Below are positions 1-64,000 of a stretch of DNA of 64,000 bases, piece after piece. Location: positions 86,359,217-86,423,216 of the forward strand of contig NC_092804.1 of NCBI RefSeq assembly GCF_040954645.1, given 5' to 3'. Under the pieces are notes generated by a model. That model worked only from the letters and a program-made list of their open reading frames with translations, made no database searches and was not told where the DNA came from. Position 1 is the stretch's first letter. Every line of letters starts with the position of its first letter. Position numbers and translations under genes: made by a program. This DNA comes from Diabrotica undecimpunctata (lineage: Eukaryota; Arthropoda; Insecta; Coleoptera; Chrysomelidae).

Positions 1-990
1 TGTTTGTGTTGACACCTGACCAAAATATTCACAATTAACATTTGTCTGTGATGACGAATACTAACAATATTGGAATGCTTAATAAATTTTTTCATTTTTT
101 CTTCCTTCTCTTTGGAAATTATCCAAATAAATATTTGTTTGTAATGACAAATATCGTCAATAATATAGTTGGTAATACCATATTTATAATATTATCACAT
201 GTGTAAATAAAAAATTGTTACTAAGAATAACAAATAAACTTACCTACTATAGGTGTTTATGTTGACACCTGACTGAAATGTTCACAATTAACATTTGTCT
301 GTGATGACGAATACTAACAATATTGGAATACTTAATAAATTTTTTCATTTTTTCTTCCTTCTCTTTGGAAATTATCCAAATAAATATTTGTTTGTAATGA
401 CAAATATCGTCAATAATATAGTTGGTAATACCATATTTATAATATTATCACATGTGTAAATAAAAAATTGTTACTAAAAATAACAAATAAACTTACCTAC
501 TATAGATGTTTAGTTTATGTTAACACCTGACCGAAATATTCACAATTAACATTTGTCTGTGATGACGAATACTAACAATATTGGAATACTTTATAAATTT
601 TTTCATTTTTTCTTCGTTCACTTTCGAAAGTATCCAAGTAAATATTTTTTTGTGATGACAAATACCGCCAATAATATAGTTGGTAATACCGTGTATATAA
701 CATTATCACATCTGTAAATAAAAAATTGTTATTAAGAATAACAAATAAACTTACCTACTATAGGTGTTTTTGTTGACACCGGACCGAAATATTCACAATT
801 AACATTTGTCTGTGATGACGAATACTAACAATATTGGAATACTTAATAAATTTTTTCATTTTTTCTTTTTTCACTTTGGAAAGTAACCAAGTAAATATTT
901 GTTTGTGATGACAAATATCGTCAATAATATAGTTGGTAATACCGTGTATATAATATTATCACATGTGTAAATAAAAAATTGTTATTAAGA
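1..990. repeat. ~255 bp satellite array, four units, left of element A
   Basis: Four head-to-tail units begin near 8, 261, 519 and 772, giving a period of 253-258 bp. Neighbouring units look about 95% alike. Each unit holds small dyads: GGTGT...ACACC across the unit joint, and two boxes of the form ATTTGT...ACAAAT (for example near 293 and 386). The array is cut by element A and resumes at 6280, so it is older than that insertion. I see no coding potential. Confidence 0.9.
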
Positions 991-994
991 ATAC

Positions 995-1202
995 TGTAAC
1001 AGCCACTCCGCTCCATGGCTGAATACCACCGAAGTTACCATAACAGTGTCCACCGAGAGTAAACGGTGACAAGAGACATATATATGTTTTGTTGTTGTAA
1101 GATGTAGGTTAAATTGTAATACATGGTTTTCCTTTTAATAAAATCGTGTAAATCAATATTCACAGTCATTACCTAACTATTTTAACTAATACCCACATCA
1201 CA
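995..1202 (+). repeat. 5' LTR of element A
   Basis: It starts TGTAACAGCC and ends ACATCACA, and is matched by the 3' LTR at 6068-6275. An AATAAA poly(A) signal lies at 1137-1142. The LTR is short for the superfamily. Confidence 0.93.
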
Positions 1203-1204
1203 AC

Positions 1205-1221
1205 TGGCACCCAACTTGGGC
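1205..1221 (+). other. Primer-binding site of element A
   Basis: TGGCACCCAACTTGGGC begins two bases after the LTR. The TGG start matches the CCA end of a tRNA primer. I do not assign the tRNA. Confidence 0.75.
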
Positions 1222-1396
1222 AAAATAGTTTAAAGTGTAGTTCGTACTGTGAAAATCGTAAAGTTTCATTGTGAACAGAAAAAAAGTGTTTTTGCTCCCG
1301 CCATTGTAAGGTGATTAGTGGACATTTTCACTTAGTTTAGTGATTCACAACAATAAATCTACTGTGTATGTGACTGCTGTGGAAACTCCGCACAGA

Positions 1397-1518
1397 CCAT
1401 CCAAAAACATCCTGTGGGAATATCAATCTTCCACTACAGACCATTCAAAACATCCCGTGGGAATATCAATCTTCCACTAGGCCATTCAGAAACATCCTGT
1501 GGGAATATCAAGCTTCCA
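1397..1518 (+). repeat. Three tandem 41-44 bp repeats in the leader of element A
   Basis: Units begin at 1397, 1441 and 1482. Each starts CCATNCA and contains CCYGTGGGAATATCAA followed by CTTCCA. They lie between the primer-binding site and gag, where packaging or translation signals are usual. No function can be read from the sequence. Confidence 0.85.
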
Positions 1519-1678
1519 TTCAAGGGTATTTACAAGAAATAAGCAACAGAAACTGTAAGCCTTTAATTTTTATTACTATTTTTGTGTTAAACTTGCAATC
1601 ACGGCAACAAACGATAAACACAGTTATTCGCTTAGTTCGACGACGGTTTTTAGTTCAAGCGAATCAACATCAGCAGAA

Positions 1679-3724
1679 ATGTCTTCGGTAAATTTAACAA
1701 GCGAACAGTTTCAAGCCTTATTAAATACAATAGCAAGGCCTATTTCGGACTCAGGTAGTTTAGCAAAATGCGCTTCTCGCTTCGATGGATCAAAGGGGGC
1801 TGATGTAAAAGCTTTTATAGATGCGGTCGAGATCTATAAAGAGTGCACCCACGTATCTGACGCGAACGCATTAAAGGGTATACCCATGCTGCTAGACGGT
1901 TTCGCCGCCACGTGGTTTCAAGGTGTTAAAAATACGGTAAACACGTGGGCCAGCGCCATTTATTTATTACGATCGACTTTTGTACCTCAAAAACCAGCCT
2001 ACAGAGTGTATCGGGAACTGTTTTCGACGGAACAAGATGCTAAAACTCCGTGTGACATTTTTGTATGCAAAGCGCGCGCGATAATAGCTCAGTTACCGGC
2101 AGATACATTAACCGAAGCCACTCAATTAGATATGGTATACGGTTTGTTGCATAGGAGAATACGTGAAAAAGTAGCACGTGATAAGATCAATACATTTAGC
2201 GAACTTTTAAAAGAATCGAGGCAAACTGAAGAATCGTATGAAAATCCGGAAATAAACATTAAAAACGAAAACGAATCAAAACGGGTACGGTGTAGCTTTT
2301 GCAAAAATCCAGGTCACGTGAAGGATGAATGTCGAAAATTGGCCGCAGCCAGAACCAGGGAAGCAGATTCTCGAAAATCTTCGGTTGAGCCCAAACCTAA
2401 TCCTCCTTTAGTAACTTCTCGTACTAGCACTAAACCAACCTTTTCCACTTCGAATCAGATTTCGTGTTATGGATGTAAGACTCCTGGATTCATTAAGAGT
2501 AATTGTCCAAAATGCAAATCATCCAGTAAATCCTCAGCAGTATCTGAATTTATGCTTGCTGAAACAGTTAATGTCGACCAACAGTTTGCCACAAACCTAT
2601 CAACTAAACCCATTGTTCAGGTCACTATTGAAGGTCATGTAGGTCATTGTTATCTTGATTCGGGAGCACAGTGCAGTATTGCTGGCTCTCAGCTAAGAGA
2701 TATCCTCTTGAAGGATGAGGTACCCTTTTCCACAAAAAGTGTAGACATGACCCTAGCGGATGGTAGGACTACTTCTACTACTGTTTTGGTCTTTGATTTA
2801 GTTGTTATCTTACAAAACCGCTCTCATAGCATTTCCTTAATTTCTGTGCCCACACACACAAATAGTCGTACCTTACTGGGGGCAGACTTCTTAAGAAAAG
2901 CTAACATCATTCTAGACATTCCTAATGACTCATGGTTTTATGGTGATGTCCCTAATATCCCCTACTCATTTGCTCCAGATCCAGCTCAGGTCAGCTCTCC
3001 TTGCCAGGTCAATAGCGTTACTCTTGCTCATTTAGAACTACGAGTAGATGAAGGAATTTCTCTATCCGTAGAAGAAAGATCCAATCTTAACAAAATTGTT
3101 AAGGAAAATTCTGATTTATTCGTATATAATATAGACCCTACTCCATATGCTGAACACTCCATTGTATTCATTGATGATGTACCAATATATGTTCCACCTT
3201 ACCGTATGTCAGAGCCCAAAAGGCAATTACTGCGTCAGGAGTTAGATAAACTTTTGGCTCAAGGCATAATCGAAGAGTGTGAGTCCCCATATGCTTCACC
3301 CGTGGTACTTGTGCCTAAGAGAGATAGAGGTATCAGATTAACAGTAGACTATCGACGCTTAAACGCAATAACACGTGCAGATAAGTACCCTCTGCCACGT
3401 ATTGAAGATATTTTGCATGCAGCAAAGGAAACCCGATTTATGACTACCCTCGACTTAAAATATGGTTGTCATCAAATCTCTGTACGAACAGCTGATCGTG
3501 ACAAAACAGCCTTCGTGTGTCCATTTGGCACCTTTCGTTACACACGCATGCCCTTTGGTATCTGTAACAGTCCCGCTAGTTTCCAAAGGATGATTGATAA
3601 ATTTCGTGCTGGTCTTCAAAATCTGAATATCCTAGCTTATTTAGATGATCTGATAATATTATCCCCATCCTTCTCTGATCACATAGACGATTTAAAACAA
3701 GTATTCAACCGGATGCGCCGGTAA
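1679..3724 (+). pseudogene. gag-pol of element A, part 1: gag, protease, N-terminal RT
   Basis: A 681-codon frame fuses gag to pol without a frameshift. Visible in order: a gag capsid region (about residues 1-190); two zinc knuckles, CX2CX4HX4C starting near residue 204 and a second degenerate knuckle (CYGCKTPGFIKSNC, without the His); protease with DSGA near residue 327 and LLGAD downstream; and reverse transcriptase with LDLK, MPFGICNSPASFQ and the catalytic YLDD near residue 655. The frame ends at a TAA inside the RT thumb region, straight after the D-box segment. The codons following the stop still read as RT up to about 3890, so this is a nonsense mutation and not a natural end. The ATG at 1679 follows the leader repeats and is the first good start. 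Confidence 0.9.
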
Positions 3725-3902
3725 TTTAAATTATGTCTAAATAGAGCAAAATGTTCATTCGCCTGTGAGGAAGTCCTATATCTCGGACACATCCTTTCAC
3801 CTTTGGGTATCCGGCCAAGTGAAAATAAAGTATCTGCCATATTAAACATGACACCACCCCTAAATGTTACTCAACTGCTAAAATTCCTGCAAAACATGCT
3901 CA

Positions 3903-6095
3903 TGGTTCCGTAGATTCATCGAAAATTTCTCCCATGTTGCTAAACCTTTGTCGAATTTAACCAAGAAAAATGTGAAATGGACCTGGGGAGCAGAACAACA
4001 AGAGGCCTTTGAATGTCTGAAACAATTATTGGGTTCCGTCCCAATCCTACGACAAGCTGACTGCAATTTACCTTATATACTTCGTACAGATGCTAGCAAT
4101 TATGCTTTGGGGGCATGTCTTCTCCAGGGGGAGAAAGAGAACGAACGACCTGTAGAGTATGCTTCGAGACTTCTGACTCCTGCTGAACAAAACTATAGCA
4201 CTACAGAACGAGAAGCTCTCGCTGTGGTTTGGGCAGTGAAGAAATTTCGAGGATACTTAGAAGGCGCTACTACAATAGTGCAAAGTGATCACCAGGCCTT
4301 AAAATGGCTAATGACCTTAAAGTCCCCTACTGGACGGTTAGCTCGATGGGCTTTAGAGCTCATGCCATATGACCTAAAAATAGAATATATCACAGGAAGA
4401 AAAAATGTAATCGCAGATACTCTATCAAGGACTCCCATGACAGAAGTTCCCATCATAGCTGAAGTTCATCTAGTAAGAGTAGATTTTCCAACTCTTAGTG
4501 TTGCTGATGTTCGAGAAGAGCAGCTTAATGATCCAGATGTTGCCAAGATTATTAGATGTTTAGAAGATCCCTCTTCTGACACAAGTGTAGATTTCAAGAG
4601 GTGGGCAGAAAGAGGATATATCATGCACAATGGGATATTATACCGTTATACTCCTGAAGTAGATGAAGAAGAGCCCCAATTGGTAGCGGCCAGTACACGT
4701 ATTCCTCACATACTGCATGAGTACCATGATTCCGCTACTGCTGGTCATTATGGAGTGGAGAAGACATATCAAAGAATAATAAAACGCTACTATTGGCCTG
4801 GAATGAAGAAAATTATCTCTGACCATGTAAGTAAATGTCTTGAGTGCCAACGCTATAAAGTCTCTAACCTCAAACCCGCTGGTCTCCTACAAACCCCTGT
4901 TCAGTCCCAAAGGTTTGAAGTGCTATCTATTGATTTATTCGGGCCTTTGCCCCTCTCTCCTCAAGGTTATACATGGATTCTGGTAGTGGAAGACACTGCT
5001 AGTCGTTGGGTAGAATTATTCCCGTTAGAATCTGCTACTGCCGCTTACGTAAGTAACATAATCTTACGATACGGAATCCCTCGTCGAGTCGTCAGTGACA
5101 ATGGTACTCAGTTCGTGAGTGCGGTAATGCAGCAAGTGGCGCATTGCTTTGGGTACCAACAGAACCTTATACCTGTATACCACCCGGAAGCTAACCCCGT
5201 CGAACGAAAAAATAGAGACATTAAAACTCAGTTAGCTATTCTAACAAATAATGACCATTCGTCTTGGTCTGAAAAGTTACCCGCTATACGGTTCGCGATG
5301 AACACTGTGAAGTGCTACTTAACCGGTTTCACTCCCGCGTACCTCACGTTCGGTCGCGAGTTACGAACTCCTGATGATGCAAATCGTGATTTTCGAAGCA
5401 TCATAGCCAAGGACAACTTCGTGCCACAAATCACGCCCTATCTAATAACTTTGAGTAAAGCTCTTAGTGAAGCCCGCGAGACACATGAACAATCCCAAGA
5501 TAGACGTAAGAAGTATAAAGACTGCCACCGCCGCTCGGTTTCGTTCGAAGTAGGTGATATTGTGCTAGTCGATTCGCATACACTAAGTGACGCGTCTAAG
5601 TCCATTACTTCGAAGTTCGCGCCGCGTCGTGACGGACCCTACAAGGTGACCAAAATGCTGTCCCCTACAACCTATGAAGTTTCACACATCGACACTCCGG
5701 ATGTTCGTGCTGGAAAATATCATGTCTCAGCCTTGACGCCTTTCCATGCCGATCCAGAAGATCCGTGCCCTGCTCCAGTTCAACCTCTCCGTAGAAGAGG
5801 TCGTCCAGTGAAATCCTCAGAAGCCGACCCTCCTGCTCCACTGGTCTCCTGCCCAGAGTCTTTGACCCTTGGGTTAGACGATAGCGAAATGGGCCCCCCT
5901 GTTGGAGATGACCTTGCTCAAATTGAAGCTGAACCTGAACCTGACCCTATTGCCAGACGTAGACAACCCCGACCAAAACGTTGTCATTGCTGTCCTGTAG
6001 AGCTCTATTCCTGCTTAGACTCTGTTGCCCCACCCGCGAGTCGCCAGGGTGGTGCAAAGGGGGAGGATGTAACAGCCACACCGCTCCATGGCTGA
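3903..6095 (+). pseudogene. pol of element A, part 2: RT end, RNase H, integrase
   Basis: The RT tail continues in the old frame at 3725-3890, then shifts frame between 3885 and 3902. After the shift the frame is open for about 730 codons. It holds the RT/RNase H connection (WFRRFIENF-like), RNase H with RTDASNYALGA and the TEREALAVVWA and QSDHQALKWL motifs, and integrase. Integrase has an HHCC zinc domain (HEYHDSATAGHYG ... CLECQRYK), a catalytic core (SIDLFGPLP, VSDNGTQF, NPVERKNRD) and a basic C-terminal tail. The stop falls inside the 3' LTR at 6093-6095, so the last codons overlap the LTR. Integrase looks intact, so only RT is broken. Confidence 0.9.
6056..6067 (+). other. Polypurine tract of element A
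   Basis: The purine run AAAGGGGGAGGA directly precedes the 3' LTR. It is the expected plus-strand primer and lies inside the end of the pol frame. Confidence 0.85.
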
Positions 6096-6275
6096 AAACC
6101 ACCGAAGTTACCATAACAGTGTCCACCGAGAGTGAACGGTGACAAGAGACATATATATGTTTTGTTGTTGTAAGATGTAGGTTAAATTGTAATACATGGT
6201 TTTCCTTTTAATAAAATCGTGTAAATCAATATTCACAGTCATTACCTAACTATTTTAACTAATACCCACATCACA
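6068..6275 (+). repeat. 3' LTR of element A
   Basis: It is 208 bp, the same length as the 5' LTR with about three substitutions. AATAAA lies at 6210-6215. The ATAC target duplicate follows at 6276-6279. Confidence 0.93.
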
Positions 6276-6279
6276 ATAC

Positions 6280-6600
6280 CAAATAAACTTACCTACTATA
6301 GGTTTTTGTGTTGACACCTGACCGAAATATTCACAATTAACATTTGTCTGTGATGACGAATATAAACAATAGTGGCTTACTTAATAATTTTTTTCATTTA
6401 TTCTTCTTTAGTTGTGGTGTAAAAAAAAATATGCAGAAGAAATATTTGTTTGTGATGACAAATATTCAGGACAAAATATTTGTTAGAATAACAAAATTTG
6501 TAGAGGAAATAGTCGGGGAACTTAACCTGATAATGAATATTGTTTGTGATAAAAATAATAAGGTGAATAATAATACCTATAATACCTGGCAGTAGGTATA
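6280..6600. repeat. Satellite resumed, one diverged unit
   Basis: The sequence picks up the satellite exactly where element A interrupted it (CAAATAAACTTACCTAC). It continues with the same GTTGACACCTGAC and ATTTGTCTGTGATGACGAAT landmarks. From about 6400 it drifts from the left-hand units, so this is the diverged edge of the array. Confidence 0.8.
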
Positions 6601-6845
6601 AAATGCACACCCATGAAAATGGAGTTAAATAGTTTGTGTTTAAGGTCGCTGCCTGGGGATCGCCAGGGCACGTCTGGAGCCGGCGCTGGACGTTACAGCA
6701 TGCGGGACGTCGGTGGCAGTGTGCTGAGGAGGCGGGCCCCTGTCATACAATTAGCTACAGCCCAACAATAACAAGAACAACCACAAGCGAGCCAAACAAT
6801 ACCAAGAGCTCGACTCGCTGAAAGTGCTGCGACTCGGTCATTTCT

Positions 6846-7466
6846 AACCAGGCATACACCAAAAAAAGGAATCTCTTCACTGCCTTTATTGACTATAAGA
6901 AAGCCTTTGACTCAGTGCCGCATGAATGGCTGGTAGATATATTAAGAATATATAAAGTCGATGATAATATAGTGAAATTTTTAAGACATATAATGACAGA
7001 TTGGAAGACTAAAATTCACCTCCAAATACCTGGTGAAAGCAATATCGAAACGGAAAATATCGCAATTAATCGCCGCCTATTCCAAGGAGACTCGCTGAGT
7101 CCATTGTGGTTCTGTCTAGCGATGAACCCACTATCCCAGCTATTGAACTCCACTGACTCAGGTTTTAGCATTAAAAACAACAATAGTGTAGTGGCGAAGC
7201 TTAATCATCTGTTGTATATGGATGATTTGAAACTAATGGCTTCTACTCGAAATCACTTAGATCAAATGCTAAAAACTGTAGAAACTTTTTCAAATGATAT
7301 CAGTATGCACTTTGGGTTAGACAAATGTCGTGTACTAAATATAGTCAAGGGTAAGGTTTAGCCCGGAGAATTCGATATGCAAAATGGCCAAAACATCGAG
7401 GCTATGGGCGAAAATGACATGTATAAATATCTAGGAATAAAGCAAACGCGGAAAATTGACCATAAA
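6846..7466 (+). pseudogene. RT palm fragment of the R4-like LINE
   Basis: It opens within the first catalytic RT motif (AFIDYKKAFDSVPHEWL). It continues through GDSLSPLWFCLAMNPLSQLL and the active-site box LLYMDD, and after a stop at 7359-7361 through the thumb motif MYKYLGI. All pieces share one frame, so the stops at 7359 and 7467 are point mutations. The fingers domain before the first motif is missing. Confidence 0.75.
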
Positions 7467-7469
7467 TAA

Positions 7470-8252
7470 ATGAAAATCGAATTAACATCAGAGTTCATAC
7501 GAAGAGAAAAACAGCTACTCCGCTCACATCTTAATAGTAAAAATTTGTTTAAGGCATTAAACACCTACGCATTTTCCGCACTTAGCTACTCATTTGGGAT
7601 TATTAAGTGGACTAAAACGGATATAGAAACTCTTCAACGAAAAGTACGAACACCCCTCACAAAGGCACAAAAACATCATCCTCGAAGTGCAGTAGAAAGA
7701 ACGACATTACCGCGGTATTTAGGAGGAAGAGGACTTATTGATATAAGCGAGCAATTAGAAAAACAGATTACTAATTTACGAACTTATTTTCAGCTGCAGG
7801 CGGAGACATCTACTCTTCATCGCGCAATTTGTGCAATTGATGACATAACACCGATCAAACTGAGGGGACAAGAAATGCGCATAACCCATCTTACTAAGAA
7901 CGAAAAAATGCTCATCTGGATGGGTACACCTCTGCACGGGCGACATCCGAATGAAGTTAGTCAAGACTATGTCGACAATATAGCGTCGAACTATTGGCTG
8001 ACATCAGGAAAGATGTTCCCTGAAACAGAAGGTTCATTACTCGCCATTGAGGATCAGGTTATACCCACCAAAAATTACCTGAAATATATCGTCAAAGACC
8101 CTCAGGTCCAAAACGAAAAATGCCGATATGGATGTCAAACCCAAGAAACTATCCAACATCTTACCGGGGGCTGCCAGGCATTTGCTGCAACTGAATATAA
8201 GGAACGGCATGACTCAGTAAAGAAGATCCTCCATCAAGAGATAGCTTTTTAA
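7470..8252 (+). pseudogene. Thumb and CCHC region of the R4-like LINE
   Basis: In frame with the RT fragment apart from the stop at 7467-7469. It contains the conserved LPRYLGGRGLIDI stretch typical of this group and, near the end, CRYGC...H...C (CX3CX7HX4C). That is the zinc knuckle lying between RT and the restriction-like endonuclease. The frame ends at 8252; a frameshift before about 8366 separates it from the endonuclease. Confidence 0.72.
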
Positions 8253-8365
8253 CTGGGACTGTTACAAACAAACCATCTCTCATATTATCAATACGTTTCT
8301 GAGAGTATGCTTGAGAATGACAACTACAAGCTATACTGGGATCGCACTGAGACCAAACTGTAGCA

Positions 8366-8713
8366 CATAATAGACCAGATCTCGTGCTAGTTAAGAAACT
8401 AACAAGACAAACAACGCTAATCGATGTGGCGATACCTAACAACAATAATCTACGTGTTAAATACAACGAAAAGATCGCCAAGTACAGAGATCTGGAAATA
8501 CAAATAAGGAGACAATGAAGAATGGAAAGTACCCAGACGATACCTATTATTCTTTCTACCACTGGAGTCATTTCAAAGAACCTCCTAGAAAACATAAAAA
8601 AGCTGGGTCTAAATGAACATCTATATAAAATCATGCAGAAAGCTGTACTACTTTCGATGTCTAGATGCGTGCGAAAATTTTTGGGAGATACACCGACGTA
8701 CCAAGTCACCTAG
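8366..8713 (+). pseudogene. Restriction-like endonuclease of the LINE
   Basis: The frame reads RPDLVLV, then LIDVAIP, then a lysine-rich KY stretch. This is the RPD...D...K layout of the endonuclease that nicks target DNA in R2/R4-type LINEs. A single stop (8516-8518) splits it; the downstream part (IPIILSTTGVISKN) stays in frame and matches the conserved endonuclease tail. Confidence 0.68.
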
Positions 8714-8899
8714 GACTCGATAACATGGAAAGAGTCCCACCAGAGCTCAATCCTTTTCATACCGTAGCTATCTGGGATGAGTGAATTTTCCCCTTAGAGG
8801 GAGTGTGAGTCGTATGGCTAAATCTGGATAATACCTATAATACAGTTTGTAGTGACAAACTTAAGCATATGGTTTAAAATAAATAGGTTTTAGGCCAGA

Positions 8900-9440
8900 T
8901 AGAATGTAGTGCCTTTTTGATTGCAAGAAGACATTTTATCAATTCTGGGTGATGATAATAAAGTAAAAATATCAGTTGCAAGCTCCATACAAACAGATTG
9001 CCGCTCGATAGGCTCATATTTTAACTTCCGGACTAGAAGAAGGTATCTGCAAGCTAGTAGCTCCTCTAAATATAAATCCGGAAGTAAAAAAGGCAGTAAG
9101 TGACTCCACACTTCGCAAAGATGCTCGTTTGATACTGCTTTAGCAATAAATTGATGCTAGTATGGCAGCTATAGGAATAGCTTTAACAAACATGCTTGGT
9201 GAAAAGGAGAGAGGAAAAAAAGAGAATAGCGATGCCAGCCGCTTCTTGACAAACATTCATTATTCAGAGTCAGTATTGCGAAGAGAACTAATAGCCATTA
9301 ATTTCAATAAAGAAATGGCAGAGGTATTAAAGGATACACCAATCACTGAATCGCCTTTTGGTAATGATCTTGACAATAAGGTCAAGACGGCGAAAGAATT
9401 GGAGAAATCAGGGCAACAAAAAGGTATTAACATACATAAG
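8900..9440 (+). pseudogene. gag-like segment of the DIRS element
   Basis: The frames contain an INPEVKKAVSDSTLRKDARLI-type stretch and then SMAAIGIALTNMLGE. This helical pattern is seen upstream of RT in DIRS elements. Two frameshifts are needed to follow it. The 9162-9458 frame is the longest open piece and has no known catalytic motif. Confidence 0.5.
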
Positions 9441-9454
9441 AGTATTAACATGTC

Positions 9455-10260
9455 ATAAGAAACCTTTTCATAAGGTTATCCCACTTGCAAAGAAACCAAA
9501 ACAAACAGTTGTAGCGTCTGAAGATAAACGGTCAACTAAAGAAGTAAAAATTCTTACAAACTTTTTAAACAAATTAATGCTTAGTGGTGCAATATCTAAT
9601 GTTGATTATAGTGATGATCAGTATATTTCCAAGGTTTTTGCAATTTCAAAATCAGATGGATCATACCGTCTTATTTTATATCTTAAAATTTTTAATAAAA
9701 TTGTTGGAAATGTACATTTTAAGATAGAGAACAATAAAGTGGTCAGACTTATATCTCAAGGTTGTTCATGTCAAAATTGATTTAGAAGATGCTTAGCATT
9801 TAATACCGATACAAACATCTCATCGTAAATATTTAAGATTTTCATTTAATGGCACTTCATACGAATACAACTGTTTTGCCTTTTGGTTGTTGTGGTAAGT
9901 TGTGCACGTAGAATATTTACAAAGATATTAAAACCTATTGTAGGAATTCTAAGAGAAAAGGGGGATCTTTAACAATATATTTGGATGATTTTCTGATTCT
10001 AGGGAAATCATATAAAGAGTGTGAACATAATGTAAAATTAACTGTAGAAATACTAACACATTTAGGTTTTTAATTAATCATACTAAAAGCAAAATTACTC
10101 CTACAAATGTGTGCACATATTTGGGGTTTACTTTTGACTCAAAAAATTTGACATTACCTAACAGCAAAAAATTGATGATTCTAAAAACGCTTAATATTTT
10201 TTGCAAGTACCGGAATGTAAAACTAAAAAATTTGAAAAATTTTTGGGAACTTTTGTATTT
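9455..10260 (+). pseudogene. Reverse transcriptase of the DIRS element
   Basis: From 9358 the reading frame gives an RT fingers segment with AISKSDGSYRLILYLK. After a frameshift near 9775 the match continues with an FNGTSYEYN-like block and a catalytic box TIYLDDFLILG near 9980. The LGF...K connection then follows. Several frameshifts and stops are present. The call rests on the DIRS-type spacing around YLDD. Confidence 0.65.
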
Positions 10261-10399
10261 GCTTGCCCGGCTATAAAATTTGATTTTTTACACACAAAAA
10301 TTATTTGAACATCATAAATATTTAACATTGAAACAATCATTTGAAAAAGACAAGATTTAAGAGGATCATGCAGAGCTTTATTACTGACTGATAAGAAAC

Positions 10400-10640
10400 C
10401 TTTTCATAAGGCCACTCCACAAACCAGTGGTAGATGCATCAAATTTATTCTACAACAGAGTGGCCTGGATATAAGTACATAGCACACGCTACGCCGCAAC
10501 ATCTGCGACAGCTAGGAAAAGGGTCAGTTTTGACACTATAAGTTGGCGGCAGGTGGGACGAAAAATTCTAAGAAACTTGCGAAATTTTACAATAGGCCCT
10601 TAGTTTTTAACAAAGAATTTGCAATACAATTTTAAATAGG
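10400..10640 (+). pseudogene. Tyrosine recombinase C-terminus of the DIRS element
   Basis: One frame reads QQSGLDIS...HTLRR, then AGGTKNSKKLAKFYNRP. This is the HxxR...G....S..F..FY pattern of DIRS tyrosine recombinases, with the presumptive catalytic Tyr in KFYNRP. Stops interrupt at about 10477, 10510 and 10531. Only the catalytic half is present. Its position after RT fits the DIRS gene order. Confidence 0.62.
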
Positions 10641-10661
10641 TAAAAAGAACCTGATTTATTT

Positions 10662-12105
10662 GGAATTTGGATTTCGGTCAAAATACTTGGGAATTCCAAG
10701 GTTGGCCAAATCCAAATTTCTAATTGATTCGATGCAGGGAAATTCCACTTTCACTACGTAAAACAAAGGATTTGTTTTACATAAAAGCAGGTAGATTTTC
10801 TCTCATCGATCAGTCGAGCTTGCCTCTTCTACTGTAGACCTAGTCGGTGCTATTATTGTCCCAACTAAGTTATTGTTTTATTTCTGATTTTCTGTATACC
10901 TTTTTATTTTAGCATTATTGTATATTCAGACCTTTTCAGGTTAGGATATTACATTGATCTATATTTGTTCATGTACTGATTGTTTATTTTTCTTGTATTT
11001 TGTGTCTAAGTTGTTCTTCCGTAAGTTAAGAACACTTAGAAATATTTATCTGCTTTTTCTATTTTATATTTTGATTTGTACATTGTCTAAGTAGTTCTTT
11101 CCGGTAAGTCAAAGAACTCTTAGAAATATTTTCATAATCATTGTTGCATTATTATTTCCGATATTTTATCTAAGATATTTTCTTTCTTAAGTTAAGAAAA
11201 TACTTAATACATTTGTTTCTTTCATTTTTTATTTTATGCTTTCTTCCGTAAGTCAAGAAACACTTAGCAATATTTTCACATCTTTTCTATATTTGATTTT
11301 TCTTATTTTCTATTATAAGTCGTTTCTTCCGTAAGTCAAGAAACACTTATAAATATTTGTGCATTTATTTTACTATATTTAATTCTCTTGTTTATTTTCT
11401 GTTCTAAGTTGTTTCTTCCGTAAGTCAAGAAACACTTACTTGAACTCGAAACACTTAAAGACATATTTCTATAATCTGTTTCATTTTTGCATTTCTCGTT
11501 TTATATTTTGAGTATTTTATTTTTCCACTCTAAGTCGTTTCTTCCGTAAGTCAAGAAACACTTAGCAATATTTTCAAATCTTCTCTATATTTGATTTTTC
11601 TTATTTTCTATTATAAGTCGTTTCTTCCGTAAGTCAAGAAACACTTATAAATATTTGTGCATTTATTTTACAATAAATTTAATTCTCTTGTTTATTTTCT
11701 GTTCTAAGTTGTTTCTTCCGTAAGTCAAGAAACACTTAGACATATTTCTATAATCTGTTTCATTTTTGCATTTCTCGTTTTATATTTTAAGTATTTTATT
11801 TTTCCACTCTAAGTCGTTTCTTCCGTAAGTCAAGAAACACTTAGAAATATTTCCATATTTTACTCTCACATTTACATATTTCATTTATCTATATTTCTGT
11901 CCTAAGTTGTTTCTTCCGTAAGTCAAGAAACACTTAGAAACATTTTTTTCTTTGCATTATATTTGTATACCATTTAATTTAATTGTTTACTAAGTTATCC
12001 CTTCCGTAAGTCAAGGAATACTTAGATCATTTTTACCTATCTGTTTTCCATTTTTGCTCTGTTACTTTGTAACTGTTCCTTGGAACCGTTACCTATAACA
12101 GATAT
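10662..12105 (+). repeat. 5' LTR of element B (truncated at its 5' end)
   Basis: It matches 14409 onward of the right LTR. It contains 12 hairpins (see the next entry). The right boundary is uncertain: a TTTGTCA followed by TGGAACTG near 12100-12115 could be the LTR end and a primer-binding site, but an imperfect upstream twin (TGGAACCGTTACCTATAACA, about 12082) makes this tentative. Confidence 0.65.
11006..12025 (+). repeat. Array of 12 hairpins in LTR A of element B
   Basis: Hairpins begin near 11006, 11087, 11170, 11239, 11312, 11404, 11530, 11611, 11704, 11808, 11902 and 11990, about 90 bp apart in T-rich spacers. The consensus is left arm CTAAGTTGTTTCTT, loop CCGTAAGTC and right arm AAGAAACACTTAG, giving a 13 bp stem with one bulged base. 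Variant hairpins change both arms together: AGTTCTTT with AAAGAACT (11087), ATATTTTCTT with AAGAAAATA (11170), TATAAG with CTTATA (11312, 11611). The fourth has lost most of its left arm, and its partner at 14986 is complete. Confidence 0.93.
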
Positions 12106-12171
12106 TTGTCACTGGAACTGTTATTTATAACAGCGGTAGTATTTAACCTTTCTACCAGCGACAAACCAAAG

Positions 12172-13122
12172 ATGGTGAATACCCGATCCAATTCCGGGGA
12201 TAGGAAGAAGCCCGAAGAGCCGGCGATGGGTCCTACAGGCCCAAATGCCCCCTCTCGGCAACATGGCGCCCAACCCACAAAATTCGAATCCACGACCCCA
12301 GGACCGTCCTCAAGCCAGCCTTCCACAGCTGACTTTATCTCTGCCCTAATGCAAGCGATGACGGCCCTATCCACTACGCAAGGCACTACACCCCAGATGC
12401 CTCAACCTGAGCCACCGAAGCCCAGGATTACATATACGAAGCCCCCTCAATTCTCAGGCCGGGACACCGAGAATCCGCTCAGCTTTTCGACAAAAGCTGA
12501 GAATTTCTTAATCAAACATAACGTAGACGAGGACCAATGGATCGACTACCTCATAGACAACTCTCTCCACGGCGATGCGAAGAAATGGGCTCAGAAATTC
12601 TCATACACGGACCTGCCATACACCACATTTCGAGACCGTCTCCTAAGGAGATACAATGACCCTGCCACAATTTCAACCCTGACGTCGAAGCTTCATGGAG
12701 AACATCAACGTAGAGACGAATCCACGGAGGAGTTCATTAACCAGAAATCTGCCTTATTCAGACGTCTCATGCCACATACCCCCGAGGACCAGAGGTGTAT
12801 AACGATAGCGAACTTACTGAGACCCGACATAGCGATCTGCCTGAGAGCGAACATCCCCAGGACCGAGGAAGACCTTCTGACAATCGCCCAGGGCATGGAA
12901 TCTGACATCCGCCGGACCGGCAAACCCCAGCAGCATCAGCAGCAGCAGCAGCAGCTGCAACAACAGCCGTACCGTCCCCCACGTCAGGATAACGCTCCAC
13001 GACACCCTGAGGCGATAGACGAATGGAGGAACCCCAGCGGACAGTACAGGATGCCATCAATGAACCAACCACCACCTCCAACCCCACAGAACCAGGGAAA
13101 CGCCAATCGGGGCGCCAACTGA
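12172..13122 (+). CDS. gag of element B
   Basis: A 316-residue structural polyprotein by position and pattern. The ATG at 12172 is chosen because the frame opens in the leader and this Met begins the repeated coding stub. It starts with a low-complexity proline/serine-rich stretch. A Ty3/gypsy retrotransposon gag domain follows (about residues 90-250) with PPQFSGRDTENPLSFSTKAE and the FRDRLLRRYNDP type helix. The end is glutamine-rich (CAG repeats near 12930-12970) and proline-rich. No zinc knuckle is seen. Protease lies in the -1 frame and overlaps the last codons. Confidence 0.82.
   Translation: MVNTRSNSGDRKKPEEPAMGPTGPNAPSRQHGAQPTKFESTTPGPSSSQPSTADFISALMQAMTALSTTQGTTPQMPQPEPPKPRITYTKPPQFSGRDTENPLSFSTKAENFLIKHNVDEDQWIDYLIDNSLHGDAKKWAQKFSYTDLPYTTFRDRLLRRYNDPATISTLTSKLHGEHQRRDESTEEFINQKSALFRRLMPHTPEDQRCITIANLLRPDIAICLRANIPRTEEDLLTIAQGMESDIRRTGKPQQHQQQQQQLQQQPYRPPRQDNAPRHPEAIDEWRNPSGQYRMPSMNQPPPPTPQNQGNANRGAN
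13095..13101 (+). promoter_or_regulatory. -1 frameshift heptamer, gag/protease of element B
   Basis: G GGA AAC lies in the gag frame, seven codons before the gag stop at 13120-13122. Protease is open in the -1 frame across this site. The heptamer fits X XXY YYZ. The same heptamer occurs at the equivalent place in element D. Confidence 0.7.
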
Positions 13123-13987
13123 ACCCTGTTGTGACGATGGTGCCCCAACTCAATCCTATTCAGGTACAACCCTCGACAGAAGGCCTCCCCCAACTCTATG
13201 GAAGGATCAACGGGCAGCAAGTGAAGATTTTGGTCGACACCGGTGCCTCCGGGAACTTCGTTCACCAGAGGTTGATCCAGAGACGGGACTTGCACCGAGG
13301 ACCAGGACTGGTTCAGCTGGCATGCAGGGCAGCACATCCCGCACCCTAGGGACTGCTGCAGTCAATATGAACATTGACACTCTGGACACGACTGTAAACT
13401 GCATGGTTATGGAGGATTTGAACCACGACGTTGTGTTAGGGATGCCTTGGTTGGAGCAGGAAGAGGCCAATGTAGACATACCCCGAAAATGTCTACACTC
13501 TGGTACTGCCTGCCGAACCACCATCTACTGGGCGACCCCAGCAGAAAGGCAAGCCAAACCACAACAGCTGGAATTCCATCAAACCCCATCCCAACAAGCA
13601 GAGCAGTCAACCCAAGAGGACAATGAAGTATTAGACAACCGTCCACGTCAGCAGACCAATGAAGAAACTGAAACAGCGGACATCAGTACAGGCACACCCG
13701 AAGAAGAAGAAGAAGCCTACGGCGTTCCATTACTAGAGACGATGGAGGACGTCGACGAGGAGGAAGAACCTAGCCTGACAGCAGATGACATGCCAGACGC
13801 CGAATGCCTTCTACTGATAGAGACAATGGAGCACGGCGACGAGGAGGAGGACACCGACCCCATCCTCGACGGTCCGGTCGACGTACCACTCCGAGAGGAA
13901 ATCCGGAGAAGTCACCGGACACACAAGAGAAAGAAACGACTTCGGAGACGCGAGCAGCAAGCTGACCCCTCCGGACAGACGGGATGA
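13102..13987 (+). pseudogene. Aspartic protease plus acidic tail of element B
   Basis: The -1 frame gives a retroviral-type aspartic protease: YGRINGQQVKILVDTGASGNF, then a shift near 13310-13325 into a second frame that carries the rest of the fold and VVLGMPWLEQ. The frame continues to 13987 as a tail of about 170 residues, very acidic (runs of E and D) and ending in a basic RRSHRTHKRKKRLRR stretch. No RT motif follows, where an autonomous element would have RT. The single frameshift within protease means this copy does not make the enzyme in one piece. Confidence 0.72.
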
Positions 13988-14369
13988 AGGAAACACAGCG
14001 CAGCCGACCAAAAAAGATGACCAAGGATAAGGTCCCATTACGACACGTGGAGATATCAAGGTGAATTGAGTAGCCTTATATCTTCACGGCGTCGTAGGAC
14101 CTCCTCAGGGTGAATAAAGTAGCCCTGACGGAAGCAGACGAGCCACCCGGCACACCTGGACCACCTGGGCCTACTGGTTATACAATTATATACAATTAAG
14201 TTCAAATATCTTAAGTACAATATCTTAGTTTTTTTTATCTTAAGTCTTTTACATTATATTCTTTTAGGGTAAAAATTTTATTATTGTATTTTTTTTATTC
14301 TTAAATTGTATTTTTCTATTGTTTTAATAAATTTTCTTAGCACCGTTAGGTCTTTCAGAGGAGGGGGGA
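13988..14369 (+). other. 3' noncoding region and purine tract of element B
   Basis: AT-rich sequence without coding signal. It contains two related short blocks, GGTGAATTGAGTAGCC (14060) and GGTGAATAAAGTAGCC (14110). The run GAGGAGGGGGGA at about 14358-14369 directly precedes the LTR start TGTCCTCCGG and is the likely polypurine tract. Confidence 0.7.
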
Positions 14370-16145
14370 TGTCCTCCGGAGGCGTGACAGCCGTGCCGGA
14401 GGCATCAAGGAATTTGGATATCGGTCAAAATACTTGGGAATTCCAAGGTTGGCCAAATCCAAATTTCTAATTGATTCGATGCAGGGAAATTCCACTTTCG
14501 CTACGTAAAACAAAGGATTTATTTTACATAAAAGCAGGTAGATTTTCTCTCATCGATCAGTCGAGCTTGCCTCTTCTACTGTAGACCTAGTCGGTGCTAT
14601 TATTGTTCCAACTAAGTTATTGTTTTATTTCTGATTTTCTGTATACCTTTTTATTTTAGCATTATTGTATATTCAGACCTTTTCAGGTTAGGATATTACA
14701 TTGATCTATATTTGTTCATGTACTGATTGTTTATTTTTATTGTATTTTGTGTCTAAGTTGTTCTTCCGTAAGTTAAGAACACTTAGAAATATTTATCTGC
14801 TTTTTCTATTTTATATTTTGATTTGTACATTGTCTAAGTAGTTCTTTCCGGTAAGTCAAAGAACTCTTAGAAATATTTTCATAATCATTGTTGCATTATT
14901 ATTTCCGATATTTTATCTAAGATATTTTCTTTCTTAAGTTAAGAAAATACTTAATACATTTGTTTCTTTCATTTTCTATTTTATGCTAAGTTGTTTCTTC
15001 CGTAAGTCAAGAAACACTTAGCAATATTTTCAAATCTTTTCTATATTTGATTTTTCTTATTTTCTATTATAAGTCGTTTCTTCCGTAAGTCAAGAAACAC
15101 TTATAAATATTTGTGCATTTATTTTACAATAAATTTAATTCTCTTGTTTATTTTCTGTTCTAAGTTGTTTCTTCCGTAAGTCAAGAAACACTTAGACATA
15201 TTTCTATAATCTGTTTCATTTTTGCATTTCTCGTTTTATATTTTGAGTATTTTATTTTTCCACTCTAAGTCGTTTCTTCCGTAAGTCAAGAAACACTTAG
15301 AAATATTTCCATATTTTACTCTCACATTTACATATTTCATTTATCTATATTTCTGTCCTAAGTTGTTTCTTCCGTAAGTCAAGAAACACTTATAAATATT
15401 TGTGCATTTATTTTACAATAAATTTAATTCTCTTGTTTATTTTCTGTTCTAAGTTGTTTCTTCCGTAAGTCAAGAAACACTTAGACATATTTCTATAATC
15501 TGTTTCATTTTTGCATTTCTCGTTTTATATTTTAAGTATTTTATTTTTCCACTCTAAGTCGTTTCTTCCGTAAGTCAAGAAACACTTAGAAATATTTCCA
15601 TATTTTACTCTCACATTTACATATTTCATTTATCTATATTTCTGTCCTAAGTTGTTTCTTCCGTAAGTCAAGAAACACTTATAAATATTTGTGCATTTAT
15701 TTTACAATAAATTTAATTCTCTTGTTTATTTTCTGTTCTAAGTTGTTTCTTCCGTAAGTCAAGAAACACTTAGACATATTTCTATAATCTGTTTCATTTT
15801 TGCATTTCTCGTTTTATATTTTAAGTATTTTATTTTTCCACTCTAAGTCGTTTCTTCCGTAAGTCAAGAAACACTTAGAAATATTTCCATATTTTACTCT
15901 CACATTTACATATTTCATTTATCTATATTTCTGTCCTAAGTTGTTTCTTCCGTAAGTCAAGAAACACTTAGAAACATTTTTTTCTTTGCATTATATTTTT
16001 ATACCATTTAATTTAATTGTTTACTAAGTTATCCCTTCCGTAAGTCAAGGAATACTTAGATCATTTTTACCTATCTGTTTTCCATTTTTGCTCTGTTACT
16101 TTGTAACTGTTCCTTGGAACCGTTACCTATAACAGATATTTGTCA
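14370..16145 (+). repeat. 3' LTR of element B
   Basis: It begins TGTCCTCCGGAGGCGTGACA after the purine tract. It is a long LTR of about 1.77 kb and is longer than the left one because its hairpin array is expanded. The right edge is tentative, as for the left LTR. Confidence 0.7.
14753..16059 (+). repeat. Array of 15 hairpins in LTR B of element B
   Basis: Hairpins begin near 14753, 14834, 14917, 14986, 15069, 15160, 15264, 15357, 15449, 15552, 15646, 15738, 15841, 15935 and 16024. The first three and the last correspond one to one with the left array. In the middle a three-hairpin block repeats with a period of about 289 bp (15357, 15646, 15935), which explains the extra hairpins. Most loops keep CCGTAAGTC. 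Confidence 0.93.
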
Positions 16146-16297
16146 CTGGAACTGTTATTTATAACAGCGGTAGTATTTAACCTTTCTACCAGCGACAAAC
16201 CAAAGATGGTGAATACCCGATCCAATTCCGGGGATAGGAAGAAGCCCGAAGAGCCGGCGATGGGTCCTACAGGCCCAAATGCCCCCTCTCGGCAACA
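16146..16297 (+). pseudogene. Leader and gag stub of a second element B copy
   Basis: It repeats 12106-12263, including the gag ATG (at 16206) and about 30 codons, then ends at GGCAACA, after which the sequence is unrelated. Confidence 0.85.
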
Positions 16298-16452
16298 GGA
16301 TTATGTTATCTAATGCTAATTGCCTCAAGGCATTTTTTAGATAGGAACTTTACATTTTAGGAACATATAATATGTTGGGCATTATTATAATAAAGTTGTT
16401 GCAACGACTTTAAACATCTACAATTTATTTATTTATGAGATGAGGCCGAATA

Positions 16453-16759
16453 TAATCTTAAGATCAAACGAACTTAACTGAAGTTCGATCTTGATTATAT
16501 GAGGCCTCATCGAAATAAAGAAGTCCCAACCCACCCTAACATTTTGGAAAAATGCCCATAATATGTTGCAACAACAACTTTCAAATAGACTGAAGAGTAT
16601 GGACCAGAGACGCTGGGAAGAGGTTTCGAGTAGTTGTTTATACTTTAAAGTGTGAGTAATTAGCCAGAGGCGGAGGTACTAAAATTAATTTATTTATTTC
16701 GATGAGGCCTCATATAATCAAGATCGAACTTCAGGTAAGTTCGTTTGATCTTAAGATTA
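16453..16759. repeat. Foldback (inverted-repeat) element
   Basis: Arms at about 16453-16519 and 16691-16759 are near-perfect reverse complements (roughly 66 bp, about one mismatch) around a ~170 bp spacer. Each arm also holds an internal dyad, CGAACTT...AAGTTCG. A second weaker inverted pair flanks it (AAAGTTGTTGCAAC near 16394 and GTTGCAACAACAACTTT near 16565). No coding sequence. It is probably a MITE-like element, possibly compound. Confidence 0.8.
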
Positions 16760-16821
16760 ATACAGAAAAAAATATGACATGTCGCATGTAAAATATTGAA
16801 CATATGCTACACATGCAATAA

Positions 16822-17362
16822 TCTTATATACTAAAACGCTAAGCCCTTTTCTTGTCCACCACTTTACTCAAAAACCATATTAGATAATTAAAATATTTTT
16901 TCAGAATATTATTAGTATTACGTATGAAATTGTCAAGATATACTTTTGGTACAAAAATTCACTTCCGGTTTTGAGATGACCGGAAGTTAAAATTTACTTT
17001 AAGTTTTAGACCACACAATGTATATATGGATCTAAAGGTCTCGTCGAGACGAATCTAAATATGTACTTCCGGTTGCGATCCAAGACCGAAAGTGACTCGA
17101 AACGCGCATAAAACGTCAAGATAGAGCAAATCTGATACCGGATTCGTGATCAGTATGCAAAATTAACTGCTAAATGATAACATTGTAACAAAAAACATTG
17201 TTTTCGACGAAATATTTCGTGATATTTAATACACTTTTTACTTGCATTATTATTGATGAATGTTATGTATATTCTTGCTTATATTGTTTGTATTGATCTT
17301 TTAATTTTTCTCGCAAAATAAAAATTTCATTTAAAAAACTCGATGTCGAGTTGGTCCGCTAG
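16822..17362 (+). mobile_element. Non-autonomous Helitron
   Basis: It begins TCTTATATACTAAAAC after an A and ends CTAG before a T, so the host site reads A/T. A perfect 7 bp hairpin, AACTCGA-TG-TCGAGTT (17337-17352), sits six bases before CTAG. The TC start, subterminal hairpin, CTRR end and A/T target are the standard Helitron signature. It is 541 bp without coding capacity and has several ACTTCCGG boxes inside. Confidence 0.68.
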
Positions 17363-17700
17363 TAATATTTAAGTTATATATTAGAGTTCTTTACACGAGG
17401 CATTAAAAGCGGTTATTACATAAATGATATTAAACTTATTGCCAATGCGAAAAACAAAGTAGAATAGACTAAAAATAGAAATATTATTGTCGTAAAATAT
17501 AAACCTAATATAAACATAATATAGTACTAAAGATAATGATAATAGTCGTTGAATTGATCATCTACCCTAACAGTGCAAATCTTTAAGTGTCAATGTCAGA
17601 TTCTGATTCAAATTTTAAGTCAAATTCATGTTGGTTGGTGGAAAAGGTGAAGAGATGGATAGACGTTTCTGCGTTATTATTTTTTCTCTGATCTAGGGTT
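17363..17700. other. AT-rich spacer, nothing recognised
   Basis: Low-complexity AT-rich sequence between the Helitron and the BEL/Pao fragment. No repeats or reading frames worth naming. Confidence 0.5.
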
Positions 17701-19110
17701 CGCAGACTGGGAGCTAGTGTGGTTAATTTGAGGTCACGCCTTTATTTTGTCTTCTTATATGACCATAATTGGACCGACTGTATTTCCATAAAGAAATTAA
17801 TATTAATATTATTAATGATAATACGTCTATCTTCTCTACCTTTTGGTATCGCGGGTCTGCTTATAAGACGTTTCTTTCATTGTATTCTTCTAATTGTATT
17901 TCCTGTTCTATTAAGTCTTTGTCTTTGTTCTGGTAAGTTCCCAAGATTGTCGCCGCTTGTTCCGTAATGAATGAGCATTGAAAACCTACGTCTATTTGAG
18001 CTCTCATTAAGTGAGAGCTTTATCCTTTTTGCTCACGATTGCCGTGGCAAGTAAGGCACAGTTTACTGAGTTCTGTCCTCGATGCTGTGTATTGCCATTT
18101 CTGTTCCCATTATTTTCTTGAGCATATTCTCGCCTTCCGTTATTCGGTTTTTTTCTATTGCCCGAATAACCTTTTCCTCTCTTATTCCTATCAGGGTGGT
18201 ATTCATTTCTCCTGTTGTTTGGATCTCTTCCACTGCCCGAACTTCCGAATTCGCTCCCGTTTCTTTCAAGGATATTTTTTTTTCTTCTGTCATTTGGGTT
18301 TCTTCTATTACCCAAATATTTAGGTTCAAAATGTATCAGTGTGTGGTGTTCTCTACTACATTGTCTACGGCTCTGCTGGGAGAAACATTCCGACTCCTTT
18401 CTATGTGATAGGCAATTTGTCCACAATTGTTTTTCCTTTATTATTTTGTTTCTGTCCTTGTACTGAGCTCTAGAAACTCATTGCATTACACTATGGTCTC
18501 GGTTGGACATTATACAATGTATTTTTGACTTCCTTAATTCTCCTCCTTGAATTCCTTGGTTCCTTTCTGATTCCAACAACTCTAACGTTTGAAATCTTCT
18601 TTGTAAAAAGGTGTGCGTTGACTTATAGGTCAGTATCTCTCTACTATCTCCAATGTGATTTTCATACAATCTCCTGGTTTCGTTATCCAATTTTGTTATA
18701 CTTATTCTGGCTATTATTGGGCTCCAGGCTTCCGTTTGATTCCTAGACCTCCGATTGCTTCTAAGCATCCATGAAATATGTCGTGTATTGTTTTTAAAGC
18801 TCTAGACGATGCTTCCTTTACTTCTTGTATTTGGAGCATCCTGTCAATTAAATGAAACAATATCATCCTTGGGTTTCATACCATTCTCTAAGCATTGTCC
18901 AGGCTACTTTATAATGTGCATCTATTATAAATGTTGTATCATTCTGTTAGCCTTTTCTTTTAATTGTGTTTTGAGGTACTGCATTTTTTCCGTATTGGAT
19001 AGTTGCTTATTTTCATGAACTAATTTTGTAAATAAATCTATGTCCATGTCTCATATTTTCCATCAAATACAGGTATTTTCACTTGTGACAGAGTTAGAAC
19101 TTTCCTTCTT
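17700..19110 (-). pseudogene. BEL/Pao gag-protease fragment
   Basis: Read on the minus strand, the frames give in order: [10 protein letters not shown] (about 19085), [16 protein letters not shown] (about 19015), a KLDNETRRLYENHIGDS block (18768-18478), an Asn/Arg-rich segment (18426-18020), a CALLATAIV stretch and a QCSFITEQAA protease-like motif (about 17960). This is the layout of a BEL/Pao gag followed by its aspartic protease. Many frameshifts and stops are present, and the protease DSG is damaged (DVG). No RT or LTRs are visible. The next element begins immediately to the right. Confidence 0.62.
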
Positions 19111-19171
19111 TGTATAGAATCCGGCCGTTGTAACGAGTCCTTCACTTAACCAATTCAATAACAACAAGAAA

Positions 19172-20330
19172 ATGAAGGAACGCATAGAAAAGTATGAAAA
19201 GGAAATAAAAGAATGTTTGACAATGATAAAGAACGAAACGAAAGAACAAGAATGAAAATTCAAAATAAAATGAAGAATATACACAATTGCCAGAGAAAGC
19301 AACTAGAGAACTTAGAAACCAAATTTGAAAACGCGTTACAAGAAGACATGCGAGAAATGGAAAGAAAATGGAGGAAATCAAGAATCAACAAAATTCCGGG
19401 GAAAGAAGGGAAACGATTATCCATAGTACAGAGGAAGTGAAAATAGGGTTTGGCCGGGATGTAAGAAAATTACACCCAGTGCCCTTCATAAATAATTTAA
19501 AAAAGAAAGTACAATACATCAGACATTTTGAAGCAGCAAAAGAAATTATCAGAAACCATCTGAAAGATGAGGCAAGTCTATGGTTTGACAGCAAAGAGGA
19601 AGCGTTTGACAGTTGGCACAAATTTGAACGCACATTTTTAAGTTATTTCTGGAGAAAATCCAACAATTACAAGTAAACAAGGAATTTCAAAATGGGAAGT
19701 ACCATGAGAAGATAAGTATCTCAGAGAAAATGTACGCACTACAGTTAGTAGAGCTGATTGCAAGACATTTTGAAGATAAACTTGAATATCACATCAATCT
19801 ACAAAACTATAAAGACATCGATAGCTTATGCTAATTTCTACAAATAAGGGAATTACGTATGCATGAAAGAAGGGCAAGACGATCTCAAGAAAACTACAGA
19901 CACCGCGAAACTCAAGAATACAGAGATAGAGGACAAAATTTTAGGAGGAATTATACAAAACGAGAATTTATGCCAAGGAGGGAAAACGAAAGTAGACAAA
20001 ACGGAAGAGAAAACTATGAACTCAGAAATCGACAATGGAACGAGGACAGGTATCGAGAAAATCAGAACAGAAACAACAACCGCACATATCAAGAAAACAG
20101 ATATAATAACCGACGAAATGAACAGGAACCTCGCGGAAACCGATACGGTACTGATAGACCAAAAGAAAACAAAAGAGAGATAAATAATACTCAAATAGAA
20201 GAATATGAAGATGAGAGACAAAGCGACGGGCGAAAAGCACAGAAGAACAACAGGTGTGTTTTCACGAAGGCGCTCACTAAAAACAAAAAACCAAACAGGA
20301 ATCTTTTGTCACCCCAAGGAGTTTATTAAA
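19172..20330 (+). pseudogene. gag remnant of the element C relative
   Basis: Coiled-coil Lys/Glu-rich pieces (19172-19440), then a capsid segment with DEASLWFDSKEEAFDSWHKFERTF (19368-19676). After a stop come an ARHFEDKLEYHIN piece and an Arg/Asn/Glu-rich stretch to 20330. Frames change at least three times. Confidence 0.65.
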
Positions 20331-20398
20331 TTGGTAGAAAACAATGAAAAGAGAAATGGATTTAATTTAAAATTTGTGGATGATTTTATCAACTAGAA

Positions 20399-21002
20399 AC
20401 CAATTAAAATTATGATAGACACTGTCTTGGAAACAACACTGATCAACAGAAAATTAATAGAAGAAGTTAATTTAACAAATTTAATTTACAAAATACCTAG
20501 GGTAAATTTAGTGGGCGCAAATAAACGAACATTGGCAACTATAAATGAAGGGATATGAGTAATGGTACGATTGGGTAAGAGTTTATATGCACTACAATGT
20601 GTAATAATGCCTAACATGTCACATGACATGATTGTAGGAGTTGACGAAGTGGTAGAAAAACATGTAGTGATAGATTTCAAAAACAATACGATGAAACTAA
20701 CAGAGGAAAAAGAAGAAGAACAGGACAAGGAACATGAGAAACAAAATATGGACGAATCAGATATAGAAAAAACAGTGGAAATGAATTTGGCAACGAAGCA
20801 AGGACAAAGAAGAAAAAGGAGAAAATGTCAGAAAAAGATAGAAGAAGTTAAAACCTGGGATTCCTCAAAAGAAGAGATGAGCTCAGGGCAAGAAGGAGAC
20901 AAAATATTAACAACAAAAGAAAATGAAATTTGGGATTCCTCAACAGAAGAGATGAGCCCAAAAGAGGAAGCAGAAATAAAGTTAACAAATGAAAACGAAT
21001 AG
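20399..21002 (+). pseudogene. Protease remnant and acidic linker
   Basis: KIMIDTVLETTL stands where element C has its protease IDTGSES, so the catalytic DTG has become DTV. The frame later reads MPNMSHDMIVGVDEV, matching the second half of the fold. From 20700 it is a Glu/Lys-rich linker with a repeated WDSSxEEM motif (three copies near 20855-20955). Confidence 0.6.
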
Positions 21003-21286
21003 AATATAATTAAAACAGTGGTATTTGAAGAGGAGGTATATAAAAACGAGGATGCAAAATGCACGGTTGATATGTGTGAAGAAGCTGAGGAAAAAGACAG
21101 AAAATTGATATGTGGAGAAGGAAAAGAAAATGAATTGAGTTTGATTTTAAGAGACTATGAAACTTTAAAATGAGGAAAACAGAGCGGCTAAAAAGTATGA
21201 ACATTCATTTGAGGTTAAAAACTTGGGAAATTTTCGATCGAAAACGTACCCGATTCCATATAAGTATCGACAAGAGGTGAAACAAG

Positions 21287-21929
21287 GCCAATAAATTTAA
21301 AAACATTGAGAGGTTTTCTTGGCACGATTCATTATTTTAAAAAGCTAATTCCCGATTTAAGCCAAAAGGAAATTCCTCTAATAAAATTGCTGAAGAAAGG
21401 GATAAAATAAAATTGGAAAGAAGAACAGGAGGAAGTTTTCAAAATATTAAAACAAGAATTCGCAAAAGGAACGAAAATATATCACCCCATTTATAATCTA
21501 CCTTTCATACTCCGTACTAATGCGTCCATACACAAATTTGCAGTAGTTTTGTCACAAATACAAAACGACCAAGAAGTGCCGATATGTTTTATATCTCGAG
21601 TGACTAAAACACATGAGAGAAAATATAGTCTAACAGAATTGGAGTTTGCCAATTCTGTTTTGCCAGTACTATTTTGCATAAACAAATTAAGGTTTTACCT
21701 ATTGGGAGCTAAATTCACAATCGAGACGGATCATGCAGCTTTGGTACATATCATGAAAAATCGATTGGTGAATAATCGAATACATAGAGACAATCTATTA
21801 TTACAGGAGTATGATTTTAAATTTCGGTATATCAAAGGAAAAGACAACATCATAGCCGACGTTCTAACAAGGGATGAAGACACCGGAAAAAGGCAGCAAT
21901 TACTTTACATGTGGGACTTAATATATTAA
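21287..21929 (+). pseudogene. RT tail and RNase H of the element C relative
   Basis: It opens with LKTLRGFLGTIHYFKKLIPDLS (21297), the RT connection. RNase H follows with FILRTNASIHKFAVVLSQ, SLTELEFANSVLPVLFCINKLRFYLLG and IETDHAALVHI, then ADVLTRDE. Asn replaces the first RNase H Asp (RTNAS for RTDAS), so activity is unlikely. 21549-21929 is the longest open piece. Integrase is missing after about 22060. Confidence 0.72.
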
Positions 21930-22314
21930 CACAAGAAGAAGGTGTATTTTCGTTAAATGAGATAAGAATAAACCAGAAAGACCTAGAGGAAAGAGAAAAA
22001 GAAGAGCGGAGATAGAAAATGACATATTTTTTAAGAGAATAGACGGGTCTGCAGTTGCAGATTCGGATAATTTTTATAGAATACAACAGTTTAATTAAAA
22101 CTTCTTCTATTTTCTTAACGACATGCACGGCTTTTGCGGATCGCAACGGAAATACCAAAGAAAATTAACTAAACACATCCATTACCACTAAGATGCCTTC
22201 ACGACAAGCCTTCCGGAAAGCTCTCCAGTGAGCTAGACAGGCCAAACACCCACAGAACATCGAGCCCCCGGCCCCCCCTTATAGCCGTATCAGCCTTCCC
22301 CAAAAACGGAGGCT

Positions 22315-22620
22315 TTGACAATGGAAACGGATCAAGAACAAGGACCCTCAAATCAGGAAACAAGGCTCACAGACCCATCCCCCTTTGCCGAGGAGTTAAG
22401 AAAAGCGGACGATCAGGTCTTTAACGAAGCTACCCATTCGATCTTGATGAACCAATTCACGTCACTTTGCGATAGCGCCGCAGCGGACCTTGTCCTTGTT
22501 AAACCATCCGGCCGTCCACCTACCCCGCCCCCTCCCACCCTGGATGGGAAACTAACATCGGTCCCTACCTCTCAGGCACTATCCCCTCAGGGTAGTGTCA
22601 ACATTGACCGTTTAGATTAG
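22315..22620 (+). pseudogene. ORF1 remnant of the R1 LINE
   Basis: About 101 codons, acidic then proline-rich (PPTPPPPTLDG), ending at 22618-22620 just before the endonuclease segment. An R1 ORF1 normally runs several hundred residues with three CCHC knuckles; none are here, so most of ORF1 was lost by internal deletion. Identification rests on position. Confidence 0.45.
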
Positions 22621-22624
22621 ATTA

Positions 22625-23135
22625 AGAAACTCCTCTAAGATACTGCAGGTAAACATCGGAAGGGCCAAGGTGGCACACAACCTGATACATTCGAAAGCCG
22701 TGGAAGTAATAGCAGATTTTATTATAGTCCCAGAACTAAACAAAAACATCGCTAGAAAGTTTGGTTGGATCACCGACACACGGTCATATGTTGCAATCTC
22801 CCTCTTGAACAAGAGTGTGCACATAAAAAAGATTACCAAGAAATAAGCATTCATCAAAATCAACATGAACGAAGTGGCAATAGTAGCCTGTTATATATAA
22901 CCGACCAAATATTACACAATACCAAGACAAGGTAGATAATATCTTCGAGGCGTCACTTACAGAAAAACACGTTATAATCGTTCGTGATGTAAATGCGAAA
23001 TCTATTCTATGGGGGTCACCAAAAAATGGCAACAAGGGGAAATATGGAATAAATGGAATTCATCGATCGACCTGGTAGTGTTAAATAATGGTAAACATAC
23101 CTTTGAAAGAGGTGAATCGCGAAGTCACATAGATA
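22625..23135 (+). pseudogene. APE endonuclease of the R1 LINE
   Basis: Read through several frameshifts: LQVNIGRAKVAHNLI (the R1 endonuclease opening), ADFIIVPELN, then EKHVIIVRDVNAKSILWGSP (the DxNA motif) and IDLVVLNNGKHTF. The last conserved SHIDIT block is split by the RTE insertion at 23143. Confidence 0.72.
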
Positions 23136-23142
23136 TTACCCT

Positions 23143-23359
23143 TCTTCTTCTTCTGGTTCCTATTCGTTTCGGATGTTGGAAATCATATTGGCAATCATGA
23201 TCTTGCTCGCTGCGGCTCGAAACAGCTCCGTTGAGGTTTTCTTAAACCATCTTCCTAAATTCCGCAGCCATGATATTCTCCTTCTACCGGGTCCTCGCTT
23301 ACCTTTGACTTTACCTTGCAATATAGACTGCAGCAGGGAGTAACGGTGCTGATTTCTCA
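23143..23359 (-). mobile_element. 5'-truncated RTE LINE tail in the R1 element
   Basis: The minus strand encodes a C-terminal tail with GKRGPGRRRISWLRNLGRW and IANMISNIRNE. It ends in a GAA-rich run (CTTCTTCTTCTTC on the plus strand). A 12 bp duplication AGATATTACCCT lies at 23131-23142 and 23360-23371. Truncated 5' end, simple 3' tail and duplication together show target-primed insertion into the R1 endonuclease. Confidence 0.85.
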
Positions 23360-23979
23360 AGATATTACCCTAACATCGAACAACTTTGCCAAGAAAATCA
23401 CAAACTGGGATGTTCTAGATGAGAGCATCTTCACTCTACATAAATACATCGTATTCGAAATTGGGATAAAGCTCACAACTAAGAACGGCCGAAAGACACT
23501 CGAATTTAACAAAGCAAGATTTGCTAAACAAATAAGCAACTTACAAGAAGAAACTACCGACTTTCCTACCTTTAGGAACGCAATCATAAAAGCACAAAAC
23601 CTGAGCAGTAAGAGTAAACATGTCGCATATACCGTACCATACTGGTGGAATGATGAAATCCAACAAAAACGGACAGAATGCCTTAGAATCTGGCGAACCG
23701 CACAGAGGAATAGGACACAGCAGACAAAGGACGAATAGAAACGCGCCAAACAAGAGCTAAATAAGCTAATCAAGAGAGCTAAGCGCACATATTGGCAGAG
23801 CTTGTGCAAGGTGCTAGAGAACGACGTATGGGGGCGAAGCTTACAGAATAGTCACCAAGACGCTGAAGTTAGTGACCCCGTACAATCTGTGCGATGATAA
23901 AAAAATGGAAATTGTGAATACCCTCTTTCCCAATAATCCCACTACAAACTTCGTTATAAATGAACACACCTGTCAAGAC

Positions 23980-25010
23980 GACGTTAGGAACTATTAACTA
24001 CATTACAACCAGAACCAGTAAGAGAAATCCGTAATCCACTGCTGACAAGACAAGAATTTCCCGATCAGCTCAAGCTCGTGAGACTTACACTTGTACCTAA
24101 ACCCGGCAAAGATCCGGACGAAGCTAGCGCATATCGGCCGATTTGTCTAATTGACTGTTTAGGGAAACTATACTATATCTTGTCAAAAATCGCCTTAAAG
24201 ACGAGTTGAGTGAAAAAGACATCATCTCAACTAGACAATACGGATTCAGAAAAGCAAAATCAGCTGTAGATGCGGTTAAATATATCACAGATACTGTCAG
24301 GACCACAAGGAAAAGATGGGTTTTAGAAATGTTTGATGTGAAGAATGCCTTTAACTCTGCCAATTGGGAGTACATCATAAGCAAATTAGAATCTGCCAAA
24401 GTGTCGGTTTATTTAATAAACATCATAAAGAGATACTTAAGTAATAGATATCTCTCAGTAGATAGAAACACAAAAATCAGATTAACAGCCGGCGTACCGC
24501 AAGGCTCCGTATTAGGCCCGACGTTATGGAATGTACTATATAATGGGATACTAGACATCGAATATGGTAGAAATAGCTATATTAGTAACAAGTGACATGT
24601 ATCTAGAAATCGTAGACACTGTAAACGACTGCTTTCGTAAAGTAAATAGGTGGATGACGAATAACGACCTGGAACTTGCAGGCAACAAGACCGAAGCGGT
24701 CACCCTGAAAGCTTCAAGAGCCGGGCCAAATTTGATATTCCAACTAGGTAGTAATGAGCTAAAATCAACGAACTGTGCTAAATATCTAGGCATTTATTTA
24801 GACAGAGGCCTAAGCTTCACGAAACATCTTTCGAGAGTGGTTAAGAAGGCTTACGAACAGACAGCAGCCATCCAGAGAATAATACCCAATATAGGTGGGC
24901 CTAGCAGCAACAAAAGAAGATTGTACCTACACGTTGTACAATTGACTCTCCGGAACACCCGTCTGGATAGATGTACTGAGATATCAAAAGTACAAAGATA
25001 TGATCAATAG
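23980..25010 (+). pseudogene. Reverse transcriptase of the R1 LINE
   Basis: RT pieces: PLLTRQEFPDQLKLVRLTLVP and YRPICLIDCLGKL (24040-24165), QYGFRKAKSAVDAV, EMFDVKNAFNSANW (first catalytic Asp), AGVPQGSVLGPTLWN (24480-24535). The catalytic YADD is missing: sequence jumps from the VLYNGILDIEYG block straight into AILVTSDMY in another frame near 24560. The thumb follows (KTEAVTLKASR, CAKYLGIYLD). Loss of YADD makes this RT inactive. Confidence 0.78.
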
Positions 25011-25574
25011 ACCACAGAGGAAACCCCTTCTTAAAGTTACAAGTGCGTACCGAACCACTTCTACCGTGGCCCTACAGACAATCGCTGGTACGCTCCCAAT
25101 TCACCTCTTAGCCAAAGAACGGCATATGTTATGTGATAACTGGAACGGTCACTTACCCCAGGTAAGAGCGGCCGTACGAGAGCAACTACTAGCAGAATGG
25201 CAGAGGGAATGGGAGGCACAGACTACAAAAGCTCAATGAACCAAAACGCGTGAACTAAAACGAGTGAATTGTTATTTACACAATTTCTGACCGGACATGG
25301 ATCTTTTAGGTCTTACACATACGCTATCAAGAAAACCAACGATGACATATGCCCTACATGCAATGAAAGGGACGACGCTGAGCATTGCATCTTCTGGTGT
25401 TATGTTTTCGCCCCCGAACAAAATAGGCTTCGTAACAGGATAGGGTTGACAACGCCCAACAACATTATACAGGTAGCTATGATCAACAAGGAGAACTTCG
25501 AACTCATAATAGACCACATAACGGAGATCATGAAAAGAAAGACCATACTTGACAGGGCTGAACAAGCCGGGTGA
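25000..25574 (+). pseudogene. C-terminal region of the R1 LINE
   Basis: Two frames. The first ends in a Trp/Glu-rich helix (LLAEWQREWEAQ). The second carries FLTGHGSFRSYTYAI and CPTCNERDDAEHCIFWC, a CX2CX7HX4C knuckle placed as in R1 elements. The stop is at 25572-25574; the 3' UTR runs to the (TTGA)n tail. Confidence 0.78.
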
Positions 25575-25725
25575 GAGATTTTTTCTCGGACTACACAAGG
25601 GGATACCTATAAATAAATTTATCTTTACCTCACTTTTTTCTGCTTTGAATATACCTATAGCAGATACACCAGTTACCTACAAACAACCTTTTTTCCTTGA
25701 TTGATTGATTGATTGATTAAAAATT

Positions 25726-26290
25726 ACTTACGCATGTCTACTCCATACAACTTTTAATGTACTTTCCCCCCATTCTTGGTACTCAGCGACAAGAACTCCT
25801 TTAGTGCGAAAACTACAGTGGAAAACTAATCTGTAATAATCTTGTTCCGGTAAGAACCAGCTTCCATATCGACAGGTAACCAGAGACACTAAGGGTGCAG
25901 ACTTTTCCCTTTGTTTCATCTTACTCTTCTTCGTTCTATATTAACATCAGTTTTTCGAACCCCTTTCCCCTTTTCCTTCTGAAAAGGAATCAGACACTCC
26001 TCTAGGTGTGTGCCGTTATTAGGTATACATTGTAGGACAAGCCCTAAGACCTTCTACAAGAACACCCTTCCAGACTGCGCGGGATGTCCCCATGTTTCAT
26101 TCTCTAATGAACTCGTCCGGGGATATTCAGCATCGAAGATGTGGTGGTTTTAGTTGGTAGGCAACCTGACAGGGGCGCACGATGGGGGCCCGGATTTCGT
26201 GAGAACTCTGTGCCGTTCTCGTGTAGTCCTGCCTTTCTGGTTGAATCCAACAGTACTAGGCACACCTTCCCAGTGTCGGTGTCGAACCTT
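25726..26290. other. Unassigned stretch between the R1 LINE and gypsy remnant E
   Basis: No motif recognised on either strand. On the minus strand it follows the integrase zinc domain of remnant E, so it may be diverged 3' sequence of that element. A short open frame (25728-25919, minus) shows no known domain. Confidence 0.4.
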
Positions 26291-26952
26291 TCCACCTCAT
26301 TCGAAAAAAAAGCGGGGCTTACCTTGTTCTACCTTATGCGTGGCACACAGTGAGCAACGTTTAACGTAACGAGACACATCACTACGCAATTTGGGCCAAA
26401 AATACTTCTCGTTAATACGCTTAAGTTTTCAGGATCCCCATATGACCTGCTAAAGGGCTATCATGGTACAACTTCAGCACTTCCAATCGCTGGCCCTTAG
26501 GAATGACCTCCTTCCAATTGTCCACTTCCTCGACCAAAAATCCATGACTGGGACGGATGTATTTATACAGTTTGTCACCAGACATTCTCCACTGAGGATA
26601 CTTCAAGGGATTAGATTCAATTTTTCTACAAAGTTTATCATACCAACTATCACCACTAAGAGGCAATACAACCTCTTTAACCATATCTAGCACGGGAACT
26701 GACCGAGATAACAAAACGGAGGCAACATGTTCTTTTCCTTTTCGATGCACAATCCTAAAGTCATATTGTTGCAATCTTACCGCCCATCGAGCTAATCTTC
26801 CAGTAGGATCCTTCAAATTTTGAAGCCATACGAGGGATGCGTGATCAGTCACGACCGTAAACGGAACACCCTCCAGATAAGGACGCAGTTTTTCGACTGC
26901 CCATAACACAGCTAAACATTTCCGTTCCGTCGTGGAAAAATTCCTTTCTTGA
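26291..26952 (-). pseudogene. RNase H end and integrase zinc domain of gypsy remnant E
   Basis: Minus-strand frame (26909-26421) reads RNase H: MLWAVEKLRPYLEG, VVTDHASLVWLQNLKDPTGRLARW. It continues to HDSPLAGHMGILKT, the start of the integrase HHCC domain. The rest of that domain (YFWPKLRSDV..YV..C..C) is readable to about 26300 after a frameshift. The upstream half of RNase H lies 8.3 kb away at 35316-35532, because the errantivirus relic inserted here with a CGCG duplication. Counting CGCG once, the two halves stay in frame. Confidence 0.85.
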
Positions 26953-26956
26953 CGCG

Positions 26957-27242
26957 ACTGATAGTTTCTGCCCTTCAGGGACGATTTTTAAAAAAATAAT
27001 TATTAAATTTACAAATGCGAGAGAACTTTATTGCGTTCTTAAAAGTTACAATATTAAAATCAGACTTCACTGTACAAAGTTTCAAATCAGACTGAATAAT
27101 AATTAATTAAAATGAAATACATTACACATTGGAAAATAAAACAATAATTCGCAAGTTGCACTTTTATATTCAGGTCGATCATAGTTTCGGTGCTGACGCA
27201 TCGGATTTAGGGTATTGGCTTATGGGGTCAACGACTATAACT
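26957..27242 (-). repeat. 3' LTR of the errantivirus relic
   Basis: 286 bp, about 97% like the copy at 35027-35311 by eye. A purine run (AAGGGTGGAGG on the minus strand, 27243-27254) lies immediately upstream and is the polypurine tract. Confidence 0.88.
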
Positions 27243-27251
27243 CCTCCACCC

Positions 27252-28982
27252 TTAGTTTCTGGAATTTTTCATGGAATTGAAAAATGACCTAGGTTGGGCT
27301 TGTGGTAGGTTTTCTTCAGGATCATCTTGGATGTGAACACTCTCCATGGGACTATCATCTTTTCTTTGCGAATTCGTTCTTCTTATACATTTAATACCAA
27401 AATTATTATTAAAATTATTATAATCAAAAATATTATTGATAGGTTCCAAAAGTTAAAAGGACGAGTAGCTTTTGAGTTTTTAAGTATCAATGTTTTAATT
27501 TCTTCTTGTTTCTTCTTAACTAAATGAATCTGGTCCAGTTGGACATCTTCGATATGAACTTTGAGAATCTCTTCTTGATGAGGATGAGGAATAACTATAT
27601 TCCGAAGTAATAGTGGCTGACTTTCAGAAATGAGGCGATTATTGCTAAATGTTTGATCTTCTGTGCTAAACTGGCATTGGAAGGGAACTGTGATGAGATA
27701 ATTTCCAGAAATTAGTTGAAGATCTGTGTTGGTACAGTTCATTTGGATTTTGGTTTTGGTTACCAAAACAGCGATGTAGTGGGACTCATCTACTTGTTGG
27801 ATGATATTTTTTGAAATGTGAACTTCTATTCTTTGGCATCTTGTAGGATTAGAATTCAGTTTAAGGAGTTGGAATAGACAGTCTTTTTCATTTTTACTTT
27901 TCAAATGATTCTCGGGACAGAAGAATTTTGGCTTCAGATTGGAGCATGGTACAGATGTGTATTGGTAAAAATTTTCATTCATTATCAGATAGGTGTTAGG
28001 GGGTACTATGGTAGTTCGATTTACTGTAGGAATCGAGTATAAATGATAGTAGGAGTATTCGTCGGGATAAGCTATTGGAACATGGACAATGAAAACAATT
28101 GTCAAGTTAGAGTAGTACGCTTCTGTTTCTAAGATATTATAATATTTATTTATGTCTGATGTGATATTCGGATAAATTAGTTCGTTTCTTGAATGAAATT
28201 TCATAATTTGAGTTAATATTGACTTTAGTTCATTAATATTTACTATACTACTATTTTTATAGCCTCGCAAATGTTATAGAGTTTTCTATTTCTGTTAGCA
28301 ACTGTAATATAATATTTATACTTATACTTAATTGATCTAAAATATTTCTAGTTGTAAGGAAATCTTCGAAATTAAAAATAAATTTATTAAGGTTTGAACG
28401 AATAGATTCTAAACCAGAGAAAATTACTTCTTGATTACACTTTATGAGAGAAATAGTATTATTAAAATTCTCTACAATCTCTGTCGATAATGAAATTTGT
28501 ATATTAAGTTTATTTACAATTTTATTTTAGTTACTTTTTAGTTCTTCTTGTGCATTATCATAATGTTTTGCGTCTTCTGTATCTAAGTTTCATGTAATAC
28601 ATTTAATAATTGAGCCTAGTCCGTCTATAAGACCTCTTTTTGCTCTGTGGTCAGGTAAGAGTGATTGGAGTTTTTGTTCAGCTAGTTGTAACTGGAAGAA
28701 AAGAACACGGTCAAAATTTTCTAATTCGGAATAATAAGGACTACTAAGGCCGTCTTTAATTGCAGTTGTTACATTTTGATAGGAAAGCCTTAGGGTATTA
28801 ATTTCTTTTTGAATTGGTTCTAAATTGACATAATGAATAAATGAATAAGTACTGGATTTAATTTTTGCAGTACCTAATTTATAAGGGAGTATACCGGGAT
28901 TGTCTTTAAGATTTGTAAAGGTGATTTCTTTAGTCTCGGCTTGTTGAAGGCCCAGGACCATCATCGTTGTCATTAGGAACAT
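27252..28982 (-). pseudogene. Env glycoprotein relic of the errantivirus
   Basis: The frame opens at 28982 with a hydrophobic leader and reaches a furin-type RAKR site near residue 112, followed by a Gly-rich fusion-peptide-like stretch. This is the layout of insect errantivirus and baculovirus F-like envelope proteins. It stops at 28590; similar sequence continues with stops and shifts through 28590-28270, then an open 295-codon piece (28270-27383) with several Cys and Asn-X-Ser/Thr sites. A transmembrane helix of Ile/Leu lies near 27385-27450. A hydrophilic tail in another frame runs to about 27252. At least two frame breaks disable it. Confidence 0.82.
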
Positions 28983-29450
28983 GCAAGAGTTTTTTCTGGT
29001 TAGTTTTTGGTCGTTTTAAGTTTTGTTTATGTAAAAGTCTTTTTTGAGTAGCAACTTTAATTTTTGCATCTTTAACAACTTTGTCTTTCATAAATTTAGG
29101 GTTAAGTTTATTTCGTACAAGTGTAGTGTTTTTCCTGTAAACATCACTGTCTTCTTCGTATGTGAGTGGTTCGTGTCGATCCTTATTGTGATATTCAATA
29201 CTTTTTTCTTTTTGTTCGATCAATTTTTTATTAAGTTCTTTATAGATCTCTTTGGTCATATCTCTATGTTTTTGCATATAATTATTAATCAGTTTTTGGT
29301 CTATGTTCATATCAAATATTTCTTTAGTGTTAATGTGTCCATTTATAATATCTATAGGCTTTTGTTGAGATACGGAATGTATTGAGTTATTATATCCTAA
29401 AATAGCATAAAGCATTTGATTTAAGGATTGTAGGGTTGTGTTATAGAGGT
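28930..29450 (-). pseudogene. Integrase C-terminus of the errantivirus relic
   Basis: Minus-strand frame with YNNSIHSVSQQKPIDIINGHINT, the conserved segment after the integrase core in gypsy-type elements, then a Lys-rich helix and a basic tail. The catalytic core is absent. The end overlaps the env start (28982) by about 50 bases, as is usual for errantiviruses. Codons beyond about 29450 do not match integrase and belong to the foreign block. Confidence 0.78.
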
Positions 29451-29459
29451 AGCACCTTT

Positions 29460-30735
29460 TATCGAAACGACCACATCGAGCATCATAGATGGGAGATGGT
29501 TCTTGGTAACTGGTCCTCATAAGACACCTAACTCTCACTTATGGCTCCAAGTGCCACACCCCGGACAACTGCATTGGTCTGCAGGCTAAACTAAGTGAGG
29601 GTATGTAGCAGTCACAACTGCTAACATATAATTAATTAATATAATTTATTATTAAAATCCTAAAACCCCTCAGAATCCCGTTTATGAAACGTTTATAAGC
29701 AATAGATGCGCAAACTAAAGTGATCAAGAGGCGCTCGTTTAAAGTCAGTTTTGGCCAACAACTCACACAGCAAGGTGTATTTCTCCAAGCCTTAACCGGC
29801 ATTTTTTTGTCTTAAAATCGGGTAGAAAATCTGGGATTGGATTTAATATTTTCCCCGAACATCAAGGGAGAAATTGAAACAACATAATATAATAAAGAAT
29901 CTTGATTGAAAAACCCGGCTTCCAAATCTGCCGAAATGATTTTTTATAACCCAGGTGAGCAATTAAATCATTTAGTTTTATAGGCCTATCATTTTATTGA
30001 TATTTTCATTTTCTTTTGAAATATTAACAGTGTAAAATCCGAATTTTCTCATATGTATCATGTGGCCTTGAGCTTAGATCGTAAATTTATCGGAAACCTA
30101 ATTAGAGTTTTTCTGTTTTTTTTGTATACCTACTCGGTATAAAAACTTTCATGCCTAATTTACTAGATATTCTTTAAATGCGCAGACGCAATAAATAGAC
30201 AGGATGACAGTCAGCTGATGAAATAAAATGTTTGTTTATTGTGATAATTCGATGTAAGATTATGTGTTGACAGTCATCTTTGGGTGCCTTGATGTTTCTC
30301 TAAATGTTATTTTTTGTAGATTTCACCCGATTAGGATAACGATTAATATTAGGATTAGTTTAACCAAACACCTACTTCAACCCATTGGTAACCAGGAACC
30401 GATTGTCTCCAGAACCACAGCGTTCTCCTTCATTCGCTTTTTTCGGAGCCCCAAGGACCATCAGAGTCTTAAGGGGACTTAACCAGGACAGCTGTAGTGT
30501 TGTGACAGACATTAACATCAAGTTTCATAGGGTTAAGGTTTTTTCTTGTAACTTACAACTTTGTATATGCATATACCAAGGTTAGTACTTATTACAGTTT
30601 TTGTATCATCTATAAGAAGTTAGGTAAATGGTTATTAATTAATTAAATTAGATTCATTGTTAGGGAAGTGGTTCATGATTTTTGTATAGCGGTTTTTAAA
30701 AAGGGAAGGGAAGAAATTTATGTATCAGGGTTTTT

Positions 30736-30809
<74 letters not shown>

Positions 30810-31323
30810 TTCCGAGTTGTTGTTAGTTGTCGATATTATAAATATATTTGTTACAAGTAATTTTGCTTTTATTTCAGTTCCTGCTTACAGTTATAATATA
30901 GCAGAACAAGGTCAATAGTGTCTTTTTCGGTTTTTTTTTAAATTATTACAGGTTATTATATCAATAGTACTTTATTTCTTATTGTTCATAACTTCATTTA
31001 TTTTTTCGTTAATTTCCTTCAGAAATTAGCTGGCGCCCATTTCAGTATTTTCCTAGGCATTTCCGTATATTCTCTTATCTTACCCTTTTTATAGTTCCAG
31101 ATTTTCAGTTGCCTTATTATATTGTATTCTTTTGGTTAAAAGATCTCTTTTTCCCTTATCTCAAAGCCAAATTCTAGTGTAGTGAGGCTAGCCCGAATTC
31201 TTGCTTGAGGTTTTGTGTCTCTGTGTTCTTTTGAGCTAAGCCATTCTTTTTACAATAACTTCTTTGCTAGGTCTTCTCTAATTTATCATCTCCTTCTCCA
31301 TATACCCCCCCCTAAATTTTATT
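29460..31323. other. Unassigned foreign block inside the errantivirus relic
   Basis: About 1.9 kb that replaces pol sequence. It holds a (TA)n tract at 30740-30807 and AT-rich noncoding sequence. Two hints of an LTR element are present but weak: a possible LTR start TGTAGCAGTCACAACTGCTA at 29612 and a TGGCGCCCA primer-site-like string at 31031-31039. No protein motif was found. Confidence 0.4.
30740..30807. repeat. (TA)n microsatellite
   Basis: Uninterrupted TA dinucleotides, about 33 repeats. Confidence 0.97.
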
Positions 31324-32846
31324 TAGGTTTCAGGTAGCCAGATATGGTGAAAATTTCACCGACCGATTGCCGGTATAAGCAATCTCACACTTACTAATCA
31401 ACGGCTCTGGGCGGAAGAATTGGTAGGTAATAGGGCACCCTTTTGTCCTGGGGTTGAGAAATCGATCTCGAAGATGGAGGAACCAATATACTGGTCAACA
31501 GCATAAGGATGTAGAAGGCAAGGGGAAACCACTACATTAAAGATCCCCATGGATATCCCTAGTAAAATCATCATGGTTTTAGAAACTAATAACGGCGTTA
31601 CTGATCATGGCCCTCGGAAGCCAAGATCCGGCAGGGGAGAAGAAGACAAGGACTCTCAGGTCGTTAATCAGCGAATTCCTTGTCAAAAGAACGCAGATGA
31701 AAAAAATAAGACTGTCCAACACTAGAATAGGAACATGGAATGTTCAGAGCGTGTTTCAGCCTGGTAAAATGCACAATGTTATTCAAGAAATGAACAGGTT
31801 GAATATCGATGTACTGGGTATCAGTGAAGCTAGGTGGCCCAACTCAGGTTGTTTTTCAACAGACGAAGCCACAATATATTATTCCGGTAGCGAGAATAAC
31901 CAACACAGACACGGCGTGGCAGTAATAGTTAATAAAAAATCTAATGGAGCGGTGGAATGCTATTTTCCTATCTCAGAAAGAGTAATGGTACTGAAGTTAG
32001 TGACATCTCATGCCAAACTGAATTTGATACAAGTTTATGCTCCTACGGCAAATGCCGTCGAAGAAGAAGTAGAATTATTTTATCGAGATATCGAAGAGGC
32101 ACTTAGAATAACGAAAACAAAAGAAATCACGATAGTCCTAGGTGATCTCAATGCAAAGATTGGAAAGGGACAAAGCGGAAAGTGTATAGGAAACTATGGT
32201 CTGGGAAATCGAAACGAGAGAGGAGACCGTCTGTTACAATTCTGTCAAGAGCAGAACTTTATTATTACAAACACATTTTTTATGTTACCAAACAGACGAC
32301 TGTATACATGGCGATCGCCCGCAGATACATCGGAGAAAGTAGTCAGAAACCAGATAGACTACATTATGATCAATGAAAGATACCGTAATGCTGTTAAAGC
32401 CGTGAAAGCATATCCTGGATCAAACGTGGCCTCAGATCACAATCCACTTATAGCCAAAATTACACTCACCCTTAAAAATATTAAAAGACATCAAAGAATC
32501 CCTACAATAGACACAAGAAAACTTAAAGAACCTAAAGTAAAAGAATGCCTCCAACATGAACTGCATGTGAACTGCAACAAATTGAACACAAACACCAATG
32601 ATATTGACTGTACCCTGTAAAGAAATACTAAAGACTTCCTCAAGGAGAAAAGAGGAATGGATGAATGACGAGATACTCAATATGATGGAACAACGAAGAC
32701 AATTTAAAAACCAGGATAACAATAAATACAGAGAGATAAACCACGAGATTAGAAAGACGATAAAGCAGGCAAAAGAAAAATACTTTGAAGAGCAATGCAA
32801 AGAGATCGAAGACCTTCAAAATAAATATGATCTGTTTAACCTACAA
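31324..32846 (+). mobile_element. RTE-clade LINE, endonuclease part only
   Basis: A probable 5' UTR (31324-31606) precedes an endonuclease frame and the beginning of the linker to RT. The copy stops at about 32846 with no RT, so it is 3'-truncated, unusual for a LINE, whose insertions usually lose the 5' end. This suggests a later deletion, perhaps the one that removed errantivirus pol. Confidence 0.75.
31607..32620 (+). pseudogene. APE-type endonuclease of the RTE LINE
   Basis: A 337-codon frame. Motifs in order: RIGTWNVQSVFQPGK (metal-binding Asn), DVLGISEARW (catalytic Glu), LIQVYAPT, VLGDLNAKIG (Asp/Asn pair), IDYIMIN, and ASDHNPLIAKI (the SDH motif). All catalytic residues of the exonuclease/endonuclease/phosphatase fold look intact. 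The frame shifts near 32600 and continues as EEWMNDEILNMMEQRRQFKNQ to 32849. The domain resembles vertebrate BovB and insect proteins often named craniofacial development protein 2-like, which derive from RTE. Confidence 0.88.
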
Positions 32847-32849
32847 TAG

Positions 32850-33493
32850 TTTGGTCAGGGATAAATATACATCCTGATTTTTGAGAAACTGGAATTTTGG
32901 CTACACTACAAGATAAGGGGTCCAATTTTTGTTTGAAGATTATTTTTAGGTCAGATTTATAGTATGTTATGAGATACTAGAATATGGAGTAGTTAATTGG
33001 GAATTTACGAAATCTAACTTAGCATTAAAATATTTTATGTTATCTAGTCCTAAAAGACCATCGAAACTTCTATGAAAATCAAAAAGATGGAACTTAATCT
33101 TACCTTCCTGATTAAATTCTGAAAAAATGGGGATTTCTGCACAAAAGTCCTTCTTTGTATTGTTCTGAAGCTATTTTCTTGTGGCATTTTAAATTAATTA
33201 CTATTTAACTGGGAATAAGCCACAATTAAAAGTTAAAATACGTTTATTGACGTTTCAATTTCCACTTCGGAAATCTCCGATTTCCGAAGTGGAAATTGAA
33301 ACGTCAATAAACGTATTTTAACTTTTAATTGTGGCTTATTCCCAGTTAAATAGTAATCCTTCTTTGTACTTTGAAATACTGTGGAAACAACAAAGGGTTC
33401 ATAAAAGATATAATTTTTGTAAAAAAGGTTAGCTTTTTCGGGATTTAAAAAGAATTTAGAGGAACCTGGATCTACCAGTAACTGTAGGATCAT
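32850..33493 (-). pseudogene. Protease of the errantivirus relic
   Basis: Minus strand: LVDPGSSKFF near 33465 stands for the catalytic DTG (Thr to Pro), and the second half FDGLLGLDNIKYF is found near 33060-33030. The palindromic element (33160-33356) splits it. The frame joining gag to protease is +1 relative to gag, not the -1 seen elsewhere in the window, so the break is probably a mutation. Confidence 0.75.
33160..33356. mobile_element. Palindromic element, copy 1, with 12 bp target duplication
   Basis: A ~37 bp tail (33160-33196) is followed by two ~75 bp arms that are perfect or nearly perfect reverse complements around a 4-10 bp centre. The 12 bp duplication TCCTTCTTTGTA lies at 33148-33159 and 33357-33368. 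A longer, reverse-oriented copy is at 63096-63370. The 12 bp duplication argues for retrotransposition and not a cut-and-paste MITE. The tail-plus-inverted-repeat shape recalls Penelope-like terminal repeats; that is a guess. Confidence 0.85.
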
Positions 33494-34699
33494 GAAAATG
33501 AATATATGGCAGTTCTCTTTTATTTGTGGAAAAATTTAATTCTATTAAGTCGGTTGGTTTTAAAAGATGCCGTCTTGAAAATTTTGATGATGCTCTTTTG
33601 ATGTTAACAATATCATAAGTTTGTTGATGAGAGGTCTGAGAAGTATTTTGGTGATCACTATTATTAATCGATTCGTATTCAGTATTATATAGTTCTTCGA
33701 ATGTAAAATTTTGATTTGGATTTCTAGGGTTGTGGAAATTATTCCTAAATTGGGGAGTACTATTTCTAGTAGTGGTACTCATAGGAGTAGATGTGTTTTG
33801 AGCAAAATTGGGATTTGATCGCCAAGCGTTCTGAGCTGGCTTGTTAGAGTTTTGAAAGCTATTTCTGAACTGGGGAATACTATTCCTAGTAGATGTACTC
33901 ATGTTAGTGGGTCTGTTGGGAAGAAAATTTGGATTTGGTCGCCAAACATTTTGAGTTGGCCTATTAGAATTTTGGACATTATACTGACAGTTTTGGGGAG
34001 TGTTTCTTTGATACTGATGTGATTGTGAAGGTTGAAAATGTCTATTATTTAGTTGTTACTATTATTATTATTATTATTAGTATTAAAATTTTGACCTTTT
34101 TGATAGTATTTAATATTATCTTCTTCTTTAATGAATTGTATAGCTTGCTCGATATATTGTGGTCTCATTGTACGAATTATGGGTCCTAAAGGTTCTCTTA
34201 AACCTGCTAAAAATGTTTCCAATGCTTGTTTGTTAAAGAAATCTCGTTTGTATATACGTTCCTGACCAAGATGGTGTAAATCTATATAGTTACAAATAGA
34301 ATTTAATAAATCTAGCACCTTTTCATGAAATTGATAAGGTGTTTCGTTTGGCTTTTGTTTAAGATTAACTAGATTCTGATTTAGACAATTTTCGTCTCTT
34401 TGATCAGCAAAATTTAAAATTAATGTATTTTTTATACCATCTCAATCAGTATTGCCGCTAATCGCAATTATTTCTTCAGCTCTTCCTTCTAGTTTATTTA
34501 ATATACCGTTCAATAATAAACAATTTTGAAAGCTATTAGGATTAGTTGTATCAAAATAATGTTGTAAGATTGATTCGGTAGCATTTATAAATCTATAAAG
34601 TTTATTGATATTGCCATCAAAACGAGGAATAATGGCTAAATTTGCGATATCTAACTTAGGTACAATAATAGTAGCATTTGAAGTACTTGGTGAAGTCAT
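33456..34699 (-). pseudogene. gag of the errantivirus relic
   Basis: Three minus-strand pieces: 34699-34442 (N-terminal capsid, AIIPRFDGNINKLYRFINA), 34318-34049 (ALETFLAGLREPLGPIIRTM, the conserved gypsy gag block, then poly-Asn) and 33902-33456 (an Asn/Pro/Phe repeat region with TPQFRNNFHNP-like units, then KRELPYIHF at the junction with protease). Stops near 34440 and 34047 separate the pieces. No zinc knuckle, as is common in this group. Confidence 0.8.
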
Positions 34700-35009
34700 T
34701 TTATTTTTATTTAATACTTTTCTTTCTTAATTATATTCTTATCAATCAAACATAATAAGTAAATACTTGACTATTATTTTCACAAAAGGATTTAATAGGC
34801 AAAGAGGAGTCTGAATATGAATAAAAATTATTAGCTTACCACATTTATGTACTTCTGCTTGTTTATTCTGATGTCCCTGGAAATTCTGGATGTCCTGATG
34901 GAGCCCAAAATCACTGACAGTTCGAAAAGTTTATGAAAAACGGAAACTGGTTCTTTTTTCATCAAAGAGTTAAAACTCACGAATATCCGCAATGGAATTC
35001 TACGAAAAA

Positions 35010-35028
35010 TCCACTAAGACTGCGCCAC
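35010..35028 (-). other. Primer-binding site of the errantivirus relic
   Basis: On the minus strand the LTR end runs directly into TGGCGCAGTCTTAGTGGAT. The first ten bases match the tRNA-Ser primer site reported for 17.6/297-type errantiviruses. Confidence 0.75.
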
Positions 35029-35311
35029 TGATAGTTTCTGCCCTTCAGGGACGATTTTTCAAAAATAATTATTAAATTTACAAATTCGAGAGAACTTGAT
35101 TGCGTTCTTAAAAGTTACAATATTAAAATCAGACTTCACTGTACAAAGTTTCAAATCAGCCTGAATAATAATTAATTAAAATGAAATACATTACACATTG
35201 GAAAATAAAACAATAATTCGCAAGTTGCACTTTTATATTCAGGTCGATCATAGTTTAGGTGCTGACGCATCAGACTTAGGGTATTGGCTTATGGGGTCAA
35301 CGACTATAACT
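35027..35311 (-). repeat. 5' LTR of the errantivirus relic
   Basis: 285 bp, matching 26957-27242. CGCG target duplicate at 35312-35315. Confidence 0.88.
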
Positions 35312-35315
35312 CGCG

Positions 35316-35554
35316 TTAGTGATCTGCTCATGAAACTAATTACTTTGTCATCATCCGGGCCTAGCTGCAATAACACGGCGCCCACTCCATATTCTGAGGC
35401 ATCACATTGGACAACAAAAGGTAAATTGTAGTCAGGACAATTAAGTATCGGAGCAGAAACTAGACATTCTTTTATTTTCTGAAAAGATTCTTCACAATCC
35501 GGGGTCCAATTGAATTTTCTTTCTTTCTTCAATATCGCTGTAATTGGAGCTAGT
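35316..35554 (-). pseudogene. RT end and RNase H start of gypsy remnant E
   Basis: Minus strand: NWTPDCEESFQKIKECLVSAPILNCPDYNLPF and VQCDASEYGVGAVLLQ (first RNase H Asp), up to SFMSRSLT, where the errantivirus LTR begins. Upstream on the minus strand it is split by an RTE tail (35563-35919). Confidence 0.85.
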
Positions 35555-35562
35555 AGTGTCGC

Positions 35563-35919
35563 TATTTGGGATGTGGCTATATCGTAGAATGCTTAAGATC
35601 CCGTGGACTGACCGAGTCACAAATAAGGAGGGCCTCAGAAGGATGAATAAGAACCGAGAGGTACTGACCACCATCAAATCTCGAAAATTACACTTCTTCG
35701 GACATATGCGAAATGAATCCACATATGCTCTCCTTCAAGCCATCTGCAAGAAAAAATATTTGGAAAACGAAGTCAAGGAAGAAGAACATCTTGGTTAAAG
35801 AATTTCAGAATTTGGTTCAATACAACATTTGTACAGCTTTTCCGCACTGCTGCAAATAAGATAAAGATTGCCATGATGATCGCCAACATTCGTAAAGGAT
35901 AGGCACATTAAGAAGAAGA
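35563..35919 (+). mobile_element. 5'-truncated RTE LINE tail in gypsy remnant E
   Basis: Plus-strand frame with a RMLKIPWTDRVTNKEGLRRM-type stretch, KLHFFGHM and, after a shift, IAMMIANIRK, ending in (AAG)n. The 8 bp duplication AGTGTCGC lies at 35555-35562 and 35920-35927. It belongs to the same family type as the tails at 23143 and 63750, in the opposite orientation, and is longer at its 5' end. Confidence 0.82.
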
Positions 35920-35927
35920 AGTGTCGC

Positions 35928-36310
35928 AAAGGAAGGAATAAATCTTCGATACCAGAAAGATGTGCCTATGATGCTACGTACTTCTTTGACGGATGTGGGT
36001 GTTGGGATACGTAGCATAGCCTTGACCTTATCACCATCAACATGTAGTCCATTCCTATCAACCACATGAATCAAATACTTTAGTTCCGGTCTACAAAATT
36101 GACATTTTTCTCTCTAGCGTCTAAAGACTTCCTCTAAGATCCTTATATGTTCTTCAAAAGACTCTGTCACGATGACCACGTCATCCAGGTAAGTAAAAAC
36201 ATAGGGTTCCAACTCCGGACCGAGGACACGATCTATTAACCTCTGCCATCTAACCGGGGCATTATGTAATCCAAAAGGCATTTGCCTTTTGGCCTCAAAT
36301 CTGAAACGAT
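35928..36310 (-). pseudogene. RT palm and thumb of gypsy remnant E
   Basis: Minus strand: YGYRFRFEAKRQMPFGLHNAPVRWQRL, then YVFTYLDDVVIV (catalytic YLDD) and, after a frameshift, LKYLIHVVDRNGLHVD and VKEVRSIIGTSFWYRRFI. The fingers and first catalytic Asp are missing: near 36310 protease sequence runs straight into the RT palm, an internal deletion. Confidence 0.82.
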
Positions 36311-36607
36311 ACCCATAACTCGCCAAAAATCAGATCCTAAAATCAGAATGTGCGCTACGTCCAAAGTAACTAATACTGGCAAAGTAGCACTAACACGCAA
36401 GCGATCCCTAACCATGAAAGGTACTAAACATTCCCCCAACAATTCACACATCTCACCATAAGCCACTCTACAAACGGTCTTCTTCGAAGTATCCAACTCT
36501 AAACCCAAGTTTTGTAAAAATTTCAATCCAGTTCTTCCTACAATGGTCTTTGAAGCACCAGAATCCAATAATCCTAAAATTTCCTGTCCTAAGACTCTAA
36601 CTCTCAA
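36310..36607 (-). pseudogene. Protease of gypsy remnant E
   Basis: Minus strand: GQEILGLLDSGASKTIVG (catalytic DSG near residue 15 of the open frame) and HILILGSDFW, the second half of the fold. The frame then reads out of phase over RT to 36236. Confidence 0.82.
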
Positions 36608-36614
36608 ATGTGGA

Positions 36615-36938
36615 TGTTCATCGCCTTCGGAATGATGTAAAATAAAGTCTAAAATAGGACATAGGTTGGTCGAGTCAACGTCGGCAACACCTCTTCGACC
36701 AGTTAGGTGCGCTTCTTTCCGTTTCCCGAGTTACACGAAGGACAAGTTCTGACTGTAAACCCTTCTTTCTTACACTTAAAACGGTAAACAGCCTCATTCT
36801 TCATTAGATACCTTACTGTCTTATGACCTGGCTGATTACAACGATAACAGACTAAAGTCCTAAACTTTCCTCTAGCGGACTCCGATTCGGATGAAGCAAC
36901 AGGACCCTCACTAACACTAAAAGAAGAAGAGTGTCACT
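36615..36938 (-). pseudogene. gag zinc knuckles of gypsy remnant E
   Basis: Minus strand: CYRCNQPGHKTVRYL (CX2CX4H with the last Cys changed) followed by a KCKKEG...CPSC stretch, a Ser-rich linker and the protease. The capsid domain is absent; the remnant starts abruptly against piggyBac sequence at about 36938. Confidence 0.7.
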
Positions 36939-37769
36939 TTAAATGACACTCTTCCTTTGAATCCCACGGTACTTTCATCCAGTGATACATATTTGTTTGG
37001 TGTATACAACTTTCTAAATTTCGAATCTAGATATTTTAGAACCAATTTCACTTTAGAACTTCGAGATCTTGTACCATTTGCGGCATCATTTTCTTCGGGA
37101 GGGGAAACATGTAAATTCCAAAAAATTTTGGAAAAATCGTCTTTTTGATATTACATCTTTGAAAAATGGTTGGTAATCTATCCACGCACTGGAAAAATAA
37201 TCCGACAGTTCAGGCTTAGGGTTTAATGCCATATTAATTATGACACCAAGAAAACATTTAAATTCTTCTAACGTTACAGGCTTCCAAGTACTCCAAATTG
37301 ATCTTTTTGTAAACGGCGTATTCATCATTTTTTTTTCAGTAGCATATCTAAAATAATAAAAGTAATCAGTATCTCGAATAACAATTAAAAATTCTAAACT
37401 ATACCTGTTTGTATCAGTTACAATGGCCGTTAACAGATCATCTGTAAAAAACAATTGAAAAAAATCCAACTCTTTAGTGCCTTCAAAGTTTCGCGGACAA
37501 TGAAATCCAATGTCCTGCGAAAAAGAAAATTCTTTGAATTTTGTATTGACTGATTCCCATGTTTGCCATATTTCTTCATCTTCTTCAGTACTTTCATCAC
37601 TCTCCTCCGGTTCCTCATTTTCGAACATTAAATTGTCTTCAATTTCCGATATGTCGGATTCTGAAGTACTTTCCCAACCCCGGTTATCGATTTCAACATT
37701 ATTATCCTCATCACTGTTATGTAAATAGTACTCTAGTTCGTCATTACTTAAAAATCCTCCTCTAGACAT
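36939..37769 (-). pseudogene. piggyBac transposase N-terminal part
   Basis: 227 open codons from 37769 and a continuation after the stop near 37086. An acidic N-terminus (EEPEESDESTEEDEE) leads into FFTDDLLTAIVTDTNRY, WKPVTLEEFKCFLGVIINMAL and DYFSSAW, typical of the DDE_Tnp_1_7 family. Past the stop, SKVKLVLKYLDSKFRKLY and SLDESTVGFKGR contain the first catalytic Asp. The second and third Asp and the Cys-rich end are missing. Confidence 0.88.
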
Positions 37770-38149
37770 ATTTTTAAATTCAAAATAACAGAAATATTAA
37801 AAAACGTAAACGGAACGACTTCAGCAACAACGTGTAGTACAGCACTGTATTCAACCACAAATAACAACGTACTGAATAAAAGTAAACAACCGTTTTACTT
37901 CTAAATGGCGCGATTTTAGCATAAAGAACAAGAATCGATTACTATTTTTATCGATATATCGATATTCCAGTAATTGAACACAGAAAAACTTTTGTCATGC
38001 TGGAGATGCCTACGACTGAATCTAAAAATTTAGCGTGGCATGTCTCACATGCCAGACGACCTATAGGACTAGATTATGGCAAAATTAAGCGACCATGGTG
38101 AATGATCAGGTCTGGCATTATATACATGCCTACGACCTCAAAGGGTTAA
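36939..38149 (-). mobile_element. piggyBac remnant 1, right part missing
   Basis: The minus-strand left end is complete: TTAA (38146-38149), then CCCTTTGAGGTCGTAGGCAT as the inverted-repeat start. A subterminal GTCGTAGGCAT/GCCAGAC motif is repeated about three times between 37995 and 38145. The transposase starts at 37769. The copy ends at 36939 within the catalytic domain where remnant E abuts. The junction sits in a small palindrome (GAGTGTCA...TGACACTC, 36929-36955). Confidence 0.87.
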
Positions 38150-39707
38150 ATCTTCCGTCGAAAATTAATTATCGGTCCATACCTCGAATTTTAAATCACA
38201 TTCATATACTTCACCGCGTGGGATCCTAGTTAAAATTTAGTGTGTCTTCAATCTAAAAATATCATTCGCAAAATCCATTGCGACTGCGGAGGAACTTCTA
38301 AATACGATTGCCAATGTATGAAGACTTGTATGACAATGTTGAAAAGTTGAAAATTACAGCCAGACAGAAAAAGAAGAAGAACCCTGAAGCAAGAAAACAC
38401 TAATTACCATACGTGTCTAAAATAATTATTTGGAAATAAATATATTGATTTTAACACTTTTTTTATCTGCCTTTTGGCGATAATGGAGCAATACAAAAAA
38501 AGGCTTGTCTTTGAACTGGAATGTATGACAACTTATGAAAATATGAATAGCTTTTTAGGAATGAGATAAAAAAATAACTACAACTTTTTAATTAATTAAA
38601 AACGAAATGTTCTAATGCTTACTCTTCTTAGCCAGATTAGGGGTTTGAAATATCGCAAATTGGACCGAAACGTAGTCGGCTATTTGGACTCGTGATTAAG
38701 GCTAATTTCTTGATATAAATACGACTCCGGTAGACACGTGCACTGTAGATCCGCTTTTTTTAGCGAAATTGTGGATATTCCCAAAAAACCCTTCAACGAA
38801 GGCAGAAAATCCCCTTGAATATCCACACGGTTCATACTAGTCCAGATCCCTCACGGAACAGCCTCAAAAAAAAAAAACAAAATGCCGTTTTTAATCTAGC
38901 CCGAAGTTTTCAGTACCACGGTCAAACCTAGAATCACTTTCTTTCCGTCGTCTTCCCGAACACTTGACAACTTGACACACGGAGGTCACCGAATAATACC
39001 GAAATTCAAACATTTAAATTTTTGATCCCAATTCTTCCAAGATAACTTAAAAAGAACGATCTAAATTAGTTTCTTCACAAAAAGAGGACATTTTCCCTTA
39101 ACTTCAGCACAATTTGCCAGACATTACCCGTATTTAAAAACTGCCAATTTCATTTTCACCACCTTGCTTATAATATATTATAGGCAACCGATCTTACACG
39201 TCTAGATTAAATTTTTAAAATAGGAGGTGGGACTTTCTACTTTAAATTTGGAACGTAACAAATAAAATCACTGAAAACATAAAAATACAATATTGTGGGT
39301 ACTCATATGTGATAATGACTGTTAATTATTAAATTTAAAAAAATTAAATCACTAAATTTTATGTTTGATTCACTAAAACAAATTTATAAAAAGGTATATC
39401 AAATGGGTTTATCTGAAAACTTTTATATGAAACCAACTAGTAGAGCATACAGTTAAGACTAACTTTATTTTGTTCCAAAAGTACCCCCACTTATCAATAA
39501 AACAAAATTTATAGGTTACCTATACCTAACAGTTTCAATAATCTGTGCAGTTATTCAGCAACTAAACCTTTAGTCAACACATCAGCTGACATAACATCAG
39601 TAGGCATATAAAAAAATAATATCTTACTCTTACAGTTTCGCAACGATATATAAACATTTATACAATATTAACAGACTTTGACGAGCCATCTGCAAAAACC
39701 ACACAGA

Positions 39708-39710
<3 letters not shown>
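38150..39710. other. AT-rich stretch without recognised genes
   Basis: No motif on either strand. A short inverted repeat, TTGTGGATATTCCC and GAATATCCACA (about 38768 and 38818), is the only structure I noticed. Confidence 0.5.

Positions 39711-39711
<1 letters not shown>

Positions 39712-39794
<83 letters not shown>
39712..39794. repeat. (GT)n microsatellite
   Basis: About 41 TG dinucleotides directly before element D. The minus-strand Thr-His open frame across it is an artefact of the repeat. Confidence 0.97.
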
Positions 39795-39799
<5 letters not shown>

Positions 39800-39808
39800 G
39801 GTTAAGTT

Positions 39809-40365
39809 TGTAATGATGTGCTGAAAGTCCTACAGCATCAGCGTTCAACAGTTCGAACCGTGGGAGTGTCGATAATCACGCATCCATTTCCACGAAAAGA
39901 CGACGAGGTGGGATCGGGAGCGGCTATTTAAAGCGAGCGGTGCATTGAATCTGCGAGACAACCCGGACAGAGAGACTTCCGCAGTGAGGATTATGCTCTG
40001 TCCTTAATCAAGCAGAACTCGTAGGTATAGTGGATTGAACGTTACCGTCAACTCTGACTCAGAGTATAACGTGGATCTGTGCAATCGAATATTTTGATTG
40101 CGAGAGCGTTTGGCGCTTCCGCTGGACTGAGGTGAAAGCGAGTATAAGTCTGCGTGCGATCGAATTTGCGTATTTCATTTACTGTTAGTAATAATAATTT
40201 TTCTTTTACAGACGTCCTCCGGGGAATTCACTCTCGCGGGATCCAGGCGGAGATATAGAATATATTTTATTTTTATTTTTGTACATACGTTAGAATTAAT
40301 AGATTTATTTTTATTTCAACCTGTGTTTTACTGAATCTGTCGTCTGGAAAGAGCTACCCGTCACA
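39809..40365 (+). repeat. 5' LTR of element D
   Basis: TGTAATGATG...CCCGTCACA. A TATA-like TATTTAAAG lies at 39925-39933. It contains a 55 bp segment (about 40169-40213) ending TTTTCTTTTACAG that is absent from the 3' LTR, and lacks a ~55 bp segment found there. Confidence 0.9.
39925..39933 (+). promoter_or_regulatory. LTR TATA box, element D
   Basis: TATTTAAAG within CGGCTATTTAAAGCGAGCGG; conserved at 45013-45021 in the other LTR. Confidence 0.6.
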
Positions 40366-40368
40366 AAC

Positions 40369-40380
40369 TGGCGCCCGAGC
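40369..40380 (+). other. Primer-binding site of element D
   Basis: TGGCGCCCGAGC starts three bases after the 5' LTR. Confidence 0.8.
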
Positions 40381-40420
40381 AAAATTAAAGAAGTGCTAAA
40401 AGAGACCGAAAATTAATAAC

Positions 40421-41446
40421 ATGCCGACAGATAAATACACAGACTCAGTAACAGGTACGTCGTGGATAAACCGCCTTTGCAAAGAGGAATTGCAGCGCGA
40501 AGCCGAAAAATGCAGCTTAGATTCCAAGGGAACCGTCGACGAATTAAGAATACCACTCAGAACCTATTTTAAAGATCTCGAGGAAGCGATAGGAAGAATC
40601 CCAAAAGAAAAAACTTCCAAGGGAGCAGAATCCGACACACTGACCCAGGAAATTTCGGTCATCCGAAGACAATTACAGGAATTAACAATACCGAAACAAA
40701 TGGGGCAATCAGAATTGCTAAATCAAGTACGAAAGTGGAGCACACACTTCGACAAGAAACATTCGGATGCAATAGAATTCTTAGAGAGGATAGAAGAATT
40801 AAGCTTGGCATACGAGATCGATAAACAAGATCTACTAAGAGCATTACCAGAATTGATAGGAGACCACGCATTGTTATGGTACCAAAACAATAACAAAAAT
40901 TGGAAGTCCTGGACAGATTTCAGCGAAGATTTTAAAAAAGCTTTCTATCCCAGAGGATATGTGCTACAACTAGAGAAGCAAATCCGAAACAGAAAACAGA
41001 GACAAAACGAACTAGTGGATAGATATATCACGGAGATTCAAACATTAATTAGACGAGAAGGATCTTTTTCCAGAAACCAAGAACTCGAAAGGATATACAA
41101 AAATTTGTTACCAGAATATAAGCTTTATACTCGCCGCCGGGATTTCGAAAACTTAACCGAATTACAAGATTTAGCCCAAGAATACGAAGCTTTAGAAGAC
41201 GAAAAGACCCGAGCAAATCGGATTTGTCGTGGAAACTGGAGACGTACGGACCAAGCAGAGTACGATGCCAAAACGACATGCTTGAGATGCAAGATGCCAG
41301 GTCACAGCCGTAAAAACTGCAAAAACTCATGGAAAAAGTTTTGTTCGCGTTGCGGCAGAGAAGGGGTTTACAGCAGCGACTGCTGTTTCAGGCGTCAGGG
41401 AAACGAATCACAGACTGGAGAAATAAGGAGTCGTCCCAGTCTGTAA
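40421..41446 (+). CDS. gag of element D
   Basis: 341 intact codons. Residues 15-52 look like a SAP-type helix-extended-helix (LCKEELQREAEKCSLDSKG), a known N-terminal feature of some gypsy gag proteins. A coiled stretch and the retrotransposon gag capsid fold follow (ALLWYQNNNKNWKSWTDFSEDF near residue 150), then two knuckles, CLRCKMPGHSRKNC and CSRCGREGVYSSDC; the second lacks the His. Protease follows in the -1 frame from within the last 40 codons. Confidence 0.88.
   Translation: MPTDKYTDSVTGTSWINRLCKEELQREAEKCSLDSKGTVDELRIPLRTYFKDLEEAIGRIPKEKTSKGAESDTLTQEISVIRRQLQELTIPKQMGQSELLNQVRKWSTHFDKKHSDAIEFLERIEELSLAYEIDKQDLLRALPELIGDHALLWYQNNNKNWKSWTDFSEDFKKAFYPRGYVLQLEKQIRNRKQRQNELVDRYITEIQTLIRREGSFSRNQELERIYKNLLPEYKLYTRRRDFENLTELQDLAQEYEALEDEKTRANRICRGNWRRTDQAEYDAKTTCLRCKMPGHSRKNCKNSWKKFCSRCGREGVYSSDCCFRRQGNESQTGEIRSRPSL
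41398..41404 (+). promoter_or_regulatory. -1 frameshift heptamer, gag/protease of element D
   Basis: G GGA AAC in the gag frame, 14 codons before the gag stop; the overlapping protease frame is -1. The same heptamer appears in element B. Confidence 0.72.
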
Positions 41447-41886
41447 GGCAAGATTCGACTCCATTCCTTTTCGCCGTTACACAGCCAACAAGCAATGATG
41501 TTCGACGGTTCGCATCATTGAAAATAGGGCAAAGAAAATACAGAGCGCTTATCGACACAGGAACCACTAAAAATTACGTCGGGAATAGAATAGCTCAGAT
41601 ATACAAGGACTCTCTAGATAGCTACAGCGGAAGAACAAGACTAGCAAATGGATCGTCAATGGAGTTTAACCAGAATTTGACAATTGACTGCGAGATCGAT
41701 AAGTTACAAACCCGACAAACATTCATAGTAATGCCAGGGTTGACGGAAGACGCCTTACTAGGAGTGGAATTCCTCAGGAACCATTCTATCGAACTTAAAT
41801 TCGATAAACGTACGACCAAAAAATACATACAACATCAAGAAGAGACATGTAACACTTTAAATAACTCCACTCAAAATTCGGAGTAA
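41405..41886 (+). CDS. Protease of element D
   Basis: The -1 frame gives FASLKIGQRKYRALIDTG (catalytic DTG), NYVGNRIA and LLGVEFLRNHSIELKF, a complete retropepsin half-enzyme. The frame ends at TAA 41884-41886; RT sequence follows in the same frame, so this stop is probably a mutation within pol. Confidence 0.85.
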
Positions 41887-42575
41887 GAAAGATTCCTAAG
41901 AAAAGAACTAAGGGAGTTTGAGAACATAACAGGACCCACCAACTTAATAAAACACGAAATAAAATTGAAGAAAAGGTGCGATCCAGTCAAACAGCCTTAT
42001 AGGCGGCACAATCCCGCAATGCTAAAGATCATCAACCAAGAAGTGTACAAGATGTTAAAAGAAGGAACCATCGAACCCTCCACAAGTTTACCGATTATAC
42101 TAGTTAGGAAAAAAGGATAACTCGTACAGATTTTGCATTGACTTTAGAAAAGTCAACGAACTATCAGATAAGGACGCATATCCGTTACCCAGAATATCGG
42201 AAATTCTGGATAGACTTAAGGAAGCAAATTTTATCTCAACCCTCGATTTAAAACAGGGATATTTTCAAATACCCCTAGAAGAAGCAAGCCGCCCAGTGAC
42301 AGCATTCAGCGTACCCGGAAAAGGCTATTTTCAGTTCAAAACCTCTCCATTTTGTATTTCGCAGGAGCAACTTTCCAACGCCTACTGGATAAGGTAATAC
42401 CTCCCGATATGAAATTCGCGTTTTCCTACTTGGATGATATCGTAGTAATATCTAAGATGCTCCAAGAGCATTTAAATCACCTACATGAAGTCTTCCGAAG
42501 ACTGAAAGAGGCCAGATTACAGCTGAACTTCAAGAAATGCACATTTTGCCAGTCAGAACTCAGATAATTAGGACA
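41887..42575 (+). pseudogene. Reverse transcriptase of element D
   Basis: Same frame as protease up to 42117: KQPYRRHNPAMLKIINQEVYKML. A frameshift near 42110 leads to YRFCIDFRKVNELSDKDAYPLPRI and STLDLKQGYFQIPL (first catalytic Asp). A second shift near 42345 leads to ATFQRLLDKVI and FSYLDDIVVIS (catalytic YLDD). A stop lies at 42565. All RT blocks are present but split over three frames. Confidence 0.85.
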
Positions 42576-42576
42576 A

Positions 42577-43884
42577 GTGGTTGGAGCAGAAGGAATAAAA
42601 ACTGACCCGGAGAAAACCAACACTATAACTAAACTTGCAGCACCGAAAAATGTGCGTCAACTCCGCCGGTTCCTAGGAATAAGATCATGGTACCGCCGAT
42701 TCATAGAGAACTATTCGAGAATAGCAGGACCGCTAAACATGCTTCTGAAGAAGAAGATAAGATGGAAATGGACGGATAAGCAGGAAAACGCGTTTGAAAA
42801 GCTTAAATCAAAACTTACATCGGCCCCAGTATTAGCATGCCCCGATTTTTCGAAAACATTTTACCTGCAAACAGATGCGTCGAACTGCGGACTTGGGGTT
42901 GCACTAACACAGAAATACGACGGCCAGGATAAAGTAATCTCATATGCTAGTCGAACCCTCACACCGGCCGAGACAAAATATTCCACAACGGAAAAAGAAT
43001 GTATATCCATCGTGTACGGGATAAATCACATGAGGCCATATATAGAAGGATACAATTTTAATGTCATATCAGACCACCAGTCCCTCAAATGGCTTAAGAA
43101 CCTTAAGAACCCGTCAGGTCGGTTAGCCAGGTGGAGTTTAGAACTGCAACAGTACAATTTCGAGGTAATATATAGAAAGGGAGTCCTCAATAAGGTAGCA
43201 GATGCTTTGTCACGACAACCAAAAGAAAACCAGAACGAAGAACCAGAGTTGGAATTATTAGTATCAGAGCTGGAATCATGCAGTTGGTACGATAATTTAT
43301 ATAGGAATGTACTCCAGAACCCAGACGATTTCCCGGATTTACAAATATCAAACGAGAAATTATATAAACACGTTTGGAGCAGCCGTAATTTAGCCGAACC
43401 AGAGTTTAATAACCTATGGAAATTATGAGAACCAAGATATAAAAGGAAAGATATTTTGGAGGAAAATCATGACTCGACCACAGCAAGCCATTTAGGAATT
43501 GCAAAAACAATTTGCCGAATAGCGCAGAACTACTATTGGCCTAAGATGTTCAAACAAATTGCAGACTACGTTAGAGCCTGTACGAAGTGCCTCCAATATA
43601 AACCGTCTCAAATGCAACCAGCCGGGAAAATGCAACCGTCCACTGTAGAAAAGCCTTGGCATACTGTCTCAGTTGATTTAATGGGACCATTTCCAAAATC
43701 TGCAAAAGGGAACATTTTCTTGATAGTCATGCAAGACCAGTTTACCAAATGGGTCGTCGCCCAGCCAATAATCATCTACGAACTTTATCATCGACACTCT
43801 ACGATCAAAGGTAGTTATGCAGTTCGCTATCCCGAAGAAAATCATCTCTGGCAACGGCGAGCAGTTCACAAGCGGAAATTTTAA
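42577..43884 (+). pseudogene. RNase H and integrase N-half of element D
   Basis: RT connection (VRQLRRFLGIRSWYRRFI), RNase H (LQTDASNCGLGVAL, STTEKECISIVYGI, ISDHQSLKWLKNL) and chromodomain-free linker in one frame to 43428. After the stop the same frame gives an integrase zinc domain (HDSTTASHLG...CTKCLQYK) and SVDLMGPFPK, the first catalytic Asp. The match shifts frame near 43760-43800. Confidence 0.87.
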
Positions 43885-44408
43885 GTCATACCTAAAGTCC
43901 TATACAATAAATCACATTCTAACACCGCCGTACTCACCTCAATGCAATCCAGTAGAACGAATGAACAAAGTACTGAAAACGATGATAGCTACTTACGTGG
44001 AGGATAACCATAAGGACTGGGACAAATTCATACGCCATAAATTCGTCAAGACACGATTTAACAGGATCTTCACCAGCGCTTCTTAATTTCGGAAGAGAAT
44101 TAGACACAACAGAGGCGACAAACGGTCAAGATATACAGGGGTATGCAGAGAACTTAAACAAGTTAGAAGCGTTAAAAGAATTGGTGAAAGTGCACATGGA
44201 ACACGCTTTCAAGGACCAAAAGAAACATTACGATCTAAGACGAAGAGACTGGCGGCCACATCCAGGAGATCGAGTCATGAAAAAGGAACACCATCTATCA
44301 TCGGCTATTGCAGTTTTCACTAGCAAACTCCAGCCAAAGTACTCAGGACCATACATAGTAACATCAGTGATATCACCAGTAATAGTAAAAACTGAAACTG
44401 GCCGATAG
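43817..44408 (+). pseudogene. Integrase core end and C-terminus of element D
   Basis: First piece (43817-44086): IPKKIISGNGEQFTSGNF and CNPVERMNKVLK. The second catalytic Asp of the usual SDNG is Gly here (SGNG). The catalytic Glu is kept. Second piece (44181-44408), after a shift: HAFKDQKKHYDLRRRDWRPHPGDRV and LQPKYSGPYIV, the GPY/F module of gypsy integrases. Confidence 0.85.
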
Positions 44409-44454
44409 TAGTAGCCGCAAGCAGATGACGACGCATGTAAAAGATTTAAAACCA

Positions 44455-44469
44455 TGGGAGGGGGGAAAT
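44455..44469 (+). other. Second purine tract upstream of ORF3, element D
   Basis: GGGAGGGGGGAAA lies just after pol and is followed by TGTTAC, which looks like a purine tract plus LTR start. The genuine 3' LTR begins 500 bp later after its own tract at 44957-44968. It may be a central or ancestral priming site. Confidence 0.45.
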
Positions 44470-44507
44470 GTTACTGCAGAAATCCAATCCCCACCACAAT
44501 CAAACGG

Positions 44508-44545
44508 TATTTAAGTGGCAATGCTAGCAAGCAGAATTCAGTTCA
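44508..44545 (+). promoter_or_regulatory. Possible internal promoter before ORF3 of element D
   Basis: TATTTAAG at 44508 and an arthropod-type initiator TCAGTT at 44538 (A at 44540) are spaced about 32 bases, as in insect core promoters. The ORF3 ATG follows at 44558. Confidence 0.45.
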
Positions 44546-44557
44546 TCCACATCAAAC

Positions 44558-44917
44558 ATGGAAGACTTAGTAGAGATACTGGAAGAGATGACCCCTCTGG
44601 GAACGCCAGAGAAACCCGGACTGCCCGTAACACCAAGGAAAGACGCGGAGAGGATCCTGAAGAGGTTCCATGAACTATTCGGTACACCACCAACCCCACC
44701 AAGGAAGAAGAGCGTACCTGATACTCCAACAGGACCAGAAGCCCAATCCGCGTCCACTCCAGGAGAACGTGAACCCGGGAAAAACTCCGATCTCATAGAG
44801 ATCGTCCCAAAGCACCTGATCGAGAGGGGGACCAAAAGATACCGGATATGGTGTAACAACGGGAGGAAGACTGTGGTAAACATACCGCGAGGGATAGATG
44901 GCATCACAAGGCTGTAG
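44558..44917 (+). CDS. ORF3 of element D, unknown function
   Basis: 119 intact codons between integrase and the 3' LTR, where env or accessory genes sit in other elements. An acidic helical start (MEDLVEILEEMTPLG) leads to a proline-rich middle with SP/TP sites (PPTPPRKK, PDTPTGP) and a compact basic end (IERGTKRYRIWCNNGRK). No signal peptide, transmembrane segment or zinc knuckle, so it is not an envelope. It is open although pol beside it is broken, and codon use resembles gag. I do not recognise the family. Confidence 0.65.
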   Translation: MEDLVEILEEMTPLGTPEKPGLPVTPRKDAERILKRFHELFGTPPTPPRKKSVPDTPTGPEAQSASTPGEREPGKNSDLIEIVPKHLIERGTKRYRIWCNNGRKTVVNIPRGIDGITRL

Positions 44918-44956
44918 ACGTCATATACAAAAAAAGGTATGTTACTTTTTTTTCCA

Positions 44957-44968
44957 AAGAGAAGGGGG
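44957..44968 (+). other. Polypurine tract of element D
   Basis: AAAGAGAAGGGGG-type purine run directly before the 3' LTR. Confidence 0.8.
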
Positions 44969-45452
44969 TGTAACGATGTGCTGAAGGTCGACGAGGTGTG
45001 ATCCGGGGCGGCTATTTAAAGCGAGCGGCTGGCGGAGTTAAATTAGTCTTGTGGCTAACGCTCTAGGCTCCCTGGCTCGCTGGTGCATTGAATCTGCGAG
45101 CCAACCCGGACAGAGAGACTTCCGCAGTGAGGATTATACTCTGTCCTTAATCAAGCAGAACTCGTGGGTATAGTGGATTAAACGTTACCGTCAACTCTGA
45201 TTCAGAGTATAACGTGGATCTGCACAATCGAATATTTTGATTGCGAGAGCGTTTGGCGCTTCCGCTGGACTGAGGTGGAAGCGAGTATAAGTCTGCGTGA
45301 CGTCCGCCGGAGAATTCACTCTCGCGGGATCCAGGCGGGGATATAGTATATATTTTATTTTTATTTTTGTACATACATTAGAATTATTAGATTTATTTTT
45401 ATTTCAACCTGTGTTTTACTGAATCTGTCGTCTCGAAAGAGCTCCCGTCACA
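44969..45452 (+). repeat. 3' LTR of element D
   Basis: 484 bp, TGTAACGATG...CCCGTCACA. TATA-like TATTTAAAG at 45013-45021. Confidence 0.9.
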
Positions 45453-45456
45453 AGTT

Positions 45457-45923
45457 TACCTGAGACACTTCACTTCGGTCTTGTGACCGAGACAGTCGTT
45501 AAATGCAGTTGGGGTGGAGGCTGGTCCATTGTCAACTTTTTTTGGTTCCTGCACGTCGCTGAAGACGTCCTTTTCGATAGCGGTTGGTGCTATCATTTTA
45601 TTGGGTAAGGTACAATACACCATTTATCTTGTTGCTGCATATATCAAGTACGTTTACTTGGTATATAGATTTCATATTTGTCTAGAACTTAGATGTCAGT
45701 TGTGCCGCGATCGCAATTGAACATGGTAATAAAAGAACATTTTACGTATATGTAAACATTCATTTTAGCTTATTTACTGTATTCTATATTCGTATTTTGT
45801 TAACAGCGATTGCATTTCATGTGTGTTTTGTATTAATAATTTGTATGCACCGCATTATACCGTTAACATATGTATACGTTATTAGTTTGTTTTTGTTATA
45901 TTAATAATTTGTCTTTTATCTTT
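45457..45923. other. Spacer between element D and piggyBac 2
   Basis: No repeat or coding motif found. Confidence 0.5.
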
Positions 45924-45927
45924 TTAT

Positions 45928-48695
45928 CCCTTTAGCGCGCAAAACTATTTTTTTTCCGTGTTTTCAAAAAATAACGATATGTACGAGTTATATGTACAAA
46001 AATTAGCAGATTGCTAAGTTTAAAAAAAAATGTATATTTGAACTTTGAGATGGGGGTGGTGGTGGATTTTTCCACCAGCGCACGTCAAGGATAATATACG
46101 CTATGCTTGAATCCTAGTCAAAATATCGACCACTTCTGTTTTTTAAAATAAGAACAAATTTTAATTTTTTAATTGCTGTCGCAGCTGGGTCCCTTCTTTT
46201 TCGAGTGTTCTGTAGAGAGTAGTCTGCAATTAGCTCATCAGCGAGAATTGTTCCAAATTTTAAGTGTGAGATAGGTTTTTCTTTCGCAGGAACTGACTAT
46301 ATAAAATATCGAAGTTGTTGAATGCAGCAATCAACTAAATAATAGAATAGTTTTACCCACCACTTTTGTGATTTCCAACAAATTGAATATGTAGAGTGGT
46401 GTTGGTCAAGTTTATCGACTCCTCCCATATATAAATTATATTCAGTAATAGCCTCTGGACAGCTGACTTATGAATAGAACTTATTACGTTTACTGATCTT
46501 TTCCTCTATCTCTCCACTTTACTACCGATAGTTCCCCTGATTGCGCAAATTCTAAATCTCCTACCTTCATAATCTTGTCTGTTTTCAGTATTGTTTTTGG
46601 ATAATATTTTCTACCTAATCTGAAAGTTCTGCAACCAAAAGTGTTCCTCTCTAATAAACCTTTCAATCAATCAAATGAGGAAAAATAGTTGTCAAAATAA
46701 ACACAGTATCCCTTATACTAGTAAGGCTCACTTAGTTGTAAAACAACCCTCTCTCCCAGGTGAGGCTCTGGCATTGTACCTTGTTTTCCTTAAAAAATCT
46801 GGAATGAAAGCATATATCCAGTCTTGGAACAAGCAAGGGCCCATACTTTTATGTTTGATTGGTTTTTTCAGCATATCATTCAGTGTTGTTCTGCCCTTGA
46901 AAGCAACCATGCTTTCATCAACAGCTATATGTAAGGCGTAAATAACCTTTTGAAATTTTTGTTAACGTTATCATTTAGAGGCCTAATTTTGTAAAGTTTA
47001 TCAAAATTTATAGCTCTTTTAGGCATCGTTTCATTATTATTTATATGCAAGAATCTTAAAATTTGTAAAAATCGCTTTTGGGATATAAGATTTAAAGTTT
47101 TGATCAAACGACTAGTACATGCGTAAGCTCGGTAATTTATGAATGTCCATAATTACAAGTATTCCCAAAAAAGCTTTTAGTTCTTCCAACGTTAGGTCTA
47201 AAGTATTTCCAGACTAGTTTGAATAAAAATTGGACTGCTCCACAATCAACTCCAAAGTATCCAAACCAATCTTTTTTTTTTTGAAAATCTGAGACGGCAA
47301 ATATTCAAAAATATTCGTTTTGTTCCAGGTTTCCAGCGAAATTACAATTCTAAAATATTGTGGGATTACTTGTTTTCTTAAAAAATATATACTTTTCTTT
47401 AGCGTTCCTATCCGCAACAACGGGTTCATCCAATTCTTGGTATAAGTCGCTTTCTGGTTCTTCTAGTTCAGCATTCAAGAGAACAGTTTCTTGAAGGAGG
47501 GCATAATCTGGATCTTGAATGGAACCATTAGAATCATTAAATGATTCTTTTTCGGAGTAACTTGCTATGTTTCATACTTATCATCATCATCATCAAGTGT
47601 GATCATCTACTTGACCTACAAAAAAATTGTATAATAAAAAATCTCTTTTATCGTTGACTATATTACCTAAAGAGCTACGGGTAGACAATGTTCTCCTATG
47701 AAATTCTACTTGTTCTCCCCCGTCACTGTCGCCACCCACATCCGAATTTTCTGCTTGCTCATCATCAAATCCTTTAAAACTATCGAAAATCTCATTAGAA
47801 TCAAGTTTTGTAACTTCTTCCGAATTTATTTTAGACATGTGCAATGTAAAATTTCAGTATGTGTTATTATCATTTTTCTATAGCATTACATATTGGTTGC
47901 TTAAAATAAAAGTACATAAGTTACTTTATACCCAAGTTTTACTTTACACACTAGTACGTAAAGTAACTTGAAACTAAAAAACTACCATAAATGTTAATAT
48001 AAAATAAAACGCTTTATTTTGTCCTAAGTAAAATTTTGTACATGTTTTACTTTACGTAGTAGTGTAACTAGTGTACTAGTTACGTACTAGTGTACTTTTC
48101 ACACGGTAGTAGAAAAAATATATTCGCATTATTGTTTCAAAACGGGACCAAAATTCATCAATTCATCTGAACACATTTACCTAATTTTTCTCCGCGCCAA
48201 GAGTAGGGGATAAAGGAAATTAAAAAATGACGTCAGACAACCCTTAGGAACTGTGTGACATTAATAATTATACAAAAATCATGTGAAATTTAGAAAAAAA
48301 ATCAAATGTATAAAAGGCTGTTTTAAAATAAAGTTTTAAAAAAAAGTAATAAAATATTCGGAACATAATAATTATATATTTATTTAGGTTTACTTGCCTT
48401 TTTTTCACTTATAAACAAATTTTTTTGATAATAACTAGAGCAATAATCACGATCCATCAAAACAACAAATAATAGATAACTGCAGACGTTCAGAGGCAGA
48501 TTTTCGACCACTTGAAGCAGGCGAGGTAGGAGTATACACTATAAAGCGAGCCAGATTTAACTACTGGTAAATATTTCACCTGAAAACGTTGCCGGAAAGC
48601 GCCTTGACGATATCTGGTTTATTTTAGACTACGAACTTAATCCTAAACGGAGAAAAAATAAGTGGTTAAAAAATCAACCAGTAACCGCTAAAGGG
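45928..48695 (-). mobile_element. piggyBac element 2, complete ends, dead transposase
   Basis: Ends CCCTTTAGCG on each side in inverted orientation (45928 and 48695), flanked by TTAT at 45924-45927 and 48696-48699. TTAT departs from the canonical TTAA target. Length 2768 bp, normal for piggyBac. The transposase runs on the minus strand with many breaks. It is a different family from piggyBac 1: ends, target and protein all differ. Confidence 0.8.
46230..47844 (-). pseudogene. piggyBac 2 transposase relic
   Basis: Minus-strand pieces: an acidic N-terminus (47844-47593), a NIFEYLPSQIFKKKKIGLDTLELIVEQSNFYSN piece (47429-47214), SQKRFLQILRFLHINNNETMPKRAINFDKLYKIRPL (47107-46925), and MVAFKGRTTLNDMLKKPIKHKSMG (46910-46728), the core after the first Asp. 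A C-terminal part (SHLKFGTILADELI) is readable near 46260. At least four frame breaks. Confidence 0.82.
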
Positions 48696-48699
48696 TTAT

Positions 48700-49180
48700 A
48701 TAGTATGTTTGCGGCTATAGTAGGTTTGTCATGGTTATCTTTTTGGCGTCGTTTCATATTAACTAATATTTAAGTTTGTATGAACTTTTGTTTCGTTATA
48801 ATTGTATGTTTGTTATATATATTTATTTTGATTTCACTTCTTTTTAAAATAGAGTTTTATATAGTCCTGTGGCTTTCATTTTTTTTTATTTTAATATACA
48901 TACCCAATGCAAAAGGGAGAAACCAGCGAGTTCTAGATTGAACATAATATCTTCTCTTCCCTCTCTGATGACCCCAATTCTTATATTGAGGTCATCGTAT
49001 GTGCAGAACGCAACATAATGGTCCTTCGAGCCAGATCTTTTTTTTTCTGTTTTTTTTTTGTGTGTTTAGGGTTTACTGCTAGTAGATATCTTTTTTCCAT
49101 GTTCTTTTTCATATCTAGTTGCGGTTTTCTTTATGTTAGGGACCTTATCAATTATTATAACCATTTTATTTGTCTTGCTC
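48700..49180. other. Spacer with an unassigned retroelement-like string
   Basis: Mostly AT-rich. ATGGTCCTTCGAGCC at 49018-49032 resembles the sequence following BEL-type primer sites; nothing else supports that. Confidence 0.35.
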
Positions 49181-49678
49181 ACGGGTTCCTTATAGTAGGA
49201 GCCTAGTTGGTTGTGATAACTATTTGTTGGGGTATTTCTTTTATCTGAAAGGATACCCAGTCGTCTGCCGAAAGACGATACCTAGTTTGTCGAAAGACTA
49301 TTTCTGTTTTACATTCTTTATTCAAGGTGCTTTTCTGACAGAAACCTTCTTTTTGCGGTTGTTATAACAATGTATTGTATATATATTTTTCTTTTCTACT
49401 AAAAGATACCTAGTCTGCCGAAAAACTATTTCTTTTTTACATTGCTCTCTCGAGGTTCTATTCTGACAAAGGCCTTTTTTGCGGTTATTACACCCAGTTT
49501 ACATTACGGTATATCTTTTATACTAAAAGATATCCAGTCGTCTGCAGAAAGACGATTTTCTTTTTTACATTAATTTTCAAGGTGCTCTTTTTACAGAGAC
49601 TTTTTACGGTTTTTATAACTATTTTACATTGAGACTCCTTTTATACTGAAAGATAATTAGTCTGCCGAAAGAATATTT

Positions 49679-49682
<4 letters not shown>
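49181..49682. repeat. ~130-150 bp tandem repeat, left part
   Basis: Diverged units begin near 49229, 49382, 49511 and 49629. Landmarks are AAAGATAYCYAGTC, CTGCCGAAAGACTATTTC, TTTTTTACATT, TTCAAGGTGCT, ACAGAGACCTTTTT and GCGGTTATTATAAC. The repeat resumes at 59827. Confidence 0.78.

Positions 49683-49730
<48 letters not shown>
49683..49730. repeat. (TA)n microsatellite, left of element C
   Basis: About 24 TA dinucleotides; the target into which element C inserted. Confidence 0.95.
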
Positions 49731-49734
<4 letters not shown>

Positions 49735-51067
49735 ATGATGTGTTTTTTTGTTTGAATGATGAGCAATGAGTATTTTTAATAATATAGGGTTTTTATCGCG
49801 GTTCTCAAAGAATTAGCTTGTAAGTACTTTTTAAAATTATCTTTATTATAACTATTATGAAACACACATATATATCTAACCTAGCCAATGTAAATTTAAA
49901 ATAAACTATCTTTAAATTGATGTTCTTATAAAACTAATTAAATTCTATAGACAATGTTAAATTTAAACAAACTATCTTCAAAATTGAAATTGTTATGATA
50001 TTAACTAAATTGTATTAACAAAATTTTGTACCTTTCTTTCACTGAATGCCTAAATGAACTGTTTTCCACTATATATATTCTAATCACCACTGAAAGTCTT
50101 CGTACTTCGGTTATCCTTGTTTTTGTGAAATTTCTTTTTCCAATTATCAGCTTCTACTAATTTAAGATATATTTTTCTTCACCAGCATCTATACACCACC
50201 AACCAAACCAGCAAACAGCATTTATATTTATTCTTCTTTTCAATATACCAATATCCAATTATTATAAGTTGATTTATACTAATCTCCAACCATAATATAA
50301 TTTAATTTCTTCCAATATACCTTTTTTTATCTTCAATAATTATTTGTGTATAATTATAAATGTGCATTAAATTATATGCATAATTTTTAATCTTCATTTA
50401 ACTCACTATATTAAACATTTTGACTATTTGTACTTGATTCACTGACTCTAACTAACTTTCATAATAAACTGCTTGACTTCTGACTAAAAAACTTAAAAAC
50501 TGCCATCTTGAATCCAAATCACGGGTATTTATATGTTTTTGGATTTCTAGAACCATCCCGTAAGATATCATGTTCTATTTTGTTCTATTAACTACTTGTC
50601 TGAATTTTCTGGAACAAACCATTTCGCAAACATGGCCATCTCCGGAGATCCAGAGAATTCCATTCTTTTCTATTAATAATTTTGTTTACATTTAGGCTTT
50701 TCAGATCAGAATATATAATTAAATTAGTAACTTAACATTCTAATTTAATAAAATACACATTTCAAACAATATATTATTATAACCCACTTTATATTCGTAA
50801 ATATTCTTAAACGTCACTTCAGAGTATAAATATCTGTCAATCTCCGAGAGTATTTTTGGTTGCCTAAGCACATGGCTCACTTATATATATTTACAATATT
50901 AAAATACAACTTTTTACAATTATTATATGCTAATTTATTAAAAATGCCCTCACATAAATATATTTTTATTAAATTCTCTAGTATATAACTTATTTAAAAC
51001 AACCAAATATCTAATATTATGTAGTATATAACTTATAAATTATTTTCTATAAACCCTAATCGTCACA
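49731..51067 (-). repeat. 3' LTR of element C
   Basis: On the minus strand it starts TGTGACGATTAGGG and ends CATCATAACA. Preceded by a weak purine tract, TTTTTGGGGTAT. Confidence 0.93.
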
Positions 51068-51643
51068 ATACCCCAAAAATAATATTTAAAATAAATAATT
51101 TACTTATTATTTTTTTAAATATTAATTTTCTCATACCTTATTAAATTTAATAAATTAATAATTCAATTTTTTTTTTATTATTTAAAATGTGTTAAATACA
51201 TCCCTGTTCGCTGTCTATGTCAAAACAGAGAACAACGGAGCACAGTTCGGGTTCGGCTATTCTATGGTCAAACTGTCATGTCAAATGGAGCAATGAATGC
51301 TATGTATATATCAGAGAATAAAATATAACCTTAATTAAAAATATAATCTATATTGTGTTATGTTTATTTATAGACAAAATCTAGGAATTATTTCCATTCA
51401 AAATAACTTTCATCTATATTAATTGGTAAGTTTTACACTTTTTATAAAGACATTTACACAATCAATTCTGTATCTAACCCCAAATTATGATTTTTAGGGT
51501 ACCAAACAATTTCCATATGTACGAAATTCAACAAGTATGATGTCAAATTTATTCACAACAAAGAAATCTACCATCTATCTATGAAATGGATCTATCAGTA
51601 AGTTATTAGTGTTATTATATTTGTGTTAAAGGTATAGAAATCA
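51068..51643. other. 3' noncoding region of element C
   Basis: About 575 bp between the pol stop and the LTR, without an env or other ORF. Confidence 0.8.
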
Positions 51644-54600
51644 TTATTCAATCTCTTCATGATATTGAAAAATGTCGTTGATATGAAATATGCCTCTTAG
51701 TCTGTTCTCTGCATCTATTAACACATAACTATTTAGTCCATTCTGATTTTCAATTGTATATGGACCTTCAAACATTGGTTGTAATTTCTTACAACGGTTT
51801 TCTTTAACATTACTTTTTCTAAGTGAACGAATTAACACTAGGTCTCCTTTTTGAAATGTGATTGGTTTTTTTATATTTCGATTTTGTCTTCTGATATATT
51901 TTTCAGCTTTCCTCCTAATTCGGTTATTCACTTTCTGCATTACTTGTTCTAACATATCCTGATTATATTCACTAATCCACTTTCTGTTTCCTATATGGCC
52001 AAACATTAAATATTCTGGTACTTCCTCTGTATTCAAATTATGTGTATTATTTAAAAAATATTCTACTTGTGGTATATGTTGCTGCCAAGTTTCGTGTTGA
52101 TTTTGGCACAGTATCCTTAAATATTTTATAACTTCTTTAATATATCTTTCTGCAGGATTTGCCTGAGGATGTCTGATACTTGTAAAATGAATGTTGATTC
52201 CCTTTTTCTCACAAAATGCCCGAAATTTTTGGTTGTTAAAATATGTAGCATTATCTATTATGCAATTTCTAAATGGTCCTATTTCTTCGAAAAATTGATT
52301 AATATATAATTTTAATGTTTTAACATTTGTTCTAGAGCAGGGATATAGTTTAATAAATTTTGTATATAAATCAACTATCACTAGTATATGCTTTTTTCCT
52401 GTTGGACTGAGAACTAAATTTGAAATAAAATCCATGGAAACTGTATTTAGTTTTTCATATACAACATTAGATTTATATGTGTTCTGGTTTTTGAAATTCT
52501 TTTCTTTGTTTAGTTGACATATTGGGCATTGGGTAGTAATTTCCTTTGCTATACTTATGTCATTCTTTGCAAAATAATTGTCCCTAAATAGCATCCATAG
52601 CTTTCTTGAACCAATATGCATATAATTGTTATGTAAATTTTTCAATATTTTCTTTGCTAAAGTTCTAGTTATTAGATATACTTCTATGCCATTTATTATT
52701 TTATAATATACCCCATCTTTCCTAAGGACTTTTTGTTTTTCACTCAAATTGATCTGATCTCTTATAATTTCTTCTTTAGAATATAATCCTGTACTTTCTA
52801 CTAATTGATTTAATCCAATTTTTATTGTTCGCTGCCCTTTTTGTGGTGTATTTTCTAACCTTGATAAAGCATCTGCCACTATATTGGATTTTCCAGAAAT
52901 GTATTTGATTTCAAAGCAGTATTCACTAAGTATTAGACTCCACCGATGTATTCTACTGTTTCCATATTTGTTATTTAATATAGACGTTAAAGCTTGGTGA
53001 TCTGTTTCTATTGTAAATTCATTACCCAACAAATAAAATCTTAATTTTGTGACACAGTGTATTATACTTGCTAGTTCTAATTCTGAAACTGAGTAACCCT
53101 TTTCATGTGGCTTTGTGATTCTTGAAATGAATTGTATTGGGTATTCGACCCCATCATGTATTTGTAATAATACCCCTGATAATCTCTCTATTGATGCATC
53201 TGTTCTTAATATGAATGGCTGTGTGTAGTCAGGATAGTATATTTTCAAATTTGACAGAAAAATGTTTTTAATCTCTTGGAATGCTAGTTCTCTTCTCTGA
53301 TCCCATCTCCATTTTACACCTTTTCTCAGTAGTTCAAGTAATGGAATTTCTTTTATACTTAGATCTGGTATCATCCTTTTATAATAATTAATTATTCCAA
53401 TGAATCCTCTTAAAGTTCTTAAATTGTGTGGTGTTTTATATTCCTGAATGACTTGTGTCCGTTCTGGATCCATTTCGATTCCCTTAGTGTTAAGTTTATA
53501 ACCTAAATATATTACTTCTTTTTGAAAAAATGTACATTTTTCTTGATTTATTTTTAGTCCAACTTTGTCTAATCTATTTATTATAATTTTTAGGTGTTTC
53601 TCATGATCTTCAGCCGTTTTAGAAAAAATTAATATATCATCAATGTAGTGAATTACAAAATGTTCATATTGATCCAAAATATCATGAAGACATCTACATA
53701 GAGCACTGCAAGATGATTGAAGTCCAAATGGTACTACTTTGAATTGATATACTTCTCCATCTATCTGAAATCCTGTATACTGTCTACTTTTTCTTTCTAA
53801 AGGTATTAACCAGAAACTATGCTGTAAATCGATTTTAGTGAAAAATGACATTCCTGTAATTCTTCCTAATATTCCATCTATACTCATTGGTGCTTCAAAT
53901 TGCTTTTCAGTAATCTTGTTAATATTCCTTGCATCCAAACATAACCTGATTTCACCTGATCTTTTTCGTACTACTACTATGGGGTTAATAAAATGTGTGT
54001 CTGCCTTCTCAATGATCCCATCTTCTAACATATTATTAATTGTTTTGTTTACTTCTTCTCTGTATTTATATGGTATTGGGTATGATTTTGTTTTAAAATC
54101 TTTTTCTTCTTTAACTTTTATATTATGGATATAATTTTGTGCAATTCTATTTTCTTTATTGACAAGTCCCTTGTGTTGCTGCAATATGGAAATGACTATT
54201 GATTTATATTCTTCAGGGCAATTTAAAACTTTTATCATATCTTCTTCTTTACAAATAAAATTATTCTTCATTATGTACTCATTATTCCTTGCTTCAAATT
54301 TTACGCACTCCGCCTCGTAGGCATCCATCTGCTTAAAATTTCCATTCCTTAAATATTCACTACAATAATTATTCTTTACATTCTTTTGGGACATTTCCCT
54401 ATCATCAAAATACATTTCTTCTTCATAAACATCATTATTTTCTTTTAATAATATCCTATCAATTCTTATTCCTTCTTCTACCTCATCTTTCTGCATAAAT
54501 TTAATTATTTGCCCTTCCAAAGTTACCATTTTTTCTTCAAAATCTATCTTTACTTTCTTCTTTTCCAATTCATCATTTCCCATTAATATATCAACACATA

Positions 54601-54955
54601 AATCCTTGACAATAAATCCTTGCATATTAATTTCTTTATTAAGAATATTAATTTTAAAATTGGCTAGTTTATCAATTTCACCCAACTTCTTATTATTTGC
54701 ACCAATAATTTTAATTTTTGGAATCTTTATTATATCTGATAGTTTTAATGTATTAAAAATAAAATTCTCCGAGACTAAAGTACTTTCTGAACCAGTATCT
54801 ATCATAATCTTAATCATTTTATTTTTGGCCAAAGCATTTATATAAATTAAATTAATAGATTCAATAATTTTCTCTTCATCTAAAGAAATAAATTCAGAAG
54901 GTTTTTCATAATAGCAATGGCCTAACTTGTAATTCAGAAAGTTTACTGCACAAAA
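51644..54955 (-). CDS. pol of element C: protease, RT, RNase H, integrase
   Basis: The open frame extends upstream of the first listed codon at 54832 to the frameshift site near 54955. Counting from 54832: protease MIDTGSES (residues 10-17); RT with IRLCLDARNIN, FFTKIDLQHSFWLIPL and HYIDDILIFS (YIDD near 394-397); RNase H with LRTDASIERLSGVLLQ and IETDHQALTSIL; integrase zinc domain (HNNYMHIG...CPICQ) and core with Asp801 (SMDF), Asp859 (IIDNATYF) and Glu895 (NPAERY), a D,D35E spacing. A basic C-terminus with FEGPYTI ends at 51644. No stops or shifts seen. It needs a -1 frameshift from gag. Confidence 0.92.
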   Translation of the reverse strand, partial: FCAVNFLNYKLGHCYYEKPSEFISLDEEKIIESINLIYINALAKNKMIKIMIDTGSESTLVSENFIFNTLKLSDIIKIPKIKIIGANNKKLGEIDKLANFKINILNKEINMQGFIVKDLCVDILMGNDELEKKKVKIDFEEKMVTLEGQIIKFMQKDEVEEGIRIDRILLKENNDVYEEEMYFDDREMSQKNVKNNYCSEYLRNGNFKQMDAYEAECVKFEARNNEYIMKNNFICKEEDMIKVLNCPEEYKSIVISILQQHKGLVNKENRIAQNYIHNIKVKEEKDFKTKSYPIPYKYREEVNKTINNMLEDGIIEKADTHFINPIVVVRKRSGEIRLCLDARNINKITEKQFEAPMSIDGILGRITGMSFFTKIDLQHSFWLIPLERKSRQYTGFQIDGEVYQFKVVPFGLQSSCSALCRCLHDILDQYEHFVIHYIDDILIFSKTAEDHEKHLKIIINRLDKVGLKINQEKCTFFQKEVIYLGYKLNTKGIEMDPERTQVIQEYKTPHNLRTLRGFIGIINYYKRMIPDLSIKEIPLLELLRKGVKWRWDQRRELAFQEIKNIFLSNLKIYYPDYTQPFILRTDASIERLSGVLLQIHDGVEYPIQFISRITKPHEKGYSVSELELASIIHCVTKLRFYLLGNEFTIETDHQALTSILNNKYGNSRIHRWSLILSEYCFEIKYISGKSNIVADALSRLENTPQKGQRTIKIGLNQLVESTGLYSKEEIIRDQINLSEKQKVLRKDGVYYKIINGIEVYLITRTLAKKILKNLHNNYMHIGSRKLWMLFRDNYFAKNDISIAKEITTQCPICQLNKEKNFKNQNTYKSNVVYEKLNTVSMDFISNLVLSPTGKKHILVIVDLYTKFIKLYPCSRTNVKTLKLYINQFFEEIGPFRNCIIDNATYFNNQKFRAFCEKKGINIHFTSIRHPQANPAERYIKEVIKYLRILCQNQHETWQQHIPQVEYFLNNTHNLNTEEVPEYLMFGHIGNRKWISEYNQDMLEQVMQKVNNRIRRKAEKYIRRQNRNIKKPITFQKGDLVLIRSLRKSNVKENRCKKLQPMFEGPYTIENQNGLNSYVLIDAENRLRGIFHINDIFQYHEEIE

Positions 54956-55950
54956 TTTTGATTATTAGAATTGTCAGATTGTATCTGACCACTTGGATCT
55001 GATGTCCTATGTCTTTCCCTACTATGACTTCTACTCACATTTTCTTGCCTTGTACTATTTCGTTCCCTGTCTTCGCAGCTTCTATTCCTTCGAACACAAT
55101 TTACCTGTCTGTTATAGTTAGGTCGTTCTGTATTTCTTCTATTGTTAAAATCTTGTCTATTATTATTAGTACTGTTATTAAAATGTTGTCTATTATAATT
55201 AGTATTATTATTAAAATTTTGTCTATTATAACTAGTATTATTATTAAAGTTCTGTCTATTTGGATTAGTGTTAGTATTATTAAAATTTTGTAAATTATCA
55301 CCATACCTAGTATTATTGTTATATGATTGTCTATATTGTTGATTATCATTTTTATTATATTGAAAAGTATTGTTGTTTTTTCTGTTGTTATTATTACTTG
55401 TCATATTGCCTCTTTGTATTCTTTGAATAAAATTAATAAAACTATCTATTGTTTGAATATTTTGTACAGTTACGGTTTGCACAACATCAGCATCAAAATG
55501 TCTAGATACATTTAAGACTGTTTCATCCTCTCTAAGTGGTGGTTCTAAATATTTTGCAACTGTTATCAATTTCAATGCATAATCTACCATATTTGATTTT
55601 AAATTTTGATTATACTTTCCAAAATATAGAATTTCTCTAAACTTTGCTTGCTCTAATTCACCCCAATAATAATTTAAAAATTTATTTTCAAATGTTTGAA
55701 AGTTATCTAAATCATTTTCAATACTAGCAAACCAAGTTGCTGCATTGTCATTTAATGTCATTCTAATATAATCTTTAATATCATTAATATTATTCACAAA
55801 TCTTAATTTATGTTTTAAACTATTTATGTATATTCTAGGATGCAAATTTTTTATATTACCAGAGAATTTAATCCCAGTCTCATTTGTTAAATTTAAATAA
55901 GGTCTCCCTATGTCTCTCATTTGTGAAATATCATCTATTCTCTGTTCCAC
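54943..55950 (-). CDS. gag (capsid) of element C
   Basis: 335 codons. Capsid region with FSGNIKNLHPRIYINSLKHK, AATWFASIENDLDNFQTFENKFLNYYWG and a TVAKYLEPPLREDETV stretch, then a long Asn-rich tail with repeated NRQNFNNNTNYNRQ-like units (55130-55380) and a basic RERNSTRQENVSRSHSRERHR end. No CCHC knuckle; the basic Asn/Arg tail may replace it for RNA binding. The first ATG is at about 55920. Confidence 0.85.
   Translation of the reverse strand: MEQRIDDISQMRDIGRPYLNLTNETGIKFSGNIKNLHPRIYINSLKHKLRFVNNINDIKDYIRMTLNDNAATWFASIENDLDNFQTFENKFLNYYWGELEQAKFREILYFGKYNQNLKSNMVDYALKLITVAKYLEPPLREDETVLNVSRHFDADVVQTVTVQNIQTIDSFINFIQRIQRGNMTSNNNNRKNNNTFQYNKNDNQQYRQSYNNNTRYGDNLQNFNNTNTNPNRQNFNNNTSYNRQNFNNNTNYNRQHFNNSTNNNRQDFNNRRNTERPNYNRQVNCVRRNRSCEDRERNSTRQENVSRSHSRERHRTSDPSGQIQSDNSNNQNFVQ
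54952..54958 (-). promoter_or_regulatory. -1 frameshift heptamer, gag/pol of element C
   Basis: Minus strand A AAT TTT in the gag frame, three codons before the gag stop (TAA at 54945-54943). It is a canonical X XXY YYZ site. pol is open in the -1 frame through the site. Confidence 0.75.
55130..55380 (-). repeat. Asn-rich coding repeats in gag of element C
   Basis: Six or so units of about 36 bp encode NNNTxxNRQNF-type repeats; AT-rich and probably length-variable. Confidence 0.75.
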
Positions 55951-55970
55951 ATTTCTTATTTGATTACTAT

Positions 55971-56570
55971 TTATTGGATATTTTGTTGTATATCGTCTAA
56001 TTTTTCTTCTGTGTTTCTCCTGTCTTCGTTAATTTTTACTTCTAAGTTACATTTCTGTAACTCTATTTTCTGTTCTATATCTATTTTATTATCTTGAATA
56101 ATCCTCTTTACTTCTGTCCTCTCATTGTCTATCCTTTTCTTGTAGTCATTCCGTATACTTTTTATTTCATTTGCAACTTTTTTCTCTGCAGCTTCAAGTT
56201 TTTTATCCATTTGTTTTTCCATTTGTTTTACAATTTTATTATTATTATCTTCTATTTTCTTTTCTAATTTTCTATAATTCTCTTCCAATTTCTGTTCCAT
56301 TTTTTTCATGTCTTCTTTGACTTCTTTTGAATTCTCTTCCAATTTTTTTATGTCTTCTTTGATTTCTTTTGAATTCTCTTCTATTGTCTTGTTCATCTGC
56401 ATCATTAATGACATCAAAGCTGCCATATTGACATTTTCCTCTCTTTCTGGATTCATTTCTGCAGTATCTTGTGGAACTTGAACTAAACTCTCCTCTTGTA
56501 TAGGTTGTGTTTCTACTTCCACATCTTCTTCATTCTTTTTGCTTCTTGTACCTTTCTTTCCTTGAGACAT
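55971..56570 (-). CDS. Coiled-coil ORF upstream of gag in element C
   Basis: 199 codons from ATG at 56570. A Lys/Glu-rich N-terminus leads to a long heptad pattern (EENSKEIKEDIKKLEENSKEVKED; residues about 55-195), so a long coiled coil is expected. The capsid frame lies in the -1 frame and overlaps the end by about 45 bases. No canonical slippery heptamer is visible in that overlap. It may be an N-terminal gag domain lost to one indel, or a separate oligomerisation protein. The degraded relative at 19172 also begins with a coiled coil. Confidence 0.72.
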   Translation of the reverse strand: MSQGKKGTRSKKNEEDVEVETQPIQEESLVQVPQDTAEMNPEREENVNMAALMSLMMQMNKTIEENSKEIKEDIKKLEENSKEVKEDMKKMEQKLEENYRKLEKKIEDNNNKIVKQMEKQMDKKLEAAEKKVANEIKSIRNDYKKRIDNERTEVKRIIQDNKIDIEQKIELQKCNLEVKINEDRRNTEEKLDDIQQNIQ

Positions 56571-56693
56571 TTTGAGACTTTACTTGTTCAAATATAATTA
56601 AAAATAAAATCTATAATTTTTCCTTTCTACTGATAATTAATTTAATTATATGAGAGCACTTATCTTCCCAAACTAATTCTTTTAAATAGAGAG

Positions 56694-56711
56694 CCACCGC
56701 GTTGGGTGCCA
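56694..56711 (-). other. Primer-binding site of element C
   Basis: Minus strand TGGCACCCAACGCGGTGG, three bases after the 5' LTR; similar to that of element A (TGGCACCCAAC). Confidence 0.8.
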
Positions 56712-56714
56712 AAT

Positions 56715-58051
56715 TGTTATGATGTGTTTTTTTGTTTAAATGATGAGCAATGAGTATTTTTAATAATATAGGGTTTTTATCGCGGTTCTCAAAGAATTAG
56801 CTTGTAAGTACTTTTTAAAATTATCTTTATTATAACTATTATGAAACACACATATATATCTAACCTAGCCAATGTAAATTTAAAATAAACTATCTTTAAA
56901 TTTATGTTCTTATAAAACTAATTAAATTCTATAGACAATGTTAAATTTAAACAAACTATCTTCAAAATTGAAATTGTTATGATATTAACTAAATTGTATT
57001 AACAAAATTTTGTACCTTTCTTTCACTGAATGCCTAAATGAACTGTTTTCCACTATATATATTCTAATCACCACTGAAAGTCTTCGTACTTCGGTTATCC
57101 TTGTTTTTGTGAAATTTCTTTTTCCAATTATCAGCTTCTACTAATTTAAGATATATTTTTCTTCACCAGCATCTATACACCACCAACCAAACCAGCAAAC
57201 AGCATTTATATTTATTCTTCTTTTCAATATACCAATATCCAATTATTATAAGTTGATTTATACTAATCTCCAACCATAATATAATTTAATTTCTTCCAAT
57301 ATACCTTTTTTTATCTTCAATAATTATTTGTGTATAATTATAAATGTGCATTAAATTATATGCATAATTTTTAATCTTCATTTAACTCACTATATTAAAC
57401 ATTTTGACTATTTGTACTTGATTCACTGACTCTAACTAACTTTCATAATAAACTGCTTGACTTCTGACTAAAAAACTTAAAAACTGCCATCTTGAATCCA
57501 AATCACGGGTATTTATATGTTTTTGGATTTCTAGAACCATCTCGTAAGATATCATGTTCTATTTTGTTCTATTAACTACTTGTCTGAATTTTCTGGAACA
57601 AACCATTTCGCAAACATGGCCATCTCCGGAGATCCAGAGAATTCCATTCTTTTCTATTAATAATTTTGTTTACATTTAGGCTTTTCAGATCAGAATATAT
57701 AATTAAATTAGTAACTTAACATTCTAATTTAATAAAATACACATTTCAAACAATATATTATTATAACCCACTTTATATTCGTAAATATTCTTAAACGTCA
57801 CTTCAGAGTATAAATATCTGTCAATCTCCGAGAGTATTTTTGGTTGCCTAAGCACATGGCTCACTTATATATATTTACAATATTAAAATACAACTTTTTA
57901 CAATTATTATATGCTAATTTATTAAAAATGCCCTCACATAAATATATTTTTATTAAATTCTCTAGTATATAACTTATTTAAAACAACCAAATATCTAATA
58001 TTATGTAGTATATAACTTATAAATTATTTTCTATAAACCCTAATCGTCACA
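56715..58051 (-). repeat. 5' LTR of element C
   Basis: 1337 bp, near-identical to 49731-51067. Differences noted: A/G near 56741, T/G near 56902 and T/C near 57542. Confidence 0.93.
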
Positions 58052-58066
58052 ATATATATATATATA

Positions 58067-59770
58067 GTGTGTAAAAGCCAAATGGAATAAATTCATTATT
58101 TAGGTTACAGTACATATTTATAAAAAATCCCGAAACACGTCAAATTTAAATTATAACTTGACATTCTTTAACGTGAAAATGCAACTCCTACCTTCAACCC
58201 CCTTAGAATGACAGGTACAACCCCCAATTTTTAAAATAGGAAGTATAGACTTGTGATATATCGTTTAAAAGGTCTTTTCATTCTCCATTCAAAAATGTTG
58301 TCGCTTTCAAGTTTATTAAGATTAATTAAGATAAAATAAATTAAAATCATGTGGTTACCGAAATTCGCTAAAATATACTCAAAACTTTGTTAGGTATTGT
58401 TTAGCTATACCCGTTGAGGTCTTGATAATGAGAAAGTGAACAAAAACCATAGCAATGTGGTTTTTAGATGGTAATCATTAAAAAACTTTAAAGAATTTCC
58501 GTGGCAACGGTATTTTAACAAGCATTAGTAAATTGTTTTATTTAGGTTGTCAGTATTTTAATTTAAGTAAAAAGTTCGTTCAATTCAATTCTGAAAAATG
58601 GTTAGATTAACGGAAATGCATAAAAGAACAGTTTTACAAATGATTGGTTACGGAGATAACACCCAAATACAACAGGAAGTAACTCGACTATTTCATGAGA
58701 AATTTCCTAATTTACCGCCTATATCCCAAGAAACAATAAGTAAAATAGAGAAGCAGTTTCGCGAGTTTGGTCATGTAAGGCAGATGAAAAAAGCAGCTGC
58801 CAATGCACTGAGTGATGAACTCAAATTAAATGTGTTGCTTGAGTTTCTGGAAAATCCACATACATCGAGTAGACAGGCATCCACTACATTCAATGCTAGC
58901 CGTACATCGATAGTAAACATATTAAAAGAAAATAAATTGCATCCCTATAAGATGATACTTACTCAGGAGCTCATGGAAGACGATTTTGATAGGAGAACTT
59001 TTTTTTGTGAGCAAATGATGGACATGTTGGATAACAATATTATCCAATTAGAAGACGTTATGTTTTCTGATGAGTGTACTTTTTCACTTAACGGTCATGC
59101 TAATCGGCAAAATTGCCGCTACTGGGCCACGGAAAATTCTCACTGGATGAGAGAAGAACACACTCAATACCCTCAAAAGGTTAATGTTTGGGCAGGGATT
59201 GTAGGAAACAATATCATTGGTCCCTTTTTTATTGAGGGCAACTTGAATGGCAACAATTATTTGGCACTACTTCAAAATGATGTTATTCCAACGTTGGCAA
59301 ATTTATATCCTGATCCAGGAAACCCTCAAGTTCCAGCGAATACGATATGGTTTCAGCAGGATGGAGCACCACCACATTACCAACTTAATGTCCGGCAGTA
59401 CCTCGATACAATATTTCCCAATCGGTGGATAGGGAGGCGAGGATCGATTGAATGGCCAGCGCGATCACCTGATCTTACATTATTAGATTTCTTTTTATGG
59501 GGATATGTGAAGAGCCATGTGTACAAAACTAAACCTTCTGATTTAAATGACTTAAAAGAAAAAATAACCTTTCAAACGATATATCACAAGCCTATACTTC
59601 CTATTTTAAAAATTTGGGGTTGTACCTGTCATTCTAAGGGGGTTGAAGATAGGGGTTGCATTTTCACGTTAAAGAATGTCAAGTTATAATTTAAATTTGA
59701 CGTGTTTCGGGATTTTTTATAAATATATACAGTAACCAAAATAATGAATTTATTCCATTTGGCTTTTACA

Positions 59771-59774
<4 letters not shown>
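58067..59774 (+). mobile_element. Mariner-like (DD41D) element with ~208 bp inverted repeats
   Basis: Inverted repeats at 58067-58273 and about 59566-59774 read GTGTAAAAGCCAAATGG inward from both ends, roughly 95% alike. Flanked by TA in a (TA)n tract. It carries one transposase frame. Inverted repeats of 200 bp are long for mariner relatives, which usually have about 30 bp. Confidence 0.85.
58598..59689 (+). CDS. Mariner-like transposase, DD41D
   Basis: 363 codons with no stop or shift. N-terminal helix-turn-helix region (about 1-115: ISQETISKIEKQF and TSSRQASTTFNASRTSIVNIL). Catalytic triad Asp158 (MFSDECTF), Asp255 (FQQDGAPPH) and Asp297 (SPDLTLLDFF), with 41 residues between the last two. 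The preceding WPARSPD and following LWGYVKSHVY blocks are typical of the Tc1/mariner superfamily. 41 residues fits the rosa group (DD41D) rather than DD34D mariner. Codons from about 323 on lie inside the 3' inverted repeat, so the usual C-terminus may be replaced. It could still be active if those residues are dispensable. Confidence 0.85.
   Translation: MVRLTEMHKRTVLQMIGYGDNTQIQQEVTRLFHEKFPNLPPISQETISKIEKQFREFGHVRQMKKAAANALSDELKLNVLLEFLENPHTSSRQASTTFNASRTSIVNILKENKLHPYKMILTQELMEDDFDRRTFFCEQMMDMLDNNIIQLEDVMFSDECTFSLNGHANRQNCRYWATENSHWMREEHTQYPQKVNVWAGIVGNNIIGPFFIEGNLNGNNYLALLQNDVIPTLANLYPDPGNPQVPANTIWFQQDGAPPHYQLNVRQYLDTIFPNRWIGRRGSIEWPARSPDLTLLDFFLWGYVKSHVYKTKPSDLNDLKEKITFQTIYHKPILPILKIWGCTCHSKGVEDRGCIFTLKNVKL

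Positions 59775-59826
<52 letters not shown>
59775..59826. repeat. (TA)n microsatellite, right of the mariner-like element
   Basis: About 25 TA dinucleotides; the continuation of the tract at 49683 and 58052-58066. Confidence 0.95.
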
Positions 59827-59828
<2 letters not shown>

Positions 59829-60300
59829 TATTCAAGGTGCTCTTATGACAGACCTTTTTCAGGTTTTTATACCGATTTCTTGCAGATTGTTTCATAGCGC
59901 TTGTAGTGAAGTTTTTGTCTAAGCATTTACTCATTACGTTTATTTGTTCTGGGTTTTCTTGTGCTAGAGACCTTTTTGTGGTTAGTATAACTATTTAACC
60001 ATTTACACTGGGGTATTTATTTTGTGAAAAAATAAGTCTGTAGAGACATTTCTTCTTTGTGTTCGTTAGTGTTTGTGAGGGTGGAAAAAGTATTTTCGGT
60101 TATTGCAACCATTTTTTTTTGTTTAATTTTTCTTGATTGTAGGGTCATTAGTAGCAGATTGTAATCGTTTTATGTTGGGGTATTTTTTTTTGATAAGATA
60201 CCCGGTCTGTAAAGACAGTTCTTTTTTGATTTGTTTTGTTTGTGGTTGTCTTATTGTAAAGACCTGTTTCGACTAATACAAGTATCTCTTTGGTTTGTTT
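59827..60300. repeat. ~130-150 bp tandem repeat, right part
   Basis: It resumes mid-unit with ATTCAAGGTGCTCTTATGACAGACC. Further diverged units start near 60008 and 60178 (GGTATTTNTTTTGTGAAAAAATAAGTCTGTAGAGAC, then GATAAGATACCCGGTCTGTAAAGAC). Confidence 0.7.
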
Positions 60301-61850
60301 CGGTAAAAAATCCAGGGATTTACAATTACTCTTACTCATTCACAATCTTTTTCTTTTTGTCTTGTCAGTTTTAAATATTAGCTGCTCCATTTTTGTCTAA
60401 ACAGTGGACACCCTTAAATTCGAGAGAGAGTCTGCAAAGAATGCAATTATTCGTCACTGTAATTGGATTGCAGAAAATGTTTAATTGGTCGATATTGATT
60501 ATCTTTTAAAAGTTTGTCGTATTCGAGTATTTACAGGTTGAGTACGATAAATATGAATGCGCACAGGATGCAATCGAGAATTTATTGGTAGATTCCGCTG
60601 AAGATAGCGAGGATCGAAACATTGTAGATGATTTGTTTAGTAAGGAAATGGGACTTATAATATGGGAGCCCGTCCTATCATCCTTTGTATTATATAGTAG
60701 GTAGTGCATTTCATTGTTCTTCTGGGTTACATGTGGGGGAAAGATCTTGTAGCGTTATAACTGCTACATTGCCTGCTTTCTTTCTTATGTTAATATATTT
60801 CGTTAATTCTATTCTCCAATTTCCATATCTTCTGTCATAATTCATATTCTTCTATATCCTCCATTGTATCTCTTATTTTTTTTATATATTTTCTCAGATA
60901 TAGATTGTATCAGAATTATGTCGTTACTTAATTGATTCATTATTCTCTTTTCATTTTTACTGGTATTTGGTATAAAAACCAGTTGGCGTCCAAATCTATC
61001 TTCTTTACACATATATATTTCAGTATCTACCTTTCCTATTTTCTTAATAATCATCATTTTTATCTTTTACTCAAGTTTCTAAAGAATGAATTTTATTTTC
61101 ATCTCTATTTCTGTTACTTTGGAACGAGAGGTGCCATCTTTATTCTGTGTTTAGTTTAATGCTAGTGACAAAGACTCCTTTTTGTTGACATTTCCCCCTT
61201 CCCGTTCGATACAAAAGTCGATATAATGGCTTTTATTTCTAAAAATGTCGATTTTCTTCATGACTTTTGTAAAAGTATAAATAACCAATTGTGTCGTCTC
61301 CTGAATTAGGAGGTAAGAGTTTAATATATTTTATCGGTTTCCTGATTCTACCTGTTGTATAAAAATCTTTTTATAATTTTAACTTTGAAAAGTCTAATCT
61401 CATTATTTATGATTATCATATGTAAGTAGGTACATATTTTTGTGAATATTTCTTGTTTTTTTTTATTTCTTATAATAAAAAATTAGCGATAAGAAATATA
61501 TAGTTTCTTTAATATACATAGTATGTAAAAGTTTTACGAATATTTTTACAGTTTTAAATATTAAATTTAAATCCTTAATAATATCTTTTGATTTTAATAA
61601 TAATTAACTTTTGACAAACTACCATTTCTATATAGAAATGTTTCTAAATTCTAAATTATCTAACTTTTCAATAAATATATCTTGTCATTTTTACCGAATC
61701 CGCTTTGTAATTAATATTAGAATATTTCAGTAGTAAAAAGTAATTACCATTTGCTTAAAAAGATTATATATCCTTACTTTTACTTATTTGCTACATAAAT
61801 AAGAATTGTTTCTCGACTTGCTTGGGTGAATAATGATAAAATTTTGTTAA
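60300..61850. other. Mostly noncoding, one weak BEL gag-like string
   Basis: Plus frame near 60540-60660 reads EYDKYECAQDAIENLLVD and DRNIVDDLFSKEM, reminiscent of the BEL/Pao gag N-terminus. A minus frame at 61057-60842 is Lys-rich with no known motif. Otherwise AT-rich sequence. Confidence 0.3.
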
Positions 61851-61941
61851 ATTTGATTGGTCACCTATTCATCCCCCAAGCAAGGTCTCTCATTTTGGTT
61901 TCACCATTTTCTGAAGCAAGGTGTGTTTTTCTTCATTTTAG

Positions 61942-62120
61942 TCAACCTCCGGGATACATTTCTCAGGTGCGGGTCAATTTATATTAACATCCAGAAGACC
62001 AACCGGCCTGAGAATGGCACTATCATTCCATTAGGAGAGTTGACTCCAGGGGAAGAAAATCCACAACTAACAACATGGCTTGCTAACAACCATAGCAGAA
62101 AAGACCAGGATAAAACCTAG
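61942..62120 (+). other. Possible terminal exon (host or element), low support
   Basis: A TTTTTCTTCATTTTAG acceptor-like tract ends at 61941. The following frame is open for 59 codons to TAG (62118-62120), GC-richer than its surroundings, with PENGTIIPLGELTPGEENP. A poly(A) signal AATAAA lies near 62248. I do not recognise the protein and see no upstream exon. Confidence 0.25.
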
Positions 62121-62149
62121 GATTTGGTGACAAGCATTTTTCCTTACTA

Positions 62150-62900
62150 TAATGTAACACTTTAGCAAGAAGTCGAATAATTTTTATTTAAATTCAACAT
62201 AATATTTAAACATGTATTTTACTGTTTTTTTTTTGTTTAATATTTTAATAAACATGTGTTAATTTAACTGTGTATTGTTTCTTCTTTTTACTTGTTTGCA
62301 TGTGTTGCTCCAGAGTAGGCCATATTCACGTCCTGAGTGAGCTAGCCAGGGAGTGTTTCGTATAACGTCTAATGTAGCAATTTTGCAATTGATACATTAG
62401 GGGTTATGACGTTAAAAATTGGTCCCAACGGGAAACGATTTGTCACTCCAACGTTGTTAGTGATGTTAGTCGGATTGTAGCAGCAAACTAAGGTTTGCGG
62501 TTACAAGTTGACAACAGCAGCTCAACGTTGGGATGTTACAAATTGAGCCTCGAAGGATTACAAATTGGCACCCAATGAATGTTCGTTGGAACGTTACAAA
62601 TTGGTGTCTAACGTTACAATCTTTCACACTTATTTTAGATTTATGCCATCAACTCAATGTAGTGAATTCTTCTCAAAATAATATGTCAAAAGACTCATCT
62701 TTTTCAAACCTCAACCTTTTTTCGACACTTCCACGTCTCAGATACCTCGTGTGATGGCGCCTAGTTCGTCAGGTCAGCTTTCATCGACTTTAGCTCATGT
62801 AGATACTGTTCCTAAGGCATTTGTGTCTTGTTTCATAAGAAGCATCTAGTTGTTTTAAAGATGTTCGAAACACACGTATGGTTGGGACATGTAATGCCCG
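62150..62900. other. Noncoding stretch with a repeated ACGTTACAAATTGG motif
   Basis: GTTACAAATTGG-like strings recur near 62534, 62569 and 62604, two followed by GCACCCAA or GTGTCTAA. The motif resembles a primer-site neighbourhood, but no LTR can be placed. Confidence 0.35.
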
Positions 62901-62914
62901 AAGGTACGTCCAAT

Positions 62915-63010
62915 TGTAAACATAATTTCGGACTTAGTTGTTGCACATTTTATAATATTCAGAGTCCCATCCATCATTGTTTTACCTGATCGAGATTTCT
63001 TTTTATTGCC
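62915..63010 (+). pseudogene. Possible integrase core fragment
   Basis: A plus frame reads IISDLVVAHFI and VPSIIVLPDRD, which resembles the segment around the second catalytic Asp of gypsy integrases. It is too short to be sure. Confidence 0.25.
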
Positions 63011-63095
63011 ATAGATTATAGAATATATTTTTTGCTTAAAGCTTACACAGCTTTATCTGATTATGTATTTGCGCCACATTATATTAAACCAACGG

Positions 63096-63370
63096 TTTTA
63101 ATTAATTTATATTTAAATGGGAATAAGCCACAATTAAAGGTTAAAATACGTTTATTGACGTTTCAATTTCCACTTCGGAAATCGTTCTCAAAATACAAAC
63201 ATTAGTAAATTACACTAATTTTACTAATGTTTGTATTTTGAGAACGATTTCCGAAGTGGAAATTGAAACGTCAAAAACGTATTTTAACCTTTTTTTGTGG
63301 CTTATTCCCATTTAAATATAAATTAATTTAAAATGCCACAAGAAAATAGCTTCATAACGGTTTTAACTTT
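63096..63370. mobile_element. Palindromic element, copy 2
   Basis: Arms of about 115-120 bp (63096-63210 and 63216-63336) are reverse complements with a few indels, around ACAC. The ~36 bp tail (GCCACAAGAAAATAGCTTCA) lies on the right, so the copy is reversed relative to the one at 33160. The arms are longer here because they include AACGTTCTCAAAATAC-type inner sequence that copy 1 lacks. Confidence 0.83.
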
Positions 63371-63749
63371 TGGATAGTTATGACATTTTCTTTTGACATT
63401 GTACGAATTCTTAAAGTACAAAAAATTCTTAAGAGTCGCACCATTTTTGTTTATGGAATAGTATAGTGTTCCTATTTCATTAAGTCTCTTATCTATCGTA
63501 ATTTTAATTTATTCTAATTGTCTAAGTCTACTCCTAGCTTATTCACCGCCTTTTACCGAGAGGGAGCTGAGTCTCAACCTAAGAGATAATTTGCTTATTG
63601 GTGTTTAAACTATAATAATTATCTTTTATGGATAAAGCTTATGGAATAATATAGTTTCTTCATTTTTCATTTTCGCATTTTTGTCATGATTATGTCTCTC
63701 CAGGTAGATTGCTCATACCTGGGAACAGTGTTACAATTCATACGATATT

Positions 63750-63990
63750 TCTTTTGCCTTTTCTGCTTATTCGTTTCGAATATTGTAGTGGCCATTCGGG
63801 CTACAATTATTCTGTTTATCTGTCCTTACCTTAGTTGTTATTGCAGAGTACCATTTCCTTAGGTTTGTTAACCAGGATATTTGTCTTCTCCCAATTCCTT
63901 GCTTTTCGAAAACTATTAGAAGGTTATTTGTAGTATATATATTGAGTGCCGTCTCTCTCTCATCATGTGTCCGAGACATTCTGATTGTTG
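63750..63990 (-). pseudogene. RTE LINE tail fragment
   Basis: Minus strand: KQGIGRRQISWLTNLRKWYS and, at the 3' end, GHYNIRNE. Same C-terminal module as at 23143-23359, more diverged. A target duplication was not found. Confidence 0.65.
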
Positions 63991-64000
63991 CCTTCTAATC

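Follow-up and report, generated by a model that had tools for sequence, protein, structure and literature searches.

The window analysed here, a 64,000-nucleotide stretch of the Diabrotica undecimpunctata genome, contains a Ty3/gypsy-type retrotransposon, element B, with paired LTRs, TG...CA ends and, judged by position, a primer-binding site and a polypurine tract (Table 1). We take TGGCGCCCAACC, next to the 5' LTR, to be the primer-binding site, and GAGGGGGGA, next to the 3' LTR, is presumably the polypurine tract. The 5' LTR ends with CGGCAACA, followed by TGGCGCCC; it has this end in common with the 3' LTR, and its BLASTN match to the latter starts at 3' LTR base 40. Both LTRs contain 43% T on the sense strand. 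The first 92 nt of the gag reading frame lie inside the 5' LTR, and no CCHC pattern (zinc knuckle) was found in the eight sequences checked. A protein search with gag, which reaches only relatives with short exact words in common, gave two Diabrotica proteins (E up to 0.001) out of 570 candidates. No reverse transcriptase (RT) reading frame of at least 150 aa lies between the LTRs of the window copy, while the one full copy read (L047) has a pol with the order RT-RNaseH-integrase. Among the best 120 matches listed, those pol relatives whose beetle host is named are 38-46% identical and the best relative 59%. Beetle Ty3/gypsy elements are like this family in their Ty3_capsid gag, RVP remnant and, in the full copy, RT, RNase H and integrase.

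Hairpin arrays in the LTRs of element B

The initial annotation had described 27 regularly spaced inverted repeats in the two LTRs, and all of them were recovered, 12 at 11005-12028 and 15 at 14752-16062, with a spacing of 61-126 bp, mostly 83-105. At E<=1 a covariance model (R1), built on 36 family hairpins with the window forms included, gives exactly 27 plus-strand matches in the window, every one of them inside an LTR of element B; the remaining 16 matches are minus-strand readings of hairpins in the same two arrays. The loop pattern YTTNCNGTAAGTNAAG with at most one mismatch matches the window 26 times (0.27 expected), 25 of these in the LTRs, and misses the third hairpin of each array. 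When arms were swapped among six distinct hairpins the total folding energy was worse in all other 719 arrangements, with RNA as well as with DNA parameters. Four hairpins call for a correction: 5_4 has suffered a deletion, 5_6 is damaged in the outer arm, and 3_8 and 3_11 have an outermost-pair mismatch that looks like a product of crossing-over between units. In the last hairpin the C.A mismatch (TATCCC/GGAATA) is the rarer variant, with 11 units against 48 for the paired TATTCC form. The window copy carries an expanded array, the commonest unit number in the family being nine, and in its 3' LTR a 289 bp block is present 3.5 times.

Table 1. Features of element B and its hairpins in the window (bit scores from covariance model).
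Feature	Position	Strand	Remarks
5' LTR	10662..12263	+	12 hairpins; without first ~39 nt of 3' LTR
Hairpin 5_1	11005..11042	+	52.0 bits
Hairpin 5_2	11086..11126	+	41.1 bits
Hairpin 5_3	11169..11210	+	21.0 bits; TTAAGT loop
Hairpin 5_4	11233..11270	+	32.2 bits; deletion-damaged
Hairpin 5_5	11314..11353	+	66.4 bits
Hairpin 5_6	11403..11442	+	56.1 bits; altered outer arm
Hairpin 5_7	11529..11568	+	64.8 bits
Hairpin 5_8	11612..11651	+	66.4 bits
Hairpin 5_9	11703..11742	+	67.9 bits
Hairpin 5_10	11808..11847	+	68.3 bits
Hairpin 5_11	11901..11940	+	68.0 bits
Hairpin 5_12	11989..12028	+	56.4 bits; one C.A mismatch
gag ORF, 316 aa	12172..13122	+	Pfam Ty3_capsid 1.9e-8; Retrotrans_gag 5e-5, slightly below cut-off
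Presumed primer-binding site	12264..12275	+	directly 3' of 5' LTR
ORF with aspartyl-protease remnant (RVP_2)	13064..13987	+	
Presumed polypurine tract	14361..14369	+	directly 5' of 3' LTR
3' LTR	14370..16297	+	TGTCC...CAACA; 15 hairpins; starts directly after GAGGGGGGA
Hairpin 3_1	14752..14789	+	52.0 bits
Hairpin 3_2	14833..14873	+	41.1 bits
Hairpin 3_3	14916..14957	+	21.0 bits; TTAAGT loop
Hairpin 3_4	14985..15024	+	69.2 bits
Hairpin 3_5	15068..15107	+	66.4 bits
Hairpin 3_6	15159..15198	+	67.9 bits
Hairpin 3_7	15264..15303	+	68.3 bits
Hairpin 3_8	15357..15396	+	62.0 bits; mismatched outermost pair
Hairpin 3_9	15448..15487	+	67.9 bits
Hairpin 3_10	15553..15592	+	68.3 bits
Hairpin 3_11	15646..15685	+	62.0 bits; mismatched outermost pair
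Hairpin 3_12	15737..15776	+	67.9 bits
Hairpin 3_13	15842..15881	+	68.3 bits
Hairpin 3_14	15935..15974	+	68.0 bits
Hairpin 3_15	16023..16062	+	56.4 bits; one C.A mismatch

The array in the retrotransposon family

A pattern for one hairpin class, with the arms left free, has 4,066 exact matches in the genome, compared with 0 for the backwards control; the 100 places inspected, which were tallied by eye, were taken from the start of the contig order and not at random. An array of 7-15 units is present in 93 of the 95 LTRs read, the unit number varying across copies through block duplication and loss. The 40 best matches include ten LTR pairs, four about 3.5 kb and six about 6 kb apart, and arrays are kept in both element sizes, as well as in a copy with pol; the short (~3.5 kb) copies are presumably without pol. 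By extrapolation the family probably has about a thousand LTRs in this one beetle genome. The hairpin core has no exact match in viral contigs, and a search of Rfam at E<=0.5 gave two unrelated matches, whose 18.2 bits are far short of the cut-off of 70. The initial annotation knew of no LTR with such an array; among the open-licence papers listed in our literature searches we likewise found none described, beetle Ty3/gypsy elements included.

The counts of LTRs and hairpins come from a set in which units containing N were dropped, as were loci L002 and L004-L008, which are retained as L009-L014. Locus L078, which is the same LTR as L048, is left out of the LTR and hairpin counts, of the set of 804 units (763 in hairpins) and of the Fisher test below, whose result is unchanged without it; it is still counted twice in the leader and spacer ATG counts, the wobble test, the tree tests, the alignment of hairpins and spacers and the tabulation of compensated forms, whose rows are forms found in at least two loci. 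Ten elements contribute both LTRs, which are not independent, and five of these pairs show no difference over 900 nt.

The typical hairpin consists of a 12-14 bp stem and a 9-10 nt loop that almost always contains UAAGU, a constancy that is partly built in through the selection of units by loop pattern, and neighboring hairpins are joined by U-rich linkers. In the predicted folds of two full leaders the local hairpins dominate and TAAGT is mostly unpaired. The hairpins change more slowly than the spacers: in five arrays identity between positions is 81-83% for hairpins, 60% for the T-rich spacers and 54-55% for shuffled spacers, and the same difference was found in an alignment of 66 loci, made without the window copies and the loci lacking both anchors and with eight reference hairpins, the last one being missed.

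Covariation, strand and the possible function of the fold

Covariation had been read in the initial annotation as selection on the folded form, and this reading is borne out in part. In the gap-free hairpin class, to which the form comparison and the tree tests apply, common forms show six double changes, all Watson-Crick, against two single ones, while rare forms show one double and 66 single changes (Fisher 9.5e-7). Of the stem cells 94.3% are paired, where two tree-based nulls with majority root states give 81.8% and 74.7% (0 of 2000 each). These two results and the slower change of the hairpins speak for selection, but independent double changes are few, about 5-6 in this class, and the tree tests are mixed. 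Neither the count of doubly changed pairs nor that of pair types is above the tree-based nulls, the excess of double cells has P=0.0095 on one tree and 0.11 on the tree built from the flanks alone, and same-branch co-substitution on the unit tree, with arbitrary root states, gives three co-changes where 2.8 are expected (P=0.54). Apart from the paired cells, covariation counts do not rise above the nulls. It appears that sequence change has left the hairpins' ability to fold intact, a pattern suggesting that the element has some use for the folded RNA.

Whether the fold is used as RNA or as cruciform DNA had been left open, and the position of the array bears on this choice. It is situated upstream of gag, between gag and the presumed start site, in what would be a leader (R-U5) of about 1 kb, start site and leader both being placed from sequence. 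In 56 leaders there are 1.68 ATG per leader where 11.3 are expected, CAT not being depleted, and in 32 non-redundant spacers there are six where 23.7 are expected, so that ATG is depleted four- to sevenfold before gag, on the gag strand only. Among other depleted leader triplets, GGG and ACG are lower than ATG and CCC is about equal. The wobble test, in which 52 of 815 units were unassigned, counted 23 G.U and 28 A.C single changes, which is no G.U excess and does not separate the strands. RNA is therefore favoured by the strand-specific lack of ATG and not by wobble; an array placed before gag, with ATG depleted on the gag strand only, probably acts as RNA.

The same evidence bears on a reading of the array at the DNA level, as a cluster of sites bound by a host protein, with the TAAGT cores as sites, by which the promoter would be shielded or driven. 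The closest model is the gypsy insulator, described as a 340 bp stretch of the gypsy 5' untranslated region with 12 Su(Hw) sites, which are short DNA motifs (PMC2374998); the array resembles it in the clustering of similar sites in an AT-rich gypsy-class leader. Most units do have TAAGT in the 5' arm and in the loop, with its reversed form in the 3' arm. The array, in contrast to the insulator as described there, lies inside the LTR and runs for about 1 kb, its inverted repeats showing compensated changes. It also speaks against sites on DNA that the common forms alter both arms yet keep pairing, that the arm-to-loop distance varies between hairpin classes and that ATG is lacking on the sense strand only. 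The Su(Hw) consensus YRYTGCATAYYY (PMC2374998), with at most one mismatch, occurs 19 times in the window, near the 13.75 expected by chance, with one match per LTR and none in the hairpins. We consider this reading unlikely.

It is improbable that the array is a neutral by-product, with unequal crossing-over multiplying a palindromic unit and template switching, in replication or in reverse transcription, matching its arms. The changes in unit number by block duplication and loss, and the small number of independent double changes, agree with such an origin. However, template correction should erase the extra nucleotide of the 5' arm, yet exactly one is present in 763 of 788 hairpins, its presence near-constant and its identity varying; moreover, rare variants are almost never double, and the spacers have diverged where the hairpins have not.

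Still somewhat less credible to us is an array of U1 snRNP sites, which would guard the 5' LTR against premature polyadenylation or retain the RNA in the nucleus. The GUAAGU loops match what we take to be the 5' end of U1; GTAAGT occurs in 25 of the 27 window loops (11 in the 5' LTR, 14 in the 3' LTR), and AATAAA lies within the array, in one and three copies, respectively. Foamy viruses are reported to use U1 snRNP together with RNA structure at the splice donor of the 5' LTR, with different folds at the two LTRs (PMC3694450), and here too the predicted fold may expose U1-complementary nucleotides in the LTR transcript. That account concerns one site, while the array has many, alike in both LTRs, and the third hairpin of each array has no GU, its fold being kept with TTAAGT in the loop. 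In most loops C occupies the two positions preceding GT, and neither the stem nor the extra nucleotide would be needed for pairing with U1.

Least probable of all is dimer linkage or condensation of genomic RNA, with the self-complementary CUUAAG of the third hairpin (CTTAAG is present in 65 of 66 TTAAG loops) as a kissing site and the other arms forming duplexes between units, as proposed for the XIST A-repeats (PMC10870365), for the six-nucleotide match is rich in A and U, the CCGTAAGTC loops lack self-complementarity and local hairpins are favoured in the leader folds.

A proposed recognition site in many copies

The explanation that we prefer, with a probability of roughly 45%, is that the array is a cis-acting RNA element of the leader, a recognition site in many copies that would dock Gag or a host RNA-binding protein. 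The array would be transcribed into the leader of the Diabrotica Ty3/gypsy genomic RNA and read there as RNA, the repeated hairpins being one site in multiple copies; Gag or a host RNA-binding protein would most likely be docked on the genomic RNA, and docking would serve packaging or particle assembly. Such a role would explain why the array is retained in the short, presumably pol-less copies and would suit a Gag without a detected zinc knuckle, and the packaging step rests on these two observations. The nearest parallel are the XIST A-repeats, described as eight and a half similar structured repeats with an unpaired nucleotide in the duplex and U-rich linkers less conserved than the repeats, where tight SPEN binding needs several repeats (PMC10870365). 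The array is like them in its similar structured units, its U-rich and less conserved linkers and its unpaired nucleotide. As far as that account goes they differ in that XIST is a mammalian lncRNA with another repeat sequence and fold, while the array belongs to the LTRs of a repeated retrotransposon family, with no homology shown between the two. In a more particular form, which we hold to be doubtful, a retrotransposon whose Gag lacks a zinc knuckle would have exchanged a single packaging signal for about ten bulged UAAGU hairpins, a multivalent platform similar to the XIST A-repeats in every LTR, whose reader would be Gag or an RNA-binding protein captured from the host.

LTRs are usually assumed to be regulatory DNA. 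To our knowledge the choice of RNA by Gag proteins without a zinc knuckle is poorly understood, and we know of few natural multivalent hairpin arrays. The thousand or so LTRs that this family probably has, its two element sizes and its range of 7 to 15 units would provide a natural series on the number of sites needed, and its array a case of selection on RNA structure within an LTR.

Hairpin arrays of element B and its family

The 27 inverted repeats which the initial annotation had reported in the two LTRs of element B, the short Ty3/gypsy-type element of the window, were all matched (12 in the 5' LTR and 15 in the 3' LTR) by a covariance model, built as had been proposed there, from 36 hairpins of the family; no other plus-strand site was found in the 64 kb up to E=1. 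In the commonest form, CTAAGT[T/C]GTTTCTT-CCGTAAGTC-AAGAAACACTTAG, a single extra nucleotide on the 5' arm separates the outer stem (6 bp) from the inner one (7 bp), and the loop has 9 nt. Swapping of arms among six distinct hairpins always lowered total stability, the native combination being rank 1 of 720 with both RNA and DNA energies.

Features of element B and other repeats in the window
Feature	Position	Remarks
253-bp tandem repeat	1-993	3.9 copies, 93% matches; 5' of another gypsy-like gag-pol ORF
Element B	10662-16297	short Ty3/gypsy-type
5' LTR	10662-12263	about 39 nt absent from its start
Palindrome CTTGGGAATTCCAAG	10687-10701	close to LTR start
Third hairpin, 5' array	11169-11210	CTTAAG loop
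Gag ORF	ATG 12172	inside LTR; Ty3_capsid match
Gag start codon + 92 nt, 5' LTR	12172-12263	
Presumed primer-binding site		TGGCGCCC
Second ORF		RVP_2 protease remnant
Purine tract		before 3' LTR
3' LTR	14370-16297	
Third hairpin, 3' array	14916-14957	CTTAAG loop
Frame opened by the ATG at hairpin 4	14983-15021	12 codons
Gag start codon + 92 nt, 3' LTR	16206-16297	
Inverted repeat	33197-33357	arms 79 nt, 100% complementary, 3 nt apart
Inverted repeat	63152-63277	arms 58 nt, 98% complementary, 10 nt apart

Because the start of gag lies inside the LTR, the 3' LTR has a copy of it; yeast Ty1 is similar in having its gag start within the LTR. A protein search with gag gave two entries, both from Diabrotica undecimpunctata (93 and 84% identical). 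No RT ORF was found in element B of the window, and no CCHC pattern in eight sequences spanning gag or the gag-pol junction. Ty1 is likewise without the zinc-knuckle NC of Ty3 (PMC4589538).

In the assembly of 1.74 Gb the array DNA gave 1,095 candidates, of which the best 40 were scored, and a gag query 4,152, of which 150 were scored (79-99% identity). Ten LTR pairs were recognised by spacing among the 40 scored array matches, four at 3.45-3.62 kb and six at 5.91-6.03 kb. One of the latter (L047) has a 908-aa frame with RT, RNase H and integrase, and both its LTRs (L021 and L022) have 10 units, i.e. hairpins. As this full-length copy with pol also has the array, which the short copies retain, element B looks like a pol-less relative of the full element. 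Arrays have 7-15 units in 93 of the 95 LTRs read (94 of 96 loci before L048 and L078, one and the same LTR, were merged), most commonly 9 (44 loci) or 10 (22 loci, both counts from the 96); the exceptions are L053, largely masked, and L051, where a deletion that begins after the first unit and ends after the last has left a single hairpin. The window has a palindrome close to the LTR start; a hairpin with a GGAATTC loop occurs 61 times in 90 loci. Exact matches to the pattern AAGT N8 CCGTAAGTC N7 ACTTA number 4,066 genome-wide, against none for its reversed version. Of 100 listed matches, tallied by hand, 90 have perfectly paired arms, 5 a single T.G wobble and 5 a single non-pair; beside the extra nucleotide, 79 have a G-C pair and 21 an A-T pair, never mixed. 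These 100 form about 26 clusters, from which about a thousand LTRs can be extrapolated genome-wide.

Evidence for and against selection on pairing

For the analysis of stem changes, 501 gap-free units were picked by loop and loose similarity, pairing not being a criterion, and each form was compared with its nearest commoner form. Forms with at least 7 copies show six double changes, all Watson-Crick (two possibly of common origin), and two single ones, while forms with 1-2 copies show 1 double and 66 single (Fisher 9.5e-7; at a threshold of 10 copies 3:1 vs 2:67, 6.3e-4). The contrast is the same with 494 units, after removal of the doubled LTR. Against nulls preserving phylogeny and per-column change counts, 94.3% of cells are paired vs 81.8 +/- 3.7% on a first tree and 74.7 +/- 4.8% on one from flanks alone (0 of 2000 each), and each of the 5 branches on which a double change occurred retains pairing. 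Among 36 distinct rows the paired cells make up 94.6% (0 of 500 shuffles as high), falling to at most 53% when the partner column is slid by 1-3, and the covariation score is 0.189 vs 0.083 shuffled (0 of 500). Across 66 aligned arrays the variation in hairpins is half that in spacers, the sequence between them (0.0156 vs 0.0326, a contrast matched by 10 of 639 circular shifts), and between positions of five arrays identity is 81-83% in hairpins and 60% in spacers, close to the 54-55% of shuffled ones.

The earlier claim that covariation implies selection on the fold is partly supported: by the paired-cell excess and the common/rare contrast, but not by how many pairs show double changes (at least as many in 100 of 500 shuffles; tree P 0.53 and 0.79), the number of pair types (36 of 500; 0.08 and 0.39) or a first same-branch co-change test, which was negative; double cells are mixed, P=0.0095 on one tree and 0.11 on the flanks-only tree. 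Selection on pairing is thus supported, but by few independent events. Template switching in the palindrome, as a source of double changes, would make the arms perfect, and we take as evidence against it that exactly one extra 5'-arm nucleotide, T, C or A depending on the form, persists in 763 of 788 hairpins (772 of 797 if the doubled LTR is counted), selected by a finder needing at least 11 pairs; 763 of the 804 units that the loop pattern by itself picks out coincide with such hairpins, several of the remainder being chance matches beyond the arrays.

Form and possible role of the array

The array sits between an initiator-like TCAGTC (10810), which we take to be the start site, and the ATG of gag. 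Counted over 56 leaders, ATG numbers 1.68 per leader vs 11.3 expected, and its reverse complement CAT 21.9 vs 18.7; in 32 non-redundant spacers the values are 6 vs 23.7 and 54 vs 45.8, and in the window ATG is 2 vs 11.9 (0 of 500 shuffles as low). ATG is the third lowest of 64 triplets in leaders, below it being GGG (0.04 vs 0.5) and ACG (0.5 vs 5.0), with CCC about equal. Scanning ribosomes would impose such a shortage on a sense-strand leader, and the shortage also suggests that the leader is not always spliced out. An ATG at hairpin 4 represents 47 of the 94 upstream ATGs remaining in the 56 leaders, and in the window it starts a 12-codon frame that stops at that hairpin's own TAG. Of the two proposed folded forms, RNA or DNA cruciform, the sense-only shortage speaks for RNA, but single changes favour neither strand (G.U 23 vs A.C 28, about equal). 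Folding of two complete leaders retained the local hairpins, and TAAGT is predicted to be unpaired at 0.85-0.97; only the final unit of either leader, the one with the C.A mismatch, is lower (0.71 and 0.56).

In agreement with the initial annotation, no LTR with such an array was found in searches of the open literature. The XIST A-repeat (PMC10870365), the gypsy insulator (PMC2374998) and the foamy virus U1 mechanism (PMC3694450) come nearest, by likeness of layout rather than by demonstrated homology; Su(Hw) sites of the gypsy insulator occur only at chance level in the window. What makes U1 binding attractive is the GUAAGU present in 25 of the 27 loops of the window, but the third hairpin retains its stem with a TTAAGT loop. 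Dimerisation through that third hairpin, as a kissing site, is possible because its loop is self-complementary, CTTAAG being present in 65 of 66 TTAAG loops of the family. The repeated hairpins are set apart by variable U-rich linkers, and their extra nucleotide and loop core stay constant, an arrangement that resembles a single recognition site present in many copies. Because of this arrangement, the CCHC result and the keeping of the array in short copies, our preferred reading is that Gag or a host protein would dock on the array in genomic RNA.
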